From: Paludisphaera rhizosphaerae
Lineage (GTDB): Bacteria > Planctomycetota > Planctomycetia > Isosphaerales > Isosphaeraceae
Direction: 5' to 3'
Assembly: GCF_011065895.1 (NCBI RefSeq)
Contig: NZ_JAALCR010000012.1
Location: 62,001-126,000 of the forward strand
Length of the DNA: 64,000 nt
Shown here: positions 1-64,000 of the stretch, in pieces
Numbering within the stretch: the first letter of the stretch is position 1
Layout: the number at the start of each line of letters is the position of its first letter
Translations under genes and position numbers: made by a program
Notes under the pieces: model-generated
What the model was told of the DNA's origin: nothing
Databases searched by the model: none
The model's input: only the letters and a program-made list of their open reading frames with translations

Positions 1-276
1 GTAGATGGGGATCGTCACGCCGTGGCGACGGAGCTCGGGCGCAAGGCCGGCGATCAACTCGCGGACCTGGGCGTTGATCGGGCTGACCCCGCCGAAGTGG
101 TGGTAATGCTCGGCGACCTCTTCCAGCCGCTCGCGAGGTATGTTCCGACCGCGTGTGACGTTCTCGAGGAACGGCATCACGTCCTCGGGCTTTTCCGGAC
201 CGCCGAAGCCGATGACCAGGATCGCATCGTACTCGGGCTTCGAACCACTCCCCTCGGCGACGTTGCTTACGATCAT
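1..276 (-). CDS. hemH: Ferrochelatase, N-terminal 92 codons (cut by window edge)
   Basis: Ferrochelatases insert ferrous iron into a porphyrin at the end of heme synthesis. Translating the minus strand from the ATG at 276 gives an uninterrupted frame to base 1. It contains the N-terminal family signature: a hydrophobic strand into [18 protein letters not shown], then a His-rich stretch [15 protein letters not shown] that matches the conserved Tyr/Gly-Gly-x-Ser-Pro block of HemH/CpfC. No stop is reached before the edge, so the catalytic C-terminal half lies outside. Whether it acts on protoporphyrin or coproporphyrin cannot be told from this part. The start is the first ATG in frame and sits about 20 codons before the conserved strand. 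Confidence 0.88.
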
Positions 277-758
277 TCTTGATGTACCACCAGGTGCAAG
301 AGGATTGATCACGCCTGCATCTTGAACGGGTCGCCCCCGATCGACAAGCCCATCCGGGTCCGTCACCCTCGGCGATCCGTTGCAGCAGGCCCAAAGCCCG
401 CCAGGAATAACAACGCTTAAGAATCGAGCCAGGGACTCGGAAAAGAGTCGTCCAGCGGTCCATGTGGATTCGAGGAATCATGCGATGCCGCGACAATCGG
501 CCGCAAAGCGCATGCCACCGCTCAAATAGGCAACCTGGAGCGTATCGAACCGCAATTATGTGAACCTGGAAAGTTTCTTCAGCCGACACCTCGCCATTCT
601 TGACGGGGCATCGCCCGAGGAATGGAAGAAGTTGCCCAGCGACGTGGCAAACGAGTGATTGAATGGACTTGTTTGCGGATCGTCCGCTCGCCAAACTCCT
701 GGAGATTCGGCCTCGGATGCTTGAAGGTGCAAGAAATCGACCGACTCGAGGACTTGAG
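277..758. other. Gap with no supported gene; possible coding remnant at 560-658
   Basis: This 482-base stretch separates the minus-strand ferrochelatase from a plus-strand membrane protein, so it should hold both promoters, though no clear -35/-10 pair was found. A short plus-strand frame from GTG 560 to the TGA at 656-658 encodes 32 residues with protein-like composition, including SFFSRHLAILDGASPEEW. It has no ribosome binding site and a stop lies just upstream in frame, so it may be the tail of a decayed gene or chance. Confidence 0.4.
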
Positions 759-1646
759 ATGTCGACGGAAGGGAAGCCAGCCCCGAGCAAGAGGCTGGGG
801 TGCTGGGCGCCGAGCGTGTTGGTCGTCAGTCTGACCGTTCTTCAGGTGAGCGACAGTTCCCTATCGGTTGGGGCCGTTCTCCGGGCTCTGGCGATCTCCG
901 TCGGCTGCCTGGTGGTGTTCACGGCCGCCGTGTTGACGTTCGCCATGGTCAGGGCAGCGCTGCAGAATCGTCGACGGTTTCGCCACCCGGTCGACCCGCA
1001 ACCGGCTTTGACGACGCGCGACGACCCCGACGCCGCCCCAGGGTTCGCGGTCGCGGTCGATCGCATGGCCGCGGCTCTCACTCCTCTGGGCTACTCATCG
1101 CCGGCCTTCCTCAACTGCCAATCCGCCATCGGCCCGATCGTCGTCGCCCTCATGATGAATGAGCGAACGAGAACGGTCGCCCGAATGTCGTCGACTCTCG
1201 GCGGGCAGTCGATCCACCGGATCGTGGGGCCCAGCATTGCGACGGGGTTCGTGGACGACACGCATCATCTGACCTTCCTCCAGTCGGAAACCTATTGCAA
1301 GTTCTCGACATTCCCCCGTCACAAAGGCTCGACCCGCTTGATCGTTCTGGACGTTGACGACCCCGCAGTGGTCCTCCAACTTCACGAGGCGGCCGTCGAG
1401 CGACGCATCACCGGCAGAAGGACGCTGAGCTCCTCCAATCCGGTCGAATTCCAGCGCGAATCCAGCCGCCGCGAATGGGAGGCCCGCGTTCGCGCCGGTG
1501 AAATCGTCCTGGACGGCGACGCCTACCGCATGACCTATCTTTGGACCTTGAAGCTCGCCCTCCAACTGACGCCGCCCATCCCTCAACTTCGCGTTCGCGC
1601 CGCGCGTCGTCGCACGGCGAAGGCCCTCCGTGAGTTGAGCGCCTGA
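759..1646 (+). CDS. Hypothetical membrane protein, 295 aa
   Basis: No family was recognised. The chosen ATG at 759 starts MSTEGKPAPSKRLGC. The frame stays open upstream to 663, but that extension has no hydrophobic or conserved features. After about 15 polar residues there are two hydrophobic stretches (roughly residues 17-34 and 38-65) likely to form a membrane anchor. A soluble domain of about 230 residues follows, with mixed helix/strand character and an Arg-rich C-terminus. The anchored domain is probably cytoplasmic if the two segments form a hairpin. It converges with the beta-helix gene, with 33 bases between stops. The function is unknown. Confidence 0.6.
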   Translation: MSTEGKPAPSKRLGCWAPSVLVVSLTVLQVSDSSLSVGAVLRALAISVGCLVVFTAAVLTFAMVRAALQNRRRFRHPVDPQPALTTRDDPDAAPGFAVAVDRMAAALTPLGYSSPAFLNCQSAIGPIVVALMMNERTRTVARMSSTLGGQSIHRIVGPSIATGFVDDTHHLTFLQSETYCKFSTFPRHKGSTRLIVLDVDDPAVVLQLHEAAVERRITGRRTLSSSNPVEFQRESSRREWEARVRAGEIVLDGDAYRMTYLWTLKLALQLTPPIPQLRVRAARRRTAKALRELSA

Positions 1647-1679
1647 ACTCCTGAAGCAAGGTCTCGTTGATCCGACGCC

Positions 1680-3008
1680 CTACGGTTTCAGCTCGACGTT
1701 CGAGACGCCCTCGGAGCCCGGATGAAAGACGTTGCCCGAGAAATGCAGTCCGACGGGGGCCGTAGGCCCGCCCTCGACGAGGACGGCGTAACGATACGAG
1801 GGAGCGGCGGCGGGGAGGTCGTCGCGGTCGGACGCGTACACGACGTTCCCCTGGATGACGACGTCGGTCAGCGGGGGGTTGTCGGGGAGCTGGCCGTGGT
1901 CGAAGCGGAGGGGATAGCCGGGATGGCCGCCCCAGATCCATCGGGTGACGCCTCGGCCGAAGTCGCTGATGATGTTGTTGGCGATGATCGAGCCGCCGTC
2001 CACGTTGGCCGCCGAGGCGGGGCGTCCGTCGTCGCTCGGTTTCGCCCGATGCGACGCCGCTCCAGGCATCAGGCCGATGCTCCAGAGCGAGTTCCGCGCG
2101 AACTGGTTGCCGATCACGACGACGTGCCGCGAACCGTGCATCGCCTTCATCCCGATCAGGGCGTCGTCGACGGTGTTCTGAGCCAGGATCACGCGATCGG
2201 CGTGGATGTCGAAGCCCTGGCCCGCGCGTTCGACGTGGTTGCCGAGAACCCGCGTGAAGTCGGTCGATTCGGGAGAGGCGATGTGGACGGCGGTCCCCTG
2301 CATCCAGTTGTCAGTCTCCCCCCGCTCCCAGTCGCGGACGCCCGCGAGACGCCCCCGCACGGCGTTCTTCTTGATGAACTTCCCCAACTCATGCGTGCGC
2401 TTCAATTCAGGAGTGGCGACGAGCCGGTCCTCGCGGATCGTGTTCCCCTGAACGAGCGTCCCGCGGCATTCGGCCACCAGGATCCCCGTGCCGATGACGC
2501 AGCGAAAGGCATAGCCGTTGTCGGGCGAGTCCGTCCGATCGTCGACCCCGATGCGCTGGTAGTTCTGCACCAGACAGCCGACGACCCGTCCGTCCTCGCA
2601 GCGCCGGAGTTCGATCGTGGCCGATCGACTCTGATTGTCGAGGACTCGAAGGTCGGCGAGCGTCACGTCGCGCGAATCGGTGGCGATCACCGCCTGGGCC
2701 TCGGTCTCCTGGCGTCCTTCCGGCCTCGTGAGCGTGAGGCCGCGGAGCAGGGCGCCGTCGGCGTGGTCGATCCGAACGATGGCCTTCGAGGGGTCCGTCT
2801 GGATGATTCGCCCCGTCCCCGAGAGCCCTCCGCCGGGCGTTGCGATCCGGATCGTCTCATGGATCTCATGATCTCCCGCCGGCACCTCGACGACCTTGCC
2901 GGGGTTGGCGTCGAGCGCCTCCTGGATCGTCGCGTACCCCGCGACGGACGGCCCCTCGGCCGAGATTCCCGAGAGACAGAACGCCAGCACGATCGCGCAC
3001 CCGTTCAT
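1680..3008 (-). CDS. Secreted right-handed beta-helix protein, 442 aa
   Basis: The start at 3008 gives MNGCAIVLAFCLSGISAEG, a short signal peptide; the frame stays open upstream but encodes only Pro/Ser/Arg-rich shadow sequence. Residues from about 20 on (GYATIQEALDANPGKVVEVPAG) are the classic entry of pectate-lyase-like beta-helix proteins. They are followed by many short strand repeats of the type V..N.I....GI and a final turn GLHFSGNVF. Such proteins bind or cleave polysaccharides outside the cell; the substrate is unknown here. It lies 13 bases after the stop of the VanX-like gene on the same strand, so the two are probably co-transcribed. A carbohydrate-active role is inferred from the fold only. 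Confidence 0.75.
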   Translation of the reverse strand: MNGCAIVLAFCLSGISAEGPSVAGYATIQEALDANPGKVVEVPAGDHEIHETIRIATPGGGLSGTGRIIQTDPSKAIVRIDHADGALLRGLTLTRPEGRQETEAQAVIATDSRDVTLADLRVLDNQSRSATIELRRCEDGRVVGCLVQNYQRIGVDDRTDSPDNGYAFRCVIGTGILVAECRGTLVQGNTIREDRLVATPELKRTHELGKFIKKNAVRGRLAGVRDWERGETDNWMQGTAVHIASPESTDFTRVLGNHVERAGQGFDIHADRVILAQNTVDDALIGMKAMHGSRHVVVIGNQFARNSLWSIGLMPGAASHRAKPSDDGRPASAANVDGGSIIANNIISDFGRGVTRWIWGGHPGYPLRFDHGQLPDNPPLTDVVIQGNVVYASDRDDLPAAAPSYRYAVLVEGGPTAPVGLHFSGNVFHPGSEGVSNVELKP

Positions 3009-3021
3009 GTGAAATCCGGGC

Positions 3022-4131
3022 TCAACCGCCCGCTCCCAGCTTCTCGAAGGGGACGTTCTGGATGGGGTACTTCCGCCAGTCCTGGTAGTCGAAGTGCCAC
3101 CATTCCTCGGGGAGGGCGATGAAGCCCTCGTCTTCCAGGGCCTTGCGGAGCGTGGCGCGGTTGAGGGCCTGGGCGCGGGTGACGCCGGGATAGTCGGCGA
3201 AGGCGCATCGGGAGAAGTCGTCGTAGCCGGTGGGCATGTCGACGGCCTTGCCCGTCTTGAGATCATAGAGCGACAGATCCACGGCGCATCCTCGGTTGTG
3301 TCGCGAGCCCTTCGCGGGGTCGGCGACGAAGTCGTGGTACTTCGGCGGGGTGGCCTCGCGGAAGATCTTGGTGACGTACCAGGGGCGATAGCCGTCGTGG
3401 ATCAACAGGCCCAGGCCCTTCTCGCCGAGCTTCACCTGCGCCCGCTTCAAGGCCTCGGCCGCGGGGCGTTGCAGGAACGCACGAGGGGTCGTGTAGACCG
3501 GGACGCCCAGGAAGTTCTCGGGCGTGGCGTAGCGGATCTCCAGCTTGATTCGCGGGTCGAGCGTCGTCAGGTCGACGAGGTCGGCCTTGAGGAACTCGCC
3601 CTCTTCCTTGGGTGGTTCGGCCGTCAGGGCCTCGGCGCGGATCTGTTCGATGGGGCGAGTCGGTTTGATGCGGAACATGCCGGCGGGTGGGGGTTCGGGA
3701 TTGAGGGCGACCTGGCTCTCGACCCACCGCCCCTTGAGCGTGGCCGGCAGACGATCGAAGAAGGCGTCCGGGAGCCTGTGGATCAGGCGGCCGTCGGCGT
3801 CGAGCATCTCGATCGCCCGATAGAGCCCGTCCGCTTCGCGTCGCCAGCCGAAGGTTCCGAGGTCGCCGCTGTAGGCCCAAACCTCATCGGGCGTGGCCGA
3901 GAAGACGAACCAGCGCGACCGGGCCGAGCCCAGGTCGAAGCCGAGGATTTCTCGGTCGCCGGCGTCCTTGACGCTGAGATCGACGTGTTCGTTGGCGACG
4001 ATCAGGATCGTCATCGTCGCGGCGCCGACTTCATAGACGCCGGGGCGAACGAGAAGCAGGTCGTTCCCCCAGGTCGAGCCGCCGCCGAGGAGCAGAACCA
4101 GGGTCGCAAAAGCGTTCCGAATCGGCTTCAT
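3022..4131 (-). CDS. D-alanyl-D-alanine dipeptidase-like protein (VanX family) with extra N-terminal domain, 369 aa
   Basis: VanX/DdpX enzymes are zinc D-Ala-D-Ala dipeptidases (peptidase M15D). The C-terminal half (about residues 185-360) carries the full active-site set: R249 in DGYRP, H278 and D285 in SRHNRGCAVD, and E343/H346 in EEWWHFDY. A signal peptide (residues 1-22) predicts export. The family is usually near 200 residues. Here residues 24-175 form an additional domain with strands and aromatic residues that I do not recognise. Upstream, 149 bases separate it from the divergent esterase gene. Downstream the beta-helix gene follows after 13 bases. A role in murein peptide turnover or salvage is likelier than glycopeptide resistance, since no vanH, vanA or vanRS genes are nearby. 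Confidence 0.85.
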   Translation of the reverse strand: MKPIRNAFATLVLLLGGGSTWGNDLLLVRPGVYEVGAATMTILIVANEHVDLSVKDAGDREILGFDLGSARSRWFVFSATPDEVWAYSGDLGTFGWRREADGLYRAIEMLDADGRLIHRLPDAFFDRLPATLKGRWVESQVALNPEPPPAGMFRIKPTRPIEQIRAEALTAEPPKEEGEFLKADLVDLTTLDPRIKLEIRYATPENFLGVPVYTTPRAFLQRPAAEALKRAQVKLGEKGLGLLIHDGYRPWYVTKIFREATPPKYHDFVADPAKGSRHNRGCAVDLSLYDLKTGKAVDMPTGYDDFSRCAFADYPGVTRAQALNRATLRKALEDEGFIALPEEWWHFDYQDWRKYPIQNVPFEKLGAGG

Positions 4132-4280
4132 GGCGTTCCTCCATCAAATCTGGCCGGGCCATGTTACCATCGAGCACGCGCCGGGTCAGTGAGGCGTTCT
4201 GAAACCCAGGACGCGGCGAGAAGGTAATCAATCGTCGGACGCATCCAGAGGATCGGGCCAAGGCGAATTCGGAGCGACGC

Positions 4281-5183
4281 ATGAAGACCTGGGCGAAGTG
4301 GGCGGGGTTGACGGTGTTGCTGATGTTCTGCGCGGCGCTCGTGCTGGCCCGCCAGGAGCCGACGCCGCCGGACTCGGTCGTCTTCGAGAAGGACGTGGCG
4401 TATCGCGAGGTCGACGGCGAGACGCTCAAGCTGGACATCGCCCGCCCGAAGGACGGCGACGGGCCGTTCCCGTGCGTCGTCTTCATCCACGGCGGCGGCT
4501 GGCGGGCGGGGGACAAGCGCGACTTCCGCGGCGGCATCTTCGGCATGGCGGGGCAGGGGGCCGTGGGGGTCTCGGTGCAGTATCGGTTCGCCCCCAAGCA
4601 CCCCTTCCCGGCGCAGGTCGACGACGTCAAGGCGGCCGTGCGGTACATCCGCGAGCACGCGAAGGAGTTGAAGGTCGACCCCGACCGCATCGCCGCGCTG
4701 GGAGGCTCCGCCGGCGCCTACCTGGCCCTCATGCTGGCGACCACCGGCGACGAAGACCCGAAGGATGGGACCTCCAGCGCCGTGAAGGCGGCCGTCTCTC
4801 TGGCCGGACCGGTCGATCTGACGATCACCTATCCGATCGCCTCGCGGTTCATGCTCGACGACTTCATGGGGAAGGATCACAAGGACGACCATGCTGCGAA
4901 GGAGAAGGCCAGCCCGCTGCATCACCTCAACGCCGGCGACGCCCCGGTCCTGCTGATCCACGGGACCAAGGACGAGCTCGTCCCGTATGAACAGATCCCC
5001 CCGTTCGCCGAGGCCTGCAAGAAGGCCGGCGTCGAAGCCGAGGTTCTCACCATCGAAGGGGGAGGCCACGGCGGCGGCGACGCCGAAGCCCTGAAGAGGG
5101 CGATCGTGAAATCCGTTTCCTTCCTGCGCAAGCATCTGGGCATGCCGCCGATCCCGGGGCTCGACGAAGCCGAAGCCCGCTGA
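4281..5183 (+). CDS. Alpha/beta hydrolase, secreted esterase/lipase family, 300 aa
   Basis: The protein begins with a signal peptide or anchor (residues 8-23) and continues as an esterase of the HGGG class. HGGGW at 70-74 forms the oxyanion hole, and the nucleophile is S143 in GGSAGA. D231 in HGTKDELVP and H263 in GGGHGGG complete the triad. Planctomycete homologues often act on acetylated or feruloylated polysaccharides, but the substrate is not shown here. ATG 4281 has GGAG six bases upstream. The next gene, also on the plus strand, starts 94 bases after the stop. Confidence 0.86.
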   Translation: MKTWAKWAGLTVLLMFCAALVLARQEPTPPDSVVFEKDVAYREVDGETLKLDIARPKDGDGPFPCVVFIHGGGWRAGDKRDFRGGIFGMAGQGAVGVSVQYRFAPKHPFPAQVDDVKAAVRYIREHAKELKVDPDRIAALGGSAGAYLALMLATTGDEDPKDGTSSAVKAAVSLAGPVDLTITYPIASRFMLDDFMGKDHKDDHAAKEKASPLHHLNAGDAPVLLIHGTKDELVPYEQIPPFAEACKKAGVEAEVLTIEGGGHGGGDAEALKRAIVKSVSFLRKHLGMPPIPGLDEAEAR

Positions 5184-5277
5184 TCGCCGCCTCTCCCTCG
5201 GGTATGATGGAGGGCGTCCGCGGCGTCCCGGCGCGCCGCCCTCCTCCCCCGGAACCCGAGAGACGAGACGAACCACC

Positions 5278-5979
5278 ATGTCCACCCGCCTCCGCTGGCT
5301 CGGCCACTCCGCGCTCCTGTTCGAAAACAACGGCCGGCACGTCCTGATCGACCCCTTCCTCACGGGCAACCCCAAGGCGGCGATCAAGCCCGAGGACGCG
5401 CCGGCGGACCTCATCCTGATCTCCCACGGCCACGGCGACCACGTCGGCGACGTCGTCTCCATCGCCAAGCGCACCGGCGCGACGGTCGCCACCAACTACG
5501 AGATCTCCGGCTGGCTCCAACAGCCCGAACAGGGGCTTTCGAAGGTGGAGGGGCTCCAGCACGGCGGCGGGTTCACGTTCGACGACTGGGTCCGCGTCAA
5601 GCTGACGCTCGCCTTCCACGGCTCGGCCCTTCCCGACGGCTCCAACGGCGGCAACCCCTGCGGCTTCCTCCTGACCTTCCCCGACGGGACGAAGGTTTAC
5701 GACGCCGCCGACACCGCCCTCTTCGGCGATATGTCCCTGATCGGCGACGAGGGCCTCGACCTCGCCCTTCTCCCCATCGGCGACTACTACACGATGGGCG
5801 TCGAGGACTCCATCCGAGCCGTCAAACTGCTGCGGCCGAAGTACGTCGTCCCCATTCACTACAGCACCTTCCCCACCATCGCCCAGGACGCCGAAGCCTG
5901 GGCCGATCGCATCCGGAAGGAGACGCACTCCAAGCCCGTCGTCATGGATCCGGGGGACTGGTTCAGCATCCCGAAGTGA
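5278..5979 (+). CDS. UPF0173 metal-dependent hydrolase, 233 aa
   Basis: This is a metallo-beta-lactamase-fold protein of the UPF0173/YtkL group. It has the metal motif H50-G-H52-G-D54-H55, a preceding DPFLTGNP block, a Tyr-Asp-Ala-Ala-Asp metal ligand loop near residue 140, and the late motif VVPIHYSTFP supplying the last His. The length matches the family. No signal peptide is present, so it is cytoplasmic. The physiological substrate of this family is not established. It follows the esterase on the same strand with 94 bases between. Confidence 0.88.
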   Translation: MSTRLRWLGHSALLFENNGRHVLIDPFLTGNPKAAIKPEDAPADLILISHGHGDHVGDVVSIAKRTGATVATNYEISGWLQQPEQGLSKVEGLQHGGGFTFDDWVRVKLTLAFHGSALPDGSNGGNPCGFLLTFPDGTKVYDAADTALFGDMSLIGDEGLDLALLPIGDYYTMGVEDSIRAVKLLRPKYVVPIHYSTFPTIAQDAEAWADRIRKETHSKPVVMDPGDWFSIPK

Positions 5980-6067
5980 GCCGAACAGCCACTGATAAAG
6001 CCACGCTTGTATTAGACCCTGACGATCTTGAAGCCGTCTAAATCTCGGCCAACGAGAGACCAGCAAG

Positions 6068-7009
6068 ATGACCCCTACGCCTCCCCGAAACTTGGCCGCG
6101 GAACTGGCGGCGCTCGATGAGAAGATCAACGCGCTGCTGCCTCCGCGGTACCAGCACTGCTATGAGACGGTTTCGCCGACGTCGATGGGTTCGGCGGGGC
6201 TGATCTACGGGGCGGACGGACAGATCGCCTGGGATCGGATCTGGACTTCGTTCTGCGACCTGGCCCTGGCCGGCGGTCCACCGCATCGGGGAAGGCTGCT
6301 GGAGCCCGTATCTCCGGACGAGGTGAAGGCCGCCCCCGAACGCCAGCGCATGGTGATCGCCGAGATCGACCGCGCCGTCGGCATGACATCGGGTTTCCGA
6401 GTGCTCGACGGCTATGAACCGGGATGGGTCGGCGTGCCGTGCACTTCGGAGGCGGAGGCCTCCTGGCTGCACCTGGCGGTTACGGCGGAAAACGTCTCGA
6501 TACGTCGGCGGGGGCTCGTCCTCCAACTGCCGGCCGGTCCCGCGTTCCGCCCCGAGAAAGAGATCAAGAACCTCGTCGTGGCCCTGGCGAAGACCTCCCA
6601 CTACTGGGAAGGCCACCTGACCGACTCCCAGCAATCCCTGGGCGGCGAGGCCGCCTGCGAGGCCGCCTCCCCCACCGAAGCCGCCGCCGATCCGACAGCT
6701 TACGAGGCCGCTCAGGCCGTAATCGAGGGAGCCTTCCGCGCTTCCGGCCTGCCGTCTTCGTCCCGTCGCTACGTCGGCTGGGCGGGTGTCGAAACAGCCG
6801 ACGAAGAGGAGGCCGGCTGGCTCCTCCGTGCCATGCTCGTCGAGCGCGTCCCGGTCCGCCGGGAAGAGAACTCGCTCTTTCTCCCCGTTCCCGCAACCAG
6901 AAATCCAGAGCCGCAAGCGCGGGTTGCGCAAGCATTTATACACATTTGGAATCTCCGAAAAACTTCGTCGAACCGCCCCGCCTGGCGTCCCTCCAGCCGC
7001 CCCCGATGA
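6068..7009 (+). CDS. Hypothetical protein with internal duplication, 313 aa
   Basis: No family was recognised. There is no signal peptide or membrane segment. Residues 119-157 and 237-277 look like two copies of one motif: G-W-x-G-V, then E-x-E-A-x-W-L, then A...E-x-V-x-x-R-R and L-x-L-P. An Ala/Glu-rich linker (about 190-215) separates them. Residues 50-110 contain a Trp- and Cys-bearing segment ending in ERQRMVIAEIDRAVG. The last 15 residues are Ser/Arg/Pro-rich and may be disordered. GAGAG-like purines precede the ATG. It is followed by a well-formed promoter at 7097, so it probably ends its own transcription unit. Confidence 0.6.
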   Translation: MTPTPPRNLAAELAALDEKINALLPPRYQHCYETVSPTSMGSAGLIYGADGQIAWDRIWTSFCDLALAGGPPHRGRLLEPVSPDEVKAAPERQRMVIAEIDRAVGMTSGFRVLDGYEPGWVGVPCTSEAEASWLHLAVTAENVSIRRRGLVLQLPAGPAFRPEKEIKNLVVALAKTSHYWEGHLTDSQQSLGGEAACEAASPTEAAADPTAYEAAQAVIEGAFRASGLPSSSRRYVGWAGVETADEEEAGWLLRAMLVERVPVRREENSLFLPVPATRNPEPQARVAQAFIHIWNLRKTSSNRPAWRPSSRPR

Positions 7010-7096
7010 CTCCAGCCAACGAACGAATGATTTAGGACTGAACCCTACGGTCTCCGCTGCGAGGGCATGCAAACATCAAGAAAAGAAGCGAGAATC

Positions 7097-7125
7097 TTGA
7101 CGCTCGGCACCCGGCTGACTATGAA
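7097..7125 (+). promoter_or_regulatory. Sigma-70-type promoter for the 7218 lipoprotein
   Basis: TTGACG at 7097-7102 is followed after exactly 17 bases by TATGAA at 7120-7125, a good match to the -35/-10 consensus. It lies about 90 bases upstream of the GTG start at 7218. A longer reading of the lipoprotein frame beginning at 7125 would overlap the -10 box, which supports the later start. Confidence 0.5.
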
Positions 7126-7217
7126 TGTTCTTCTCGCAACTCTTCCTCCTCCTCTCCCTAACATCGATCGGTTCTCACCTAACTCGGGGTAATGCCCTCG
7201 TGATTCGGAGCGGATTT

Positions 7218-7661
7218 GTGAATTTTTTCACGCTCGATCGTTCTCGCAAGACGTTCTGCGCGGTGTTGATGGGGATGGCTGCAGGCTGCGGCTCTGGCGA
7301 GACTGGAGACGGCATTGCGCGAGAGCCGATCTCGGGCAAAGTCACGTTGGGCGGCGCTCCTTTGAATAACGCCTCGATCCAGTTCATCCCTTCTGATCCG
7401 AAGGCCGGCACCGGTACGTCTGCCGAGATCAAAGCGGGAGAATTCGCCATCCCCAAGGAGCGTGGCGCGGCCCCTGGGGGCTATAAAGTCATGATCTCTT
7501 CGGTCACGACCGATGATGGATCGGCTAGCGAAGCCCCAGGCGCGCCGTCGAAGCCCAAGGCCGATCCGATCCCCAAGAAGTACAACGTCAACTCGACGCT
7601 CAACGCCGAGGTCAAGGCTGACGCTCCGAACGAGTTCACCTTCAGCCTCGACACGAAGTGA
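7218..7661 (+). CDS. Lipoprotein, carboxypeptidase-regulatory-like/transthyretin-like, 147 aa
   Basis: The GTG at 7218 has GGAG seven bases upstream. It yields a compact lipoprotein signal MNFFTLDRSRKTFCAVLMG ending in A-A-G-C24. The frame is open back to 7125, but that would bury the signal peptide. The mature part has the typical planctomycete pattern: ISGKVTLGGAPLNNASIQFIP, then GGYKVMISS, a charged Pro/Lys linker, then IPKKYNVNSTLNAEV and a C-terminal FTFSLD strand. This is a beta-sandwich of the carboxypeptidase regulatory class, probably anchored at a membrane and extracytoplasmic. It precedes a DUF1559 gene on the same strand by 275 bases, a pairing repeated elsewhere in this window. 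Confidence 0.8.
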   Translation: MNFFTLDRSRKTFCAVLMGMAAGCGSGETGDGIAREPISGKVTLGGAPLNNASIQFIPSDPKAGTGTSAEIKAGEFAIPKERGAAPGGYKVMISSVTTDDGSASEAPGAPSKPKADPIPKKYNVNSTLNAEVKADAPNEFTFSLDTK

Positions 7662-7936
7662 CGGATCGCTCGCCGATGTCAGTCTCTGCCCCTTTTCCAG
7701 CCCTGATGCCACGATACTCCTGAGGAACGTCAGGCTCGATGCGCTCGCACCAGCCGACGCCGCAGGCCCCCTTGCAGTCCGTCCCATAAGTCCCGATCGC
7801 TCTACGTCCGGTTTTCGATCGCTTCACGGCCGACCCGTAGCCCCGGAAGGGTGCAAGGCTCGGTCTCGACGTGATCGTGCGCCCTAACTCCGTCTCTTTT
7901 ATTCCGCACGTCGCCATCTTGTAAGAGGAGGTCGCC

Positions 7937-8893
7937 TTGCAGAGTTCCAAGTCGCGCCGCGCCTTCACCCTGATCGAACTGCTGGTCGTCATCGCGATCA
8001 TCGCCGTCCTTATCGCCCTGTTGCTGCCGGCCGTCCAGGCCGCTCGCGAGGCCGCCCGCCGCGCCCAGTGCGTCAACAACCTGAAGCAGTTGGGTCTGGC
8101 GATGATGAACTATGAAAGCACCAACACATCTTTCGCTCCTGGGCGAAAGGGTTGCTGCTTCGGCACCTGGGTCGTCTTCGTGCTCCCCTTCCTGGAGCAG
8201 GGGAACATGTACGCGTCCTGGAACTTCACGGGGAGCCCTCAGTGGGACCCGAGCTCGCCGATGTTCCGGTACAACGGCGTGGCCAACTCGACGCTGACGA
8301 ACACCCGCATCTCGGCCTTCACCTGCCCGAGCGACACGCCCAACACGCAGTTCAACGGCATCCAGTGCTATAACTATGCGGTGAACTTCGGCAACACCGG
8401 CAACGCGCAGCAGACCACGCTGAACGGCATCAACTTCGGCGGCGCGCCGTTCACCGACATGATCAGCTCGGCCAACGGCGGAGCGACCACCGCCCAGTCC
8501 GGCGTGGTCACCATCGGCGGCCTCTCCGACGGCACGAGCAACACCATGATGGCCAGCGAGGTCATCATCGGCCAGGGCGTGGACCTCCGCGGCTTCGTCC
8601 ACTGGGGCGACGCCTCCGGCTTCGAGTCTTACCTTGCCCCCAACAGCAAGGACTTCGACCGCATCTACTCGGCCAGCTACGTGAAGTACCCCTACATGAC
8701 CAACCCGCCGGGCGCCGTCTCCACGACGACCGCGCCGAACATGGTCGCGGCCCGCAGCCGGCACTCCGGCGGCGTGAATGCGGCGATGTGCGACGGCAGC
8801 GTCCGGTTCATGAAGGACAGCATCAGCCTCCCGATCTGGCAGGCTCTGAGCACCACCAAGGGCGGCGAGGTCATCAGCGCCGACGCCTACTGA
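7937..8893 (+). CDS. DUF1559 pseudopilin-like protein (copy 1), 318 aa
   Basis: The start is TTG 7937, placed by the strong AGGAGG five bases upstream; no in-frame ATG lies before the conserved segment. The N-terminus has the type IV prepilin cleavage and methylation signal ([16 protein letters not shown]) followed by [18 protein letters not shown], the hallmark of DUF1559. The C-terminus has the H-x9-DG motif (SRHSGGVNAAMCDGSVRFM). Prepilin processing places it in the envelope, but the role of this greatly expanded planctomycete family is unknown. A hairpin terminator follows directly. Confidence 0.93.
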   Translation: MQSSKSRRAFTLIELLVVIAIIAVLIALLLPAVQAAREAARRAQCVNNLKQLGLAMMNYESTNTSFAPGRKGCCFGTWVVFVLPFLEQGNMYASWNFTGSPQWDPSSPMFRYNGVANSTLTNTRISAFTCPSDTPNTQFNGIQCYNYAVNFGNTGNAQQTTLNGINFGGAPFTDMISSANGGATTAQSGVVTIGGLSDGTSNTMMASEVIIGQGVDLRGFVHWGDASGFESYLAPNSKDFDRIYSASYVKYPYMTNPPGAVSTTTAPNMVAARSRHSGGVNAAMCDGSVRFMKDSISLPIWQALSTTKGGEVISADAY

Positions 8894-8901
8894 TCCTTGA
8901 C

Positions 8902-8937
8902 GGCGGCGGGCGATGCGACGATCGCCCGCCGCCTTTT
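8902..8937 (+). terminator. Rho-independent terminator
   Basis: A perfect 13-base-pair stem (8902-8914 with 8921-8933), a loop of six and a TTTT run lie nine bases after the DUF1559 stop. Confidence 0.85.
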
Positions 8938-9105
8938 CGCTCCCTTCTCGCTCTGGCCTCACGCCCCCCATCCCTGCCGACACGGCCCGCCTCCCATCAC
9001 GTCCCTGGCCGGCCGCCCGTGGTTGAATACGTCGGCTTCTTCTCTCGACGGCCCTGGTTGTCGAGACGCCGCGGTTGGATTCGTCGCTATGTTCGAACGA
9101 GTCGA

Positions 9106-9136
9106 GACGACGAATCGTCGCGATCGATTCGTCGTC
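9106..9136. repeat. Perfect 12-bp inverted repeat upstream of 9231
   Basis: GACGACGAATCG at 9106-9117 is repeated in inverse at 9125-9136 around seven bases. It is about 95 bases before the start of the secreted protein, so it could be an operator or a leader hairpin. It has no T-run and is unlikely to be a terminator. Confidence 0.5.
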
Positions 9137-9230
9137 CAGCCCGTCGACAACGCGCATCCGCCGCGATAGCCTTGGCGGATCGCATCTCGAAACTCGGCAT
9201 GGATCAAACAACCGGGAGAAGGAGACGAAG

Positions 9231-10325
9231 ATGCTGAGAGCCGTCCGTTCCGCCGCGGCCTCGTTCGCGGCGCTGACGTTGGGTGCAGGGGCCGTCCTGG
9301 GCGGCGACCTGACCGACAGCCTCAAGCCGGGCTCGCCTGAGATCAAGTCGGCCGGCGCGTTGGCCTTCGGGCCCGACGGCGTCCTGTTCGCCACCGACCA
9401 GCCGGGCAACGCCCTGTTCGCCATCGACACCGGCGACCGCGGCCAAACCAGCTCGCAGGCCCCCGCCGCGGTCTCCGTTGAGGGGATCGACGCCAAGGTC
9501 GCGGGGATGCTTGGAACCACGCCTGATCAAATCCTGATTCGGGACATGGCCGTCAACCCGGCCTCGGGCAACGTCTATCTCTCGGTCGGGCGGGGCAGGG
9601 GGCCTGACTCCCCGTCCGCCATCGTCCGGGTGGACGCCAAGGGAGAGATCCAGGAGCTGCCGCTCAAGGGTGTGAAGTTCGCCAAAACCGACCTCGCCGG
9701 CCTCTCCACCTCGCAGCGCGGCCGCCAGGACGCGATCACGGATCTGGCCTTCGTCGACGGCCGCGTGTTCATTGCCGGCCTCTCGAACGAGGAGTTCTCC
9801 TCGAACCTCCGCACGGTGCCGTTCCCGTTCACCTCGGCCAGTGCGCCGGGGACGCACATTGAGATCTACCACACCTCGCACGACCGGCTTGAGACGACCT
9901 CGCCGATCCGGACGTTCGTCCCCTACGAGATCGACGGCAAGCCGTTCATCCTGGCGGCCTACACCTGCACGCCGGTGGTGAAATTCTCCGTCGCCGACCT
10001 TCAGCCCGGCGTGAAGATCAAAGGCACGACCATCGCCGAGCTGGGCAACCGCAACAAGCCCCTCGACATGATCGTCTACAAGAAGGACGGCCTCGACTAC
10101 ATCCTGATGGCCAACAGCAGCCGGGGCGTCATGAAGATCGCCGCCGACCGCGTCGGCGCGCAGGAAGGGCTCGTCAAGCGCGTCAGCGACAAGGCCGGCC
10201 TCACCTACGACACGATCGCCGAGTTGAAGGGTGTCGAACAGCTCGACAAGCTCGGCCGCGATAGCGCCGTGGTCCTCGTGCGCAACGAGAAGGGCGTCGA
10301 CCTCAAGACCATCGCGCTGCCTTAA
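9231..10325 (+). CDS. Secreted hypothetical protein, beta-propeller-like, 364 aa
   Basis: ATG 9231 follows GGGAGAAGGAG and opens with a clear signal peptide (MLRAVRSAAASFAALTLGAG, cleavage near residue 24). The mature protein has repeated blocks such as GALAFGPDGVLFATDQPGNALFAID, IRDMAVNPASGNVYLSVGRG, ITDLAFVDGRVFIAGLS and MIVYKKDGLDYILMANSS. Each resembles one propeller blade of the NHL/SMP-30 type. No catalytic residues can be named. A secreted protein gene on the same strand follows after 236 bases, with a palindromic repeat between them; the two may be co-expressed. The propeller call rests on repeat rhythm only. Confidence 0.65.
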   Translation: MLRAVRSAAASFAALTLGAGAVLGGDLTDSLKPGSPEIKSAGALAFGPDGVLFATDQPGNALFAIDTGDRGQTSSQAPAAVSVEGIDAKVAGMLGTTPDQILIRDMAVNPASGNVYLSVGRGRGPDSPSAIVRVDAKGEIQELPLKGVKFAKTDLAGLSTSQRGRQDAITDLAFVDGRVFIAGLSNEEFSSNLRTVPFPFTSASAPGTHIEIYHTSHDRLETTSPIRTFVPYEIDGKPFILAAYTCTPVVKFSVADLQPGVKIKGTTIAELGNRNKPLDMIVYKKDGLDYILMANSSRGVMKIAADRVGAQEGLVKRVSDKAGLTYDTIAELKGVEQLDKLGRDSAVVLVRNEKGVDLKTIALP

Positions 10326-10382
10326 GGCCCAAGGCCGCAGTGGTCCCCCCGTAAGAGTTCAAGGCGAAGCCGTTGACAACGT

Positions 10383-10513
10383 CCCTTCTCCCTTTGTGGG
10401 AGAAGGTGCCGCGCAGCGGCGGATGAGGGGTTCACAACCCAAGGCCTACGACGTTGACGTTGTGGCCCCCTCATCCGGCCTTCGGCCACCTTCTCCCACA
10501 AGGGGAGAAGGGA
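10383..10513. repeat. Large palindromic intergenic repeat (REP-like)
   Basis: Two inverted arms (about 10383-10430 and 10466-10513) both contain the blocks CCCTTCTCCC, GGGAGAAGG and a CCCTCATCCG/GGATGAGGGG core, with small internal hairpins. Elements of this composition are dispersed in many bacterial genomes. It lies wholly between two genes and may stabilise or attenuate the transcript. An ORF running through it into the next gene was discounted for that reason. Confidence 0.8.
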
Positions 10514-10561
10514 GGGTTTCTCTGTGCTTTCCCCAGCCAGCTCTCGGATCATGTCGAACCG

Positions 10562-11686
10562 ATGAACCAGATCCGAATCCTCCTGCTGCTCATCGCGCCA
10601 AGCTTCGGCGACGGTCCGTCGGTCGTCTTGCATCGCCAGAACGACAAGGCGACCGTCGACGTCGAAGGTCTCTACAAGGCCGACCTGGACCGGCTCGCGA
10701 AGGCCGACTGGGAGGCTCGCGAGTGGGCGACGCTCTTCGCGGTCTCCGTCGCCGGTCAGGGCTCTGAACAGCCGCCGATCCTCGGTTCGTATCGGGTCGA
10801 GGAAGGCCGCCTGCGGTTTGAGCCTCGCTTCGCTTTCGTCCCCGGCCTCCGGTACCGCGCCGAGTTCCGTCCTGGCCGTCTATCAGGCCGCGAGGGCGTC
10901 GCGTCGGTCTCGGCTGAATTCTCGCTGCCGAAACCGCCGCCCGCCGCGCCGACCGTTGTGAATCAGGTCTACCCCAGCCGGTCGACGCTCCCCGAGAACC
11001 TGCTCAAGTTCTACCTCCACTTCAGCGCTCCGATGAGCCAGGGACGCGCCTACGACTTCGTCCACATCCTCGACGCGAGCGGCGAGGAGGTCGAGGGGGC
11101 GTTTCTGAAGCTCGACGAGGAGCTCTGGGATCGCGACGGCGTCCGCCTCACGCTGTTGATCGACCCCGGCCGAATCAAACGCGAGGTCGGTCCACGCGAG
11201 GGCTTCGGGCCCGTGCTCGAGGCCGGCAAAAGCTACACGCTCCTGGTTGACGCTCGATGGCCCGACGCCGAAGGCCGTCCGCTCGGAACGCCCTACCGGA
11301 AACCATTCCGCACAACGGCCGCCGACGTCGTTTGCCCCGACGTTCGGTCCTGGCGCGTCCGTCCGCCCGCCGCCGGCTCGACTGACGCACTGATCGTCGA
11401 GTCCCCCAAGCCGCTCGACCACGCCCTTTTCAATCGACTGGTTCGCGTGCAGAGCGCGGATGGGCGCGACGTGGCCGGCCGGGTGGTCGTGACCGACGAG
11501 GAGACTCGCTGGTCGTTCACGCCCGAGCGCCCCTGGACGGCCGGCGCCTATAAGCTTGCGGTCGGGGCGACGCTGGAGGATCTCGCCGGCAACAACCTTC
11601 AACGGCCTTTCGAACTCGACGTGTTCGAATCCGTCGGCCGTCGGATCGACGTCCCGGTCGTCCACCGCTCCTTCGAGATCCGTTGA
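10562..11686 (+). CDS. Secreted protein with SbsA/Big_5-type Ig-like domains, 374 aa
   Basis: ATG 10562 gives MNQIRILLLLIAPSFGDG, a short signal sequence; a longer frame starting at 10454 only reads through the palindromic repeat. Residues about 130-175 (VNQVYPSRSTLPENLLKFYLHFSAPM) are the typical opening of a bacterial Ig-like domain of the SbsA class. A second copy near the end is recognisable by WSFTPERPWTAGAYKLAVGATLEDLAGN. Such domains mediate adhesion or give spacing in surface proteins. No enzymatic signature is seen. The minus-strand toroid gene converges seven bases away. Confidence 0.75.
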   Translation: MNQIRILLLLIAPSFGDGPSVVLHRQNDKATVDVEGLYKADLDRLAKADWEAREWATLFAVSVAGQGSEQPPILGSYRVEEGRLRFEPRFAFVPGLRYRAEFRPGRLSGREGVASVSAEFSLPKPPPAAPTVVNQVYPSRSTLPENLLKFYLHFSAPMSQGRAYDFVHILDASGEEVEGAFLKLDEELWDRDGVRLTLLIDPGRIKREVGPREGFGPVLEAGKSYTLLVDARWPDAEGRPLGTPYRKPFRTTAADVVCPDVRSWRVRPPAAGSTDALIVESPKPLDHALFNRLVRVQSADGRDVAGRVVVTDEETRWSFTPERPWTAGAYKLAVGATLEDLAGNNLQRPFELDVFESVGRRIDVPVVHRSFEIR

Positions 11687-11692
11687 GCCCCG

Positions 11693-12634
11693 TCACTTCG
11701 CATTAACGGCCCGCGTGGCCAGAAGAGCCTGGAGCGCCCAGCCGGTCGTGGAAAGGCGTTGGGCGTAGCTCTCGCCGTCAGGGGGGCGGGTCGTTTCGGC
11801 CCAACTGCCGTCGGGACGCTGAACGGCGGCGAGATACGCGCGGCCTCGGCGGATTGCCTCCGATCGCCCGGGGAACTCTTCGTCCCGGCAGCGAGCGAGG
11901 GCCAGCAAGACCATCGCCGTATCGAACGGCTCGGCCGGGGCGTTGAGGAACGGCCCCCAGCCGCCTCGGGATGCCTCGCTTCGGCCGATCAGGTCGAGCG
12001 CGCGCCGACGCTGGGCGACCGCGTCGGGGTCGTTCTCATCGACCAATCCCAACACGACGGCTGCGGCGTCGAGGACGCTCCGAACCGGAGTCTTACGTAG
12101 CCAGCGGTCGGCCCGATCGAGGGGCGTAGTGAACCGCTGGAGGTCGGCCGCGCGGAGCGATCGACAAGCCATAACCGTCGCCAGGACCGGCCCGTACGTG
12201 GCTGGCGATCCGACGTTCCCCTCCACGTCCACCCGCCACGATCCGTCGCCGCTCTGGTCTCCGGCGACCTGATCGGCGGCGCGCGTCAAAGCTCCGCGAT
12301 CCTTCGATCGCCCCGAATCGACGGCGTCCGCCAGGGAGGCCGCGAACTGGATTCGCGCGAGCACTTTGTCGCTGAACGGCCCCTCGCCGCCGTTATGCTC
12401 CCAGCGCTCGGGGCGTTCCAGCCAGTCGGTCGTTTCGCCGAGCGTTGCGTCGGCGATCGGCTCGCCGAGCCGGGCGGCCTGATAGAGCGCCCGGGCGGCG
12501 TCGCCGTTGTTGTGGCAGGAGAAACAGTGATTCTCGGGTCGCCAGCGAGGGACCTCGCGAGACAGATACGCAAGAGCCCGAGCTTCCACCCCGGGCTCCT
12601 CCGCGACGGCCAAGGCCGCCGAGTTCAGGATCAT
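11693..12634 (-). CDS. Alpha/alpha-toroid (prenyltransferase/squalene-oxidase-like) protein with CxxCH motif, 313 aa
   Basis: The body has prenyltransferase/squalene-cyclase repeats: QSGDGSWRVDVEGN, SRGGWGPFLNAPAEPFDTAMVLLAL and QRPDGSWAETT...STTGWALQALL. These G-D-G-S-W and D-T-A-M/T-G-W-A rhythms define the toroid fold, but the DxDD cyclase motif is absent, so catalysis is doubtful. Near the N-terminus C37-F-S-C40-H41 is a c-type heme attachment motif. The ATG at 12634 leaves only a short hydrophobic lead. In-frame non-ATG starts around 12676-12682 would give a better signal peptide (AGVVVIFWGKTTLYVMIL), so the start is uncertain. The frame beyond that enters a dispersed repeat at 12698-12778. 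Confidence 0.72.
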   Translation of the reverse strand: MILNSAALAVAEEPGVEARALAYLSREVPRWRPENHCFSCHNNGDAARALYQAARLGEPIADATLGETTDWLERPERWEHNGGEGPFSDKVLARIQFAASLADAVDSGRSKDRGALTRAADQVAGDQSGDGSWRVDVEGNVGSPATYGPVLATVMACRSLRAADLQRFTTPLDRADRWLRKTPVRSVLDAAAVVLGLVDENDPDAVAQRRRALDLIGRSEASRGGWGPFLNAPAEPFDTAMVLLALARCRDEEFPGRSEAIRRGRAYLAAVQRPDGSWAETTRPPDGESYAQRLSTTGWALQALLATRAVNAK

Positions 12635-12697
12635 CACGTAAAGGGTTGTCTTGCCCCAGAAGATGACCACAACTCCAGCCAAGGGCCGCCATGGGTT

Positions 12698-12778
12698 CCA
12701 TGACCACGCTCGTCGTGGGCATGCGATCGGCGACAGGTCATGGCCACGCAAGCGTGGCCATGCCACCCAGTTTCGTTG
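12698..12778. repeat. Dispersed CATGsCCA hairpin repeat, copy A
   Basis: Two inverted modules containing CATGNCCACGC/GCGTGGNCATG flank a GATCGGCGAC core. On the minus strand the module GGGTGGCATGGCCACGC matches the copy at 63494-63535 over about 30 bases. It lies between two minus-strand genes. Confidence 0.65.
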
Positions 12779-12826
12779 AATCCCAAGGAAGGGAGACGTC
12801 TCTTCGTCCCCTTCGGATGTCGATAC

Positions 12827-13855
12827 TTACGCCGTTCGCGAGACGTTCAGCCAGGCGTGTACGTGGGGAGCGCCCCGGAAGTACCAGGAGAAGGCAGGGC
12901 CTTCGAGCTTCCAGATGTCCCAGATGCCGTCGTCGCCGATGTCATCTTCCTTGAAGAACGTGAGGCGGAGCTTGTCGACGCCGCCGTTGGCTTCGAGGCA
13001 GCGGCGAACCTCGGCGGCGTCGCACTCGCGGAAGAGGGCCAGCATGGAATCGATGAGCTTGGAGGTCATCTGCTTCTGCTGGCCGTCGAGCGTGCCGATC
13101 GAGAGGCCGGTCGAGGCCAGCTTCTCCCCCTTCAGCTTCACAGTGTCCGAGGCGTCGACCTCGGCCTCGTCGACGAGCGCCTGCTTGCGCTGCTTGTCGT
13201 CGAGGGTGGCGAAGATCTTGTTGGCCTGCTCGGCCTGGGGCCACCAGACGTTGCCGGTGTGCTTGGCGTCCTCGTTGTCGGTGCCGGCGGCGTGGCCGTA
13301 GAAGATGGGGCCTCCAAAGGCTGAGGCGGCGACGCTGTCGCCGTCGACGCGGAGGGTGTCGTGCCGGCCGGTCAGCACCCACTCAAACGGCTTGTCGCTC
13401 TCAGGCTCGCCAAAGACGGCGACGTGGTAAGCCTCGAACCCCCCGGAGTCGTCCTTCATCTGCCGCATGAACCGCTCGTAGCCGTCCTCGCTGGAGAGGT
13501 TCTTCATGATCTCGCGACAGATCGCCTGCTGCTCGGTGGAGAGGTCGCGGATCGAGGGCTTGACGATGCTCCAGTTGTTCTTCACCACCGATCGCAGCTT
13601 GTGGTCGAACGGAAAGCAGATCGCCTCACGCTGGGAGGGACTGAGCGACTTGTAGAACCGCGCGACGGCCGTCTCGGCCAGGTCGGAAGGGCTGGGGCGG
13701 TCCTTTGCCGGCTTCGCGTCCGACGCCCACGCCGCCGCGCCGAGCCCGGGGACCGAGGCCCCCAGAACTCCCGCGCCCAGGCCGCGGAGAAGGTCGCGCC
13801 GCGTCCAACCTTCGCAACCGTCGACTCGTTCCGATCGAGGGGCGTCGTTCGCCAT
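12827..13855 (-). CDS. DUF3500 protein exported by Tat, 342 aa
   Basis: ATG 13855 (MANDAPRSERVDG) is preferred over a longer frame. A twin-arginine signal follows (TRRDLLRGLGAGVLGASVPG, residues about 18-45, ending AWASD). The mature protein has the DUF3500 hallmarks: LSPSQREAICFPFD, a middle block GPIFYGHAAGTDNEDAKHTGNVWW, and the C-terminal PAFSWYFRGAPHVHAWLNV with its aromatic/His cluster. Tat export suggests folding or a metal in the cytoplasm. The biochemical role of DUF3500 is not known to me. It faces the chemosensory operon divergently across 315 bases. Confidence 0.85.
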   Translation of the reverse strand: MANDAPRSERVDGCEGWTRRDLLRGLGAGVLGASVPGLGAAAWASDAKPAKDRPSPSDLAETAVARFYKSLSPSQREAICFPFDHKLRSVVKNNWSIVKPSIRDLSTEQQAICREIMKNLSSEDGYERFMRQMKDDSGGFEAYHVAVFGEPESDKPFEWVLTGRHDTLRVDGDSVAASAFGGPIFYGHAAGTDNEDAKHTGNVWWPQAEQANKIFATLDDKQRKQALVDEAEVDASDTVKLKGEKLASTGLSIGTLDGQQKQMTSKLIDSMLALFRECDAAEVRRCLEANGGVDKLRLTFFKEDDIGDDGIWDIWKLEGPAFSWYFRGAPHVHAWLNVSRTA

Positions 13856-14170
13856 CGCTGCGGCTCCCGGGGTAGAGGCGCGCCCGCCACGGGCGCCTGG
13901 AGGGGAAATAATCCACAAGAGTTTAACCTAGTGACACGTTCCCTGCCCGTCAACAAGCTGGCTCCCGACGACTGCGAGCCGCCCTTGATTCGCGTAGTCG
14001 GCAAACTCACCTCCTCTGTCTGACCGTCCATGTGATAAAATACAGAATGAGGGCGTGGGGGAGTCGGACGACACATTCTCGACTCCCGGTCGTGACGCCG
14101 ATAAGATCGTGACGGCGCATGGATTTGGAACGTAGCCGACGAGGGCGCGGTCGAAGGCCGCGAGCCCGCC
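13856..14170. other. Divergent promoter region, DUF3500 / chemosensory operon
   Basis: No gene is supported. A TGTGATAAAAT segment near 14030 is the best -10-like sequence for the operon, but no partner -35 box is convincing. The rest is GC-rich without clear repeats. Confidence 0.35.
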
Positions 14171-14467
14171 TTGGATTCTACGAAGACCAAGACGGTGGGC
14201 CTTGAAGGACCGGCGACGATCTACGAGGTCGCCGGGCTGAAGGAGGCGTTCCGAGAGGCCCTGGCCGAGGGGGGAAACCTCCGGGTCGAGCTGGACGAGT
14301 CCACAAAGTGGGACCTGGCGGGGTTGCAGCTGCTGGTTTCGTGCGTGAAGACGGCGCAGGCGGAAGGCCGCCGGCTGACGCTGGCCAAGGTCCCTCGGGC
14401 ATGCGTGGAAGCAGCCGAGCGGGCCGGACTGTCGGCCTGGCTGGAATCGGCGACGGAGCACGATTAG
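14171..14467 (+). CDS. STAS-domain protein, first gene of chemosensory operon, 98 aa
   Basis: A single STAS domain of the anti-anti-sigma/SpoIIAA type. After strand TVGLEGPATIYEVAGLKEAF comes LRVELDESTKWDLAGLQLLVSCV; D/S/T at this position is where STAS proteins are phosphorylated. The domain ends with helix VPRACVEAAERAGLSAWL. The frame is open to 14105, yet the only usable start is TTG 14171. STAS proteins beside CheA genes may scaffold or tune the array. Its exact role is an inference. The CheY-like gene follows after 92 bases. Confidence 0.82.
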   Translation: MDSTKTKTVGLEGPATIYEVAGLKEAFREALAEGGNLRVELDESTKWDLAGLQLLVSCVKTAQAEGRRLTLAKVPRACVEAAERAGLSAWLESATEHD

Positions 14468-14559
14468 AGCGAACCGAAAGAGGGCGGCGGCGGTCGGGTT
14501 GAACCGAAAGGGGTCGTTGGAAGGGAATCAAAAACGACGTCGTCCCCGGGGGTCGGCGA

Positions 14560-15072
14560 GTGGACGCCGAGGCTTGGGGCGGACCAGCCAGTGAGGCGGC
14601 GAACATGGACTGGGTCTCTCCCCAGACGCTGACCGCACCCGCGGCCGGGCCATCGGGCCTCAAGACGCCCCACCGGCTCATCGGCGAGGCCCCCGGCTCG
14701 AAGTCCAGCACCAAGACCGTGCTCCACGCCGACGACAGCGGCTCGGTCCGTCGCTGGGTCGCCGATCAACTCGCCGGAATGGGCCTGAAGGTCGTTTCCG
14801 TCGCCGACGGCGACGCGGCGTTGCAGTACCTCAAGGACGGGACCTGCGACCTGCTCCTGACCGACCTGGAAATGCCCAACCTCGACGGCCTGGCCCTGCT
14901 GGCGGCCGTCCGCGAGCTGCCCTCGCATCGGTTCCTCCCCGTCCTGGTCCTCTCCAGCAAACAACCGGCGGAGTTCGCCCCGGCGCGTCGTCAGGGCGTC
15001 ACCGGCTGGCTGGTCAAACCCGTCGACGGCGAGCACCTGCGCCGATGGGTGCGTCGCGTCCTGCCGGAGTAG
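14560..15072 (+). CDS. CheY-like single-domain response regulator, 170 aa
   Basis: The receiver domain spans about residues 52-170. Acidic pocket D58-D59, phospho-acceptor D102 in TDLEMPNLDG, switch S132 in LSSK and K153 in VKPV are all present. No output domain follows. The 50-residue N-terminal extension is Ala/Pro/Gly-rich with an internal ATG at 14605, and translation may start there. As the second gene of the operon it is the likely phosphorylation target of the CheA encoded next. No flagellar genes are in view, so its output partner is unknown. Confidence 0.88.
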   Translation: MDAEAWGGPASEAANMDWVSPQTLTAPAAGPSGLKTPHRLIGEAPGSKSSTKTVLHADDSGSVRRWVADQLAGMGLKVVSVADGDAALQYLKDGTCDLLLTDLEMPNLDGLALLAAVRELPSHRFLPVLVLSSKQPAEFAPARRQGVTGWLVKPVDGEHLRRWVRRVLPE

Positions 15073-15327
15073 CCGCCTGGTCCGGGTCCACCGATTGGCA
15101 CGATCTCGATTCTCTCGCCCCGTCCACCGACGCCCGCCGACATCGGGTAAGTTACAAGTGCCCACATCCGGGAGGCGGCGCGGACTTCGCGCGCATACAA
15201 TAGGCAAACGGGGCCGCCGAGGCGACGGCTGGGCCGACGAGGATCGCCGGTCGAGGAACCACTTCCAGGAGAGGCAACCGGACGGGCGGCATCCGCACCG
15301 TTCCCCTGCTGAGGAAGCGACCCGGCC

Positions 15328-17697
15328 TTGGGAAGCGCGGACGACCGATTTCGCGAGATGTTCTACGAGGAGGCCCGCGAGCTTCTCATCAGCCTGGAAG
15401 AAGGGTTGATGGAGCTGGAACGCCGGCAGGGCGATCGTGCGCACCTCGACAAGACCTTCCGCGCCGCGCACAGCCTCAAGGGCGCCGCTGCAATGGTCGG
15501 TCTGGGGACCATCGCCGAATTCACCCACGGTATCGAGGCCGTGCTGGATAAGATCCGCACCGGCGGCCTCGTCGTTGATTCGGACATCATCACCACCCTG
15601 CTGGAATCACGCGACCACCTCGCCGCCATGGTCGAAGGAGAGGCAGCCAACTCGCCCATCCCGGGCTCGGGCCACCTTTCCCAGCGCCTGGCCGCCTTGC
15701 TCTTTTCGTCGGGTCGTCGCGACGACCCCCGGCCGGCCTCCGCCGCGCCCGTGCCCGCCCCAGCGCCGGCGCCTCCCTCCGCCCCCCCACCAACCGCCCA
15801 GAAGCCCGAGCCGCCGAAACCGACCCCCGAACCCGAGCCCCCGGTCAGGCAGCCCGTGGTCGAGGTCGCCGCCGAGCCTCCACCCGCCAAACCGAAGCGA
15901 CCTCGCCACAAGGCCGAGCCCACTCCCAAAGCTCACCCGAAGCCCAGGACGGCCCATCGCCAGACGATGCCCGCCGCAGCCGTCGACGAGCCGGCCGCGG
16001 GCGAGATCGTCTACAAAATCCGGTTCACCCCCGGCCCCGACGTCCTCAAGCGGGGGGTGAATCTGCTGGGCGTCTTCGACGAGCTTCGCGAACTGGGAAA
16101 ACTGGACGTCCAGGCGAACATCGACGCCGTCCCCACTCTCAGCGGGTTCGAGCCTGAGCGGTCCTACCTGAGCTGGACCTGCACGCTGCGGACGACCGCC
16201 GAGCCGGACCGGCTGGACGACGTCTTCCTGTTCGTCGCCGAGGACGGCGCGATCAGCGTCGAACGCAGGCTCGCCGACGGCGCGTTCGAGGCGGTCGAAA
16301 CGCCGCTGTTGAAGCTCCCCCCCGGAACCCCCGTCGCCACGCCCCCGTCGACCATCCCCCGGCCGACCCCTCCGCCCCCAGCGCCGGCGGTTCAGTCCAC
16401 CACGGCCCATCCCGGCGAGGCCCCTCACCCGAAACCGAGCGAGGCCGCCGACGCGATCAACGGCCAGGCAAAAACCGCGCATGCGGCGAGGGCCCACGGC
16501 CGGATCCGGGTCGACGCCCAGCAGCTCGACGACCTCGTCGGCCTGGCCGGCGAGTTGGCGGTCATCTCAGACAATCTTCAGGGGCTTCGCGAGATCCGGA
16601 GCGCCTCGCCGTGGGTCGCCACGATCGAATCTCTCCTGCGCGTTAGTCGGGAGATCCGCGACACCACGCTGGACCTCCGCATGGTCCCGGTCGACGAACT
16701 CTTCTCGCGGTTCCCCCGATTCGTTCGCGACCAGGCCGACCGGACAGGCAAGGAGATCGACCTCCGGATCGTCGGCCAGGAGACCCGGCTCGACCGCACG
16801 ATCGTCGAACGCCTGGGCGACCCGATGGTCCACCTGATCCGCAACGCCGTCGACCATGCGCTGGAGACGCCCGAGGAACGGGAGGCGATGGGCAAGCCGC
16901 GGGTGGGCCGGATCACGCTCTCGGCCGGGCATGAAGGCGACCGCGTGGCCATCAAGGTCGAGGACGACGGCCGCGGCCTGGACCGTGAGCGGATCGTCAG
17001 GAAGGGGGTCGAGCGTGGGCTCATCCCTCCCGGAACGCCGGCCGACGACCCCCGGGTGGTGAGTCTCATCTTCGAGCCCGGGTTCTCGACGCGCGACCAG
17101 GTCAGCGAGCTTTCCGGCCGGGGAGTCGGTCTGGACGTCGTCCGCGACTCAGTCCGGGCGCTCCGTGGAAGCCTGGCCGTGGAGAGCGAGCCGGGGCAGG
17201 GGACCTCGTTCATCTTCCGGCTCCCGCTGACCCTGGCCCTGATCGACGGGCTTCTGATCGAGACCGGCGGCGGGCGGTACGTCGTGCCGCTGGCGCAAGT
17301 TGAGGAATGCGTGGCGTTGGGGGGCGTCCAGCAGGCGCTCTCGGCCGGGAGGCCGTGCGTGACCGTCCGCGGCGAGCTGGTGCCGACGGTCTCGCTGCGA
17401 AACCTCTTCGGGATCGACGGCCCGCCGCCTCCTCGGCAGGAATTGCTGCTGACGAGACATTCGGGCCGACGCGTGGGGGTGGCCGTCGACCGCCTCAGTG
17501 GTCGGGTCCAGGCCGTCATCCAGTCGCTGGGCGAAGGGCTGCACAGCCTGAGCCGGTTCTCCGGGGCGACCATCCTGGGAGACGGCTCGGTCTCGCTCAT
17601 CCTGGACCTGTCGGCCCTGGTGTCGGAATCGCGAATCGCCGAGAGCCATTCCCGTAACAAGCCCGCGGCCGGCGTGTGGGCGGAGAACGTGCGATGA
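15328..17697 (+). CDS. cheA: Chemotaxis histidine kinase CheA, 789 aa
   Basis: CheA autophosphorylates in response to the receptor and passes phosphate to CheY and CheB. Domain order: HPt with phospho-His H48 in AAHSLKGAA (residues 1-125); a Pro/Ala-rich linker (135-220); a small alpha/beta domain (about 226-318) in the CheY-binding P2 position; a second Pro-rich linker; dimerisation segment from 391; ATPase with N-box HLIRNAVDH and G-box EDDGRGLD (about 495-640); and a C-terminal CheW-like domain. The start is TTG 15328 with GAGGAAG about ten bases upstream. The stop overlaps the receptor gene start as ATGA, indicating coupled translation. Confidence 0.95.
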
Positions 17698-19529
17698 AGC
17701 TGACCCTGCGAAAGAAAGTCACCCTGGCGCTGGTGGCCTTCGGGCTGATCCCCGCGGGAATCGTCGCGGCGACCGCCTACCTGACCGACGACCAGTTCAA
17801 GCGCAAGCAAGACCTCATCATCCAGACCGCGGCCGGCGCGATCGCGGACAAGATCTACGCTATCGCCCTGACCTCCCCCGAGTCGGCGAAGGCCGTCGAG
17901 GAGGGGCCGGAAGCCGGCGTCCTGCCCGACTGGAAGCCCGACGAGGAGGCCCGGCGGAGGATCCAGTTCGTCATCGGCGAGGTCGTCAAGCGCTTCGAGC
18001 TGGACAACGCCCACATCATGATCGTCGATCCCAACAACCGGCTGGTGATCGACCACCGCGGCCCCGCGGGAACCTTCGACGACAAGCAAGGGGACTTACC
18101 CACCCGGTACAAGGACATCCGCGACGCCGCCGTCGGCGCCGTCGTGGGGCACTCCCAACTGGACGGGGTCTCGGACGTGGTCTCGGGAGAGACGATCGTC
18201 CCCGAGATCGTCGGCTTCGCGTCGATCAAGCGGGCGCTGCCGACCGACGCGACGATCCGGCCCGGGTTCGCCGTCCTGACGGCCGTCCCCCTGGTCAACG
18301 CCTATGAGACGATCTACAACTCTCAATGGACGATCTTCAAGCTCCTGGTGGGGATCGTCCCTCTGACGCTTCTGTTGAGCTTCCTCTTCGGCCGCTGGTT
18401 CATCCGGCCGCTCTTGCAGATCATCCGGGTCACCGGCGACCTGCATCAGGGGCACCTCTACAACCGCACGGGGATCGTCCGATCGGACGAGATGGGGAAT
18501 CTGGCTGGGTTGACGGACTCCGTGGTCGGCAAGCTGTCGGAGGTCATCAGCCAGATCCGCAACACGACCGACTCGGTCTCCACGGCGAGCAACGAATTGA
18601 ACTCGTCGGCCCAGCAACTGGCCCAGGGGGCGCATGAGCAGGCGGCGACGCTCCAGGAGATCGGCTCCAGCCTCCAGTCGGTGGATGGGTCGGTCGCCCG
18701 CAACGCCCAGCACGCCCGCGACACGGCGAGGACTGCCAACGAGGCCAGCGCCCAGGCGAGCAAGGGGGGCGAGGCCGTCCATCAGACGGTGGCCGCGATG
18801 CGCGAGATCACGCAGAAAATTCTGATCGTCGAAGACATCGCCTATCAGACGAACCTGCTGTCGCTGAATGCGGCGATCGAGGCCGCCCGCGCCGGCCCGC
18901 ACGGACGAGGGTTCGCCGTGGTCGCCGGCGAGGTCAAGAAGCTCGCCGAGCGCAGTCAGGCGGCCGCCCAGCAGATCAGCGACCTGGCCAAGAAGAGCGT
19001 GGCCGTGGCCGAGAACGCAGGCCAGCTCCTGGAGCGAACCGTCCCCATGATCCGCGACACCTCCGAACTGATCTCGGAAATCGCCGCCGCCAGCCAGGAG
19101 CAGATGAACGCGATTCGCGAGATCAACATCGGCGTCAAGCAGCTTGAGGACGTCGTCTCGCAGAACGCCGCGGCCAGCCACGAGTTGGCGGCGACGTCGA
19201 CCGACCTGGCCCAGCAGTCGTCGAGCCTCCAACGTGAGGTGGAGTTCTTCCGACTGGAGGCCGGCGCCGCCTCATCGCCGCCGCCCCCCACGCTGGGCGG
19301 CCCACCACCTCGAGGGATCGCCCACCACCGGCCTCCCAAACGGCCCCCCGCGCATCTCGGCGAGATGCCGCGCGGCGAAACCCACCACGCGACCGACAAC
19401 GGCTCCGGAGGCCGAGGCCACGGCGCCCCGCTGCCGCCGCCGGGACCGCCGCCGGGGATCGTCCCGCCGCCTCGAGGCGGGGTCGTGGTCAACCTTGACG
19501 ACGACGACAATTTCGAGCGATTCTCATGA
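17694..19529 (+). CDS. Methyl-accepting chemotaxis protein with C-terminal tether pentapeptide, 611 aa
   Basis: Transmembrane helices at about 9-29 and 212-233 enclose an extracytoplasmic sensor of about 180 residues. A HAMP domain follows (about 234-286), then a coiled-coil signalling domain with the near-universal tip [20 protein letters not shown] at 380-399. After residue 522 an 80-residue Pro/Gly/His-rich flexible tail ends in [11 protein letters not shown]606-F-E-R-F610 fits the aromatic-x-x-aromatic pentapeptide that tethers CheR or CheB to receptors. The ATG overlaps the CheA stop by four bases and has GGAG eight bases upstream. The ligand is unknown. Confidence 0.95.
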
Positions 19530-19587
19530 GGGCCGGAGTCGAATTCGACGCGACCACGCGACCCCACGCCCCGGGAGGGCCCCGCGG

Positions 19588-20094
19588 ATGATCGACGCGA
19601 CCACCGAGCCCGCCGCCGACGCCGACCGCGACCGAGCCCAGTCCTACGTCGTCTTCCGCCTCGGCGGCGAGGGATACGCCCTGGAAGTCCTGCGTGTTCA
19701 GGAGGTCCTCGACGTTCTGGCGATCACCGAAGTCCCCGGCTCCTCACGATGCCTCCTGGGGGTGATCAATCTTCGCGGCCACGTCGTCCCGGTCTATGAC
19801 CTGAGAATCCCGTTCGGGCTCGCCATCGACCCCAAGCCGGCCCGGGCGCCCAGCGTCCTGATCGTCGAGAACGAGGCCGGCAACGACTCCGACGTGACGG
19901 GGCTCCTGGTCGACCGCGTCTCCGACGTGCTGGAGTTCGCTCCTGAGCAGGTCCAGCCGTCCCCCCAACTGGGGCTGGGCAAGACCACCCCGTTCGTCCG
20001 CGGCCTGATCCGCCACCAGGACGCCTTCCTGCTCGTGCTGGACGTCGACCGCGTGTTCTCCGTGCTGGCCACGATCAACGGCGAGGGGGTCTAA
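19588..20094 (+). CDS. cheW: Chemotaxis coupling protein CheW, 168 aa
   Basis: CheW links receptors to CheA. The fold shows YVVFRLGGEGYALEVLRVQEVL, the receptor-contact loop LLGVINLRGHVVPVYDLR (residues about 52-70) with its conserved N-L-R-G, then a second barrel ending LVDRVSDVLEF and FLLVLDVDRVFS. The ATG at 19588 lies 59 bases after the receptor stop; a longer frame overlaps the receptor and is a shadow. CheR begins after one base (TAA-c-GTG), so the two are translated together. Confidence 0.93.
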   Translation: MIDATTEPAADADRDRAQSYVVFRLGGEGYALEVLRVQEVLDVLAITEVPGSSRCLLGVINLRGHVVPVYDLRIPFGLAIDPKPARAPSVLIVENEAGNDSDVTGLLVDRVSDVLEFAPEQVQPSPQLGLGKTTPFVRGLIRHQDAFLLVLDVDRVFSVLATINGEGV

Positions 20095-20095
20095 C

Positions 20096-20962
20096 GTGGC
20101 GTCGTCGGGCCTGCCGCCATCCTCGCCCCCGGGCGAACCCGATCCGTGGTCGGAGAAGGACTTCGGCTGCGTCGTCGGCTTCCTCCGGAGCCAGATCGGC
20201 ATCTCGCTGGAGACGCACCGCATGGGGCTGCTCCAGGCACGCCTGCGCTCGCGGCTTCAAGCCCGAGGGATCGCCAGCTTCACCCAGTTCTATGACCAGG
20301 CCCTGCGCCCCGACCCCACCGGCTGGGGGGCGCAGTTGTTGATCGACCTGTCCACGGTCAACCACACCTCCTTTTTTCGAGAGCCGGCCCACTTCACGTT
20401 CATGGTCGAGCTGGTCCAGAGCTGGCTCCGCGAGACCCCGTCGGCCCCGGTTCGCCTCTGGTCGGCCGGCTGCTCCTCAGGCCAGGAGCCCTACAGCATG
20501 GCCATGGCGCTGGCCGAGACGCTGCCGCAGCACAACCTCGCCCGCATCGACATCTGGGGGAGCGACCTCTCGCTGGAGATGCTGAAGGTCGCCGCCGGCG
20601 CCATTTACACCGCCAGGGACGTCCAGGGGGTCTCTCAGGCCCGACTTCGACGCTTCTTCCTACTGGGCCGCGGGCCTCGCGAGGGCTCGTTCCGGATCGT
20701 CCCGGAGATCCGCGACCTGGTGAAATTTCGACACATCGACCTCCGCACCGGGATCTGGCCGATCCCCGCCGACTTCCACATGGTCTTCTGCCGCAACGTC
20801 TCGATCTACTTCTCGGACGACGATCGGCAGGCGCTGTTGAACCGGCTGGCCCAGCACATCCGGCCCGGCGGCTGGCTGGTGATGGGAAACGGGGAGATCC
20901 TCCCCTCGGTCCCGGCGATGTTCCGCAAACACTCGCCGTCGATCTTCCAGAAAGAGGAGTGA
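20096..20962 (+). CDS. cheR: Chemotaxis protein methyltransferase CheR, 288 aa
   Basis: CheR methylates receptor glutamates using S-adenosylmethionine. The N-terminal helical domain (about 20-105) holds the conserved VNHTSFFREPAHF. The SAM site is LWSAGCSSGQEPYSMAM, with downstream WGSDLSLEML and the late FCRNVSIYF. The beta subdomain includes G191-R-G-P-R-E-G197, matching as I recall it the GTGPHEG loop of the E. coli enzyme, whose subdomain binds the receptor pentapeptide. The start is GTG 20096, one base after the CheW stop. CheB follows nine bases after the stop. Confidence 0.94.
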   Translation: MASSGLPPSSPPGEPDPWSEKDFGCVVGFLRSQIGISLETHRMGLLQARLRSRLQARGIASFTQFYDQALRPDPTGWGAQLLIDLSTVNHTSFFREPAHFTFMVELVQSWLRETPSAPVRLWSAGCSSGQEPYSMAMALAETLPQHNLARIDIWGSDLSLEMLKVAAGAIYTARDVQGVSQARLRRFFLLGRGPREGSFRIVPEIRDLVKFRHIDLRTGIWPIPADFHMVFCRNVSIYFSDDDRQALLNRLAQHIRPGGWLVMGNGEILPSVPAMFRKHSPSIFQKEE

Positions 20963-20971
20963 CCGTCCGCC

Positions 20972-22102
20972 ATGGCCCTGCGCGACCGCTCCAAAACATC
21001 GCCTCCCGGCCACCACGTCACCATCGAGGTCATGGTCGTCGACGACAGCGCCGTGATCCGCCAGCGGCTCAAGTCGATCATTGAATCCGACCCTCGTTTC
21101 CGCGTCACGCTCGCGGCCGATCCTTATGAGGCGGTCGCCATGCTCAGCCGGTCGGTCCCCGGCGTGATCGTGCTGGACGTCGAGATGCCCCGGATGGACG
21201 GCCTGACCTTCCTCCGCAAGCTGATGAAGCAACACCCGATGCCCGTGGTGATGTGCACGTCGGTCGCCGAGCGGGCCGTCACGGCGCTGGAGATGGGGGC
21301 GATCGAGGTAATCGCCAAGCCCGATTGGCTCAACGCCGCTCGGCTGCCGGAGTGGTCGGAGAACCTGCTGGAGAGCGTCCGCAACGCCGCCCGAGCCGGC
21401 AAGCTCCCGTTGCGGGAAGAGCGCCCCCAGGCCGCCTCCGACCCCCGCCACTCGGCGGACGTCGTCCTGCCGCACGCTCCCTACATCCCTCGGGCGACCC
21501 TCGGTGAGCCGATCGTCGTCCTTGGGGTGAGCACGGGCGGCGTTCAGGCGATCCAGGCGTTGCTGCCCCACTTCCCGGCCGACGCCCCCGGTATGGTCGT
21601 CGTTCAGCACATGCCGGCCGACTTCACGGGCGCCTTCGCGGAACGCCTGAACAACGACCCCCGCATCCAGTTGGAAGTCGTCGAGGCCCGCCACCATGAG
21701 CCCATCCGTCGAGGGCGAGTTCTGGTCATCCCCGGCGGGACCTCGCACGGGCTCGTCCGACGCCACGGGTCGGGCTACCGCGTCGAGTTGAACGAGGGTC
21801 CGCCCGTCTGCCTCCACCGGCCGAGCGTGGAAGTTCTTTTCCGGTCGGCCGCGCAGGCCGCCGGCCCCGCCGCCGCGGGCGTCATCATGACCGGCATGGG
21901 CGACGACGGCGCGGGCGGCCTGCTTGAAATGCGCGAGGCCGGCTCGCTGACGATCGCCCAGAATGAGGCCACCTGCGTCGTCTTCGGCATGCCCCGCGAG
22001 GCCATCCGGCGCGGGGCCGCCCGTTACGTTGCGCCTCTCGACTCCATCCCCCACACCATCATGGCCTGGGTCGCCGACCCCGGCGCCGGCACCTGGCACT
22101 GA
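20972..22102 (+). CDS. cheB: Chemotaxis methylesterase/glutamine deamidase CheB, 376 aa
   Basis: The receiver domain (about 18-140) has D24-D25 and phospho-acceptor D69 in VLDVEMPRMDG. A linker of 40 residues leads to the methylesterase domain with catalytic S187 in GVSTGG, H213 in VQHMPADFT and D310 in TGMGDDGAGG. It reverses the methylation made by CheR, completing the adaptation loop. The start at 20972 is 13 bases from GAGGAG; an internal ATG at 21032 is a possible alternative. It is the last gene of the operon, and the DUF1559 gene converges 42 bases downstream. Confidence 0.94.
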   Translation: MALRDRSKTSPPGHHVTIEVMVVDDSAVIRQRLKSIIESDPRFRVTLAADPYEAVAMLSRSVPGVIVLDVEMPRMDGLTFLRKLMKQHPMPVVMCTSVAERAVTALEMGAIEVIAKPDWLNAARLPEWSENLLESVRNAARAGKLPLREERPQAASDPRHSADVVLPHAPYIPRATLGEPIVVLGVSTGGVQAIQALLPHFPADAPGMVVVQHMPADFTGAFAERLNNDPRIQLEVVEARHHEPIRRGRVLVIPGGTSHGLVRRHGSGYRVELNEGPPVCLHRPSVEVLFRSAAQAAGPAAAGVIMTGMGDDGAGGLLEMREAGSLTIAQNEATCVVFGMPREAIRRGAARYVAPLDSIPHTIMAWVADPGAGTWH

Positions 22103-22144
22103 TGCCAGGACGCCGGCGTCGTTGGGGCCGAGATCGCTCGTCGA

Positions 22145-23212
22145 TCAATACGAGTCGGACGAAACGACTTCGCCGCCGGCTGCGGAGTTGATCGCCAGCC
22201 AGGTGGGCATGCTGATGCTGTTCTTGACGAACCGCACCGAGCCGTCGCCGAACAGGACGTTGATTCCGCCGGAGTGCTTGCTGCGAGCCCCGGCGTAGGC
22301 CAGCTTGTCGCCGGCGCCGCCGACGCAGGGGAGCCCCTGAACGGGTTCGCTGACGCAGAAGACCGTCTGGTTCAGGAAGTCGCCGCTGATGCCCGAACGG
22401 TAGTAGTCGGTCGGGTTGTTCGGCGCCAGCCGGGCCATGTACGAGGCACCGCCGGGGAGCGTCGACCACATCATGCCGCGGACGTCATACTGGGCGCCCT
22501 GGAGCACCTCCGCGGCGAGGGCCGTGTTGCTGGACCCGTCGGTCATGCCCGCGATCCCCATCGTGAAGAACCCGAACGCTCCCTTCTGGAACGTCGGCAG
22601 GGCCCCGGTTGCCGGGTCGACCATCGGGCTGACAGCCGGGGTCGTATCCTGCCCCCATTGCAGGTTCCCCCAGTTCGCCCCGTAGTTCCCCTTGGTGAAG
22701 GTGATGAAACTCATCGCCCCGCCGGCGTACGCCGGGGTAATCTGGAACTGGTTGATCCGGTCGCTGGGACACTGAAACGTGCTCATCTTCGTCGTGGCCA
22801 CAGTGCTATTGGCGATCATCCCCAGGGGCAGCGGGAGGACGGGCCCCTCGGCCCCGAGCTGGAAGTTGTACGCGTTCGAGAGCACCCCCTGTTCGATGTA
22901 GGGGAGCATCAAGCAAAACCACGGGGTGTTCTGGCAGTTGCTGAAGATGTTCGTCTTGCAAGCCGAGGCCCCCGGGACGAGCGTGCCGCCGACGCCCTGG
23001 ATGCAACCCGTCGGGAACGAATCGTTCGCCGTGTGATAGTTGTGCATCGCCAACCCGAGTTGCTTGAGGTTGTTGACGCACTGGGCGCGGCGCGCGGCTT
23101 CGCGCGCCGCCTGCACGGCCGGTAATAAGAGGGCGATCAACACCGCGATAATGGCGATGACGACCAGTAGCTCGATCAGCGTGAACGCGCGCAGCCTCGA
23201 AGACCTGGACAT
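22145..23212 (-). CDS. DUF1559 pseudopilin-like protein (copy 2), 355 aa
   Basis: The start at 23212 gives [18 protein letters not shown], the prepilin-type signal, followed by [20 protein letters not shown]. The middle domain has Cys-containing loops and a [13 protein letters not shown] motif. The C-terminal H-x9-DG motif is [18 protein letters not shown]. Unlike the other three copies it has no lipoprotein gene next to it: cheB converges on one side and pyrD diverges on the other. A longer frame to 23320 lacks a sensible signal and was rejected. Confidence 0.93.
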
Positions 23213-23487
23213 GTGCGACAGGCTCCTGAACGCGAATTGTCGGGAGAGGACGACCGAACAAGATCGATGACGGTTTGACTTGCCCTCGTCGACGAGGGAC
23301 GCACCGATCACAATATCCATCGGCGGCGCCCGTGGCGAGAACGTTCTGTCAATGTCTTACAATTTTCAGAATCCCTAAATCCGACCCCCGCCTTCCTACG
23401 CTCGAAAGCCTGGCAGCGAAGGTTCGAAAAGGCCATGATGAAGCCGTGGCGCTGGGGTGAACCTCATATGAAGGGAGTCCGACGACG

Positions 23488-24408
23488 GTGGTCGACTTGC
23501 GCGTGAAGTTGGGGCGGCTCGAACTGAAGAATCCGGTCCTGACGGCCTCCGGGACGTTCGGCTACGTCCGCGAGATGGCGGGCTTCGTCCGACTCGACCG
23601 CCTCGGCGGCGTCGTCCCCAAGACCGTCACCCAGCGACCGAGGGCGGGAAATCCCACCCCCCGGACCGTCGAAACCCGTGCTGGACTGCTGAATGCCATC
23701 GGCCTCGACAACGACGGCATCGACCACTTCCGCGAGCACCATCTGCCCTACCTACGCACGCTCGGCACGGCTGTGATCGCGAATATCGCCGGTGAAGACG
23801 AGAATCAGTTCGTCGAGATGGCCGCAGCGCTGGGTGACGAGCCCGGTCTGGCGGCCGTCGAGTTGAACGTCTCGTGCCCGAACGTCAGCCACGGGCTCGA
23901 TCTGGGCGTCGACGCCGCCGCTGTCGGCCGGCTGGTGCGGCGGACCCGCGAGGCTTGCCCGCACCCGATCATCGCCAAGCTGACCCCCAACGTCACCGAC
24001 GTCGTCGCGATCGCCGCCGCCGCCGCCGAGGCCGGCGCGGACGCCGTCACACTCATCAACACCGTCCGGGGGATGGCGATCGACTGGCGCAAGCGCCGGC
24101 CGATCCTGGCCAACGACGTCGGCGGCCTGAGCGGGCCGGCAATCAAGCCGATCGCGCTGCGGATCGTTTGGGACGTCGCCCGCGCCCTGCCGAAGCTCCC
24201 CATCATCGCCGTGGGGGGGATCGCCGACGCCGACGACGCGCTCGAATTCCTGGTCGCCGGCGCCTCGGCCGTCCAGGTCGGCACCGCCACCTTCTACAAC
24301 CCTCGCGCGGCCGAGGACGTCCTCGACGGGATGATCCAGCGCCTCGACGACGCCGGGATCGCGAACGTCTCCGAGATCATCGCTTCGGGGCGCTCGAACC
24401 GGGGCTGA
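23488..24408 (+). CDS. pyrD: Dihydroorotate dehydrogenase, class 1B-type, 306 aa
   Basis: It oxidises dihydroorotate to orotate in pyrimidine synthesis. The FMN barrel shows the N-terminal ELKNPVLTASGTFGYV, substrate loop NAIGLDNDGI, catalytic C130 in LNVSCPNVSHG (Cys marks class 1, not the Ser of class 2), K in AKLTPNV, and phosphate-binding GGIADADDALEFLVAGA. Class 1B enzymes normally pair with an electron-transfer subunit PyrK, which is not in this window. The start is GTG 23488 with GGGAG ten bases upstream. It converges with the next gene four bases after its stop. Confidence 0.93.
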   Translation: MVDLRVKLGRLELKNPVLTASGTFGYVREMAGFVRLDRLGGVVPKTVTQRPRAGNPTPRTVETRAGLLNAIGLDNDGIDHFREHHLPYLRTLGTAVIANIAGEDENQFVEMAAALGDEPGLAAVELNVSCPNVSHGLDLGVDAAAVGRLVRRTREACPHPIIAKLTPNVTDVVAIAAAAAEAGADAVTLINTVRGMAIDWRKRRPILANDVGGLSGPAIKPIALRIVWDVARALPKLPIIAVGGIADADDALEFLVAGASAVQVGTATFYNPRAAEDVLDGMIQRLDDAGIANVSEIIASGRSNRG

Positions 24409-24412
24409 CGCC

Positions 24413-24949
24413 TCAGCGGCGGGCCAGCAGCCGAAACGGAGCCGTCGCCACGCGCCAGGCGGCGGCCAGTCCGATGCAGACGACAGCCCCGAGGATGGCG
24501 AAGCTCATCGGGCCGTCCTGGGCGTAGGCGCCCAGTTGAGAGGCGAACGCCCAATGTGCGGCGGCCCCGCAGGCGCCGCCCACCAGCGCAAGCTTCGTCT
24601 TGGGGATGCCGCCGAAGATCCAACCCAGGACGTTGACCACCCCCACCGCGAAGGTGAGAACACCGGCCGCCGCGAGCCCGAAGGTCGTCGCGGCGACGAG
24701 CGCCCCCAGGATCGATTTGGTGAAGATCCCGCCGACGATGAGTCCCGTCAGAGCCCCCGCGGCCCCGTAGTCGCGGACGGCGTCGGTCCAGTGGTCGTAC
24801 GACGCTGGTGGGGCTTGCTGCCCTTCCCAACGGCGCCGGTCGGCCTCGCCGTTCCAGTAGCCGACGACCTCAGCCGCGGATCGCGGGGCACCGGTGGAGA
24901 AACCCGTCGATCCCGCGTTGTATCCGCGGTTGTAGTCTTCAAGGCTCAT
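24413..24949 (-). CDS. Small multi-span membrane protein, 178 aa
   Basis: No family was recognised. ATG 24949 has GGAGGGG nine bases upstream. Residues 1-55 are polar and aromatic (SLEDYNRGYNAGSTGF, then VVGYWNGEADRRRWE). From residue 60 there are four or five Gly/Ala-rich hydrophobic stretches, such as GALTGLIVGGIF, LVAATTFGLAAAGVLTFAVG and FAILGAVVCIGLAAAW. Glycine-rich helices of this sort occur in small channels or stress proteins, but no function can be assigned. Confidence 0.65.
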   Translation of the reverse strand: MSLEDYNRGYNAGSTGFSTGAPRSAAEVVGYWNGEADRRRWEGQQAPPASYDHWTDAVRDYGAAGALTGLIVGGIFTKSILGALVAATTFGLAAAGVLTFAVGVVNVLGWIFGGIPKTKLALVGGACGAAAHWAFASQLGAYAQDGPMSFAILGAVVCIGLAAAWRVATAPFRLLARR

Positions 24950-25040
24950 GGGGGATCCCCTCCGCCTGGTCGATCGGCCGCGACATCGCAGCACTTCTGG
25001 GAAATCGACGACGGCGGACCAGCCGCTTGAGCCGTTCCCG

Positions 25041-25724
25041 TCAGCGATCGCGCCGGACGACCCGAAAGACCGTCCCTTGCCGAGGGCCGGCCTCGTCGAC
25101 CGTGCGGACGGGGACTCTCGTGCAGGCGAAGCCCCGCGCGGCGACCAGATCGGGGAAGTCCTCGGACGCGGTCCGATACGGAGTCGTCAGCAAGGCCTCG
25201 CCGCCGGGGGCGAGCATCCGGTCGAGGACGTCGACGACCAGCGGGACCAGCCGCCGTTCGTAGAGCACGTCGGCCCCGAGGATCCGGGGGAAGGTCAGCG
25301 CAGGGGGCTGCCGCCAGTCGAGGATGAGCGTTTCGGCGCGGTCGGCGGGGAAGCCGCTCTCGGAGACGCTGCGGTGGATGAAATCGAAGGGGGCGGGTTC
25401 GTAGTCGCTGAACCGGACGCGGAAGCCCAGCGCCATTGCGGCGAGCCCCCCCAGGCCCAGTCCGCAGCCCAGTTCCAGCACCTCGTCGTCCCCCGGCGCG
25501 ACGCCTCCCCAAAGCTCGGCGACGGCCTCCACGAGCATCCGGGCTCCGGGCCAGACGTACGCCCAGTAGGGCATGTAGTCGTCGGCGCGGTTGCGGTCGT
25601 GGACGTCCGGGTCGTCCAGCAGTCGGTCAGGGTCGGCGGGACGCACCAGTCGAATGGGTCGGCCGGCGACTTCAAAGGTGGAGACGGCGGCGGGGCCGCG
25701 ATACACGGAGGAGGCGAGGGACAT
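25041..25724 (-). CDS. Class I SAM-dependent methyltransferase (METTL/Methyltransf_16-like), 227 aa
   Basis: Motif I is EVLELGCGLGLGGLAAMALG (residues about 81-100), followed by the acidic strand-2 end VRFSDYEPAPFDFI and LGADVLYERRLVPLVVDVLDRML. The DVLYE pattern and the preceding YWAYVWPGARML helix are typical of the METTL21/nicotinamide-methyltransferase-like group that modifies lysine side chains or small molecules. No signal peptide is seen. The upstream region of 126 bases is shared with the divergent thioesterase gene. The substrate is unknown. Confidence 0.83.
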   Translation of the reverse strand: MSLASSVYRGPAAVSTFEVAGRPIRLVRPADPDRLLDDPDVHDRNRADDYMPYWAYVWPGARMLVEAVAELWGGVAPGDDEVLELGCGLGLGGLAAMALGFRVRFSDYEPAPFDFIHRSVSESGFPADRAETLILDWRQPPALTFPRILGADVLYERRLVPLVVDVLDRMLAPGGEALLTTPYRTASEDFPDLVAARGFACTRVPVRTVDEAGPRQGTVFRVVRRDR

Positions 25725-25850
25725 CGGCGGTCTTTCGAGGCTGGATCAGGTGGTTTGACGTTCGGCTTATACTTCAATTAAGTCCGCCGCAACGACCGGG
25801 AGAACGACGACGCGGCGGGCGATCCTTCAGCGTAGGAGATCGCGTCGACG

Positions 25851-26378
25851 ATGGACGCTCCCAGGAATGAGGACCCGACAGCCCCCCGCGCGGCGATCGA
25901 CTCGCGGGTAAGCCTCTCGATCCTCACAGTGCCGGGCCAGGCTAACCCGTTCGGCACGCTGCACGGCGGGGTCATGCTGCGGATGGCCGACGAATGCGGG
26001 GCGGTCTCGGCCCTGCGGCACGTCGGCAAGGGCCAGGTCACGACGGCCGCGATGGACTCCATGACGTTCCTGTGCCCGGTCTACGTCGGCGAGCGGGTGG
26101 AGATCGTCGCCGAGGTCACCCACGCCGGGCGAACCTCGATCGAGACCCAGATCGAGATCTACGCCGAGGCCTTGCAGCACCCCGGTCGGCGCAAGGTGGG
26201 CTCAGGCTATGCGCTTTACGTCGCGCTCGACGACGAGGGGAGGCGCCCCCACGAGGTTCCCCCCTTGCTGTCGGTCACTGAGGCCGACCGCCTCCGCGAC
26301 GAGGCCGCCGCCGCCCGCCAGGCCGTTCGGCTGGCCCGGCGGGAGGAGGCGAAGCGGCACAAGGCGGATTTTCTCTGA
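25851..26378 (+). CDS. Acyl-CoA thioesterase, hotdog fold, 175 aa
   Basis: The hotdog core spans about residues 18-130. The motif PFGTLHGGVMLRMADECGA holds the helix and acidic residue (D) used by YciA/BFIT-type thioesterases, and the strand MTFLCPVYVGERVEIVAEVTHAG is equally typical. The C-terminal 45 residues are Ala/Arg-rich helix. It hydrolyses acyl-CoA in the cytoplasm; chain-length preference cannot be read. ATG 25851 has GGAG ten bases upstream. Confidence 0.86.
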   Translation: MDAPRNEDPTAPRAAIDSRVSLSILTVPGQANPFGTLHGGVMLRMADECGAVSALRHVGKGQVTTAAMDSMTFLCPVYVGERVEIVAEVTHAGRTSIETQIEIYAEALQHPGRRKVGSGYALYVALDDEGRRPHEVPPLLSVTEADRLRDEAAAARQAVRLARREEAKRHKADFL

Positions 26379-26405
26379 TCCGACGCGACGGCCCGCGAAC
26401 ATCCC

Positions 26406-26432
26406 GTAGGCTGGGCCGAAGACCCAGCCTAC
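26406..26432. repeat. GTAGGCTGGG hairpin repeat
   Basis: A perfect 10-base-pair stem (26406-26415 with 26423-26432) around seven bases sits between convergent stops of the thioesterase and tatA. A similar but decayed pair lies at 47731-47794. It could end transcription from both sides, though no T-run follows. Confidence 0.6.
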
Positions 26433-26446
26433 CAGCCGCCAACGAC

Positions 26447-26773
26447 TCAGTTCGTCGCCGGAGGGGCTTCGGCGGTGGTCGAAACTGCGCCGGGGACCTC
26501 GAACTTGGGGACGGTCTCGTCGACCGTGGTCGAGCTGGACGACGAGCCCTCGTAGGACGACTTCGGGGCCTGGTACGGGGTGGTGTAGTTCGAGATCGCC
26601 GAGGACGACGACGAGTCGACGTCAAGGGCGCTGGTGACCTCGTTGAGGCCCTTCTTGAACTCGACGATCCCCTTGCCGAGCGACCGTCCCACCTCGGGGA
26701 GCCGCTTGCCGAAGAGCAAGACGGCCAGCCCCATGACGATCATCATCTCCATCGGCCCGAGATTCGGAAGCAT
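26447..26773 (-). CDS. tatA: Twin-arginine translocase subunit TatA, 108 aa
   Basis: TatA forms the translocation pore for folded Tat substrates. The N-terminal membrane helix (MEMMIVMGLAVLLFG), the F-G hinge, and the amphipathic helix KRLPEVGRSLGKGIVEFKKG are all standard. The tail from residue 55 is Ser/Thr-rich and disordered. ATG 26773 has GGAG eight bases upstream. A second TatA-like gene precedes it by 48 bases on the same strand. At least two Tat-type signals are visible in this window (at 12827-13855 and 55896-57116). No tatC is in view. Confidence 0.93.
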   Translation of the reverse strand: MLPNLGPMEMMIVMGLAVLLFGKRLPEVGRSLGKGIVEFKKGLNEVTSALDVDSSSSSAISNYTTPYQAPKSSYEGSSSSSTTVDETVPKFEVPGAVSTTAEAPPATN

Positions 26774-26821
26774 GCGGCAGGCTCCGTAATGCGCTGGCGG
26801 TCGATCCGCTTCTGGTCCGGG

Positions 26822-27037
26822 TCAGGGGGTCGGCGGGGTGATCTTCTTGTCGGCGTTGACGGCCTGGTCGAGTTCGTCCTCGATGCCGGCGACGCCCTTC
26901 TTGAACTCGGTCACGCTCTTGCCGAGCGACCGCATCACGCTGGGGAGGCGGTTGCCGAACATCAGGAGCGAGACGAACGCCACCACGAGCAGTTCCGTCG
27001 TGCCGAGGTTGGGCAGGAAGGCGAGAGGCAGGGGCAT
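26822..27037 (-). CDS. TatA/TatE-family protein, second copy, 71 aa
   Basis: It has the same architecture as its neighbour: membrane helix TTELLVVAFVSLLMFG, hinge F-G-N, and amphipathic helix NRLPSVMRSLGKSVTEFKKG, then a short acidic tail. The 71-residue length is typical of TatE. RBS AGAGGA lies nine bases before the ATG. It lies 48 bases before tatA and 54 bases after the small membrane gene upstream, all on one strand, so the three are probably one transcript. Confidence 0.9.
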   Translation of the reverse strand: MPLPLAFLPNLGTTELLVVAFVSLLMFGNRLPSVMRSLGKSVTEFKKGVAGIEDELDQAVNADKKITPPTP

Positions 27038-27091
27038 GGCTGGGTCCTCTGTCGGTCGAATAGGGTCGGTCGGGTCGACTTCGAAATCAGA

Positions 27092-27355
27092 TCAATGAGG
27101 TCCGGCGGCGATCAGGGTCCGAGTGACGATCCAGGCGGCCACGGCCGCCGCGGCGATCAAAGCGAGCGCCCAGAAGAGGCGGTCGCCCCGAATCAACGAG
27201 GCTCCGACGGGTTTGGGGGGCTTGCGCCCTCCTCGCCGGACGGGGCTGATCCAGGGCATGACGGTTTTGGCGCGGTCGCTCTTGAGCACGCCCGAGCGGC
27301 CGTAGAGCGCCGCGGCGACCATCGCGATCAACACCAGCTCGCGAAATCCGATCAT
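27092..27355 (-). CDS. Small two-span membrane protein in the tatA cluster, 87 aa
   Basis: ATG 27355 with GAGG close upstream gives MIGFRELVLIAMVAAALYG. The short helix ending in Y-G resembles the start of TatA, but a basic stretch (RAKTVMPWISPVRRGGRKPP) replaces the amphipathic helix. A second membrane helix (LFWALALIAAAAVAAWIV) ends the protein. It may be a degenerate or specialised Tat component; that is inference from context and the first 20 residues. The frame is open upstream to 27529, but that part is Pro/Arg-rich shadow. Confidence 0.6.
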   Translation of the reverse strand: MIGFRELVLIAMVAAALYGRSGVLKSDRAKTVMPWISPVRRGGRKPPKPVGASLIRGDRLFWALALIAAAAVAAWIVTRTLIAAGPH

Positions 27356-27645
27356 CGCGCCTCGCCCTTGGCTCGCAAAAGCGGTCGGAGGACGCCTGAT
27401 CCGCGACGGACGCGGAGGCGCTTGTATGAGAAGGTGAGGCCCACGGGAAGCGGGCCGCCGAGGAATTGTCGCGCACGGGGCGCCGCCAGGTTGGTGGGGG
27501 CCGACAGCTCGGCTCCGCCCATAGGCCAATGCGTCTCGACAGGGACGACGCGGGTGGGACTACGTTCTACTTATCCTACCGCGGCTGCGCCCCCTGTCAA
27601 TCCCCCAGCCGAGGACGGAGAGGAGGCGAGCCTCGGGGGCCTTCG

Positions 27646-28119
27646 TCAGGATTTCTTAACCTTGGCCTTGGCGGGGTCCTCGATCGTCCCGGCGGCCTTG
27701 GGCGCGGCCTTGAACTCGTCGGCGGTCATCTTGCGGATCGTGCGATTCTTCATCAGGACGAAGCCGCCGGAATCCGGGACCGACTTCTCGTAGGCGAGAA
27801 CCTCGTCGGCCGAGTCTCCCTTACCGCCGGGGGTCGTGTCGTCGAGTTTCACGCTCCAGATCACAACCAGATTGCCCGACCTCACTCCCTGGACTCCCTC
27901 GGGCATGGACTCGGCGAAGGAGGCAAAGTCCTTGATCCCCGAAGGCGGCTTCTTCTGGGTGTCGGTGAAGGCGGCGTAAAGAGCGCCGATCTGGGCGAGC
28001 GGGCCGTTCTCGGACTCGGCCGACGTGACGCTGTTGTTCACGGTCGGACCGCCGTCGCAGCCGGCGACGGCTCCCAGGCCGGCCGCGACGATCAGCGGGG
28101 CGACAATAGTTCGAAACAT
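27646..28119 (-). CDS. Small lipoprotein paired with DUF1559 copy 3, 157 aa
   Basis: The signal MFRTIVAPLIVAAGLGAVAG ends in the lipobox V-A-G-C21. The mature protein (about 136 residues) has a helical start LAQIGALYAAFTDTQKKPPSGIKDFASFAESM, then strands (LVVIWSVKL, GGFVLMKN) and a Lys/Ala-rich tail. The pattern is common next to planctomycete DUF1559 genes; no function is known to me. RBS AGGGGA is seven bases from the ATG. The DUF1559 gene ends 109 bases upstream on the same strand. Confidence 0.8.
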   Translation of the reverse strand: MFRTIVAPLIVAAGLGAVAGCDGGPTVNNSVTSAESENGPLAQIGALYAAFTDTQKKPPSGIKDFASFAESMPEGVQGVRSGNLVVIWSVKLDDTTPGGKGDSADEVLAYEKSVPDSGGFVLMKNRTIRKMTADEFKAAPKAAGTIEDPAKAKVKKS

Positions 28120-28228
28120 GGCGTTCCCCTATCTGTCTCTCGTTCGGGATGGTTGGAAAGCAAGACCGGGCGGCGAGCCCCAAGGGGACGCCGCCCGGTC
28201 GTTCGATCGGCTGGCTGAAGGGCTGAGA

Positions 28229-29299
28229 TCAGAGGGCGTCGGCGCTGATGACCTCGCCGCCGGCGCGGGTCCCCACGGCCATCCAGGTCGGCAGGCTAAT
28301 CGAGTCCTTGACGAAGCGAACCGAGCCGTCGGCGTTAAGCACGCACACGCCGCCGGAGTGGTTGCTGCGGGCCGCAATGTGTGAAGCGCCGGCCGCTGAA
28401 TCCAAGCAGTCGAAGCCCTTGTAGTTGGGCGGGACGGTGTGGGCGTAGGTGGACATCGCCTGAAGCGCCCGGTGATACTGCAGGCCACGGTAGTTCAGCG
28501 GCAGATACGTGCTGGTATCGCAGTCGCTGGGGGGCGCGTAGTTGCCGGCCGTCGTCGTCCAACCCTGCGAGCGATGGGCCATATCCTTGGCCATGATCTG
28601 GGTCGTCGTCGACGGCTGGCTGGACCGCTTGGTCTCCGAGAACATCGCCGTGTTGCTGGTGCCGTCGGTGATCGAGGCGATCGTCACCGTGCTAGTCACC
28701 TTGCGGAAGTCGGGGTTGGTGGCGATGCTTCCGGTCAGATTGAAGGTGATATTGAAAATGCCGAGCAGGATCGTATTGGTCTCCGCCGTCCCCACCGCGG
28801 GGGTGTTGAAGAGTTGGGCGGCCGTGGCGCCGATGCAGCCGTAATAGCTGTTCGATCCGTAGGGCTGGCCGCTGCTGCCGGTCATCTTGTTGGCCGTCAT
28901 GTCGGACGGGCAGACGAACGAGGCGATCTGCTGACACCTCGCCGTCTCGTTCTCCGGATAGGTGTGGACGTCGAGGTCCAGGTTGAAGGCCCCGTACAGC
29001 GAAGCCTGCTCCATATAGGGCAGAATCAGCGTCAGGATCGATCCGCGGATGTACGCGGCGGTAAGCGCGCCGGAGACCTTGGGAACGGGCCCCTGGCCGT
29101 CGGGGAACTTGGTGTTGGCGTTCTCGAAGTTATGGACCGCCAGGCCGATCTGCTTGAGATTGTTGACGCATTGGGCCCGCCGGGCCGCCTCGCGGGCCGC
29201 CTGCACGGCCGGCAGCAGGAGGGCGATCAGGACGGCGATGATGGCGATCACCACCAAGAGCTCGATCAGCGTGAAGCCGCGACGTGGGAGTGGTGTCAT
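28229..29299 (-). CDS. DUF1559 pseudopilin-like protein (copy 3), 356 aa
   Basis: [20 protein letters not shown] begins at 29299; the longer open frame to 29524 has no signal-like character. [21 protein letters not shown] follows. The C-terminal motif is SNHSGGVCVLNADGSVRFV (H-x9-DG). The central domain contains TDGTSNTAMFSE, the Thr/Asn-rich loop shared by the family. It forms a unit with the lipoprotein gene downstream. Confidence 0.93.
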   Translation of the reverse strand: MTPLPRRGFTLIELLVVIAIIAVLIALLLPAVQAAREAARRAQCVNNLKQIGLAVHNFENANTKFPDGQGPVPKVSGALTAAYIRGSILTLILPYMEQASLYGAFNLDLDVHTYPENETARCQQIASFVCPSDMTANKMTGSSGQPYGSNSYYGCIGATAAQLFNTPAVGTAETNTILLGIFNITFNLTGSIATNPDFRKVTSTVTIASITDGTSNTAMFSETKRSSQPSTTTQIMAKDMAHRSQGWTTTAGNYAPPSDCDTSTYLPLNYRGLQYHRALQAMSTYAHTVPPNYKGFDCLDSAAGASHIAARSNHSGGVCVLNADGSVRFVKDSISLPTWMAVGTRAGGEVISADAL

Positions 29300-29776
29300 G
29301 GGAGAGCATCCTGGTCGAAAGGGGGGAATCCCTCGCCGAGGGGCGGTGTGCGGGAGGCCTTCGAACATTGAAGGCGTGCAAGCCCGGGAGCCTCGGTCGG
29401 AGAGGCCTTTGAGCGAACGCAAGGCTGAGTTTTTGAATTGATAAGGACGGTAGGCGGGACGTCGCCGTCGAGAAATCCGCCGATCGGAGGCCTGGCCGGT
29501 CGACATGACACCGCCGGTGGTCATTCAATCAAACAGGGACGACCCAGGCGACTTAAAATTTCGTAATTTCTTCTGCTGTGTTGATATTTCTCATCGCAAC
29601 TCATGATGATCCCAAATCCGGGTCCAGATGCAGCGGTTTGCTCTGTGGCTGCAGCGAAGCAGCAGCCCTGAGTTCGACAAGGCCAACTGCCCCCCAGAGG
29701 CGATGTCTCTCGTGGACACTCCACGGGAATTTCCGATCTCTTGGCGACAGGATCAGAGAAGCGGAGGAGGTTCGCC
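29300..29776. other. 477-base gap upstream of DUF1559 copy 3
   Basis: Coding potential is weak on both strands: an 87-codon minus frame at 29521-29784 overlaps the aminotransferase stop, is Cys/Ser-rich and has no ribosome binding site. An A/T-rich patch near 29553-29595 (ACTTAAAATTTCGTAATTTC) stands out in this GC-rich DNA and is the likeliest place for the DUF1559 promoter. Confidence 0.4.
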
Positions 29777-30946
29777 TCAACCAACTTCTCTCAGACCCTG
29801 TAGGCGACGGGCCGCCTCGTCGAGGGTCTCGTCCTTCTTGCAGAAGCAGAAGCGGACGTACGACCTGCCCAGTTCCTTGTCGCGGAAGAAGCTGGAACCG
29901 GGGACGGTCGCCACGCCGACTTCGCGCACGAGCTTCTCGGCGAAGGCGACGTCGTCGGTCGCCCCGAACGGGCGGATTCCGGCCATGATGTAGTACGCCC
30001 CCTGCGGCGCGGCGAACTCGAAGCCGACGTCCCAGAGCACCTGGCTGAAGCGGTCGCGCCGCGCCTGGTAGGAGGCGGCGAGGCCGTCGTAGTATTCGCG
30101 GGGCAGCCGATAGGCGACGGCCCCAGCCTCCTGGAGCGGGGCCGCCGCGCCGATCGACACAAAGTCGTGGACCTGGCGGAACGCCTTGGTCAGATGCGTC
30201 GGCGCGAGGATCGTGCCGACCCGCCAGCCGGTGACGGAGTACGTCTTCGACATCCCGCCGACCGTGACCGACCGCTCCCACATGCCGTCGAGCGACGCCA
30301 GAGCGACGTGTTTACGGCCGTCGTAGACGATGTGCTCGTAGATCTCGTCGGTGATCCCGATCACGTCCCACTTGCGGCAGAGGGCGGCGACGGCCTCCAG
30401 CTCCTCGCGCGAGCAGACGCCCCCCGTGGGGTTGTTCGGGTTGCAGAGCACGATGGCCTTGGTGCGGTCATTGAAGGCGGCGGCCAACTCGTCGGGGTCG
30501 AAGCTCCAGTCGGGGGGACGGACGGGGACGAACCGGGGCGTCGCGCCGGCGAGAACGCAGTCAGGCCAGTAGTTCTCGTAGAAGGGCTGCGAGAGGATCA
30601 CCTCGTCGCCGGGGTTGATGATCGAGAGCAGGGCGACGAGCATCGCCTCGGTGCTGCCGCAGGTGACGGTGATCTCGGATTCAGGGTCGACGGTCAGGTC
30701 CAGGTGCCAGGCGGCGTGTTCGGCGATCGCATGGCGGAGGTCGTGGGCGCCCCAGGTGATCGCGTACTGGTTGACGTCGTCCTGGATGGCGCGGCAGGCG
30801 GCGTCCTTAAGGACCTGCGGAGCGGGGAAATCCGGCATCCCCTGCGCAAGGTTGACCGCGCCGTGGCGGCGGGCCTCGATCGACATGCCTCGGATGACGC
30901 TGTCGGTGAATCGCGAGGACTTGACCGAGAGGAGAGGATGCTGCAT
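29777..30946 (-). CDS. Class I/II PLP aminotransferase, 389 aa
   Basis: A fold-type I aminotransferase of the AspC/KAT-like branch. It has the N-terminal VNLAQGMPDFPAP, substrate loop NQYAITWG, CNPNNPTGGV for the cofactor ring, D200-E-I-Y for the pyridine nitrogen, PLP lysine K234 in GGMSKTYSVTGWRVG, and the late R in SYVRFCF for the substrate carboxylate. The start at 30946 (MQHPLLSVKSS) is preferred; the frame continues upstream without homology. The exact amino donor cannot be named. A small cytochrome gene lies 74 bases upstream. Confidence 0.9.
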   Translation of the reverse strand: MQHPLLSVKSSRFTDSVIRGMSIEARRHGAVNLAQGMPDFPAPQVLKDAACRAIQDDVNQYAITWGAHDLRHAIAEHAAWHLDLTVDPESEITVTCGSTEAMLVALLSIINPGDEVILSQPFYENYWPDCVLAGATPRFVPVRPPDWSFDPDELAAAFNDRTKAIVLCNPNNPTGGVCSREELEAVAALCRKWDVIGITDEIYEHIVYDGRKHVALASLDGMWERSVTVGGMSKTYSVTGWRVGTILAPTHLTKAFRQVHDFVSIGAAAPLQEAGAVAYRLPREYYDGLAASYQARRDRFSQVLWDVGFEFAAPQGAYYIMAGIRPFGATDDVAFAEKLVREVGVATVPGSSFFRDKELGRSYVRFCFCKKDETLDEAARRLQGLREVG

Positions 30947-31020
30947 CGAAGGCGTCTCAGAACGAGAGCGGGGCGGAGGAGAGCCGTCGCCTCGCATCAG
31001 CGCGGGCGACGGCTTGGGGA

Positions 31021-31440
31021 TCACTCGGGGCGGTGCGCGTCGTGGCAGGACTTGCACGAGCCGCCGATCGCCTTGGCGGAAGCCTTCAGCTCGCCGGAGT
31101 CCTTCTTGTCAGCGGCCGAGGCGAGCTTCTTGGTCTCGTCGGTCAGGGCCTTGGTCAGCTTCGCCCACGAGGCCTTGTCGCCCTTGGGGGGGTCGTTCTT
31201 GCCGAGGTCGGGGGCGTATTTGCTGAAGAGGTCGGAGACCTCCTTAACCTTGGCCCAGTCGGGCGAGTCGCTCTTGGCGGCAGCCTGGAGCGACTTGGCC
31301 GGAGCGGTCTTGCCGGCGAACAGCTTCTTCATGACGACCTCGACGGAGGCCGGGTCGTCGGCGGCGGCGTCGACCCGGGCGGAGATCAGGCCGGCGACGA
31401 TCAAGACCGCCAGGCTGGCGCCGCAGATCAGGCTCTTCAT
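31021..31440 (-). CDS. Small secreted c-type cytochrome-like protein, 139 aa
   Basis: The signal peptide (residues 1-25, MKSLICGASLAVLIVAG) is followed by a helical, Lys/Ala-rich domain. It ends in a single heme motif C129-K-S-C132-H133 near the C-terminus. Placement of CxxCH at the end of a four-helix bundle matches class II cytochromes (c'/c-556). AAGGAG is seven bases before ATG 31440. It probably carries electrons in the periplasm; the partner is unknown. It precedes the aminotransferase on the same strand, with no evident functional link. Confidence 0.83.
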   Translation of the reverse strand: MKSLICGASLAVLIVAGLISARVDAAADDPASVEVVMKKLFAGKTAPAKSLQAAAKSDSPDWAKVKEVSDLFSKYAPDLGKNDPPKGDKASWAKLTKALTDETKKLASAADKKDSGELKASAKAIGGSCKSCHDAHRPE

Positions 31441-31696
31441 GCAATACTCCTTCTTGGGAACTTCAAGAGTGGGGCCTCTAGACAAGGAAGGGGCCCCCCG
31501 ATTGCGTCGACGGAGAGCGAGGACGGGCCGCGCGGCCCGTCGGCGTCCAGATAGACTACCGGCAAGGCCGAACCGCGGCCAGAAGAGACCGCGCCGGTTT
31601 CCCCTCCGTGCGACGACGAGTGTACAAGCCGAATCCCGGCGGTTTACAATCCGACCGAACTCGACACCTGCGACCAACACACTCTGAGGACGCGAC

Positions 31697-32740
31697 ATGC
31701 GACAGCCGCACGAGTCGAAAGGCTTCACCCTCATCGAACTCCTGGTGGTGATCGCCATCATCGCCGTCTTGATCGCGCTGCTGCTGCCGGCCGTGCAGTC
31801 GGCCCGCGAGGCGGCCCGGCGGGCCCAATGCGTGAACAACCTCAAGCAGATCGGCCTGGGGCTTCACAACTACGTCTCGACGCACAACGCCTTCCCGCCA
31901 GGGCGGATCAACAGCCATATCGCCGGCCGGGGGAACACGTGGGGGGCCTACGCCCAACTCCTTCCTCAGATTGAGCTGGGCGTCGTCTTCAACGCCTTCA
32001 ACTTCAACCTCTCGCCCGACATCGACCCCGCCAACACCACGGCCGGCGGCATCTTCATCTCGACGTTCCTCTGCCCCAGCGACCCCAGCCCGCCGCAATA
32101 CGCCCAGACGAACTACGGCATGCACAACTACCCGGTCTGCGTCGGCAGCCTCTACCCCGTGGTCCAGAGCCCGTTGGACGCCTCCGGCGCGGCGTTGGGG
32201 ATCCGTCCCGACGGCATGTTCACAGAGAACAAGGCGACAACGATCGGGGCCGTGACGGACGGGACGTCGAACACGGTTGTGATTGCGGAGTCGATCCGGT
32301 CGGTCCCGGGGATGACGTTCGCCCAGGCCCCTCTGAACGGCTTCGTCATCACGGGAAACAATACGACGAGCGGCCCGCCGATCACGTCCGACGCCGACTA
32401 TCAGTCGCTCTGCGTCACCAACTCGCCCCCCGGCTTCCAGGTGACGCGCGGCAGCAAGTGGTTCTACGGCGCCCCCGGCCACAGCATGTACAACAACCGC
32501 CGACGCCCCAACGATCCCCAGGTCGACTGCCGGGGCGGTCTGCCGCACAGCGACAAGAGCGACCCGTTCTGGAACCAGCTTTCGCTCAACGTCGCGGCGC
32601 GGAGCAAGCACCCCGGCGGCGTGAACGGCCTGATGGCCGACGGCTCCGCCCGATTCTTCAAGGACTCGATCGCCCTACCGACTTGGTGGGCGTTGGCGAG
32701 CCTCGCCGGCGGCGAGGTCCTGTCGTCGGACTCCTATTAA
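31697..32740 (+). CDS. DUF1559 pseudopilin-like protein (copy 4), 347 aa
   Basis: The N-terminus [20 protein letters not shown] is the prepilin-type signal, followed by [21 protein letters not shown]. The central domain has the Cys loop TFLCPSDPSPPQYAQTNYG and TDGTSNTVVIAES. The C-terminal motif is SKHPGGVNGLMADGSARFF (H-x9-DG). The next gene, a lipoprotein, begins 14 bases after the stop, so the two are almost certainly co-transcribed. Confidence 0.93.
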   Translation: MRQPHESKGFTLIELLVVIAIIAVLIALLLPAVQSAREAARRAQCVNNLKQIGLGLHNYVSTHNAFPPGRINSHIAGRGNTWGAYAQLLPQIELGVVFNAFNFNLSPDIDPANTTAGGIFISTFLCPSDPSPPQYAQTNYGMHNYPVCVGSLYPVVQSPLDASGAALGIRPDGMFTENKATTIGAVTDGTSNTVVIAESIRSVPGMTFAQAPLNGFVITGNNTTSGPPITSDADYQSLCVTNSPPGFQVTRGSKWFYGAPGHSMYNNRRRPNDPQVDCRGGLPHSDKSDPFWNQLSLNVAARSKHPGGVNGLMADGSARFFKDSIALPTWWALASLAGGEVLSSDSY

Positions 32741-32754
32741 TGAAGGGCATTCGG

Positions 32755-33114
32755 ATGGACCGTCGAGCGTTCCTGGCGACGGTTCTGGTTCCCGCGACGG
32801 TGCTCGGCTGCGGGCCGAAGCCGGGCGCGGCTGGGCTGTGGGATCTTCGCGTCGGCGGCAGAGCGAAGGTCGTTGGGGAAGGGGGGGCCTCGGAAGTCAC
32901 CCTGGAGACCCTCCCCGATCCCACGGCCAAGGGCCGCAAGCCCCTTCGCAAGGGTGAAGCTCCCCCCGTGGAAACCGTCTTCCTGTCGACCGGGACCCGG
33001 GTCGACGTTCTGGCGATCGACGGCGACGACGCACGCGTCAGCATCGCCGACGGCCCCCACGCCGGCTCCGTCTACTGGATCGGCTGCCGCCTGCTGGAGA
33101 CGATCACCGAGTGA
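32755..33114 (+). CDS. Small lipoprotein following DUF1559 copy 4, 119 aa
   Basis: ATG 32755 has AAGGG seven bases upstream and begins MDRRAFLATVLVPATVLGC. This is a signal with an Arg pair and lipobox V-L-G-C19. An ATG at 32740 overlapping the DUF1559 stop is possible but lacks a ribosome binding site. The mature domain (GGRAKVVGEGG, a Pro/Lys loop, VETVFLSTGTRVDVLAIDGDDARVSIADG, SVYWIGCRLLE) looks like a small SH3-type barrel. It probably sits on the membrane and may bind the pseudopilin. Confidence 0.78.
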   Translation: MDRRAFLATVLVPATVLGCGPKPGAAGLWDLRVGGRAKVVGEGGASEVTLETLPDPTAKGRKPLRKGEAPPVETVFLSTGTRVDVLAIDGDDARVSIADGPHAGSVYWIGCRLLETITE

Positions 33115-33272
33115 TTGGTCCGGCGGACCGATTTCGCACCCGAAACGGCACGCCCCTTGCCATGCCTTGAGGGTGCAAATACCCTTTGACCATGACGGTC
33201 GCGCAGATCTTCCCGCAAGTCGACGGGCGCGGTCTTTTGATTCGATGAAGAACAACCGGGAGCGGCACCCCA

Positions 33273-34139
33273 ATGCGATGGCAAGGTGGACGTGAGAGCG
33301 AGAACGTCGAGGATCGTCGGGGCATGTCACCGGCCGTTATCGGCGGACTCGGTACATTGATCGTGATCCTCCTGGCGATGTTCTTCGGGATCGACCCGCG
33401 GCCTCTCCTTCAGATCTTCGGAGGCGGTGGAGGCGGTGGCGGTGGCGGCGGCGCAGCCCAGCAGCGCGAGCTGAGCCCGGAGGAGAAGGAGCAGGGCAAG
33501 TTCGTCCGAACCCTGATGGGGATGACCGAGGACGTTTGGGACGAGCAGTTCGCCAAGATGGGACGCCGGTACGAGCATCCAACCCTCGTCCTGTTCTCCA
33601 ACCAGGTGACGACCCAGGGCTGCGGCCTGGCCAGCTCGGCGGTCGGGCCGTTCTATTGCCCGGGGGACATGAAGGTTTACATCGACCTTGCGTTCTACGA
33701 CGAGTTGAAGAACCGCTTCAACGCCCCCGGCGAGTTCGCCCAGGCGTACGTGCTCGCCCACGAGGTCGGCCACCACGTCCAAAACCTGCTGGGGATCAGC
33801 GAGAAGATCTCGCGGCTGCAACAGCAGGTGAGCAAGGAAGACGCCAACCGATTGTCCGTCATGCTGGAGCTCCAGGCCGACTTCTTCGCCGGCGTCTGGG
33901 CCCATGACATCCAGTTGAAGCGGCGCATCCTGGAGGAGGGGGACATCGAGAACGGCCTCCGAGCCGCGAACGCGATCGGCGACGACGCGCTCCAGCGCCA
34001 GGCGCAGGGCTACGTTGTCCCTGACTCGTTCACCCACGGCAGCTCCGAGCAGCGGATCCGGTGGTTCACCAAGGGCCTCCAGACCGGCGACATCAACCAG
34101 GGCGACACCTTCGCGGCTGGCGAACGCGGCGATCTCTGA
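33273..34139 (+). CDS. Neutral zinc metallopeptidase, YpfJ family, 288 aa
   Basis: The family layout is intact: an N-terminal RWQGGRESENVEDRRG, one membrane helix (21-39), a glycine linker (11 consecutive Gly at 50-60), and a conserved domain with YEHPTLVLFSNQVTTQGCG, FYCPGDMKVYIDL and zinc motif H163-E164-V-G-H167. The C-terminal QADFFAGVWAH gives the third ligand region. It is membrane-anchored with the protease outside or in the periplasm. The substrate is unknown. A terminator follows directly. Confidence 0.92.
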   Translation: MRWQGGRESENVEDRRGMSPAVIGGLGTLIVILLAMFFGIDPRPLLQIFGGGGGGGGGGGAAQQRELSPEEKEQGKFVRTLMGMTEDVWDEQFAKMGRRYEHPTLVLFSNQVTTQGCGLASSAVGPFYCPGDMKVYIDLAFYDELKNRFNAPGEFAQAYVLAHEVGHHVQNLLGISEKISRLQQQVSKEDANRLSVMLELQADFFAGVWAHDIQLKRRILEEGDIENGLRAANAIGDDALQRQAQGYVVPDSFTHGSSEQRIRWFTKGLQTGDINQGDTFAAGERGDL

Positions 34140-34148
34140 ACTTCTCCG

Positions 34149-34177
34149 GGCCCGACGCGGAGGCGCGTCGGGCCTTT
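34149..34177 (+). terminator. Hairpin terminator after metallopeptidase
   Basis: An 11-base-pair stem (34149-34159 with 34164-34174), a four-base loop and TTT lie ten bases after the stop. Confidence 0.7.
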
Positions 34178-34405
34178 CCATGCGCCGTCAGGACCCGCAC
34201 GTTCGGCGCGGCTGGCGCGACCGACTCCAAGTCGGGGCCGTTTGGGAGAGCCGGCGGAGTTCAGGGGGCCGATACAGAAGGCGTCAGGGAATCGGCGACG
34301 GAGTCGCGCCGGGTTCCCTCGCGGCGTCGGACCCTGGCCGGGTGGTCGGGGGAGGAGTTCCGCCGGGCGCCGCCTCGCTCTTCTGCGATCATGGAGGATC
34401 GTCGC

Positions 34406-35617
34406 ATGTCGGCCCCCTCGAACCGCAACCGTCGGCTGCGCCACGCCTTCAAGCCGACGGCGGAGGCCCCGCTGGAAGAGCGGGTGGTTCTCTCCAGCGC
34501 CTCTCCCGTGTCGCTGCACCAGTATCTGACGCTCTCGCAGAAGCTGTTGAACAACCCCTCGGCGAAGCTCGCCCGCTACGTCGGCTTCCCGGCGTTCACC
34601 AAGGACGCTCCGGGGGTCAAGCAGACGCACCGGACGATCCTGGCTCCGGCGATCCAGACGATTCGGGGCGGCCAGGCGGTGAACGTCGTAACCAACGACG
34701 GCTCCCGGTTCCGCATTCAACTGTCGTACGTCTCGAACACCCAGCAGACCTCGGCCGATGAAGGCGCCAACGGGGCGTATGCGGCCGGTTCCGGGTCGAC
34801 GGCCCTCTCCCTGGCGCAGCCGACCGAGACGCCCCAGCCGCAGGGGACGGTCCGGGTCTACCCGCGAGCCGATGGTTCGGTCGGCATCATCGTCGACGGC
34901 TCGACCAACAACACCGAGCTGACGATCAACCCGCTCCCGAACGCGATCCGCAAGGGCTACGCCCACAGCTTCGCCTACGGGCAGACCGAGCAGAGCAAGG
35001 TTCTGACCGTCAGTTCGATCACGATCAACACCGGCCAGATCGCCAGCGTCCTCGGCTTCCATACGGCCGACCTCACCGGCCCGCTGACGATCTCCGGCAC
35101 CCAGGCCGTGGACCGGATCGCCTTCCGTTCGATCCAGCCGGGTGGGTCGATCACCACCGGCGGCGACGTGAACACCCTGGACGTCCTTCAGGGGATCACG
35201 CTCGACGGCGGGAACATCTCGATCGGCCGCGACCTGAACCTGTTGAACGCCGGCGGCAGCGTCACGCTGCAGAACGGCGCCAATTTCACGATCGGCCGCG
35301 ACCTCGGACAGGTCCTTCAGCCGGCGAAGGGGACGGGGACCGGGTCCGACGTCCTGTCGCTCAACGTCCCGCTCGTCGGCACCCAGTCGAACACCCAGTA
35401 CCCGGCCGTCTCCGGTTACATCCAGGGCGACCTCATCGTCAACTCCGGCAGCAAGTTCGCGATCGGCCGAGACATCGACAACATGCTCCAGATCAACGGC
35501 GACTTCACCGGAGCCAGCAACTTCAGCTACGTCGCCAGCAACGTCCCGCCCGACTTCAGTACCACCCCGCCGACCGTGGTGCCGCCGTACCGCGTCAACG
35601 GCACGACGACGAACTGA
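34406..35617 (+). CDS. Surface/secreted protein with LEERVVLS N-terminus and beta-helix-like repeats, 403 aa
   Basis: ATG 34406 has GGAGG eight bases upstream; an ATG at 34391 is possible. There is no classical signal peptide. Instead residues 7-31 are basic, ending A-P-L23-E-E-R-V-V-L-S30, the planctomycete N-terminal motif also seen in the 1240-residue protease. The C-terminal 220 residues repeat short strands such as ISIGRDLNLL, FTIGRDLGQVL and FAIGRDIDNML alternating with Gly/Asn turns, which suggests a beta-helix. A strong terminator follows. The function is unknown; adhesion or a cell-surface role is inferred. Confidence 0.7.
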   Translation: MSAPSNRNRRLRHAFKPTAEAPLEERVVLSSASPVSLHQYLTLSQKLLNNPSAKLARYVGFPAFTKDAPGVKQTHRTILAPAIQTIRGGQAVNVVTNDGSRFRIQLSYVSNTQQTSADEGANGAYAAGSGSTALSLAQPTETPQPQGTVRVYPRADGSVGIIVDGSTNNTELTINPLPNAIRKGYAHSFAYGQTEQSKVLTVSSITINTGQIASVLGFHTADLTGPLTISGTQAVDRIAFRSIQPGGSITTGGDVNTLDVLQGITLDGGNISIGRDLNLLNAGGSVTLQNGANFTIGRDLGQVLQPAKGTGTGSDVLSLNVPLVGTQSNTQYPAVSGYIQGDLIVNSGSKFAIGRDIDNMLQINGDFTGASNFSYVASNVPPDFSTTPPTVVPPYRVNGTTTN

Positions 35618-35635
35618 CGCCAGGATCGAGCCCGA

Positions 35636-36616
35636 TCAACGCCTCGCGCCGGCTTCCAGAAATACCGGCGCGAGGTCTTTTTTATATCCGCCGACGCCCG
35701 AGTTGTTGGGCTCGTAGGATTCGACCGGTTCGGCCTTCACGCCGCCGGCGGGGATCTCGGACTCGCGCCCGAGCGCCCAGAAGACGCCGTTGAGGGCGAG
35801 CTTCCGCATCGACTCGGCCTTGAAATCGAACGGATGGCCGAGGGTCGTGAAGAAAACGCGGGCCGGCTTGCCCGATGAGCCAGTGTAGGTCTTGGTCCAG
35901 GCGACCGGCTGGACGTCTGGGAAGCGCGACAGCTCCTTGGCGTGGCTGGATTTCAGCGCCTTGCCTGTCAACAGCTTGGTGCACTCGCCCGACAGCGAGT
36001 CCCCGCCCCCCTCGACGTGGTACAGCCACGAGTAAGTCTCGAACGGCGAAACCCCGCGCAGGATGGGGTGGCCCGACTCGGCGGGGTTGATCGAGACGGC
36101 GGTCAGCATCTCCTTGCCGTCGCCGAAGTGGCCGTGGTGGGTGATCCACTTCTGTCCGAAGATCTTCCGCTCCCAGGCCTCGTTCATCTCAGCCGAATGG
36201 GGGCCGTTGGGGTATTTGAAGGCGTGCGAGGCTGTGCGGAAACCCATCATCGGCCGGCCGCTCTCCGCGTACGCCTTGATTCGATCGAGTTGGTCGTCGG
36301 GCAGCTTGCGAAACCTCGTGTACATCACGACGAGGTCGGCGTCGTCGAGCGCCTCAAGGCCGGCGATGTTCGTCAGCGTGTTCGGGTCGATCTTCCCCTT
36401 GTCGTCGATCGCGTAGCAGACCGACACGCGGAAGCCGTGCGAGTCCTTAAGGATCTTCGCCAGCATCGGCAACGATTCCTCGCTGCGATACTCCTCATCC
36501 CCTGTGATGAACACGACGTGCGGCGGCTTCTTCTCCTGCGCCTGAGCCGAGGCGGTCAGGCCGACGAGGAGGATGCCCAGAAGGAGACGAGTTCGACGGA
36601 ACGGGGCCGGCGTCAT
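35636..36616 (-). CDS. Secreted ThuA-like protein, 326 aa
   Basis: The signal peptide spans residues 1-27 (MTPAPFRRTRLLLGILLVGL, ending AQAQ). The glutamine-amidotransferase-like fold of ThuA is recognised from HVVFITGDEEYRSEESLPMLAKIL, DDADLVVMYTRFRKLPDDQL, GRPMMGFRTASHAF, and the closing VFFTTLGHPFDFKAESMRKLALNGVFWALG. ThuA-like proteins are linked to sugar metabolism; the precise reaction is uncertain. A longer frame to 36937 reads through non-conserved sequence and was rejected. The cation transporter gene lies 113 bases upstream on the same strand. Confidence 0.85.
   Translation of the reverse strand: MTPAPFRRTRLLLGILLVGLTASAQAQEKKPPHVVFITGDEEYRSEESLPMLAKILKDSHGFRVSVCYAIDDKGKIDPNTLTNIAGLEALDDADLVVMYTRFRKLPDDQLDRIKAYAESGRPMMGFRTASHAFKYPNGPHSAEMNEAWERKIFGQKWITHHGHFGDGKEMLTAVSINPAESGHPILRGVSPFETYSWLYHVEGGGDSLSGECTKLLTGKALKSSHAKELSRFPDVQPVAWTKTYTGSSGKPARVFFTTLGHPFDFKAESMRKLALNGVFWALGRESEIPAGGVKAEPVESYEPNNSGVGGYKKDLAPVFLEAGARR
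35642..35683 (+). terminator. Rho-independent terminator inside the end of the convergent gene
   Basis: An 11-base-pair perfect stem (35642-35652 with 35665-35675), a 12-base loop and TCTTTTTT (35676-35683) follow the LEERVVLS gene. The whole element lies in the last 16 codons of the minus-strand ThuA gene, whose stop is at 35636. Confidence 0.88.
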
Positions 36617-36729
36617 GGGGAGGGTCCTCGCGAGGGGCGGCGGTCGGTCTTCGGCACATCCCTTATAAGTCGCCCTGCACGAGGGTTCAACAGGGCCGCG
36701 GCCCCTTCGAGCGAGCATCGAGGACCGAC

Positions 36730-37683
36730 TCAAATCCGACCCGGCTCCTCGCATTCGTGACTGTGGGTGTTGGGGAAGGGCTCCAGGTGGACCAGCACGT
36801 CGCGGACGTTGGGGAATTGCTCCAGCAGCCGATCCTTGACCTGGTGGCCGACCTCGTGCCCCTCGGCCACACTCAGCCCCGCGGGGACCTGGACATGGAT
36901 GTCGACCAGGTGCTCCAACCCCGACTTGCGGACCCACAGCTTGTCCACCCGACGCACCTGGGGAAGTCGACCGGCGGCCTCACGGATCTCGGCGACCAAC
37001 TCGGGCTCGGCCTGGGCGTCCATCAACTCCTGCGCGCTGGAGAGAAGCAGGTGGGTCGCCGAGTAGAGGATCACCCCCACCACGGCAAGGGCCGCGACCC
37101 CGTCCAGAAACGTATATCGCGGACCGAGGATCCGCACCAGCGCCAGGCTGATGAGGACTGCGAGCGCCGATAGCGCGTCGGATCGATGGTCCCAGGCGTT
37201 GGCAATCAGGGCGCTCGACCCCAGCCGCCGACCCAGCCGGATCTTGTACTGATACAGCGCTTCCTTCACAGCCACGTTTCCGCCGGCGATCAAAAGGGTC
37301 CACCAGGGTGGGGTGGCCGCAACCTCGTGGGGGAACGACCAGATCGTGTTCCAGGCCACGAGCAGAGCGGAGACGATCACCAGCACGGCGACGTTCGACC
37401 CGGCGATGGCCTCCGCCCGGGTATGGCCGTAGGGATGTTCGGCGTCGGCCGGCTTCTGGGCGACGTGGAAGGCCGCCAGCACCGCGGTCGACGTGAATAC
37501 GTCCCCCAACGAGTTGACCGCGTCGGAGACCATGGCCAGCGACCCACCGACGAGTCCTCCGACGAGCTTGGCCCCTCCCAAAACCAGATTCACGGCCAGG
37601 CCTAGCCAGGTCGCCGAGACGGCCTCGCCGTACAACCCTCGCTTCGAGTCCTCCACCCCCACCCCCGTCGATCGCGCCTTCAA
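36730..37683 (-). CDS. Cation diffusion facilitator transporter, 317 aa
   Basis: Six membrane spans and a cytoplasmic C-terminal domain (from about residue 225, ending in a His-rich tail NTHSHECEE). The metal site in helix 2 reads N57-S-L-G-D61 and in helix 5 D165-H-R-S-D169. HPYGHTRAEA between helices 2 and 3 is conserved. Zinc exporters usually have His or Asp where N57 sits; Asn there with DxxxD in helix 5 recalls bacterial manganese exporters, so manganese is possible. The start is uncertain: TTG 37683 opens the frame, with GTG codons at 37662 and 37656 as alternatives. Confidence 0.88.
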   Translation of the reverse strand: MKARSTGVGVEDSKRGLYGEAVSATWLGLAVNLVLGGAKLVGGLVGGSLAMVSDAVNSLGDVFTSTAVLAAFHVAQKPADAEHPYGHTRAEAIAGSNVAVLVIVSALLVAWNTIWSFPHEVAATPPWWTLLIAGGNVAVKEALYQYKIRLGRRLGSSALIANAWDHRSDALSALAVLISLALVRILGPRYTFLDGVAALAVVGVILYSATHLLLSSAQELMDAQAEPELVAEIREAAGRLPQVRRVDKLWVRKSGLEHLVDIHVQVPAGLSVAEGHEVGHQVKDRLLEQFPNVRDVLVHLEPFPNTHSHECEEPGRI

Positions 37684-38149
37684 AACAGCCGGCCTGGACC
37701 GGTCCGGCCCACAGGCCGGTTCGGCCTGAGATTCCCCCTACCACCTTCGCAAGATTTCCCTCCCGCATGAACACCCTCCCACTTTTCCTGACCCGCGCCC
37801 CCTAAGCGCGAATCATCCTCCCTCGACTGCGGAGGCGAATCAACACATCGCAACTTCGCACTGCAACTTGCTTACATTCGGACTTATATAAGATTTCCAT
37901 ATTCCGTTTATCTGCACTCGATCATATCCCAAATCCAATGCAACGCCTGCTTGCGAATCGCCATCTGAGGGCGCATCGTAGAGTTGGGAGTGTTCGTGCC
38001 GGTCCGGTGCGGACGACGTCGTTCCAACCAACGTGCGACGGTCCGTCGAAGCGAGACGTAGACCGCTTCCGGGCCGAGGTGGACGAAGCCCTGGGATCGC
38101 GCTTCGTTCTATCGATTCAGGTCCAACGATCCCCAAGGAGCCATTCGCC
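37684..38149. other. 466-base gap with hairpin and A/T-rich patch
   Basis: An inverted repeat (CCGGCCTG at 37689-37696 with CAGGCCGG at 37712-37719) lies next to the transporter start. An A/T-rich stretch at about 37845-37925, including ACTTATATAAGATTTCC, is probably promoter DNA for the small secreted protein at 38150. No gene is supported. Confidence 0.4.
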
Positions 38150-38488
38150 GTGTCTCCTCCTCTCTCCCAATCGTCGATCCTCAGATGGGCGGCCCTCGCC
38201 TTGCTGGGGGGTGCAGCCTTGCTGGCCGCGGCAAACGCGCAAGGCGTCTCGGTCTCGCCGTACATTTATGGTTACGGGCCTCAGGGCCTGGGGTATTACC
38301 TCGTCCCGAGCGCGACGGCCCCCATGGCGCCTGCGGCCGCTGCGCCGGCCTCCCCACCGAGATTGACAGCCCCCTCGTCGACCGTTCGGACCTCCGGGAG
38401 CGGCGGCAGCGTGGGCCCAGGGGCGCGGAACTGGGCAACCGGAAACCGCGTCCCATCACACCGCCCCTGGCTGCGTTCCCGCGGTTGA
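38150..38488 (+). CDS. Small secreted Ala/Pro-rich protein, 112 aa
   Basis: GTG 38150 has AAGGAG nine bases upstream. The product has a clear signal peptide (SSILRWAALALLGGAALLAA, ending ANAQG) and a short mature part. That part begins VSVSPYIYGYGPQGLGYYLV and continues Ala/Pro/Ser-rich, then Gly/Arg-rich. It seems disordered and has no known domain. The TPR gene follows 71 bases on. Confidence 0.6.
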   Translation: MSPPLSQSSILRWAALALLGGAALLAAANAQGVSVSPYIYGYGPQGLGYYLVPSATAPMAPAAAAPASPPRLTAPSSTVRTSGSGGSVGPGARNWATGNRVPSHRPWLRSRG

Positions 38489-38559
38489 CCGTCGAGGAAC
38501 GAGCAGGCCTGCATCCTGATGAATTCATCAATCCGACGTCGAATGAGGAGAAGCCCGGG

Positions 38560-39624
38560 ATGATACCCACGAGAATGACTTGGACTGCAGCCGTCGCGCT
38601 GGCCGCGGCGGTCGTCGCCGGGCCCACGGCCCGCGCCGACTGGAAGGCGGAGTTGGAGGCCGGCTGGGCGGCGTATAAGGAAGGCCGGATCGAAGTCGCG
38701 GAAGGCCTGTTGAAGTCGGCCCTTGTGCAGGCCCGGACGTTTGGTGAGAACGACCCTCGGCTGGCCGTGACCCTCCACCACCTGGCCTGGGTCTACTGCG
38801 CCGAAGGCCGCTGCGACGAGGCCGAGCCGCTCGCGAAGGAAGTCCTGGCGATCGCCGAGAAGATCGTCGCCAACGACCCCAAGCCGATGGCCGAGGCATT
38901 GAACACTCTGGCCGCCGTCTATGACGAGGCCGGCAAGCCGGCGATGGCCCAGCCGCTCTACGTCCGCTGCCTGGCCGAGGTCGAGAAGGCGGACGGTCCC
39001 GAGAGCGCCGGAGCCGCCGCGGCGATCGACAACCTGGCGGCCGTCGATCACGCCCTTGGCCAGTACGACGAGGCCGAGGCCCTTTACAAGAAAGCTCTGG
39101 GCATTCGCGAGAAGCTCGCCGGCGCGGACCCGCTCGACCTGACGGCCACGCTCCACAACCTGGGGCAGCTTTACATCGACCGCAAGAACTACGCCGCGGC
39201 CGAGCCGTTGCTGAAGCAGGCGCTGGAGATCAACGACGCCGCTCGCCCCGCCGGCCACCCAGAGCTGGCCGCCGCCCTCGAAGCCCTGGGCTGGCTCTAC
39301 GCCCTCAGCGGCCGCGCCGCCGAGGCCGAGCCCCTCTTGAAGCGGGCACTGGCTCTCTACGAAGCCGACCTGGGCAAGGAGCATCCCCACGTGGCCCGCT
39401 GCGCCGGGGAGTTGGGCCGCACCTGCCTGGTACAGGGTCACCAGCAAGAGGCCGAATCCTGCTGCAAGCAGGCCGTCGCCATCCTGGAGAAGGCCCAGGG
39501 CGATCCCCTCGACCTGGCCGTCGCCCTGGACGACTACGCCGCCGCCCTCAAAACCGCCGGCCGCGTCAATGAAGCCGCCGCGCTGGAAGCCCGCGCCGCC
39601 TCGATCCGCGCCGGAGGGAAGTGA
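38560..39624 (+). CDS. Secreted tetratricopeptide-repeat protein, 354 aa
   Basis: ATG 38560 follows AGGAG by nine bases; the frame is open earlier but without features. The signal peptide ends near residue 26 (VAGPTARAD). At least six TPR units of the kinesin-light-chain type follow, each about 42 residues, recognisable by repeated A-x-x-L-N-L-A-x-x-Y and EAE-L-KAL patterns, e.g. LGQYDEAEALYKKALGIREK and LSGRAAEAEPLLKRALALYE. It is likely a periplasmic scaffold for protein-protein contacts. Confidence 0.87.
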   Translation: MIPTRMTWTAAVALAAAVVAGPTARADWKAELEAGWAAYKEGRIEVAEGLLKSALVQARTFGENDPRLAVTLHHLAWVYCAEGRCDEAEPLAKEVLAIAEKIVANDPKPMAEALNTLAAVYDEAGKPAMAQPLYVRCLAEVEKADGPESAGAAAAIDNLAAVDHALGQYDEAEALYKKALGIREKLAGADPLDLTATLHNLGQLYIDRKNYAAAEPLLKQALEINDAARPAGHPELAAALEALGWLYALSGRAAEAEPLLKRALALYEADLGKEHPHVARCAGELGRTCLVQGHQQEAESCCKQAVAILEKAQGDPLDLAVALDDYAAALKTAGRVNEAAALEARAASIRAGGK

Positions 39625-39895
39625 CCTGAGATCTGAAGACTTCCGAATGAAGGTCGACGAAGCATCGGGGAGGATTCTTGTGGGTTGGCCGCCGTGGTGA
39701 AGCTCGCCGAGGCCCTCGCCGCCCACGACCGCCGGCCTCCCCACATATCCTCTAATCTCAGGTCCCCGCGCGCCTGACCGCGCCACGGGAGCCCTCATTG
39801 ACGTTCGCGCATGGAGCGAGGCGGCGGAGGTGAATGCCCGCGCCGCCCCGTATTCAAATCGTCGTTTCACGACGTGGAAAGAAGGAAGCCGGATC

Positions 39896-40588
39896 TCAGC
39901 CCCTGCGGCGGGATCGGCGGAGAGCGGAGATTGCGGCCGCTGCCGAAGCCACCCCGGCGAGAGCCAGCGAGGAGGGTTCGGGAACGGTGGTGACGCTGAT
40001 GTTGTCCACCTCGAAAATCGTGCCGGAACCGCTGCCGCCGTTCGAGAAGACGAGGCTGGTGATCCTCTCGCCGACGACCGATGTGGTGAGATTCACATAG
40101 ACGTATTGCTCGCCGGTGTTCCGACCCGAAGGCGGATTCGGATTGCCGTAATAGGCGCTGGCGGTCGGCAGATCGGCCCGGGTGAGGGTTCTCGAGCCGA
40201 GCGTCGTGTTGACCGTCAGGGAGTTGTTGTTGTCGGCCGCGGACCACCAGAGCCCGACGTACTCCTGACTGTAATAGAGGGTCAGAGTCACCGGATTGCC
40301 GCCGGTGATCCCCAGGTAGTTCCCAACGCCTCCCGCCCCACCGTACTGGTCGGCCGACATGACCTGCATGCCCGACGAGGTCAGCGTCCCCACGGCCGTG
40401 GAGAGCGTCGTATACGTGTTGGGCGTGATGCTGTTGAACATCTCGGTCGCGGCCCCGGCCATGCTCGTCGTCTGGACTCCGGCGGCCGAAGGGGTGATGA
40501 TCACGCCCGCGGACGCCGACTTCGCGCTGACCCCGATCACTGCCGCCGCGGCCACGCCCCATCGCATGGCATTCACAATGAGTGACAT
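39896..40588 (-). CDS. PEP-CTERM sorting-domain protein, 230 aa
   Basis: A signal peptide (residues about 8-27, WGVAAAAVIGVSAKSASA) begins the protein. It ends with VPEPSSLALAG, a hydrophobic helix and the basic tail RRSRRRG, the tripartite signal read by the exosortase/PEP-CTERM system. The body is Thr/Ser/Asn-rich beta structure, with TEMFNSITPNTYTTLSTAVG and FSNGGSGSGTIFEVDNISV, resembling secreted proteins that bind extracellular matrix. AAGGATG precedes the ATG by eight bases. No exosortase gene is in view. Confidence 0.88.
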   Translation of the reverse strand: MSLIVNAMRWGVAAAAVIGVSAKSASAGVIITPSAAGVQTTSMAGAATEMFNSITPNTYTTLSTAVGTLTSSGMQVMSADQYGGAGGVGNYLGITGGNPVTLTLYYSQEYVGLWWSAADNNNSLTVNTTLGSRTLTRADLPTASAYYGNPNPPSGRNTGEQYVYVNLTTSVVGERITSLVFSNGGSGSGTIFEVDNISVTTVPEPSSLALAGVASAAAAISALRRSRRRG

Positions 40589-40936
40589 GACAACATCCTT
40601 ACTACATGAAAAATGAGGCGGTCGGCCCCGGTGGGGGGCGCCGCGGCGCGGACGACTAGATTGTGTTCGGAACGGCGATCCGTCTCGGCATCGACCGTAT
40701 CTGCCGCCGCGCCGCGGCCCTCCACCGGGACGCCGTCACTTGGCTCTGCTGCGTCGCTGACGACATGATTAGGGCATACGCCCGGCTATGTGGCGGCTCG
40801 TTGCGGCTTATCCACGCCGCCGGTCCGCCATGATGCACCGCCGCCACGGCGCGTCGTTTCAGCAGAGCTTGACGATTCCGGAACGACGCATATCATCCAG
40901 GCCTCTGTGTTCAGCCGCGCGGGATGGAGGTGGGCC
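40589..40936. other. 348-base gap upstream of a tiny lipoprotein
   Basis: It separates the minus-strand PEP-CTERM gene from the plus-strand lipoprotein. A 63-codon minus frame at 40656-40847 has shadow-like composition (Arg/Ser/Pro) and no ribosome binding site. No clear promoter or repeat was recognised. Confidence 0.35.
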
Positions 40937-41122
40937 GTGAGACGACTGATCCTCTTGCTGGCGGCCGTGATCGCCCTGACCGGCTGCACGACGACGGGCC
41001 CGAACGGACAGCCGGAGGCGGACTACAGCCTTCTGCGGGGGGCCTTCTCGGGGGCGAACTGGGGGGCGTGGACGCCCGAGTTTCCGCCGGATGGGACGGC
41101 AGACCAGTGTTCGCATCGCTGA
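40937..41122 (+). CDS. Very small lipoprotein, 61 aa
   Basis: GTG 40937 has GGAGG six bases upstream. MRRLILLLAAVIALTGC is a textbook lipoprotein signal with the lipobox L-T-G-C17. The 44-residue mature peptide (TTTGPNGQPEADYSLLRGAF onward) is Gly/Trp-rich with no recognised domain. The asparagine synthetase gene starts 70 bases downstream. Confidence 0.68.
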   Translation: MRRLILLLAAVIALTGCTTTGPNGQPEADYSLLRGAFSGANWGAWTPEFPPDGTADQCSHR

Positions 41123-41192
41123 TCGGGCTTCGCGCTGATATCCTGGATGCCGGGCGTCCGATGGAGGAGTTCCCGGCGAAGGGCGGTCGGTC

Positions 41193-43127
41193 ATGTGCGG
41201 CATCTGCGGGGCGGTCTGGGGTGATCCGGGCTCGGCGCTGGGCAACAGCGCGCTGACGGCGATGATGGACCGGATCGTCCATCGCGGGCCCGACGACTCG
41301 GGTCAGTATCTCGACGCCCACGCGGCGTTGGGGTTCCGCAGGCTGTCGATCGTCGACCTCGCAGGCGGGCATCAGCCGCTGTCGAACGAGGACGGTTCGG
41401 TCTGGGTCGTATTCAACGGGGAGATCTACAACTTCCCCGCGCTGCGCCGCCGGCTGGAGGCTCGCGGGCACACGCTCCGCTCGACGGGCGATACGGAGAC
41501 CCTCGTCCACCTTTACGAGGACGAGGGCCCGCGCATGTTCGAGCTGCTCCGGGGCATGTTCGCCCTGGCGATCTGGGACGCCCCCCGGCGGACCCTGCTG
41601 CTGGGTCGCGACCGTCTCGGCCAGAAGCCGTTGCTCTACCGCGAGCACGCCGGCCGTCTCACGTTCGCCAGCGAGTTGAAGTCGCTGCTCGCCTTGCCGG
41701 AGGCCGAGGCGCCACGACGCCTCGATCCGGTAGCCGTCGACCAGTTCCTCGCGTTCGGATACGTCCCCCAGCCCCGGACGATCCTTGAAGGCGTGAAGAA
41801 ACTGCCCCCCGCGCATTACGCCGTCTGGCATGAAGGCAAGCTGAAGGTCGAGCGTTACTGGAGCCCCGACTGGAACGCCGAGCGCCGGCGGTCGTTCCAG
41901 GAGGACGCCGACGAGCTGCGCGCGACCCTTGACGACGCGGTCCGCGAGCAGATGGTCGCCGACGTTCCGCTGGGGGCCTTCCTCTCGGGCGGGATCGACT
42001 CGACGATCATCGTCGGCCTGATGCAGCGGGCGTCGTCGCGGCCGGTGAAGACGTTCGCCATCGGCTTCCCGGACGCCGCCTACGACGAGACGGCCTTCGC
42101 CGAGGCCGCCGCCAAGGCCATCGGCACGGAGCATCATACGTTTATCGTCGAACCGAAGGCGTGGGAGACCCTTCCCGCTCTGGCCTGGCAGTTCGACGAG
42201 CCGTTCGCCGATAGTTCGGCTCTGCCCACCTGGCACGTCGCCCACGAAACGCGTCGCGAGGTCACGGTGGCACTCACCGGCGACGCCGGCGACGAGCTCT
42301 TCGGCGGCTACGACCGCTACCGCGCCCTCGCCCTCACTGAGATGTTCCAGCGCCTCCCCGCCGGCCCCCGGAAAGTCCTCGCCGGCGCGATGACCCGGCT
42401 GCTGCCGCGATCGGGGAAGGCGAAGTCGCGTCTGCGGGCCCTGGAGCGGATCGCCGAGCGGATCGATCAGCCCGCGTCGTTGCGTTATCTGGGCTGGATG
42501 GCGACGTTCGATGAGGACCAACGCTTGCTGCTCTACGACGACAGCCAGCTCGACCGCCTGGCCTCCACGGCGGCATCGCTCTCCGATCCCGAATCCGTCG
42601 ACCCGTCCGTCCTTCAGGCTCGCGCGTTGGCCGCGTCCGGTGGGCGTGACGTGGTCACCCAGGCGATGATCGCCGACGTGCTCACCTACCTCCCCGGCGA
42701 CCTCCTCTACAAGGTGGACATGGCCAGCATGGCCCACAGCCTGGAATGCCGGGGACCGTTTCTGGACCATCGGGTCGTCGAACTGGCCGCGGCGATGCCC
42801 CTGGACCGCAAGCTCCGGCTGCGGCCGGGACGGTCCAAGGTCGTCCTCAAGCGGGCGTTCGCCGACCTCATCCCCGAGCCGATCAGCACGCGTCGCAAGA
42901 TGGGCTTCGGCGTCCCGGTCGGCCGCTGGTTCCGCGACGAACTCCACGCCGAGCTTTCCGCGATCCTCCTCGACCCGATCGCCCTCGCCCGCGGCCTCTT
43001 CCGGCCCGAGCGGATCCAGGCCCTGATCGACGAACACGTCTCCGGCCGCCGTGAACACGGCCACCGCCTCTGGGCCCTAGTGATGCTGGAACTCTGGATG
43101 CGGAATTACCTGGATCGTGCTGCTTGA
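41193..43127 (+). CDS. asnB: Asparagine synthetase (glutamine-hydrolysing), 644 aa
   Basis: The N-terminal Ntn glutaminase domain starts MCGICGAVWG with catalytic C2 and contains RIVHRGPDDSG, GFRRLSIVDL and VVFNGEIYNF. The C-terminal synthetase domain has the pyrophosphate loop FLSGGIDSTII (about residue 265), TGDAGDELFGGYDRY, and VDMASMAHSLECRGPFLD near residue 510. The length suits the bacterial AsnB class that includes members modifying cell-wall or secondary-metabolite substrates. Ordinary asparagine synthesis is the simplest reading. Confidence 0.95.
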   Translation: MCGICGAVWGDPGSALGNSALTAMMDRIVHRGPDDSGQYLDAHAALGFRRLSIVDLAGGHQPLSNEDGSVWVVFNGEIYNFPALRRRLEARGHTLRSTGDTETLVHLYEDEGPRMFELLRGMFALAIWDAPRRTLLLGRDRLGQKPLLYREHAGRLTFASELKSLLALPEAEAPRRLDPVAVDQFLAFGYVPQPRTILEGVKKLPPAHYAVWHEGKLKVERYWSPDWNAERRRSFQEDADELRATLDDAVREQMVADVPLGAFLSGGIDSTIIVGLMQRASSRPVKTFAIGFPDAAYDETAFAEAAAKAIGTEHHTFIVEPKAWETLPALAWQFDEPFADSSALPTWHVAHETRREVTVALTGDAGDELFGGYDRYRALALTEMFQRLPAGPRKVLAGAMTRLLPRSGKAKSRLRALERIAERIDQPASLRYLGWMATFDEDQRLLLYDDSQLDRLASTAASLSDPESVDPSVLQARALAASGGRDVVTQAMIADVLTYLPGDLLYKVDMASMAHSLECRGPFLDHRVVELAAAMPLDRKLRLRPGRSKVVLKRAFADLIPEPISTRRKMGFGVPVGRWFRDELHAELSAILLDPIALARGLFRPERIQALIDEHVSGRREHGHRLWALVMLELWMRNYLDRAA

Positions 43128-43256
43128 GAGCCATGGACCGAGGGAAATCCGAGGGCGATCGGCAGGTCGTCTCAAACAAAACGAGTTCTGGCACGTCTAA
43201 CCCGTGAGACGAAGTCCCCATCGCCGATTCATGTCCCCAAGCGAGGGTCGACGACC

Positions 43257-44180
43257 ATGCGGATGTTCACGGCTTGCCTGTTGACGACGGCAGCGCTGCC
43301 CGTCGCGGGCTGCGGCGAAGTCCCAAGCCAATCAAGCGTCGCTTCCAGATCGTTCGTGGCCCCAGCCAGCGCTCCCGCTCCCGACGCCGCGCCCAGCGGC
43401 GGGATGATGGGCGAGACAGGCCGCGAGGAGGCGTCATCGGCCGCCGCGCCTGCGGGCGTCTCGAGGAAGGTGATCTATGACGCCACGCTCGACCTGGCGG
43501 TCGACGAGTTGGATCGGGCCTCGGCGAAGGTCGGCGAACTCGTCGCCTCGTCGGGAGGGTACATTGCCGAGGAGACCATGACAGGCTCGCCAGGCTCGAC
43601 CCGGTCGCAATTCTGGCGGCTGCGGATCCCGGTCGACGGTTTCGACGGCTTCGTGAAGTCGGTCATGGCCCTGGGCGAGTTGGTCCAGTTCAGCCGCAAG
43701 TCGCAGGACGTGACGGCGGAATATTACGACGTCGAGGCCCGGATCAAGAACAAGCAAATCCAGGAGCAGACTCTCAACAAGATCCTCCAGGAGCGTTCCG
43801 GGCAGCTTGAGGAGGTCCTCAAGGTTGAGGTGGAGCTGTCGCGAGTCCGGGGCGAGATCGAGCAGATGCAGGGCCGGCTGCGGGTGCTCCAGAACCTCTC
43901 GTCGCTGGCCACGTTGACGCTCACCCTCCGCGAACGCGACCGCTTTCAGCCCCCCGCGCCGGTGGTCGCCGATTTCAGCACGCAGGTCGCCCGGACCTGG
44001 TACGGATCGGTGGAGCGAATGACAGACGCGGTCAAGGGGTTGATCCTGTTCGCCGTGTCCGTGGCGGTCTGGCTCCCGCTCTGGCTCGTCGGACTGGGGG
44101 TCGCGTTGATCGGCCTGCGGGTCGTCAACCGGTTGCGACCGTTCTTCAAGGCCCAGCAGGTCCCGTCGGCCGAGAGATGA
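43257..44180 (+). CDS. DUF4349 lipoprotein with C-terminal membrane helix, 307 aa
   Basis: The signal MRMFTACLLTTAALPVAGC ends in lipobox V-A-G-C19. An Ala/Ser/Pro-rich spacer (20-67) leads to the DUF4349 core: VIYDATLDLAVDELDRASAKVGELVASSGGYI, IPVDGFDGFVKSVMALGELV, and a coiled-coil from about 158 (AEYYDVEARIKNKQIQEQTL ... EVELSRVRGEIEQMQGRL). Residues 256-290 (a long hydrophobic stretch from ILFAVSVAVWLPLWL) form the membrane helix. The family has no settled function. Confidence 0.87.
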   Translation: MRMFTACLLTTAALPVAGCGEVPSQSSVASRSFVAPASAPAPDAAPSGGMMGETGREEASSAAAPAGVSRKVIYDATLDLAVDELDRASAKVGELVASSGGYIAEETMTGSPGSTRSQFWRLRIPVDGFDGFVKSVMALGELVQFSRKSQDVTAEYYDVEARIKNKQIQEQTLNKILQERSGQLEEVLKVEVELSRVRGEIEQMQGRLRVLQNLSSLATLTLTLRERDRFQPPAPVVADFSTQVARTWYGSVERMTDAVKGLILFAVSVAVWLPLWLVGLGVALIGLRVVNRLRPFFKAQQVPSAER

Positions 44181-44284
44181 CCGCCGCGGATGCACTTCGT
44201 TGACCGGGGTCGTCGGCGTCCTTATGATCGCGCTCCCGCGACGGGACTGAGATCGCGGAGACCCGAGCAGCGGGGGAGACTTCC

Positions 44285-45751
44285 ATGATTCGTTGCCGAT
44301 GGACGACGCTGGCGTTCCTGGCCCTTTCCTTCGGCGGGGCTGTCGCCGCCGCCGAGCCGACCCGGCCGAACATCCTCTGGCTGGTGGCCGAGGATTTCGG
44401 GCCGGAGCTGGGGTGCTACGGCACGACGCAGGTCTGGACGCCGAACCTCGACCGCCTTGCGGGGCAGGGCACTCGTTACACGCACGCCTACACCACGGCC
44501 CCGGTCTGCTCGGCCAGCCGGTCGGCCTTCATGACGGGCATGTACCAGACGACCATCGGCGCCCACAACCACCGCTCGCACCGCGACGACGGCTACCGCC
44601 TCCCCACTTCCGTGCGGCCGATTCCCGATCGGATGCGCGACGCCGGCTATTTCACGGCCAACATCCGCGCGATGCCGAAGTCCTTCGGCTTCTCGGGGAC
44701 CGGCAAGACCGACTGGAACTTCACCCACGACGGCACGTCGTTCGACTCCGACAAGTGGGCCGATCTGGCGACGCATCAGCCCTTCTTCGCCCAGGTGAAC
44801 TTCCAGGAGACCCACCGGGCCTTCCACGCTCCGAAGAAAGCCGACCCAGCCAAGGTCGTGATCCCGCCCTACTATCCCGACCACCCGGTGACGCGTGAGG
44901 ACTGGGCGGAATACCTCGACGCGGCCAGCGAGCTCGACCGCAAGGTGGGCCTGATCCTCGACCAGCTCTCGGCCGACGGCCTCGCCGGGAATACGGTGGT
45001 CGTCTTCATGGGCGATCACGGCCAGGCGCACGTGCGCGGCAAGCAGTTCTGCTATGAGGAAGGGCTGCACATTCCCCTGATCATCCGATGGCCGGAAGGG
45101 CCCACGGCCCCGGCGGGCCTCAGCGTGGGTCGCGTGGACGACCGCTTCGTCGAGGCCATCGACCTCGCGCCGACGTTCCTCGCCCTGGCCGGCGCGGCGA
45201 AGCCGGAAGGAATGCAGGGCCGGGTCTTCCTCGGCGACCGGGCCGAGGCGCCCCGCGAGTACGTCTTCGGCGCGAGGGACCGCTGCGACGAGACTGTCTT
45301 CCGCCTCCGCACGGTCCGCGACGCTCGCTACCGGTACATCCGCAACTTCACGCCCGACCGCCCGTTCCTCCAGGCCAACGCCTACAAGGAGCGCAGCTAC
45401 CCGGTCTGGAACCTTTTGAAGGAGCTGGACGCCCAGGGAAAGCTGACCCCGGTGCAGAAAGCTCTCACCGCGCCCACGATGCCTCCGGAGGAACTCTACG
45501 ACCTGGAGGCCGACCCCCACGAAATCCACAACCTCGTCGCGTCCGAGAAGCCCGCCGACCGCGAGGCCCTGGCGCGGTTGCGGAGCCGCCTTGAGCGGTG
45601 GATCGAGGAGACCGACGACCAGGGCCGGTTCTTTGAAGCGCCCGAGGTCGCGGCGGCTTCTGGAGCTACCAAGGCCGCCCCCGCCACAAAGAAAGGCGCC
45701 GCCACGAAGAAGGCTGAGAGGGCCAAGGCGAAGGCCGCTTCGCCGGAATGA
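44285..45751 (+). CDS. Secreted type I sulfatase (CxAxR), 488 aa
   Basis: The signal peptide ends at about residue 22. The sulfatase core begins PNILWLVAEDFG with the metal aspartate. The catalytic motif is C75-S-A-S-R79, in which Cys is converted to formylglycine; Ala in place of Pro is a known variant. GDHGQAHVRGKQFCYEEG supplies the second metal site. Planctomycetes use many sulfatases against sulfated algal polysaccharides; the substrate here is unknown. The last 28 residues are a Lys/Ala-rich tail. GGGGGAG precedes ATG 44285. Confidence 0.92.
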   Translation: MIRCRWTTLAFLALSFGGAVAAAEPTRPNILWLVAEDFGPELGCYGTTQVWTPNLDRLAGQGTRYTHAYTTAPVCSASRSAFMTGMYQTTIGAHNHRSHRDDGYRLPTSVRPIPDRMRDAGYFTANIRAMPKSFGFSGTGKTDWNFTHDGTSFDSDKWADLATHQPFFAQVNFQETHRAFHAPKKADPAKVVIPPYYPDHPVTREDWAEYLDAASELDRKVGLILDQLSADGLAGNTVVVFMGDHGQAHVRGKQFCYEEGLHIPLIIRWPEGPTAPAGLSVGRVDDRFVEAIDLAPTFLALAGAAKPEGMQGRVFLGDRAEAPREYVFGARDRCDETVFRLRTVRDARYRYIRNFTPDRPFLQANAYKERSYPVWNLLKELDAQGKLTPVQKALTAPTMPPEELYDLEADPHEIHNLVASEKPADREALARLRSRLERWIEETDDQGRFFEAPEVAAASGATKAAPATKKGAATKKAERAKAKAASPE

Positions 45752-45844
45752 GCCGCCTCGCCGAGTCGGCTTGAAACTCGGCGGTCCGTGGCCGAAACAG
45801 GTCGGACCTGGACGAACGGAAGTGGTAACCTACACTCGCAAGAG

Positions 45845-46831
45845 ATGGCGACCGCGTTTCCGACGAGGCCCAACGTGAGCACGACCCCCCGGCTCCCCGA
45901 CTGCAACCACTACCTCGACCGCACGGCGGCGACGCCGCTGGTCCCCGTCCGGCTCGACGCCGACGGGCCGACGATCTGGTGCAAGCTGGAGTTCCTCAAC
46001 CCGAGCGGCTCGACCAAGGACCGGATCGCCGGCTACATCCTGCACAAGGCCGTGAGGACCGGGAAGGTCGCCCCGGGAGGGCTCGTCGTCGAAGCGTCGA
46101 GCGGGTCGACGAGCATCGCCATGGCCCTGGCCTCGGCGCAGTTGGGGCTGAGGTTCATCGCGGTGATGCCTGAGGGGGTCAGCCGCGAGCGCCGGCTGAT
46201 CATCGAGTCGTATGGCGGCGAGGTCGTCTTTTCGCCCAAAGCCGAAGGGATCCTCGGCGCCCTGGCCGGGGCGGAGGCCGTCGCGAAAGAGCGGGGGGCC
46301 TATCTGCCGCTCCAGTTCGAGAACCCCGACAACCCCGGAGCGCATCGAAGCCGAACCGCCTGCGAGATTCTGGGTCAGATCCCCGGCGGCTGCGTGGACG
46401 CCGTCGTCACCGGGGTGGGCACGGGGGGGACGCTCGTCGGCCTGTTTGAGGGCCTCTGCGACCACGGCTGCTCGCCGACGGCCTTCGCCGCCCGACCCGT
46501 GACCGGCGCGGCTTTGGGAGGCGCCGGGGCAGAGTGCTGCTCGTTCAGCGGCCGGATTCCCGGGGTCGTCGACGGCCTCTCCACCATCTACACAAGGTTC
46601 CGAACCGAACGCGCCGCATCGCTCGTCGAGCTGGACGTCCCCGACGAGGAGGCCGTCGAACTGGCTCGCCGATTGATCCGCAAGGGGTTCCCCGTGGGGC
46701 CCAGTTCAGGACTGAATTACCTGGCCGCCTTGATGGTGGCCCAACGATTGGGGCCGAACGCCCAGATCGTCACCGTCTTCCCCGACCGCATGGAGCGCTA
46801 TTTCTCGACGGAGTTGTTCAACCAGGCCTGA
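45845..46831 (+). CDS. Cysteine synthase/cystathionine beta-synthase-type PLP enzyme, 328 aa
   Basis: A fold-type II beta-family enzyme: TAATPLVPV at the entrance, PLP lysine K58 in NPSGSTKDRIAGY, substrate loop EASSGSTSIAMALA, then GTGGTLVGL for the cofactor phosphate, and the C-terminal GPSSGLNYLAAL. Two Cys residues (AECCSF) occur near the middle of the second half. The usual reaction would be sulfhydrylation of O-acetyl- or O-phosphoserine. ATG 45845 is one candidate start; GTG 45875 has a better spaced GAGG and is equally likely. Confidence 0.85.
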   Translation: MATAFPTRPNVSTTPRLPDCNHYLDRTAATPLVPVRLDADGPTIWCKLEFLNPSGSTKDRIAGYILHKAVRTGKVAPGGLVVEASSGSTSIAMALASAQLGLRFIAVMPEGVSRERRLIIESYGGEVVFSPKAEGILGALAGAEAVAKERGAYLPLQFENPDNPGAHRSRTACEILGQIPGGCVDAVVTGVGTGGTLVGLFEGLCDHGCSPTAFAARPVTGAALGGAGAECCSFSGRIPGVVDGLSTIYTRFRTERAASLVELDVPDEEAVELARRLIRKGFPVGPSSGLNYLAALMVAQRLGPNAQIVTVFPDRMERYFSTELFNQA

Positions 46832-47189
46832 ATTCTGATCGACCTCGGCACTCTTAATGCTATGTTAAAGAAATGGAGGGAAGCCGGACGTTTGGTCGAC
46901 GAGGAACGGTGCCAACCTGTGAACCCTCGCCTTCCGCGCGTTTCGGCTCCCTCCACTTCTGAACTCATCGAAGAAACCAAGGCTCGGCCGGCGTGATTTT
47001 CAGAAAAAACACGCCCGCCGATCCCTAAATTATACGGACGCTTCGCAGGCCGAACGAGACGACTTATCTCAGTTGGTCACTGCATGTTCGCTGTGCGTCA
47101 CGATCGCTTGACCCCTTGAATTGAGGGGCGTCGACGCCCCCGTTCGTCGCCCTACGTGACCCCGCAGGGCGATCATCCGGGGCGTAGAA
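46832..47189. other. 358-base gap with a 16-bp perfect palindrome
   Basis: It lies between convergent stops. It holds GGGGCGTCGACGCCCC at 47125-47140, a perfect palindrome, just after an imperfect CCCCT...AGGGG hairpin. A/T-rich pieces occur at 46855-46870 and 47005-47030. No gene is supported; the hairpins may end transcription of the flanking genes. Confidence 0.45.
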
Positions 47190-47666
47190 TCATGGGGTCT
47201 GGACGCGTTGCAGGACCATGAGCATCATGCCGCTGTCGCGGCCCGCCTTGAAGGCGGTGGGACGGTCCTGGTTGGGCTTGGCGGTGTCGGACGGCAGGCA
47301 GATTTTCAGCTTGTCGTCCTTGATCTCGAAGAGGCCCCGGACGAGTGCGGGGCCTTTTTCGTTGGTTGAAGACAGGTTGATCCACCCGGGCGTGCGGTCG
47401 GGGTCGTAGGCGAACGAGTATTTCTCCTCGTGCGTCTCGTTCTTCTCGGGGATGGGCCCCGAAGACCAGACCGCGTCATGGTCCTTGAAGATCCAGCGGA
47501 ACTCCTTCATCGCCGATTCCGGCGCCTTCTTCCCGTCGATCTCCCAGGAGACGAACTTCCAGGTCCCTTCCAGCGGCGTGCTCTTGGCCGAGGGTTCCTG
47601 GGCGACGGCGACAGCCGCCGTCAGGACCATGGCGATCACAACGCATCCGTTTCGCATTGGCTTCAT
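47190..47666 (-). CDS. TIGR03067-type secreted protein, 158 aa
   Basis: The signal peptide covers residues 1-22 (MKPMRNGCVVIAMVLTAAVA). The domain begins TPLEGTWKFVSWEIDGKKAP and closes with GLFEIKDDKLKICLPSDTAK and RPTAFKA, the order typical of this planctomycete family: G-T-W, E-x-D-G, then Y/F-E-x-x-x-D-x-L-x-x-C and R-P-x-x-F. AGGAG is six bases from the ATG. It is a lipocalin-like small beta protein of unknown role. Confidence 0.83.
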   Translation of the reverse strand: MKPMRNGCVVIAMVLTAAVAVAQEPSAKSTPLEGTWKFVSWEIDGKKAPESAMKEFRWIFKDHDAVWSSGPIPEKNETHEEKYSFAYDPDRTPGWINLSSTNEKGPALVRGLFEIKDDKLKICLPSDTAKPNQDRPTAFKAGRDSGMMLMVLQRVQTP

Positions 47667-47730
47667 CGGCTTCTCCTACCGCCTGATGATTCGTCGAGGA
47701 CTCGATCGGAGGCACAGGACAGCCTGAGAC

Positions 47731-47794
47731 GCTGGGTCGAAACCCAGCTTGTGCGAGCCTCGGCCTCTCCCGGCCGGGTCGAGACCCAGCCTAC
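47731..47794. repeat. Decayed GTAGGCTGGG-type repeats
   Basis: GCTGGGTCGAAACCCAGC at 47731-47748 is a six-base-pair hairpin. GGGTCGAGACCCAGCCTAC at 47776-47794 keeps one arm of the element found intact at 26406-26432. They lie between the TIGR03067 start and the glgC stop. Confidence 0.5.
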
Positions 47795-47899
47795 GGGCCA
47801 GCAGGAGAAGGGACGCCGTCGGCGACATCTCACTGGGCCGGGGAGGGGTTGTCGACCGACATCCTAGAGAACGTCCCCAAAGCGGGCAACATCACTCGG

Positions 47900-49132
47900 T
47901 CAGACGAACCTTTCGAGATCCTCGTCCTTCGAGACGACGGTCACGCCGTCGGGGGTGACGGTGAAGCCCCGGGCGAGGTCTTGCTCGCGATTCCAGCCGA
48001 TGGTGAAACCGGGCGGGACCTGGACGTGCTTGTCGACGATGGCGCGGCGGATCTTGGCGTGGCGGCCGACGTTGACGTCTTCGAAGAGGATCGAATCCTC
48101 CACCAGCGAATAGCTGTGGATACGCACGCCCGGCGAAATGATGCTGCGATAAACCTGGCCGCCGGAGACGATCACCCCCTGACAGACGATCGAATTGAAC
48201 GCGGAGCCCCGACGATCGTAGTCGGTGTGGACGAACTTCGGCGGCGGCGAGGCCGGCTGGTAGGTGTGGATCGGCCAGTCGCGGTCGTACAGGTTCAGGA
48301 TCGGGTCGACGGCGATCAGGTCCATGCTGGCCTGGAAGTAGGCGTCGAGCGTCCCCACGTCGCGCCAGTAGGCGGCCGTCTTGCGGTTCTCGTCGCGGAA
48401 GGGGTAGGCGTACACCCGCATGCCGTCGGCGACCATTTTGGGGATGATGTCGCGGCCGAAGTCGTGCCGGCTGGCCTCCTTGCGGGCGGCGTCCTGGAAG
48501 AGCAACTCGTACATCACGTCCGTGTTGAAGACGTAGATGCCCATGCTGGCCAGCGCCGTGTCGGGCTGGCCCGGGATGCAGGGAGGGTTCTTGGGCTTCT
48601 CAACGAAGCTGGTGATGCGGCCCTCCGCGTCGACTCCCATCACGCCGAACTCCCGAGCGGCCGCCAGCGTGGAGGGCTGACAGGCGACGGTCAGGTCGGC
48701 GCGCTGATCGCGGTGGAATTCGATCATCCGCGCGTAGTTCATCTTGTAGATGTGGTCGCCGGCCAAAATGATCGTGTCGCGAGGAGCGGCCTTCTCAATT
48801 GTGTAGACGTTCTGATAGATGGCGTCGGCCGTGCCCTGATACCAGGTCTCGGCGATCCTTTGCTGCGGCGGGATGACCTCGACGTACTCGTCAAGTTCGC
48901 GACAGAGGAAGTTCCAGCCCTGGTCGAGATGGCGGTTGAGGCTCGTCGCCTTGTATTGCGGGAGGACCAGGATCCGGCGGATGTCGGAGTTGATGCAGTT
49001 GGACAGCGTGAAATCGATGATTCGGTAGATGCCGCCGAAGGGGACCGCCGGTTTGGCTCGATCCCGCGTGAGAGGGTCTAGCCGCGACCCACGCCCGCCC
49101 GCCAGCACGATCGCCAGGACGTCCCGCTGCAC
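47900..49132 (-). CDS. glgC: Glucose-1-phosphate adenylyltransferase, 410 aa
   Basis: It makes ADP-glucose for glycogen synthesis. It has the nucleotide-binding LAIVLAGGRGSRLDPLT, KPAVPFGGIYRIIDFTLSNC, active-site WYQGTADAIYQN and LAGDHIYKM, glucose-site GVMGVDAEGRI...FVEKPK, and a C-terminal left-handed beta-helix (SGGQVYRSIISPGVRIHSYS). GTG 49132 is chosen because GGAGG sits five bases upstream and the product starts MQRDVLAIVL; a frame open to 49192 lacks this. A divergent alkaline phosphatase gene lies across 317 bases. Confidence 0.94.
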   Translation of the reverse strand: MQRDVLAIVLAGGRGSRLDPLTRDRAKPAVPFGGIYRIIDFTLSNCINSDIRRILVLPQYKATSLNRHLDQGWNFLCRELDEYVEVIPPQQRIAETWYQGTADAIYQNVYTIEKAAPRDTIILAGDHIYKMNYARMIEFHRDQRADLTVACQPSTLAAAREFGVMGVDAEGRITSFVEKPKNPPCIPGQPDTALASMGIYVFNTDVMYELLFQDAARKEASRHDFGRDIIPKMVADGMRVYAYPFRDENRKTAAYWRDVGTLDAYFQASMDLIAVDPILNLYDRDWPIHTYQPASPPPKFVHTDYDRRGSAFNSIVCQGVIVSGGQVYRSIISPGVRIHSYSLVEDSILFEDVNVGRHAKIRRAIVDKHVQVPPGFTIGWNREQDLARGFTVTPDGVTVVSKDEDLERFV

Positions 49133-49449
49133 CGCCGCCTCCGATCGATCGAATCGCCCCGCCCATGGAGGCCGCCGAACGGCGTCGCCCACGTTTGCAT
49201 CCTACCTGCTCCGGAGAGCCGACCCAACTATCCTCCTCCCCATCCTTTTCCTTCGTCAGGGGGCTGCGAAGCCCGATGAGGATTCGTTAGACTGTCATCC
49301 TCGGCGCAGCACGCCGTCTCGCCGAGATCCCGCCGGAAAAACCTCGAATCTTCGCAAACCGTTCGTATCCTGTGATCATGGGCCTCCCGGGCGTCGCCGC
49401 CGGCCCACCCGCCTTCGACGTCCTCGGTGAATGGAGAGGTAGACGCCTG
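49133..49449. other. 317-base divergent region, glgC / alkaline phosphatase
   Basis: It should contain both promoters. The pyrimidine-rich segment at 49235-49260 and purines at 49433-49440 (ribosome binding site of the phosphatase) are the only notable points. No phosphate-box repeat was identified and no gene is supported. Confidence 0.35.
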
Positions 49450-51192
49450 ATGAATTCAATCGCATCTCGACACGTCCGCGCGGCCGCAGCCGTGCTGGCG
49501 GGGCTTTCGGCCTGGGGAGTTCCCGTCGCGTCGCAGGCGCAGGACCGGCTGAAGGAACTGCAGACCGAATACTCGACGAAGGCCGGCGAGAAGGTCGACC
49601 GCGTTTACCACTTCGGGTCGCAGGGTCCTGGCGACGTTTACTCGAACCACGGCAGCCACTCCAACCGCCAGATCCCCGTCTACACTTGGGGGACCAAGAT
49701 CGACCTCGGGTTGATCATGGGCTCAAACAGCAGCTATCGCGATCCCGAGAAGCTCAAGAAGATCTACGGCTTCCTCCCCGAGAACACGGTCAACCCTGAG
49801 GCTGAGTACGCCGACCAGAGCGACATCCGCATCGTCCTGGAAGACGCCGCCAAGAGGGGCGCCAAGCACATCTTCATCGTCTGGTTCGACGGCATGGACT
49901 GGGTCGCCACCCAGGCCGCGGCGATCGCCAAATCTCAGAAGGTCTACACCCAGGGGAAGGGCTCGGGCCTGATCTTCCAGGACTACGCCGGCAAGGGCTC
50001 CAACCCCCAGTATGGCTGGGTGGTCACCAGCCCGACCTACGACCACACTGAGAACGACGTGGACGTCCAGTCGGTCGAGATCCCCAAGACGAGCATGAAG
50101 GGGGGTTACGACGTCACCATCGCCGGCCCCAACCCCTGGACGCTCGGCCCCAACGGACCGCAGGCGCCGGGCTACTTCAAGGGCCAGTCGGCGAACGACA
50201 AGGACAAGGCGGGCGTGAAGTCGGTCGGCCGGATCATGCACGCCTACACCGACTCCTCGCAGAGCGCCGCGGAGATCGTCAGCGGGGTGAAGTCGTACAA
50301 CAACAGCATCAACGTGTCGGACAAGGGCAAGCCTGTCCCAACCCTCTTCCACGACCTGCAGGCTCAGGGCTGGAAGACGGGCGTCGTCACGAGCGTGCCG
50401 TTCCCGCACGCCTCGCCGGCCGGCATGTACGCCCAGAACGTCTATCGCGACGACTACCAGGATCTCGCCCGGTGCATGTTCGGGATTCCGAACATCATGC
50501 AGGACGCTCTTCACGCTCCCCTCTATCCCGGGCTCGACGTCATCATCGGCACCGGGTACGGGATCATGATGGAGAAGGCGCACTTCAAGAAGCAGGGGAA
50601 GAACGCGGTCGACGGCCACCTGTTCATCGCCGAGCCCGACCGTGCGGCGATCAACGTCAAGAACGGCGGCAAGTACACGGTCGTTGAGACCAAGCTGGGG
50701 ACCAACGGCGGCGAGGCCCTGCAACGGGCCGCCGACGAGGCCGCGAAGAACGGCACCCGACTCTTCGGCTTCTTCGGCGACAAGGGGGTAGACCACCTCC
50801 CGTTCCGCACGGCCGACGGCAACTACGATCCCTCGCCGAATCCCGCCAAGCTCGGCAAGGAGCCCGTCGCCGAGGTCTACTCCAAGGAGACGCTCGATTC
50901 CCAGCCGACGCTCGCCCAGGAGGCTGACGCCGCGTTGACGGTCCTGACCGCCAAGCCCGACCAAAAGTTCATCCTCTTCACCGAGGCTGGCGACGTCGAC
51001 TTCGGCCTGCACTCGAATAATCTCGACAACGCCATCGGCGCCGTCCACAGCGGCGAGGATGCCATCAAGCGGATCATCCACTGGGTCGAGACCAAGAGCA
51101 ACTGGGACGAATCCGTCCTGGTGGTCTCTTCCGACCACGGCCACTATCTGGTGATCGACAAGCCCGAAGGGCTTCTCAACCAGGCCAAGTGA
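49450..51192 (+). CDS. Alkaline phosphatase family protein, secreted, 580 aa
   Basis: ATG 49450 follows GGAGAGG; the signal peptide runs to about residue 30 (VPVASQAQ). The metal-phosphatase fold shows IFIVWFDGMD (metal D147), the nucleophile region T267-D-S-S270 in AYTDSSQSAAEI, then EAGDVDFGLHSNN and VVSSDHGHY with late Asp/His ligands. At 580 residues it is longer than E. coli PhoA, with a large insert between metal ligand and nucleophile. It would release phosphate from organic esters in the periplasm or outside. A hairpin terminator lies 25 bases downstream. Confidence 0.88.
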   Translation: MNSIASRHVRAAAAVLAGLSAWGVPVASQAQDRLKELQTEYSTKAGEKVDRVYHFGSQGPGDVYSNHGSHSNRQIPVYTWGTKIDLGLIMGSNSSYRDPEKLKKIYGFLPENTVNPEAEYADQSDIRIVLEDAAKRGAKHIFIVWFDGMDWVATQAAAIAKSQKVYTQGKGSGLIFQDYAGKGSNPQYGWVVTSPTYDHTENDVDVQSVEIPKTSMKGGYDVTIAGPNPWTLGPNGPQAPGYFKGQSANDKDKAGVKSVGRIMHAYTDSSQSAAEIVSGVKSYNNSINVSDKGKPVPTLFHDLQAQGWKTGVVTSVPFPHASPAGMYAQNVYRDDYQDLARCMFGIPNIMQDALHAPLYPGLDVIIGTGYGIMMEKAHFKKQGKNAVDGHLFIAEPDRAAINVKNGGKYTVVETKLGTNGGEALQRAADEAAKNGTRLFGFFGDKGVDHLPFRTADGNYDPSPNPAKLGKEPVAEVYSKETLDSQPTLAQEADAALTVLTAKPDQKFILFTEAGDVDFGLHSNNLDNAIGAVHSGEDAIKRIIHWVETKSNWDESVLVVSSDHGHYLVIDKPEGLLNQAK

Positions 51193-51217
51193 CCTCGACC
51201 GGTCTTGACGCAGATAA

Positions 51218-51252
51218 GCGAACGGCCGCCGATCATCTCGGCGGCCGTTCGC
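51218..51252. terminator. Long bidirectional hairpin
   Basis: A perfect 15-base-pair stem (51218-51232 with 51238-51252) around five bases lies between the convergent stops of the alkaline phosphatase (51192) and the next minus-strand gene (51274). It lacks a T-run, so it may act by structure. Confidence 0.65.
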
Positions 51253-51273
51253 ATGCGCGTTGGAAGTCCTCGG

Positions 51274-51780
51274 TTATTCGCCGGCCTTCTTCTTCATTGT
51301 GAACATGAGTTGCTTGTCCTTGGTCTTGAACTCGCGCGGGGCGTCGGCGTCGGGAAGGGCGTAGATGAGGCGGACCTTGTCGCCGTCCTTCTCGATCAGA
51401 CCCATCGCGAGCTTGTTCTCCGTGTCGGCGAGCTTGCTGACCATCCGGATCTTCGCGGCGGTCGCGCCGGAGTCCTCGGCGGTGGTAGCGATCTCAGACG
51501 GTTCCAGCGTATAGGCCGCTCCGTAGACCTCCTTGCTGTCCTTGTCCATGACGACCACGCGGTCCTGAGTGAACCGTACGGTCGAGCCCTTGATCCGATC
51601 GGCCGGCTCAGGCACACCGAACTTTTCGCCCGAGACGATCTCGTAAGCCCCGACCAGCTCCGCCGGCTTCAGACCGGCCGGCTTGTCCTTATCGACGTTG
51701 ATGCTCTGCGCCTGGGCCGCGAGCGGAAGGGCGAACAAAGCCAGGGCGCGCAGGCCGCCCCGGAAGATATTTCGGCGCAT
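51274..51780 (-). CDS. Secreted TIGR03067-like protein, 168 aa
   Basis: The signal peptide (residues 1-25, ending AAQAQ) starts from the ATG at 51780, with AGGAG eight bases upstream. The body has ELVGAYEIVSGEKFG, STVRFTQDRVVVMDKDSKEVYGAAYTL, DKVRLIYALPDADAPREF, and a Lys-rich end, resembling the TIGR03067 fold but lacking the usual Cys. A frame reading up to 52317 overlaps sugE and is not real. Confidence 0.72.
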   Translation of the reverse strand: MRRNIFRGGLRALALFALPLAAQAQSINVDKDKPAGLKPAELVGAYEIVSGEKFGVPEPADRIKGSTVRFTQDRVVVMDKDSKEVYGAAYTLEPSEIATTAEDSGATAAKIRMVSKLADTENKLAMGLIEKDGDKVRLIYALPDADAPREFKTKDKQLMFTMKKKAGE

Positions 51781-51866
51781 GGGAAAGCTCCTGGCTGATG
51801 GTGCGAATCCTCGGGACCTGTGGCATGGGTCCACACGTCTTGAAAGGATTCGCAACTCCCGCGCCG

Positions 51867-52184
51867 TCAGCCTGAAGCCAATCGCAGTCCAACGATCCCC
51901 AGGACGATCAGGGCGATCGACCCGACCCGCAGCGCCGAGGCCGGCTCGCCGAAGGCCGCGATGCCGACGATGGCCGTCCCCACGGCTCCCACGCCCGTCC
52001 ACACGGCGTAGGCCGTCCCCATCGGCAGGCGGTTCAGCGACCACCCCAGCCCCAGCATGCTCGCGGTCATCGTGGCCAGGAACGCGAGCGACGGCCACAA
52101 CTGCGTGAAGCTCTTCGACGTCTTCAGAAAGTACGCCCAGGCGACCTCGAACAAACCCGCCACGATCAGGACCAGCCAGGACAT
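51867..52184 (-). CDS. sugE: SMR-family guanidinium exporter (SugE/Gdx type), 105 aa
   Basis: Four membrane helices in 105 residues and the SMR active glutamate E13 in IVAGLFEVAWAYFLK. The sequence follows SugE/Gdx rather than EmrE: FLKTSKSFTQLWPSLAFL, MGTAYAVWTGVGAVGTAIVG and ALIVLGIVGLRLAS. Gdx proteins export guanidinium, and many are controlled by guanidine riboswitches. The leader of this gene contains two strong hairpins (see 52219 and 52281). A weak AAGG lies about eight bases before the ATG. Confidence 0.9.
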   Translation of the reverse strand: MSWLVLIVAGLFEVAWAYFLKTSKSFTQLWPSLAFLATMTASMLGLGWSLNRLPMGTAYAVWTGVGAVGTAIVGIAAFGEPASALRVGSIALIVLGIVGLRLASG

Positions 52185-52218
52185 CGCAAAGCACCTTGGA
52201 GAGAAAGGAAAAGCCGAA

Positions 52219-52253
52219 GGGGCGAGGTCCCGTGCGCCGTGGGACCTCGCCCC
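52219..52253 (-). promoter_or_regulatory. Leader hairpin B of sugE
   Basis: On the transcribed (minus) strand a perfect 13-base-pair stem closes a nine-base loop starting ACGG, ending 34 bases before the sugE ATG. It could be a regulatory hairpin, a terminator-like element or a dispersed repeat. Confidence 0.5.
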
Positions 52254-52280
52254 TACTTGTTCGATTCAGAGGAGCCGCAG

Positions 52281-52307
52281 GGGCTCCCAACTTCGTTGTT
52301 GGAGCCC
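52281..52307 (-). promoter_or_regulatory. Hairpin A between a PEP-CTERM gene and sugE
   Basis: On the minus strand GGGCTCCAAC pairs with GTTGGGAGCCC (one bulge) around AACGAA. It begins seven bases after the stop of the PEP-CTERM gene, so it may be that gene's terminator. Its loop contains ACGA, and it lies 27 bases from hairpin B. Confidence 0.5.
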
Positions 52308-52313
52308 TGGAGT

Positions 52314-53159
52314 TCAAGTCCGATTGCGTCGCGACCAGGCAAGAACGCCAGCCAGTCCCAGACCAGCTAACGCCAGGCTCGAAGGCTCCGGGACGGCCTG
52401 GGGTTCGGAGTAGATGAAGTCGTCCATTACGACGACGTCGTCGTTCGGGTTGCCGAGCACGCCGTTGGAGACGATCGTGTTGGCGCCCGAAGTAATCCGC
52501 ACCCGGCTGATCTGCTCACCAGCGTTCGCGATCGCGCCCAGGAACGTGAGGCCCTGGTTCCCAGCCACCAACGCATTTCGTGAAAAGATGAGCGAGTTGT
52601 TCTGGTCGAAGAACTCGATCTTGGTCTGACCGGCGACCTCGACGTCGACGAAGACCACGCCGAAGGCGCTGACGGTCGCCGGCGTGGTCGTCCCCGGAAT
52701 GAAAAAGCTGACGTCGGTGATGTTGCTGTTCACCGCGGTGAAAAGCTTCTGGGCGCTGAACGCCTGGAAGTCGTTCGGGAATCCGAACAACGGCGGCGTG
52801 GCCCCACCGGCATTGGCACTGACCAGGAATCCGGTCCCGGGCGTGCTGAAGACGACGCCCCGGGGCGAAGTCGTATTGAAGAAATTGGCGGAGAAGGGAT
52901 TTGGATCGCTCTGCAGGTCGGGCACCCCGTCCCAGTTGATCTCACGCCGAAGCCCGCCGAACGAGCCGTTGGCCCCGGCGACCGTGCCGCCGCCGATCGC
53001 CGTCCGGAAGGCGTCACGCGTCGGCGTGATCGACGCAGCGGTCGACCCGGCGGCCTCGAACACCGTGAACCCGGCGTGACATGGAGCCGTCGTTCCAAGA
53101 ACGATCGCCGTAGCCGTCAACAGCCTCCGAACCCACCGATGCGAGAAAGAACGAAACAT
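52314..53159 (-). CDS. PEP-CTERM sorting-domain protein, 281 aa
   Basis: ATG 53159 (MFRSFSHRWVRRLLTATAIV) gives a good signal peptide ending CHAG. The mature body is a beta-rich domain like those in other exported planctomycete proteins: FGVVFVDVEVAGQTKIEFFD, then LTFLGAIANAGEQISRVRI. The C-terminus is AVPEPSSLALAGLGLAGVLA plus WSRRNRT, a full PEP-CTERM signal. GGAG is ten bases before the ATG. A longer frame to 53234 was rejected because it would precede the signal peptide. Confidence 0.9.
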   Translation of the reverse strand: MFRSFSHRWVRRLLTATAIVLGTTAPCHAGFTVFEAAGSTAASITPTRDAFRTAIGGGTVAGANGSFGGLRREINWDGVPDLQSDPNPFSANFFNTTSPRGVVFSTPGTGFLVSANAGGATPPLFGFPNDFQAFSAQKLFTAVNSNITDVSFFIPGTTTPATVSAFGVVFVDVEVAGQTKIEFFDQNNSLIFSRNALVAGNQGLTFLGAIANAGEQISRVRITSGANTIVSNGVLGNPNDDVVVMDDFIYSEPQAVPEPSSLALAGLGLAGVLAWSRRNRT

Positions 53160-53291
53160 GTCGAATCGCTCCCTGGGCTGTGTTTCCAACATCGAAACAC
53201 CCGGCACCGAAATGTTCAGGCCGGATTCGACCACCCATCATGGCGATTCACACCGCAGCACGCCAGGCATACGTAAATTCTGAATAGGTTT

Positions 53292-54653
53292 TCAGACATC
53301 AACTGTATTGCGGACGCCAGTGGAGTAAGTCAGACCGCCGCGCGGGAAAATTCGGACGCTCGGAGCGTCGCGGCGGGACTTCGGCAGGGCGCGATGCACG
53401 GCCCGCCAGAGGGCGTCCTGATCGGCGAAGATCCGGACGGGTCCCAGTCGGCCGCCGATCCGCTCGTACAGCGGCGGGGCGTAGACCATGACCGTGCGGT
53501 CGACGACTAGTTCGCGGGCCCAGCGGAGCATGAACGCGGCCGAGGACTCGCGGGCCATGAGCACCCGTTCGATCGCCGGGACCAGACGACGGATCGCCCA
53601 GCCGCCGGGGGCTCCCGAACCGGCGATCAGCCGCATCGCGGTCCTCGGCATCGAGCGATCGATCTCCGCCGGGTCGGTCCAGAAGAGGCCGACCGTCACC
53701 CCGCCGGGGACGCTCGCGGCGCGGTGGTGCAAGAGCGCCTTGAAGCTCTGCATCGGGTCGCCCGGCCAGGGGTTGTTGCCCACGACGACCACGTCGGCCG
53801 GCGGTGCATGGGGGGCCTGGAACCGTTCGCGGGCCTCCGCTGCTAGGGCGTCCTGCACCGATTCGGGCCGTCCCGCGCAGGCTCGGAAGATCATCCCCGG
53901 CGCTCCGATCAGGTGGCTGATCGAGAAGCAGGGCCCCAGCAACTGCGCGGCCTCGTTCACGGCCTGGCGCATGGGGTTCTCGGTCGAAGGGCTCCCCAGC
54001 AGCCGGCCGGCGTCGGAATCGCGGCCGATTCCTTGGCGATGGAGCGCGCCGAGGGTCTCCCGGTGGCTCGTCCCTGGAAAAATCAGCTTGTACCCGCCGC
54101 CGAAGCCCGCCTGCAGGTGCGGCAGGACCGACCCGATCAGGACCCGCAGATCCGCCTGCGCCACCGGCCTGAAGACCCGAACGGGGATCCCTCGCGCGGT
54201 CGTCCCCAGGTCTTCATAGGCGGACAGGTCGTCGACCGGCGGGCTGTGGCAGGCGTAAGTCTCGGCCGGGCCGTCGCCCAGCCGCCGGCGCATGGCCTGA
54301 TCGTCGACGGCGTGGTGCCGGCCGACGCCCACGCTGATCGACACGTCCTCAGCCTTCACCCCGGCCCCGTGGAGGCGAGCCAGGACGATCGGAAGGGCCT
54401 CGCGGACGGGCGTCCAGCGCGACGGATCGTCCACGACGATCGCCACCTTCGACCCCGGTCCGACCCGATCCTCCAGCCTCGGCCCATCGAGCGGGGCGTC
54501 TAGCGCCTCGGACAAGGCGACGGAATAGTCGCTGATCGCCGCTCGGAGATCGGGCTCGAAGACGGCCTCACGGCCGATGCGCCAGTCGGGCGGCAGCTCC
54601 AGGCTCAGGGATCCATCCTCGCCCCAGGGGACCGCGATCCGCTCCGTCGTCAT
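53292..54653 (-). CDS. LarA-like (DUF2088) nickel-pincer racemase/epimerase family protein, 453 aa
   Basis: The LarA family uses a nickel-pincer nucleotide to racemise or epimerise 2-hydroxy acids. Catalytic positions are conserved: a His pair H113/H114 (VGVGRHHAVDD), H179 and K189 in PHLQAGFGGGYKLIFPG, and H205, with the same H-10-K-16-H spacing as Lactobacillus plantarum LarA (from memory). D75-D-P-S in the N-terminal half fits the family. No signal peptide is present. The cofactor genes larB, larC and larE are not in the window. The substrate is unknown; lactate is only one option. Confidence 0.87.
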   Translation of the reverse strand: MTTERIAVPWGEDGSLSLELPPDWRIGREAVFEPDLRAAISDYSVALSEALDAPLDGPRLEDRVGPGSKVAIVVDDPSRWTPVREALPIVLARLHGAGVKAEDVSISVGVGRHHAVDDQAMRRRLGDGPAETYACHSPPVDDLSAYEDLGTTARGIPVRVFRPVAQADLRVLIGSVLPHLQAGFGGGYKLIFPGTSHRETLGALHRQGIGRDSDAGRLLGSPSTENPMRQAVNEAAQLLGPCFSISHLIGAPGMIFRACAGRPESVQDALAAEARERFQAPHAPPADVVVVGNNPWPGDPMQSFKALLHHRAASVPGGVTVGLFWTDPAEIDRSMPRTAMRLIAGSGAPGGWAIRRLVPAIERVLMARESSAAFMLRWARELVVDRTVMVYAPPLYERIGGRLGPVRIFADQDALWRAVHRALPKSRRDAPSVRIFPRGGLTYSTGVRNTVDV

Positions 54654-54958
54654 CCGTTCATCGCCCCCGCTGCTCGCCGACCTCGTCCAGCCCGCCAGGG
54701 TACGCCATCGCGGGCGATTTCCGCAACCTCCGCCGGCTCGCGATCACCTCGGTTCAACTTGGAGAGCCTCGCGTGTATGATGGAGGGGCGGACGACGTCC
54801 TAGCACGACGTCCCCCGGGGTTCAGGCCCCACCCGCCCCATGCCCTCATGCGAGGTGCCGACGATTCCGCTATCTATGAGAAGTCGCGAAGGCCGAACGC
54901 TGCGACGGGACGTTCGCCGGTCGGTTTCGACTAAGAAAATCGTGGAAGAGATCGGAAA
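54654..54958. other. 305-base divergent region
   Basis: It separates the minus-strand LarA-like gene from the plus-strand coiled-coil gene. GACGACGT/ACGACGTC short repeats occur near 54795-54820. No gene, clear promoter or terminator was recognised. Confidence 0.35.
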
Positions 54959-55831
54959 ATGACTCCATCGCTTGCACAATTGGCCGAGTTAGTCCGTCAG
55001 GCTGAAGCGAAGACCCGCGCCCGGAAGATCGAGGCGGAGACCCGGCAGGCGGCCGAGCACTTTCGCGAGGCCGAGGCGCGGTCGCGTCAGGCGTTGGAGC
55101 GAATGCGAAACGCCCGACCGGCCTCGAGTCGGGCGTTGGAGCAGGCCGACTCCGACGAGCAGTTGTTGAAGGATTTGGTCCGCAAGCTGGCCCAGTTCAA
55201 GTCGTCGCTGTCCTCCGACGCCGACGCCGAGCAACTCATCGCCACCTCACAGGCCGAGATCGAGCGCATCCGCAAGGAGGCGAGGACCGAGCTAGAGGCG
55301 GCGACCCGCGAGCTGGAGGAGTGCCGCCGCGAGCTTCGCACGGCCGTCGACGCCTATCGGCAGCTTCGCCGCGAACTGGAGCGGCTCCAGCCCGAATTGG
55401 TGGAGGCGTTCGCCGCCGAGGACCGCCTCCTCTGGGACGCCGAGAGCCATTTCCCCGGCGGCCAGCTCCAGCTTCTGGCCCACGAGGTCGAGGCCGGCCT
55501 GAACGCTTACCCCCACCTGGCGAAACTGGAGCAGTACGCCCGGTTGAAGGTCTGGATCGGTCGGTTCCGCTACCACCAGGCCGGGCCCGATCGCGAGTCC
55601 GAAAACGCCGAGGAGATCCAGACCCTCGCCCACAAGGTCTTCCACCAGCTCAAGTGGCTCTCCCGCCAGTATGAGCCCGGCTACATCGAAGCCTTCCGTC
55701 AGGACTTCTCCACCGACTGGGCCGCCTACGTCGCCGAGGCGCAGGACCAGCTCGTCCACGCCATGGAAACCCAACGCCTCGCCCGCGCCCGCCGCGAGGA
55801 CGAGGCGGAGGAGGCCGCCGCGGAGGCCTGA
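54959..55831 (+). CDS. Cytoplasmic coiled-coil protein, 290 aa
   Basis: No family was recognised. Residues 1-150 are almost wholly charged helix with heptad patterns (LAELVRQAEAKTRARKIEAE and later ELEAATRELEECRRELRTAV). Residues 155-260 form a second helical part with conserved-looking aromatics (LLWDAESHFPGGQ, IGRFRYHQAG, LKWLSRQYEPGYIEAF). The tail is Glu/Ala-rich. There is no signal peptide or membrane segment. The composition suggests a structural or scaffold protein. Confidence 0.65.
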   Translation: MTPSLAQLAELVRQAEAKTRARKIEAETRQAAEHFREAEARSRQALERMRNARPASSRALEQADSDEQLLKDLVRKLAQFKSSLSSDADAEQLIATSQAEIERIRKEARTELEAATRELEECRRELRTAVDAYRQLRRELERLQPELVEAFAAEDRLLWDAESHFPGGQLQLLAHEVEAGLNAYPHLAKLEQYARLKVWIGRFRYHQAGPDRESENAEEIQTLAHKVFHQLKWLSRQYEPGYIEAFRQDFSTDWAAYVAEAQDQLVHAMETQRLARARREDEAEEAAAEA

Positions 55832-55895
55832 TCCGAGGTTTCGAGTCCTGGGCGGCCCGCGGTCGAGTTGGGCCGCCCAGTTCCTCGCGTCACGC

Positions 55896-57116
55896 TCAGA
55901 TGATGGTTTCGGTCGCCGGGTCCCAGTGGACCGTCGTGCCGCGGCGGTAGGCTTCGACGGCCATCCGGCAGGCGACGGCGGTGCGGAAGCCCAGCTCGAA
56001 CGGGGACGTCGGCTCGCTGCGGGTGCGGACGCAGTCGAAGAAATTCCGCATGTGGACGTCGGTCGGGTTGTGGACCTTGCCGGCGAGGGCCGTCTCGTCG
56101 AGCTTCCCCTTGGCGGGGACGACGGTCATGTTGTCGGCCAGGGTGTGGACGAGGGTCCCCTTGCTGCCGAAGAGCGTGTTACGGCCTTCGCCGTAGAAGC
56201 CGTTGTTGAACATCGACGTGAAGGAGAAGAGCAGATTCTCCGGATGCTTCATCGTCACCGTGAAGGCGTCCGGCGGGCTCATCTTCGGCGACTGATAGTT
56301 GCCGCCCAGCGAGGTCACGCTCTGCGGGATCGACAGATCCAGCGAGGCGAACCAGAAGGCGGCGATGTGCACCATGTTCTCGAACACGTTGCCGCCGGAG
56401 TAATCCCAGTAGAACCGCCAGTTGAAGTAGCGGTCGGCGTCGAAGGGAACGCGCTTGGCGTCGCCCTGGAAGGCCTCCCAGTCGACCTGGGAACGGTCGA
56501 AGCCCGTGGGGATCTCCCGCGTCCAGCCGCCGTAGGGGGTCTGGCGGAAGTGGTGGGTCTCCAGCATGGAGATCGTCCCCAACTCGCCCGACTTCACGTG
56601 CTCGCGAACTTTCTGCACGCCGCCGCTGGAGTTCCACTGGAGCCCCACCTGCACGACCCGCCCGGAGCCGTCCAAAGCGTTGCGCATCCGGCGGGCGTGG
56701 TCGGCGTCGAACGCCATCGTCTTTTCTTGATAGACGTCCTTGCCGGCGGCGATCGCATCAACGAAATGTCGCGCGTGCAAGTGCTGCGGCGTGGCGATCA
56801 GAACGGCGTCGATCGACGGGTCTTCCAGCAGCTTGCGGTAGTCCTGGTAGGTTTTCGCCCCCGGGGCGATCTTCTGGGCGTCGGGGAAGCGGCCGGAGTA
56901 GACGTCGGCCAGGGCGACGCACTCGACGTTCGGGCTGTCGACGGCCGGCTTGAGGATCTCCTTGCCGCGTGACCCGGCGCCGATCAGGCCGAACCGAATC
57001 CGGTCGTTCGCACCGATGATCCGCCCTTTGCCCGCAGCGCCCACGGCCGCACTCGCGCCGCCGGCCAGCGCCGCCCCCGCCATCACCGTTCCCAGGAATC
57101 CTCGACGACTCGACAT
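55896..57116 (-). CDS. Gfo/Idh/MocA-family oxidoreductase with Tat signal, 406 aa
   Basis: ATG 57116 has GGAG seven bases upstream, giving MSSRRGFLGTVMAGAALAGG, a Tat signal. The dinucleotide domain reads FGLIGAGSRGKEIL; the substrate domain has EKTMAF at the EKP position and NVFENMVHIAAFW. Exported members of this family in planctomycetes are thought to act on sugars with tightly bound NAD(P). Other starts at 57122 and 57131 were set aside since the ribosome binding site is then too close or absent. Confidence 0.9.
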   Translation of the reverse strand: MSSRRGFLGTVMAGAALAGGASAAVGAAGKGRIIGANDRIRFGLIGAGSRGKEILKPAVDSPNVECVALADVYSGRFPDAQKIAPGAKTYQDYRKLLEDPSIDAVLIATPQHLHARHFVDAIAAGKDVYQEKTMAFDADHARRMRNALDGSGRVVQVGLQWNSSGGVQKVREHVKSGELGTISMLETHHFRQTPYGGWTREIPTGFDRSQVDWEAFQGDAKRVPFDADRYFNWRFYWDYSGGNVFENMVHIAAFWFASLDLSIPQSVTSLGGNYQSPKMSPPDAFTVTMKHPENLLFSFTSMFNNGFYGEGRNTLFGSKGTLVHTLADNMTVVPAKGKLDETALAGKVHNPTDVHMRNFFDCVRTRSEPTSPFELGFRTAVACRMAVEAYRRGTTVHWDPATETII

Positions 57117-57325
57117 GGGCATGCTCCGCAAATCAGTTTGTACAGTGGAAGGAGTGCAGGAGGGAGATCCGTCCGGCGTCCATCATAGCCTTCCGAGGGG
57201 CGTCTTCGGCCCTCATTCGTTCCGACTTGAGGATTTTTCCAGATCGGCGCTGACGAATCGGGAGAAGACGTTAGGATGCCGCCGATGGATTCTGCCGACG
57301 TCGTTTTACCAGGGAGGGTGAAACC

Positions 57326-57595
57326 ATGAAGCGGCCTTTCGCCTTGGGCGATCTCGTGGCCTTTCAGACCACCACCGGACGCGCCTCGCAGGGGATCGTG
57401 ATCCACAAGATCATGGAAAAGCGTCAGCCGACGATCTTCCTGATCGAATGCGAGGACCGTCGCCGGGCCTTCCGGTTCGAGACCGAGTTGAACCTCGTCG
57501 CCGCCGCCGAGTCGGACGACGCCTCGGTCCACCTGTCACGCTTCGAATCACCGCTCGCTTCCCCCGCCTTCGCCACAGTGGGCGCGGACGACTGA
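57326..57595 (+). CDS. Small hypothetical protein, 89 aa
   Basis: GGGAGG lies nine bases before the ATG. The product (KRPFALGDLVAFQTTTGRAS, then GIVIHKIMEKRQPTIFLIEC) looks like a small beta barrel of SH3/Tudor type, with an acidic, Ser-rich tail. No signal peptide is present. It stands just upstream of the toxin-antitoxin pair, 53 bases from the antitoxin, on the same strand. Confidence 0.6.
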   Translation: MKRPFALGDLVAFQTTTGRASQGIVIHKIMEKRQPTIFLIECEDRRRAFRFETELNLVAAAESDDASVHLSRFESPLASPAFATVGADD

Positions 57596-57648
57596 GCGAA
57601 GCCTGTACGGTATAATGATCGCGGGAGCCTGACGAGGAGCCGCCTATC

Positions 57649-57906
57649 ATGCCCGTCGATCGAATTAACGACCTACGCGCCTTCCGTGACTTCGCCGACG
57701 CTCGGCTTTCCGGCGAAGGCGTTGAGCCGACTCTTCAAGAAGCCCTCGTCCTGTGGGAGGTCGAGAACACCAGGGGCGACCGGGCCGAGACCGTTCAAGC
57801 GATCCGCGAGGCGCTCGACGACATGCGGGCAGGCGACGTTGGAACGCCGTGGAAGCAGGCCGTCGCCGAGTTGCGTACGAAGCACGGCCTACCCGCATCG
57901 TCATGA
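57649..57906 (+). CDS. Probable antitoxin of a type II system, 85 aa
   Basis: A small acidic helical protein: PTLQEALVLWEVENTRGD, then VQAIREALDDMRAGDVGTPW, the arrangement of antitoxins partnered with ParE/RelE toxins. GAGGAG precedes the ATG. Its stop overlaps the toxin start by four bases (ATGA). The DNA-binding type is not clear from sequence. Confidence 0.8.
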   Translation: MPVDRINDLRAFRDFADARLSGEGVEPTLQEALVLWEVENTRGDRAETVQAIREALDDMRAGDVGTPWKQAVAELRTKHGLPASS

Positions 57907-58229
57907 CCTATCAAGTCCGTATTCTCGCGAAAGCATGGGAGGATCTCGACGAGATCCTTGCCTATATCGCCGAGCGATCGCCGGGCGGAGCCGCTCGGCT
58001 GCTCGATGAATTCGATAAGACGATGAGCAGGCTTGAGGTCAACCCGTTCATCGCCCCACTCGCTCTCGAGGCGGAGGATGTGGGTGAAGAGATTCGGCAG
58101 GCTCTATTCCGCACTCGTGCAGGCCGAAATTATCGAGCCCTCTTCCTCATCATCGGCGACGAGGTTCGCGTTCTTCGGGTTCGCGGCTCAGGCCAGGCTC
58201 CAATCGCCTCGGACGACCTGACGTCTTGA
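57903..58229 (+). CDS. RelE/ParE-family toxin, 108 aa
   Basis: It has the fold signature MTYQVRILAKAWEDLDEILAYIAERSP (first strand and helices), basic residues in ALFRTRAGRNYRALFLIIGDEVRVLRVRG, and a C-terminal strand, as in ParE/RelE toxins that attack gyrase or mRNA. The length is close to the family mean. The ATGA overlap shows translation coupled to the antitoxin. Which target it uses cannot be told; the GQAP tail is more ParE-like. Confidence 0.88.
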   Translation: MTYQVRILAKAWEDLDEILAYIAERSPGGAARLLDEFDKTMSRLEVNPFIAPLALEAEDVGEEIRQALFRTRAGRNYRALFLIIGDEVRVLRVRGSGQAPIASDDLTS

Positions 58230-58330
58230 GTCCATCCTTGTTCCTCGCTCGCCCCAATCCACTCGACCGGCTAAAATAGAGAAGGCGACGCGTCGGGCTC
58301 TCTCGCCGACCGCGCGGACGGCCTGATCCC

Positions 58331-58936
58331 ATGAACGATCCGACGACGGCGCATTCATCCGTGATGGACCCAGCGATACCCCCCGAGCCCGATTGGCCGT
58401 CTGCTTCGGCCCGTCTGGTGCAGGCCTGCGAGACCGCGATCGACCGGTTCGCCCGTGAGCGTCCCGAGGACAGTTGCGCGTTCCTGGCTTTCGCGGTCGG
58501 CGAGTGCTTCGGCGACGTCGTCATCGCGTTCGACACGCCGGAGAACGCGCTGCGGCGGGCGAAGCGGCACGAGGCGCTGGTGGTCCGCCGTCGGACGATG
58601 GCCCTGAGCACCGAATACGGCTGGCGGAATGCGGCCTACCACCTCAACCGCTCGCCGATCCGCCCTCAGTCCCCATCCACGGCCGAATTCGCCCACTCGG
58701 AATTCGCCCGAATCCACTTCCCGGACTGGGAGCCCTTTTTCCTCGACCGCAAGAACCCGGGCGGTGCCGACCCCACCGGCAAGATCGCCGTCCTCCTTCA
58801 GAATGTGGCCAACGCCGTCGTGGAGCGAGGCCGGCTCGCCAAGCTGAACCTGGCCTCCCCCTGCTACATCGGCGCGGAGTTCGCCCGCGAGGACATCGGC
58901 CTGGTCGTTTTGCGGGCGGTCAACTGGCCCTCCTGA
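58331..58936 (+). CDS. Hypothetical protein, possibly DUF4303-like, 201 aa
   Basis: No firm family. The layout, a helix with RPEDSCAFLAFAVGECFGDVVIAFDTPENAL, then aromatic STEYGWRNAAYHLN, then a helix with LLQNVANAVVERGRL, faintly resembles DUF4303/SMI1-type immunity proteins. There is no signal peptide. The start has only weak purines; ATG 58364 is an alternative. It converges with the large protease gene, 25 bases between stops. The DUF4303 link is tentative. Confidence 0.5.
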   Translation: MNDPTTAHSSVMDPAIPPEPDWPSASARLVQACETAIDRFARERPEDSCAFLAFAVGECFGDVVIAFDTPENALRRAKRHEALVVRRRTMALSTEYGWRNAAYHLNRSPIRPQSPSTAEFAHSEFARIHFPDWEPFFLDRKNPGGADPTGKIAVLLQNVANAVVERGRLAKLNLASPCYIGAEFAREDIGLVVLRAVNWPS

Positions 58937-58961
58937 AAAGGGCCGTCGATCGAAGGGCGGA

Positions 58962-61900
58962 TCAGTTCTTCTTCTGGCTCAGGGCCTGAAGCTCCGCCAG
59001 CAGCCTCTTGCCGATGGGGCTGCCCCAGCCGGTGGTCATGTCCCAACCTTCGTGGGCGCTGTAGCCCAGGTAGGTGGGAATCTGATTCCCTTCCAGGTCG
59101 ATGTGGCTGGAGGTGTTGTCCCCCTCGGTCACGTCGTGGGTGGAGCCCGTTCCGACGAGCGGCCCGTACAACAGTGTGTTGTAAAAGCCCACGTTCTTGC
59201 CCAGGAGTTGGTTGATCCGGGCGGCGAGCGCGGCCCATGCCGGGGCCCCGGCGCTGGTTCCGCCGTCGTGCAGGAACTTGCCGCGGGCCCGGATCAGGAT
59301 GCCCGTCTTGGGGTCGGCGATCGAGGCGACGTCCGGGCCGCCGCGGCCGGTGGAGTGTCCCGGGTCGACCGAGGTCGGGTCCAGGCCCTGATTGACGCCT
59401 TTCTGGTAGTCGGGCATGTCGAAGTGCTGGCTGACTCCGCCTCCGGTGGCGTCCTTCTTGCCGATCAGGTAGCCGTTCTCGATCGTGAAGTTATTCCAGA
59501 CGACCTCCTCGTCGATGTCTGCCCCGCGCGCCAGGGAGGTCCCGCCGACCGACGTGACCCACGGGCTGCTCGAGGGGAACTCCTGGTGCGCCAGGCCGTC
59601 GGCGATGCCCCGCGACGAGCCCCAGTCGCCGGCCGAGGTGAAGACCGAGACCCCCATCACGGCCGCCTCCAGGAAGGCCTCCGAGGCGACGTCCAGGTAC
59701 ATCGACGACAGGTACGGCTCGGCGATCGAGGTGCTGATCGAGAGGACGTCGAGGTTTCGGGTCGGGTCGTGGATGGCTTTCTGGATCGACTGGAAGAAGT
59801 CGCCGGAGCCGCCGACGCCGAAGTACACGACGAGCGTCGCGTCGTTCGCCAGTGCGCCGATCGTCTCCACGTCCAGGTACATCTCGTCGTCGGTCGCGGC
59901 CTTCCCCTGACCGACGACCTCGATCGTCGGCGTGGCGAGGCCCAGGTGGTCGAAATACTCCTTGAAGTCCTTCCGCGCCGAGGCGTCGAGCAGGCCGTCG
60001 CTCTCGATGATCCCGATCGTCTGGCCCAGGCCGGTGGCATCGGGGAACTTGTAGCGCTCGGCCAGCTGCGCGGGCGTGTAGCCCTCACTCTTCGACTCGT
60101 CGTCGGCTGGCTGGTCGTTGGACTCGACGCCGGAGCCCCCCGAGCCCGAGCCGCTCGGGTCGATGCTGAAGACGCCCTGGATGACGCCGTGGAGCGCGGC
60201 GGGGACGCCGATCTCCCCCTTGTAAACCCAGGGGCCGTTGACGTCGCCGTCGCTCTTGTAGAGGATCGTGCCGAAGGCGTCCTCCAGGTCGGAGGCCTTG
60301 CCGGAGATCGTGATCATTCGCGTGCCGACGTCCGTCGAGTCGACCTTGAGGCCCTGGCCCTGGGCCCACCTCGTGACGGCGGCGACGTCGGTCGGGTCGG
60401 CCCCGTAGCGGGCGGCGAACTGCTCGCGGGTGAGGTAGGTCCTCTGGTCGAGCGGGGCCTCGGCCAGCGACTCGAGGGAGGGGAGGCTCGCCGAGTCGGG
60501 TCGGGGACGGACGACGATCAGGGCGGTCGCGACGTCGTCGGCCTTGAGCGGCTTCAGGTCGGCGTCGGCCGAGACCGTGGGCAGGGCGCTGCCGGCGATG
60601 GGCTGGATGGCGGTTGAGTCCGCATTGATGAGCCGCAGCACGTGGCCCACATGATTGTAGTACCAGTCGTTCGCCGACCCCGGCGCGCCGAAGGGACGGA
60701 TCTGGACGCCTTCGGGGATGACGCGGTTGTTGGAGTCGATGTGGTTCGGGGTGATCCCCGTGGAGTCGATGATGAGGTGTTGGTCGACGCCGTTGGAATC
60801 CTTGCCGTAGTCTCCCAGCCAGGTGATCGCGTGGGTCGGCTTCTCGCCGTCGCCGTTGATGATCAGGATGTCGCCGGGCTCGAGCTGCGAGACCAGGTCC
60901 TCGTAGCTCGACCAGTGCTCGATCGTCTGGACCGAGACGCGGTCGGCCAGCGAGGCGGGGATCGTCACGCCGTCGAGGTCCGAGGCGCTCACGGCGCCCT
61001 GGGCGTCGGTGGCGGCGGGGATGGTCACGCCCAGGGCGTCGGCGTAGGCCCAGGCGGTGAAGTTGGTGCAGTCGACCCCCTGGCTCTGATAGGGGGCCGT
61101 CGTCTGGGCGTTCCACCGCGAGCCCTGGTCGGGGAGCCAGGTCGGATCGTGGTGGTGCTGGTAGTCGACGCCGATCGCGCTCATGTACGCGGCGATCACG
61201 CGCTCGCGGAGCCAGTCGTTGGAGGAGTCCTTGGGGACGTCCGGGGCCTTGTTAGGATTCACGTCCGGCCCCCAGCCGTCGCCCGAGGGGGCGCTGACGG
61301 TGCGGTCCCAGAGCCCCTTGTCGAAGCCCGCCGGTGCGGACGAGAGGTCGATGGAATAGGGCGACGTGTACTTGATCGACGGATAGGCGACGAGGCCCAC
61401 CTCGGCCGCTGCGCCGCCGGCCCCGGTGGCGGCGTCCTTCTTACCCTGGAGCGGGTGGAACGCGGCCTTGTCCGAATCGGTCAGCGGTTCGACCTTCGTA
61501 TCGGCCTTGCTGGGGAGCATGTCCGCGCCGAAGCCCTGAATGACGAGCTTGTCCGACGCGGCCGTCGAGGCGAAGAAGATGGTGGGCGTGACCGGGCCTT
61601 CGCTGTAGGGGAAGGTGCCGTCGAGCCCCGTCAGCGTGCTCCGCTGGTAGACGAAGCCCGCGCCCATCGGCACGAGGTCTCCGCCGCCGGGGGAGACGGC
61701 CGGCGTGAACTTCTTCTCGTGCGGGTCGCCCCAGACGACGATCGACCCCTTGGACGTGTTACTGTTCCTCTCGCGTCCGGTCTCCACGATCGCCCCGGGG
61801 GCGTTCTCGGACGAGACGACCGTGATCCGCGCCGTTCCGGAACGGACCTTGAGCGGGTGGACGGTCCAGGTCCACTGATCGACCGTCGGGTCGTAGACGG

Positions 61901-62684
61901 AGACCTTGCCGTCGGCCTGCGAGGCGGCGGCGACGTCGGCCTTGCCGTCGCCCGTGACGTCCCCCACGGCCACCGCGACGCCCGACCGCGTCGAGATCGG
62001 CGGCGCAGAGAGAGTCTTCTTCTGGACCCACGCCCCCCCGGACGCCAGCCCGAACTCGACGATCGACCGCGAGCCCCGCCCGGCGCCCGAGGGCGCGGCG
62101 ACCAGCTCATCGACGCCGTCGCCGTCCAGGTCGCCCGTGGCGATGCTCACGCCGACGCCCGGCTTGAAGCCCGGCAGCGTCGTCGGCGAGGCCATGAGGA
62201 TGGGTGTCACCTTCGCGTTCACCGGCGACGATCCCTGCACCTGGAACTTCCAGGCCGTGACGGTCCCCGCCTTCGCCGAAGCCACGACCAGGTCGGAAAC
62301 GCCGTCGCCGTCCAGGTCCGCCAGCGCGATCCGCAACGACCCGTTGTACAGCGGGTTGTTCCCCGACGAGCCGCCCCCCTGATACAGCGGGTTCTGGATC
62401 GTCGCCAGGACGTTGGGCGCGGAGCCGGTGGACGTATCCGCATCGCGGCCCCAGCCGCTGTAGATGACGACCTCGCTCGACTTCCCCACACGCTTCACGA
62501 CGGCGAAGTCCGCCACCTGGTCGCCGTTGACGTCGCCGAGCGCCAGGGCGTCCACGCCGCCCGACGTCGACCCGCTCCCGCGCATGGACGACAGGCAGAT
62601 GCGCGGCTCCAGGGCGTCCAGATTCGGACGGCCAGTGCGGCGGGGGTTGACGCGGCGACGGTTGCTGATTCGGCTGTTAGGCAT
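58962..62684 (-). CDS. Multidomain secreted protein: FG-GAP repeats, NlpC/amidase-like domain, sedolisin (S53) protease, 1240 aa
   Basis: Residues 1-35 carry the planctomycete motif L25-E-P-R-I-C-L-S32 and no classical signal peptide. Residues about 40-300 have FG-GAP/VCBS-type D-x-D/N-x-D-G repeats (LGDVNGDQVADFAVVK, LADLDGDGVSDLVVA). A cysteine domain follows with C539 in DCTNFTAWAYADALG, and H618 in PTHAITWLGDYG after PGDILII, as in NlpC/amidase_6 proteins. An S53 pro-domain (about 755-830) and protease follow, with E934 and D938 in DEMYLDVE, D1020 in SAGDWGSS, and S1144 in GGTSAGAP. The end, WDMTTGWGSP, matches the sedolisin calcium region. Confidence 0.9.
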   Translation of the reverse strand: MPNSRISNRRRVNPRRTGRPNLDALEPRICLSSMRGSGSTSGGVDALALGDVNGDQVADFAVVKRVGKSSEVVIYSGWGRDADTSTGSAPNVLATIQNPLYQGGGSSGNNPLYNGSLRIALADLDGDGVSDLVVASAKAGTVTAWKFQVQGSSPVNAKVTPILMASPTTLPGFKPGVGVSIATGDLDGDGVDELVAAPSGAGRGSRSIVEFGLASGGAWVQKKTLSAPPISTRSGVAVAVGDVTGDGKADVAAASQADGKVSVYDPTVDQWTWTVHPLKVRSGTARITVVSSENAPGAIVETGRERNSNTSKGSIVVWGDPHEKKFTPAVSPGGGDLVPMGAGFVYQRSTLTGLDGTFPYSEGPVTPTIFFASTAASDKLVIQGFGADMLPSKADTKVEPLTDSDKAAFHPLQGKKDAATGAGGAAAEVGLVAYPSIKYTSPYSIDLSSAPAGFDKGLWDRTVSAPSGDGWGPDVNPNKAPDVPKDSSNDWLRERVIAAYMSAIGVDYQHHHDPTWLPDQGSRWNAQTTAPYQSQGVDCTNFTAWAYADALGVTIPAATDAQGAVSASDLDGVTIPASLADRVSVQTIEHWSSYEDLVSQLEPGDILIINGDGEKPTHAITWLGDYGKDSNGVDQHLIIDSTGITPNHIDSNNRVIPEGVQIRPFGAPGSANDWYYNHVGHVLRLINADSTAIQPIAGSALPTVSADADLKPLKADDVATALIVVRPRPDSASLPSLESLAEAPLDQRTYLTREQFAARYGADPTDVAAVTRWAQGQGLKVDSTDVGTRMITISGKASDLEDAFGTILYKSDGDVNGPWVYKGEIGVPAALHGVIQGVFSIDPSGSGSGGSGVESNDQPADDESKSEGYTPAQLAERYKFPDATGLGQTIGIIESDGLLDASARKDFKEYFDHLGLATPTIEVVGQGKAATDDEMYLDVETIGALANDATLVVYFGVGGSGDFFQSIQKAIHDPTRNLDVLSISTSIAEPYLSSMYLDVASEAFLEAAVMGVSVFTSAGDWGSSRGIADGLAHQEFPSSSPWVTSVGGTSLARGADIDEEVVWNNFTIENGYLIGKKDATGGGVSQHFDMPDYQKGVNQGLDPTSVDPGHSTGRGGPDVASIADPKTGILIRARGKFLHDGGTSAGAPAWAALAARINQLLGKNVGFYNTLLYGPLVGTGSTHDVTEGDNTSSHIDLEGNQIPTYLGYSAHEGWDMTTGWGSPIGKRLLAELQALSQKKN

Positions 62685-62802
62685 CGGGAGGGTGATCCTT
62701 CGGGGCGCTTATCCTTTCGCTCCGAGGATCAACCTAGAACACTTCCGGCCGAATGATGACTCCCTCCGCAGCCGCTCCAACCCATAAACGTCGGAGCGAG
62801 GC

Positions 62803-63432
62803 TCACGGCTGCGGTTGCGAGGGCTCCGCCGGCGTCGGCTGCTGGTCGATGACCAGGCCGGTCACGCTCGCGTGGCCATGGCGGTTGACGGCCAATTCGG
62901 CCCAGAGCTTGCGCTCGCGGGCGGCTGCTTCGTAAGGCGGGCCGCCCCCTTCCTGGACGTAGAAGGTCTCGATGCCGTAGTCGATCTCCGAAGGCGTTTC
63001 GAGAGTTCCCTGGAGGAACGAGACGCCCCTCGGCGGGCGGGTGACGCTTGGGAGGCCGGAGGTGTACCGGTCCTCGCGGCCTTCGATGGGCGTCAGCGGC
63101 ACGAAGACGGCGCGGCCGTGCCATTCGGACTGATTGTCGGTGGTGTACGGGCCGGGAAGGCCCTCGACGCCCCCGGCCGGCACGCGGCTGAAGCCGTACG
63201 AGAGGATGACGTACTCTCCGCGGAACATGTCGCGAGGGTCCAGCGGGATCACCTGGACCAGCATCCGATCCGCCCCGTGGCGTGCCGTCGTCGCGGCGGC
63301 GATCATCCCGGCCAGGATCAAAAGCTGAAAGACGGCGGCGGCGATCAGCAGGGCCGATTCGCGAACCGGGAAGCCCCGCGTCGGCGCGAAATCGGGATCG
63401 GCCAGAGGCGGGACGTCAGGCGTGGACGACAT
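62803..63432 (-). CDS. GDYXXLXY-family membrane protein, 209 aa
   Basis: One N-terminal membrane helix (LLIAAAVFQLLILAGMIAAA) is followed by DPRDMFRGEYVILSYGFSR, with G-E-Y-V-I-L-S-Y in place of G-D-Y-x-x-L-x-Y. It continues to IDYGIETFYVQEGGG and AVNRHGHASVTGLVID, the other family blocks. ATG 63432 is used; a longer TTG start at 63462 is less likely. These proteins are commonly next to DUF2157 membrane proteins, as here. The function is unknown. Confidence 0.86.
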   Translation of the reverse strand: MSSTPDVPPLADPDFAPTRGFPVRESALLIAAAVFQLLILAGMIAAATTARHGADRMLVQVIPLDPRDMFRGEYVILSYGFSRVPAGGVEGLPGPYTTDNQSEWHGRAVFVPLTPIEGREDRYTSGLPSVTRPPRGVSFLQGTLETPSEIDYGIETFYVQEGGGPPYEAAARERKLWAELAVNRHGHASVTGLVIDQQPTPAEPSQPQP

Positions 63433-63493
63433 GGCGAGGAATTCCTCCCGCAATACTATCAAACGTCAATTTCACATGATCGAAAATTGAAGC

Positions 63494-63535
63494 TGGGTGC
63501 CATGCCCAAGCTCGCGTGGGCATGTGATCGGCGAC
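63494..63535. repeat. Dispersed CATGsCCA hairpin repeat, copy B
   Basis: CATGCCCA and TGGGCATG form an inverted pair around AGCTCGCG, followed by GATCGGCGAC. It matches the minus strand of the element at 12698-12778. It lies in the 136-base space between the two membrane-protein genes. Confidence 0.65.
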
Positions 63536-63568
63536 GGTCGTGCAACCGCCCCACACCCAGGTCGGACA

Positions 63569-64000
63569 TCATGTCGTGGGGTTGAGCGAGGAGGTTCCGT
63601 GATGAGCCTCCTTCAACCGTCGCCAGATCACGGCCGCCGCGACGAGCGCGGCACCGCAGGCCAGGAACATCAGGGCCGCGCCGGGCATGCCGCCGAAGCC
63701 GCTGAACAGGTCGATGTAGCGGGAGACGGACCAGAGTAGGAAGTAGGCGACGCCCGCGGCGAAGGGTCGACCGCGGTCCTCGCGGGCGCCGACGATCGTC
63801 AGCCAGATCGCCAGCCCGGCCATTGCGACGTTCGCCGCGATCGTCGTCAGCAACGGCTCGCCGCCGGCGGCGTTCCACAAGCCCATGCCGGCGAACAGCC
63901 CGATCATCGCCAGCGGGAACCAGCGCCCCGGCGAGGCCAGCACGCCGCTCGCCAGCGAACCGCTGCGTCGGCCGTCGCGGTCGGCCGCGATGAAGAAGAG
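63569..64000 (-). CDS. Membrane protein, C-terminal 143 aa, DUF2157-like (cut by window edge)
   Basis: The minus-strand frame is open from the TGA at 63569 to base 64000, so the N-terminus lies outside. At least four hydrophobic helices are visible (WFPLAMIGLFAGMGLWN, ANVAMAGLAIWLTIVGAR, AAGVAYFLLWSVSRYIDLF, ALMFLACGAALVAAAVIW). The motif YFLLWSVSRYIDLFSGF resembles the last part of DUF2157 proteins, which often accompany GDYXXLXY proteins. A GTG at 63943 could be taken as a start, but coding evidence continues beyond it. Confidence 0.72.
   Translation of the reverse strand, partial: LFFIAADRDGRRSGSLASGVLASPGRWFPLAMIGLFAGMGLWNAAGGEPLLTTIAANVAMAGLAIWLTIVGAREDRGRPFAAGVAYFLLWSVSRYIDLFSGFGGMPGAALMFLACGAALVAAAVIWRRLKEAHHGTSSLNPTT

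Follow-up and report, generated by a model that had tools for sequence, protein, structure and literature searches.

The chemosensory operon

The stretch of DNA that was analysed, hereafter the window, comprises 64,000 nucleotides from Paludisphaera rhizosphaerae. It contains a five-gene operon on the + strand (15328-22102) with the order CheA-MCP-CheW-CheR-CheB, as established by translation and Pfam domains. The CheA kinase (15328-17697, +), for which Pfam finds Hpt, HATPase and CheW domains and the start codon is uncertain, overlaps at its 3′ end the start of the chemoreceptor gene at 17694. The chemoreceptor (17694-19529, +) has 611 amino acids and was identified from its translation, Pfam and an alignment with Tsr. 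CheW (19588-20094, +; translation and Pfam) separates it from the CheR methyltransferase (20096-20962, +), which is the second gene downstream of the receptor and was recognised from its translation, Pfam, a fold model and a gapless alignment to PDB 1bc5. The last gene encodes a CheB methylesterase with receiver and catalytic domains (20972-22102, +; translation and Pfam). The first-pass annotation had called this a self-contained unit. That description fits as far as receptor, kinase, coupling and methylation are concerned, but neither the operon nor the 8 flanking ORFs that were tested yielded a cheY. Downstream of cheB, the minus strand carries a gene (22145-23320) whose DUF1559 product has a pilin-like N-terminal methylation motif.

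Architecture and class of the receptor

An AlphaFold2 model of the receptor, made from 23 sequences (mean pLDDT 69.8, pTM 0.38), predicts a periplasmic sensor domain with a single PAS/Cache-like fold at approximately residues 34-207 (17793-18314, +). The modelled domain is alpha/beta and resembles the sensor domains of WalK and CitA (Z 11-12); a Pfam search of the receptor gave no match there. A long helical stretch, residues 266-517, precedes a disordered tail. Aligned with Tsr, the receptor is seven residues shorter on each helix arm, with 128 residues from the hairpin tip to the coil end vs 135 in Tsr. By length, it is a receptor of class 34H, one heptad shorter per helix than the 36H receptor Tsr. 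The F8 chemosensory class is suggested for the system, the 34H receptor being the only feature that points to it.

The receptor tail

The tail past the coiled coil is 90 residues long, and in the model residues 526-611 stay below pLDDT 50 and form no secondary structure. It is made up of a flexible Pro/Gly/His linker (residues 522-594; 19257-19475, +), which diverges among relatives, and a terminal element of 17 residues (19476-19526, +) with an acidic and aromatic tip, DDDDNFERF. Codons 606-610 (19509-19523, +) encode NFERF, and a single Ser follows, so that the motif is not the strict C-terminus. The flexible Pro/Gly/His tail and the x-[aromatic]-x-x-[aromatic] end reported for this receptor from its sequence are thus both present. 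Pentapeptide-tethered receptors are described as having 10 or more residues of flexible linker (PMC7698151), and here x-[FWY]-x-x-[FWY] lies beyond such a linker past the signalling domain. Under the rule of PMC7390727, in which the pentapeptide xZxxZ forms the last five residues, the window copy is missed because of the Ser that follows NFERF; in 9 of the 26 readable distinct sequences described below, the motif does form the last five residues.

It had also been remarked that F replaces the W of the classical pentapeptide. The substitution is real, but it is not an oddity. Published tethers of class 34H have the form xF/YxxF/Y and occur alongside glycine-loop (group B) CheRs in Geobacter (PMC2577667), so F in place of W is what would be expected in a receptor of 34H length.

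Conservation of the terminal element

Relatives were collected as loci from 40 relative genomes and 25 further loci from a scan of named genomes; the record titles of the latter are planctomycete (two labelled Kuenenia), except for one that reads only 'bacterium'. A complete receptor C-terminus was found in 43 loci, of which 27, including the window, are distinct from the hairpin tip to the end. Exclusion of one frameshifted copy, L012, leaves 26 readable distinct sequences, window included. The automatic tail pattern caught 23 of these, and L014, L040 and L045 were added from direct inspection.

The terminal element is kept in 26/26. Nine sequences end exactly in [ND]FERF, 13 carry one added residue (12 Ser and 1 Asn; 3 read FQRF), and the remaining ends are FERM (3) and FERQP (1), both without the second aromatic. 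Phe at pentapeptide position 2 and Arg at position 4 are invariant (26/26). Among 23 distinct sequences, mean pairwise identity is 0.28 in the linker, whose length ranges from 72 to 101 residues, 0.83 over the last 11 positions, and 0.81 over 128 residues of the signalling domain. Over the 11 tip codons of the 26 sequences, pN/pS is 0.146 with pS = 0.85, showing that it is the protein and not the DNA that is conserved; pN/pS of the signalling domain is 0.22. Selection on the tip therefore acts at the protein level. A DNA- or RNA-level cause of the conserved end was also considered and is ruled out by the variation at synonymous sites.

Could the motif be a random end of a rapidly evolving, low-complexity tail? 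The linker is indeed of low complexity and poorly conserved. However, aromatics make up 1.8% of linker residues, giving an expected frequency of about 3e-4 for xZxxZ at a given place, and the low pN/pS and the retention of the element in every readable sequence already refute chance, to which we assign practically no probability.

A DNA pattern for DDxF[EQ]RF has one match in the 8.05 Mb genome of P. rhizosphaerae and 0 in a reversed control, so by this one pattern the genome has no second protein with the same tip. The pattern is not diagnostic: 169 of the 397 genomes screened in the class give raw matches, and tails known from four genomes (G006, G011, G019 and G020) escape it. Because of these misses, the lack of a match in G008, which harbours a diverged relative discussed below (L024), is little informative.

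Three observations concern individual records. The frameshifted receptor (positions 1-993 of L012, from a 5-contig genome of the same genus) is orthologous and is disrupted in a C-rich linker stretch, by sequencing error or real loss; owing to this frameshift, the conserved element reads in another frame, with a stop directly after NFERF. Between hairpin tip and C-terminus, the receptors of Paludisphaera soli (L061) and of L011, from a genome of the same genus, do not differ, which places the window in Paludisphaera, a genus of the Isosphaeraceae by record titles. Two MAG records labelled Candidatus Kuenenia stuttgartiensis (L055 and L058) both have this operon; the labels look wrong, because the receptor end of L058 is identical to that of L138, from a genome of the window's own family.

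The CheR β-subdomain loop

The β-subdomain loop of the window CheR reads GRGPREG (20666-20686, +), as had been reported for this gene two places past the receptor. It aligns without gaps with GTGPHEG of Salmonella CheR (PDB 1bc5/1af7), the three glycines corresponding to G188, G190 and G194. The likeness had been claimed for the E. coli enzyme; it stands against the Salmonella CheR, the sole sequence compared. The codon for the Arg equivalent to R197 is at 20693-20695 (+) in the alignment. The residues of Salmonella CheR in contact with the peptide are Q182, R187, G188, G190, G194 and R197 (PMC2577667), and the window CheR has R, L, G, G, G and R at these positions, keeping 4/6, with Q182R and R187L as the differences. 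CheRs that bind the pentapeptide are set apart, according to PMC5907407, by R197 and by a longer loop. The window enzyme has such a loop, of 10 residues, with all three glycines and R197, and lacks Q182 and R187. Among the relatives, L019-L023 and L052-L060 do have R187, and L039 has K in place of R197.

The CheR fold model, of medium quality (mean pLDDT 69.6), matches tethered CheRs (1af7, 1bc5) and other types (5y4r, 5ftw) alike, with Z 11.5-12.4, and the fold match is therefore uninformative on loop type. In a diverged relative (46-49%) with cheW-cheR-cheB, L024/L062, the loop reads GREGKKG and G190 is lost; no MCP was found beside this CheR in the fetched 12.8 kb stretch.

Co-occurrence of tail and loop

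In the window's family, each of the 26 readable distinct tails adjoins a CheR with GxGP(R/K)xG. We also surveyed 80 hand-chosen planctomycete CheR loci, counting an MCP if it lay on the same strand of the fetched stretch. All three glycines are present in 14 of the 80 CheRs. The stretch of one of these, L067, has no MCP; each of the other 13 has one with a pentapeptide end (13/13), namely NFERF, DFERF, EFTEY, GFTEF, GFTEY, GFTDF, GFSDF, GFEEF or NFTNF. The other 66 CheRs lack the three glycines, and 55 of them have an MCP, with a pentapeptide in 2 (SFQEF and AFEEF) and none in 53. Fisher's test, which ignores phylogeny and here concerns hand-chosen loci, gives p = 3e-12; with the four copies of this operon removed, p is 2e-9. 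The pairing spans four planctomycete families. Thus, the association of tail and loop expected from the first reading of the sequence is borne out among related genomes, and no receptor with a random C-terminus, which would have spoken against it, turned up next to such a loop; nearest to this are the three FERM ends and the one FERQP end, whose loops are intact.

The coupling of tip and loop is not absolute, since three receptors have a pentapeptide beside a CheR without the glycine loop: L069 and L074 in this survey and L191, an alphaproteobacterial locus. The CheRs of L069 and L074, beside the SFQEF and AFEEF ends, are long (560 and 525 amino acids), and here the pentapeptide perhaps serves CheB.

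Does the tip of the window receptor likewise recruit mainly CheB, via its linker helix, or both enzymes, with the CheR loop simply inherited? In E. coli, NWETF binds both enzymes, CheB weakly, and positions 128, 132 and 134 of the CheB site modelled there carry positive residues (PMC8609364). CheB helices of KVKxAA type occur at L069 and L074. In the window CheB we take this region to read VRNAARAG, from a by-eye alignment to E. coli/Salmonella CheB in which only 128 and 132 are kept. Because only these two are kept, and because a tailless system of the same genome (L140) has a similar helix, the CheB helix does not discriminate. The close adherence of the CheR loop to the tail across the survey counts against this reading, and we regard recruitment of mainly CheB or of both enzymes, with an inherited CheR loop, as rather unlikely.

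In another planctomycete family (L064-L066, L071, L072, L075 and L078), the receptors end in GFTEF, GFTDF, EFTEY and the like, and the CheRs are of 488-545 amino acids and have the glycine loop, with A or S at the place of R197. By sequence, these pairs appear to be a second tether dialect. Among glycine-loop survey loci with a pentapeptide, which represent few lineages, E at tether position 3 goes with R197 in 5/5 and T or S with A or S at 197 in 7/8.

Paralogues and output in the P. rhizosphaerae genome

By Pfam families, the genome encodes three MCPs and four CheRs. Only one MCP of the three has a pentapeptide tail, and only one CheR of the four has the glycine loop; the tail/loop pair is thus unique within this genome. 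The loops of the three other CheRs have 6 or 7 residues vs 10 and lack the glycines. One of the other receptors (C35) ends at the coiled coil, and the other (C19) ends in SVGALEPPAHTTGA.

No match to FliM was found in the genome by a search that matches 4 of 14 control genomes, and for this reason the output is probably not flagellar. Eight T2SSE/pilus-type ATPases exceed the Pfam cut-off.

Proposed role of the tail

What is the function of the receptor tail? By analogy with NWETF on Salmonella CheR, we consider it very likely that the receptor end is a docking tether for the CheR of its operon. The acidic, aromatic tip of the disordered tail would add an edge strand to the CheR β-subdomain, and the docking site, encoded two genes on, would be the GxGP(R/K)xG loop. 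Docking would keep CheR close to where the receptor array is methylated and, with several MCPs and CheRs in the genome, would dedicate this enzyme to its own receptor. Faster methylation and insulation of the pathway would be the expected consequences.

The window very probably encodes a tether and the CheR that matches it, in a planctomycete version of the class 34H kind, and the system is ordinary in principle. With the class 34H/F8 systems of Geobacter (PMC2577667) and P. syringae (PMC11253619) it shares the receptor length, a glycine-loop or GXX-insertion CheR in the cluster, and, with class 34H (PMC2577667), F/Y at tether position 2. In P. syringae, the F8 34H receptor PSPTO_0912 is the only pentapeptide receptor and is clustered with the only GXX-insertion CheR, PSPTO_0910 (PMC11253619). 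The window system differs from both in being planctomycete, in the acidic and hydrophobic conserved element before the pentapeptide, in the extra Ser, and in the lack of a FliM match. Tar and Tsr of E. coli/Salmonella, with NWETF, share the aromatic-x-x-aromatic motif on a flexible C-terminal arm, and Salmonella CheR shares the GxGPxEG loop and the R197 equivalent; unlike the window receptor, Tar and Tsr are 36H, have W at position 2 and a linker of about 35 residues, and belong to a flagellar system. McpB/Aer2 of P. aeruginosa (GWEEF) resembles the window receptor in that the tether pairs one receptor with one CheR among paralogues, here CheR2 (F7), a pair that is unique in its genome (PMC7390727); by contrast, McpB/Aer2 is 36H and cytosolic and has W at position 2.

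New here are the phylum, as far as searched, and a conserved terminal element that is longer than the pentapeptide. Our literature search returned no earlier report of a pentapeptide chemoreceptor tether in Planctomycetota. Searches for NFERF or for methyl-accepting chemotaxis in Isosphaeraceae gave nothing relevant; among the matches listed, no paper on planctomycete chemotaxis concerns tethers by its title, and those for the tail strings of relatives held nothing relevant. Pentapeptides have been reported in 11 phyla (PMC7390727), and the main text of that survey does not contain 'planctomyc', yet planctomycetes may be among the 11. The locus places enzyme tethering in Planctomycetota, in a genome without a FliM match, and we argue that tethering therefore serves pathway pairing and adaptation generally, beyond flagellar or gut bacteria.

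Receptors of 34H length outside Planctomycetota

For comparison with other phyla, 22 plasmid loci were considered, of which 10 have both a CheR and a receptor with the tip-to-QNA spacing of the window (96). The remaining 12 were not counted (nine have a CheR without such a receptor, and three such a receptor without a CheR). The receptors of two gammaproteobacterial plasmid loci, L174 and L189, end in DFTRF and DFVRF beside glycine-loop CheRs. They are of 34H length and share the [DN]FxRF end with the window family, and L174 also shares the CheW-CheR-(CheD)-CheB neighbourhood; unlike in the window, cheD is present, and no part resembling GGVVVNL was seen. In seven alphaproteobacterial loci, the receptors end like GFALDMSMGGPDADDADFRESA, without the second aromatic. 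The CheRs of these seven keep the loop length and R197; G188 and G190 are absent in 7/7, and G194 is present in 2. The 34H-length alphaproteobacterial receptors of L175, L176, L178, L179, L183, L192 and L195 share a C-terminus like GFALDMS..GGPD.DD.DFRESA and have no classical pentapeptide.

The length of the conserved element, about 17 residues, exceeds that of a pentapeptide, and an end of similar appearance, GFALDMS..D..DF with no second aromatic, is retained by many alphaproteobacterial receptors of 34H length. Both facts would suit a conserved end that serves polar localisation, stability or contact with CheA/CheW, its likeness to a pentapeptide being coincidental. We consider such a role improbable, since the tail co-occurs with the CheR glycine loop over four planctomycete families, and since G188 and G190 are absent from the CheRs of all seven alphaproteobacterial loci whose receptors lack the second aromatic.

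A docking tether for CheR could itself extend beyond the pentapeptide. Against the alphaproteobacterial tails, the whole tail scored 21.8 vs 17.7 for shuffles (SD 0.88, best of 200 = 20.0), and against the gammaproteobacterial tails 25.6 vs 16.2 (SD 1.42, best shuffle 21.6). The upstream part alone was not significant against the former (16.6 vs 15.3, SD 0.68, best of 300 shuffles 17.2) and scored 15.2 vs 14.0 (SD 1.07) against the latter. A start like G-h-x-h-x-[LM] was seen by eye in 17 of 19 alphaproteobacterial tails, the two without it being from Aureimonas; this hints at a terminal element that is older and more extended. We tentatively offer the idea that the 34H docking element may be a bipartite peptide of about 17 residues, in which a hydrophobic strand (GGVVVNL, or GFALDMS in alphaproteobacteria) is followed by an acidic stretch ending in Phe, with the pentapeptide merely its tip. 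The alphaproteobacteria would have dropped the second aromatic together with G188 and G190 of CheR and kept the rest, and tether and loop would co-evolve as lineage-specific codes that separate parallel chemosensory pathways. The odds of this are modest, because the upstream part alone does not rise above shuffles.

The tips and loops that occur in nature (FERF, FERM, FTEF, FxRF and FRESA) form a series that offers peptide panels for the residues that decide recognition. Two Cupriavidus loci (L180 and L182) have glycine-loop CheRs, with no MCP found in the stretch, and in Azospirillum B510 the receptor ends in RYTAF beside a CheR without the glycines.
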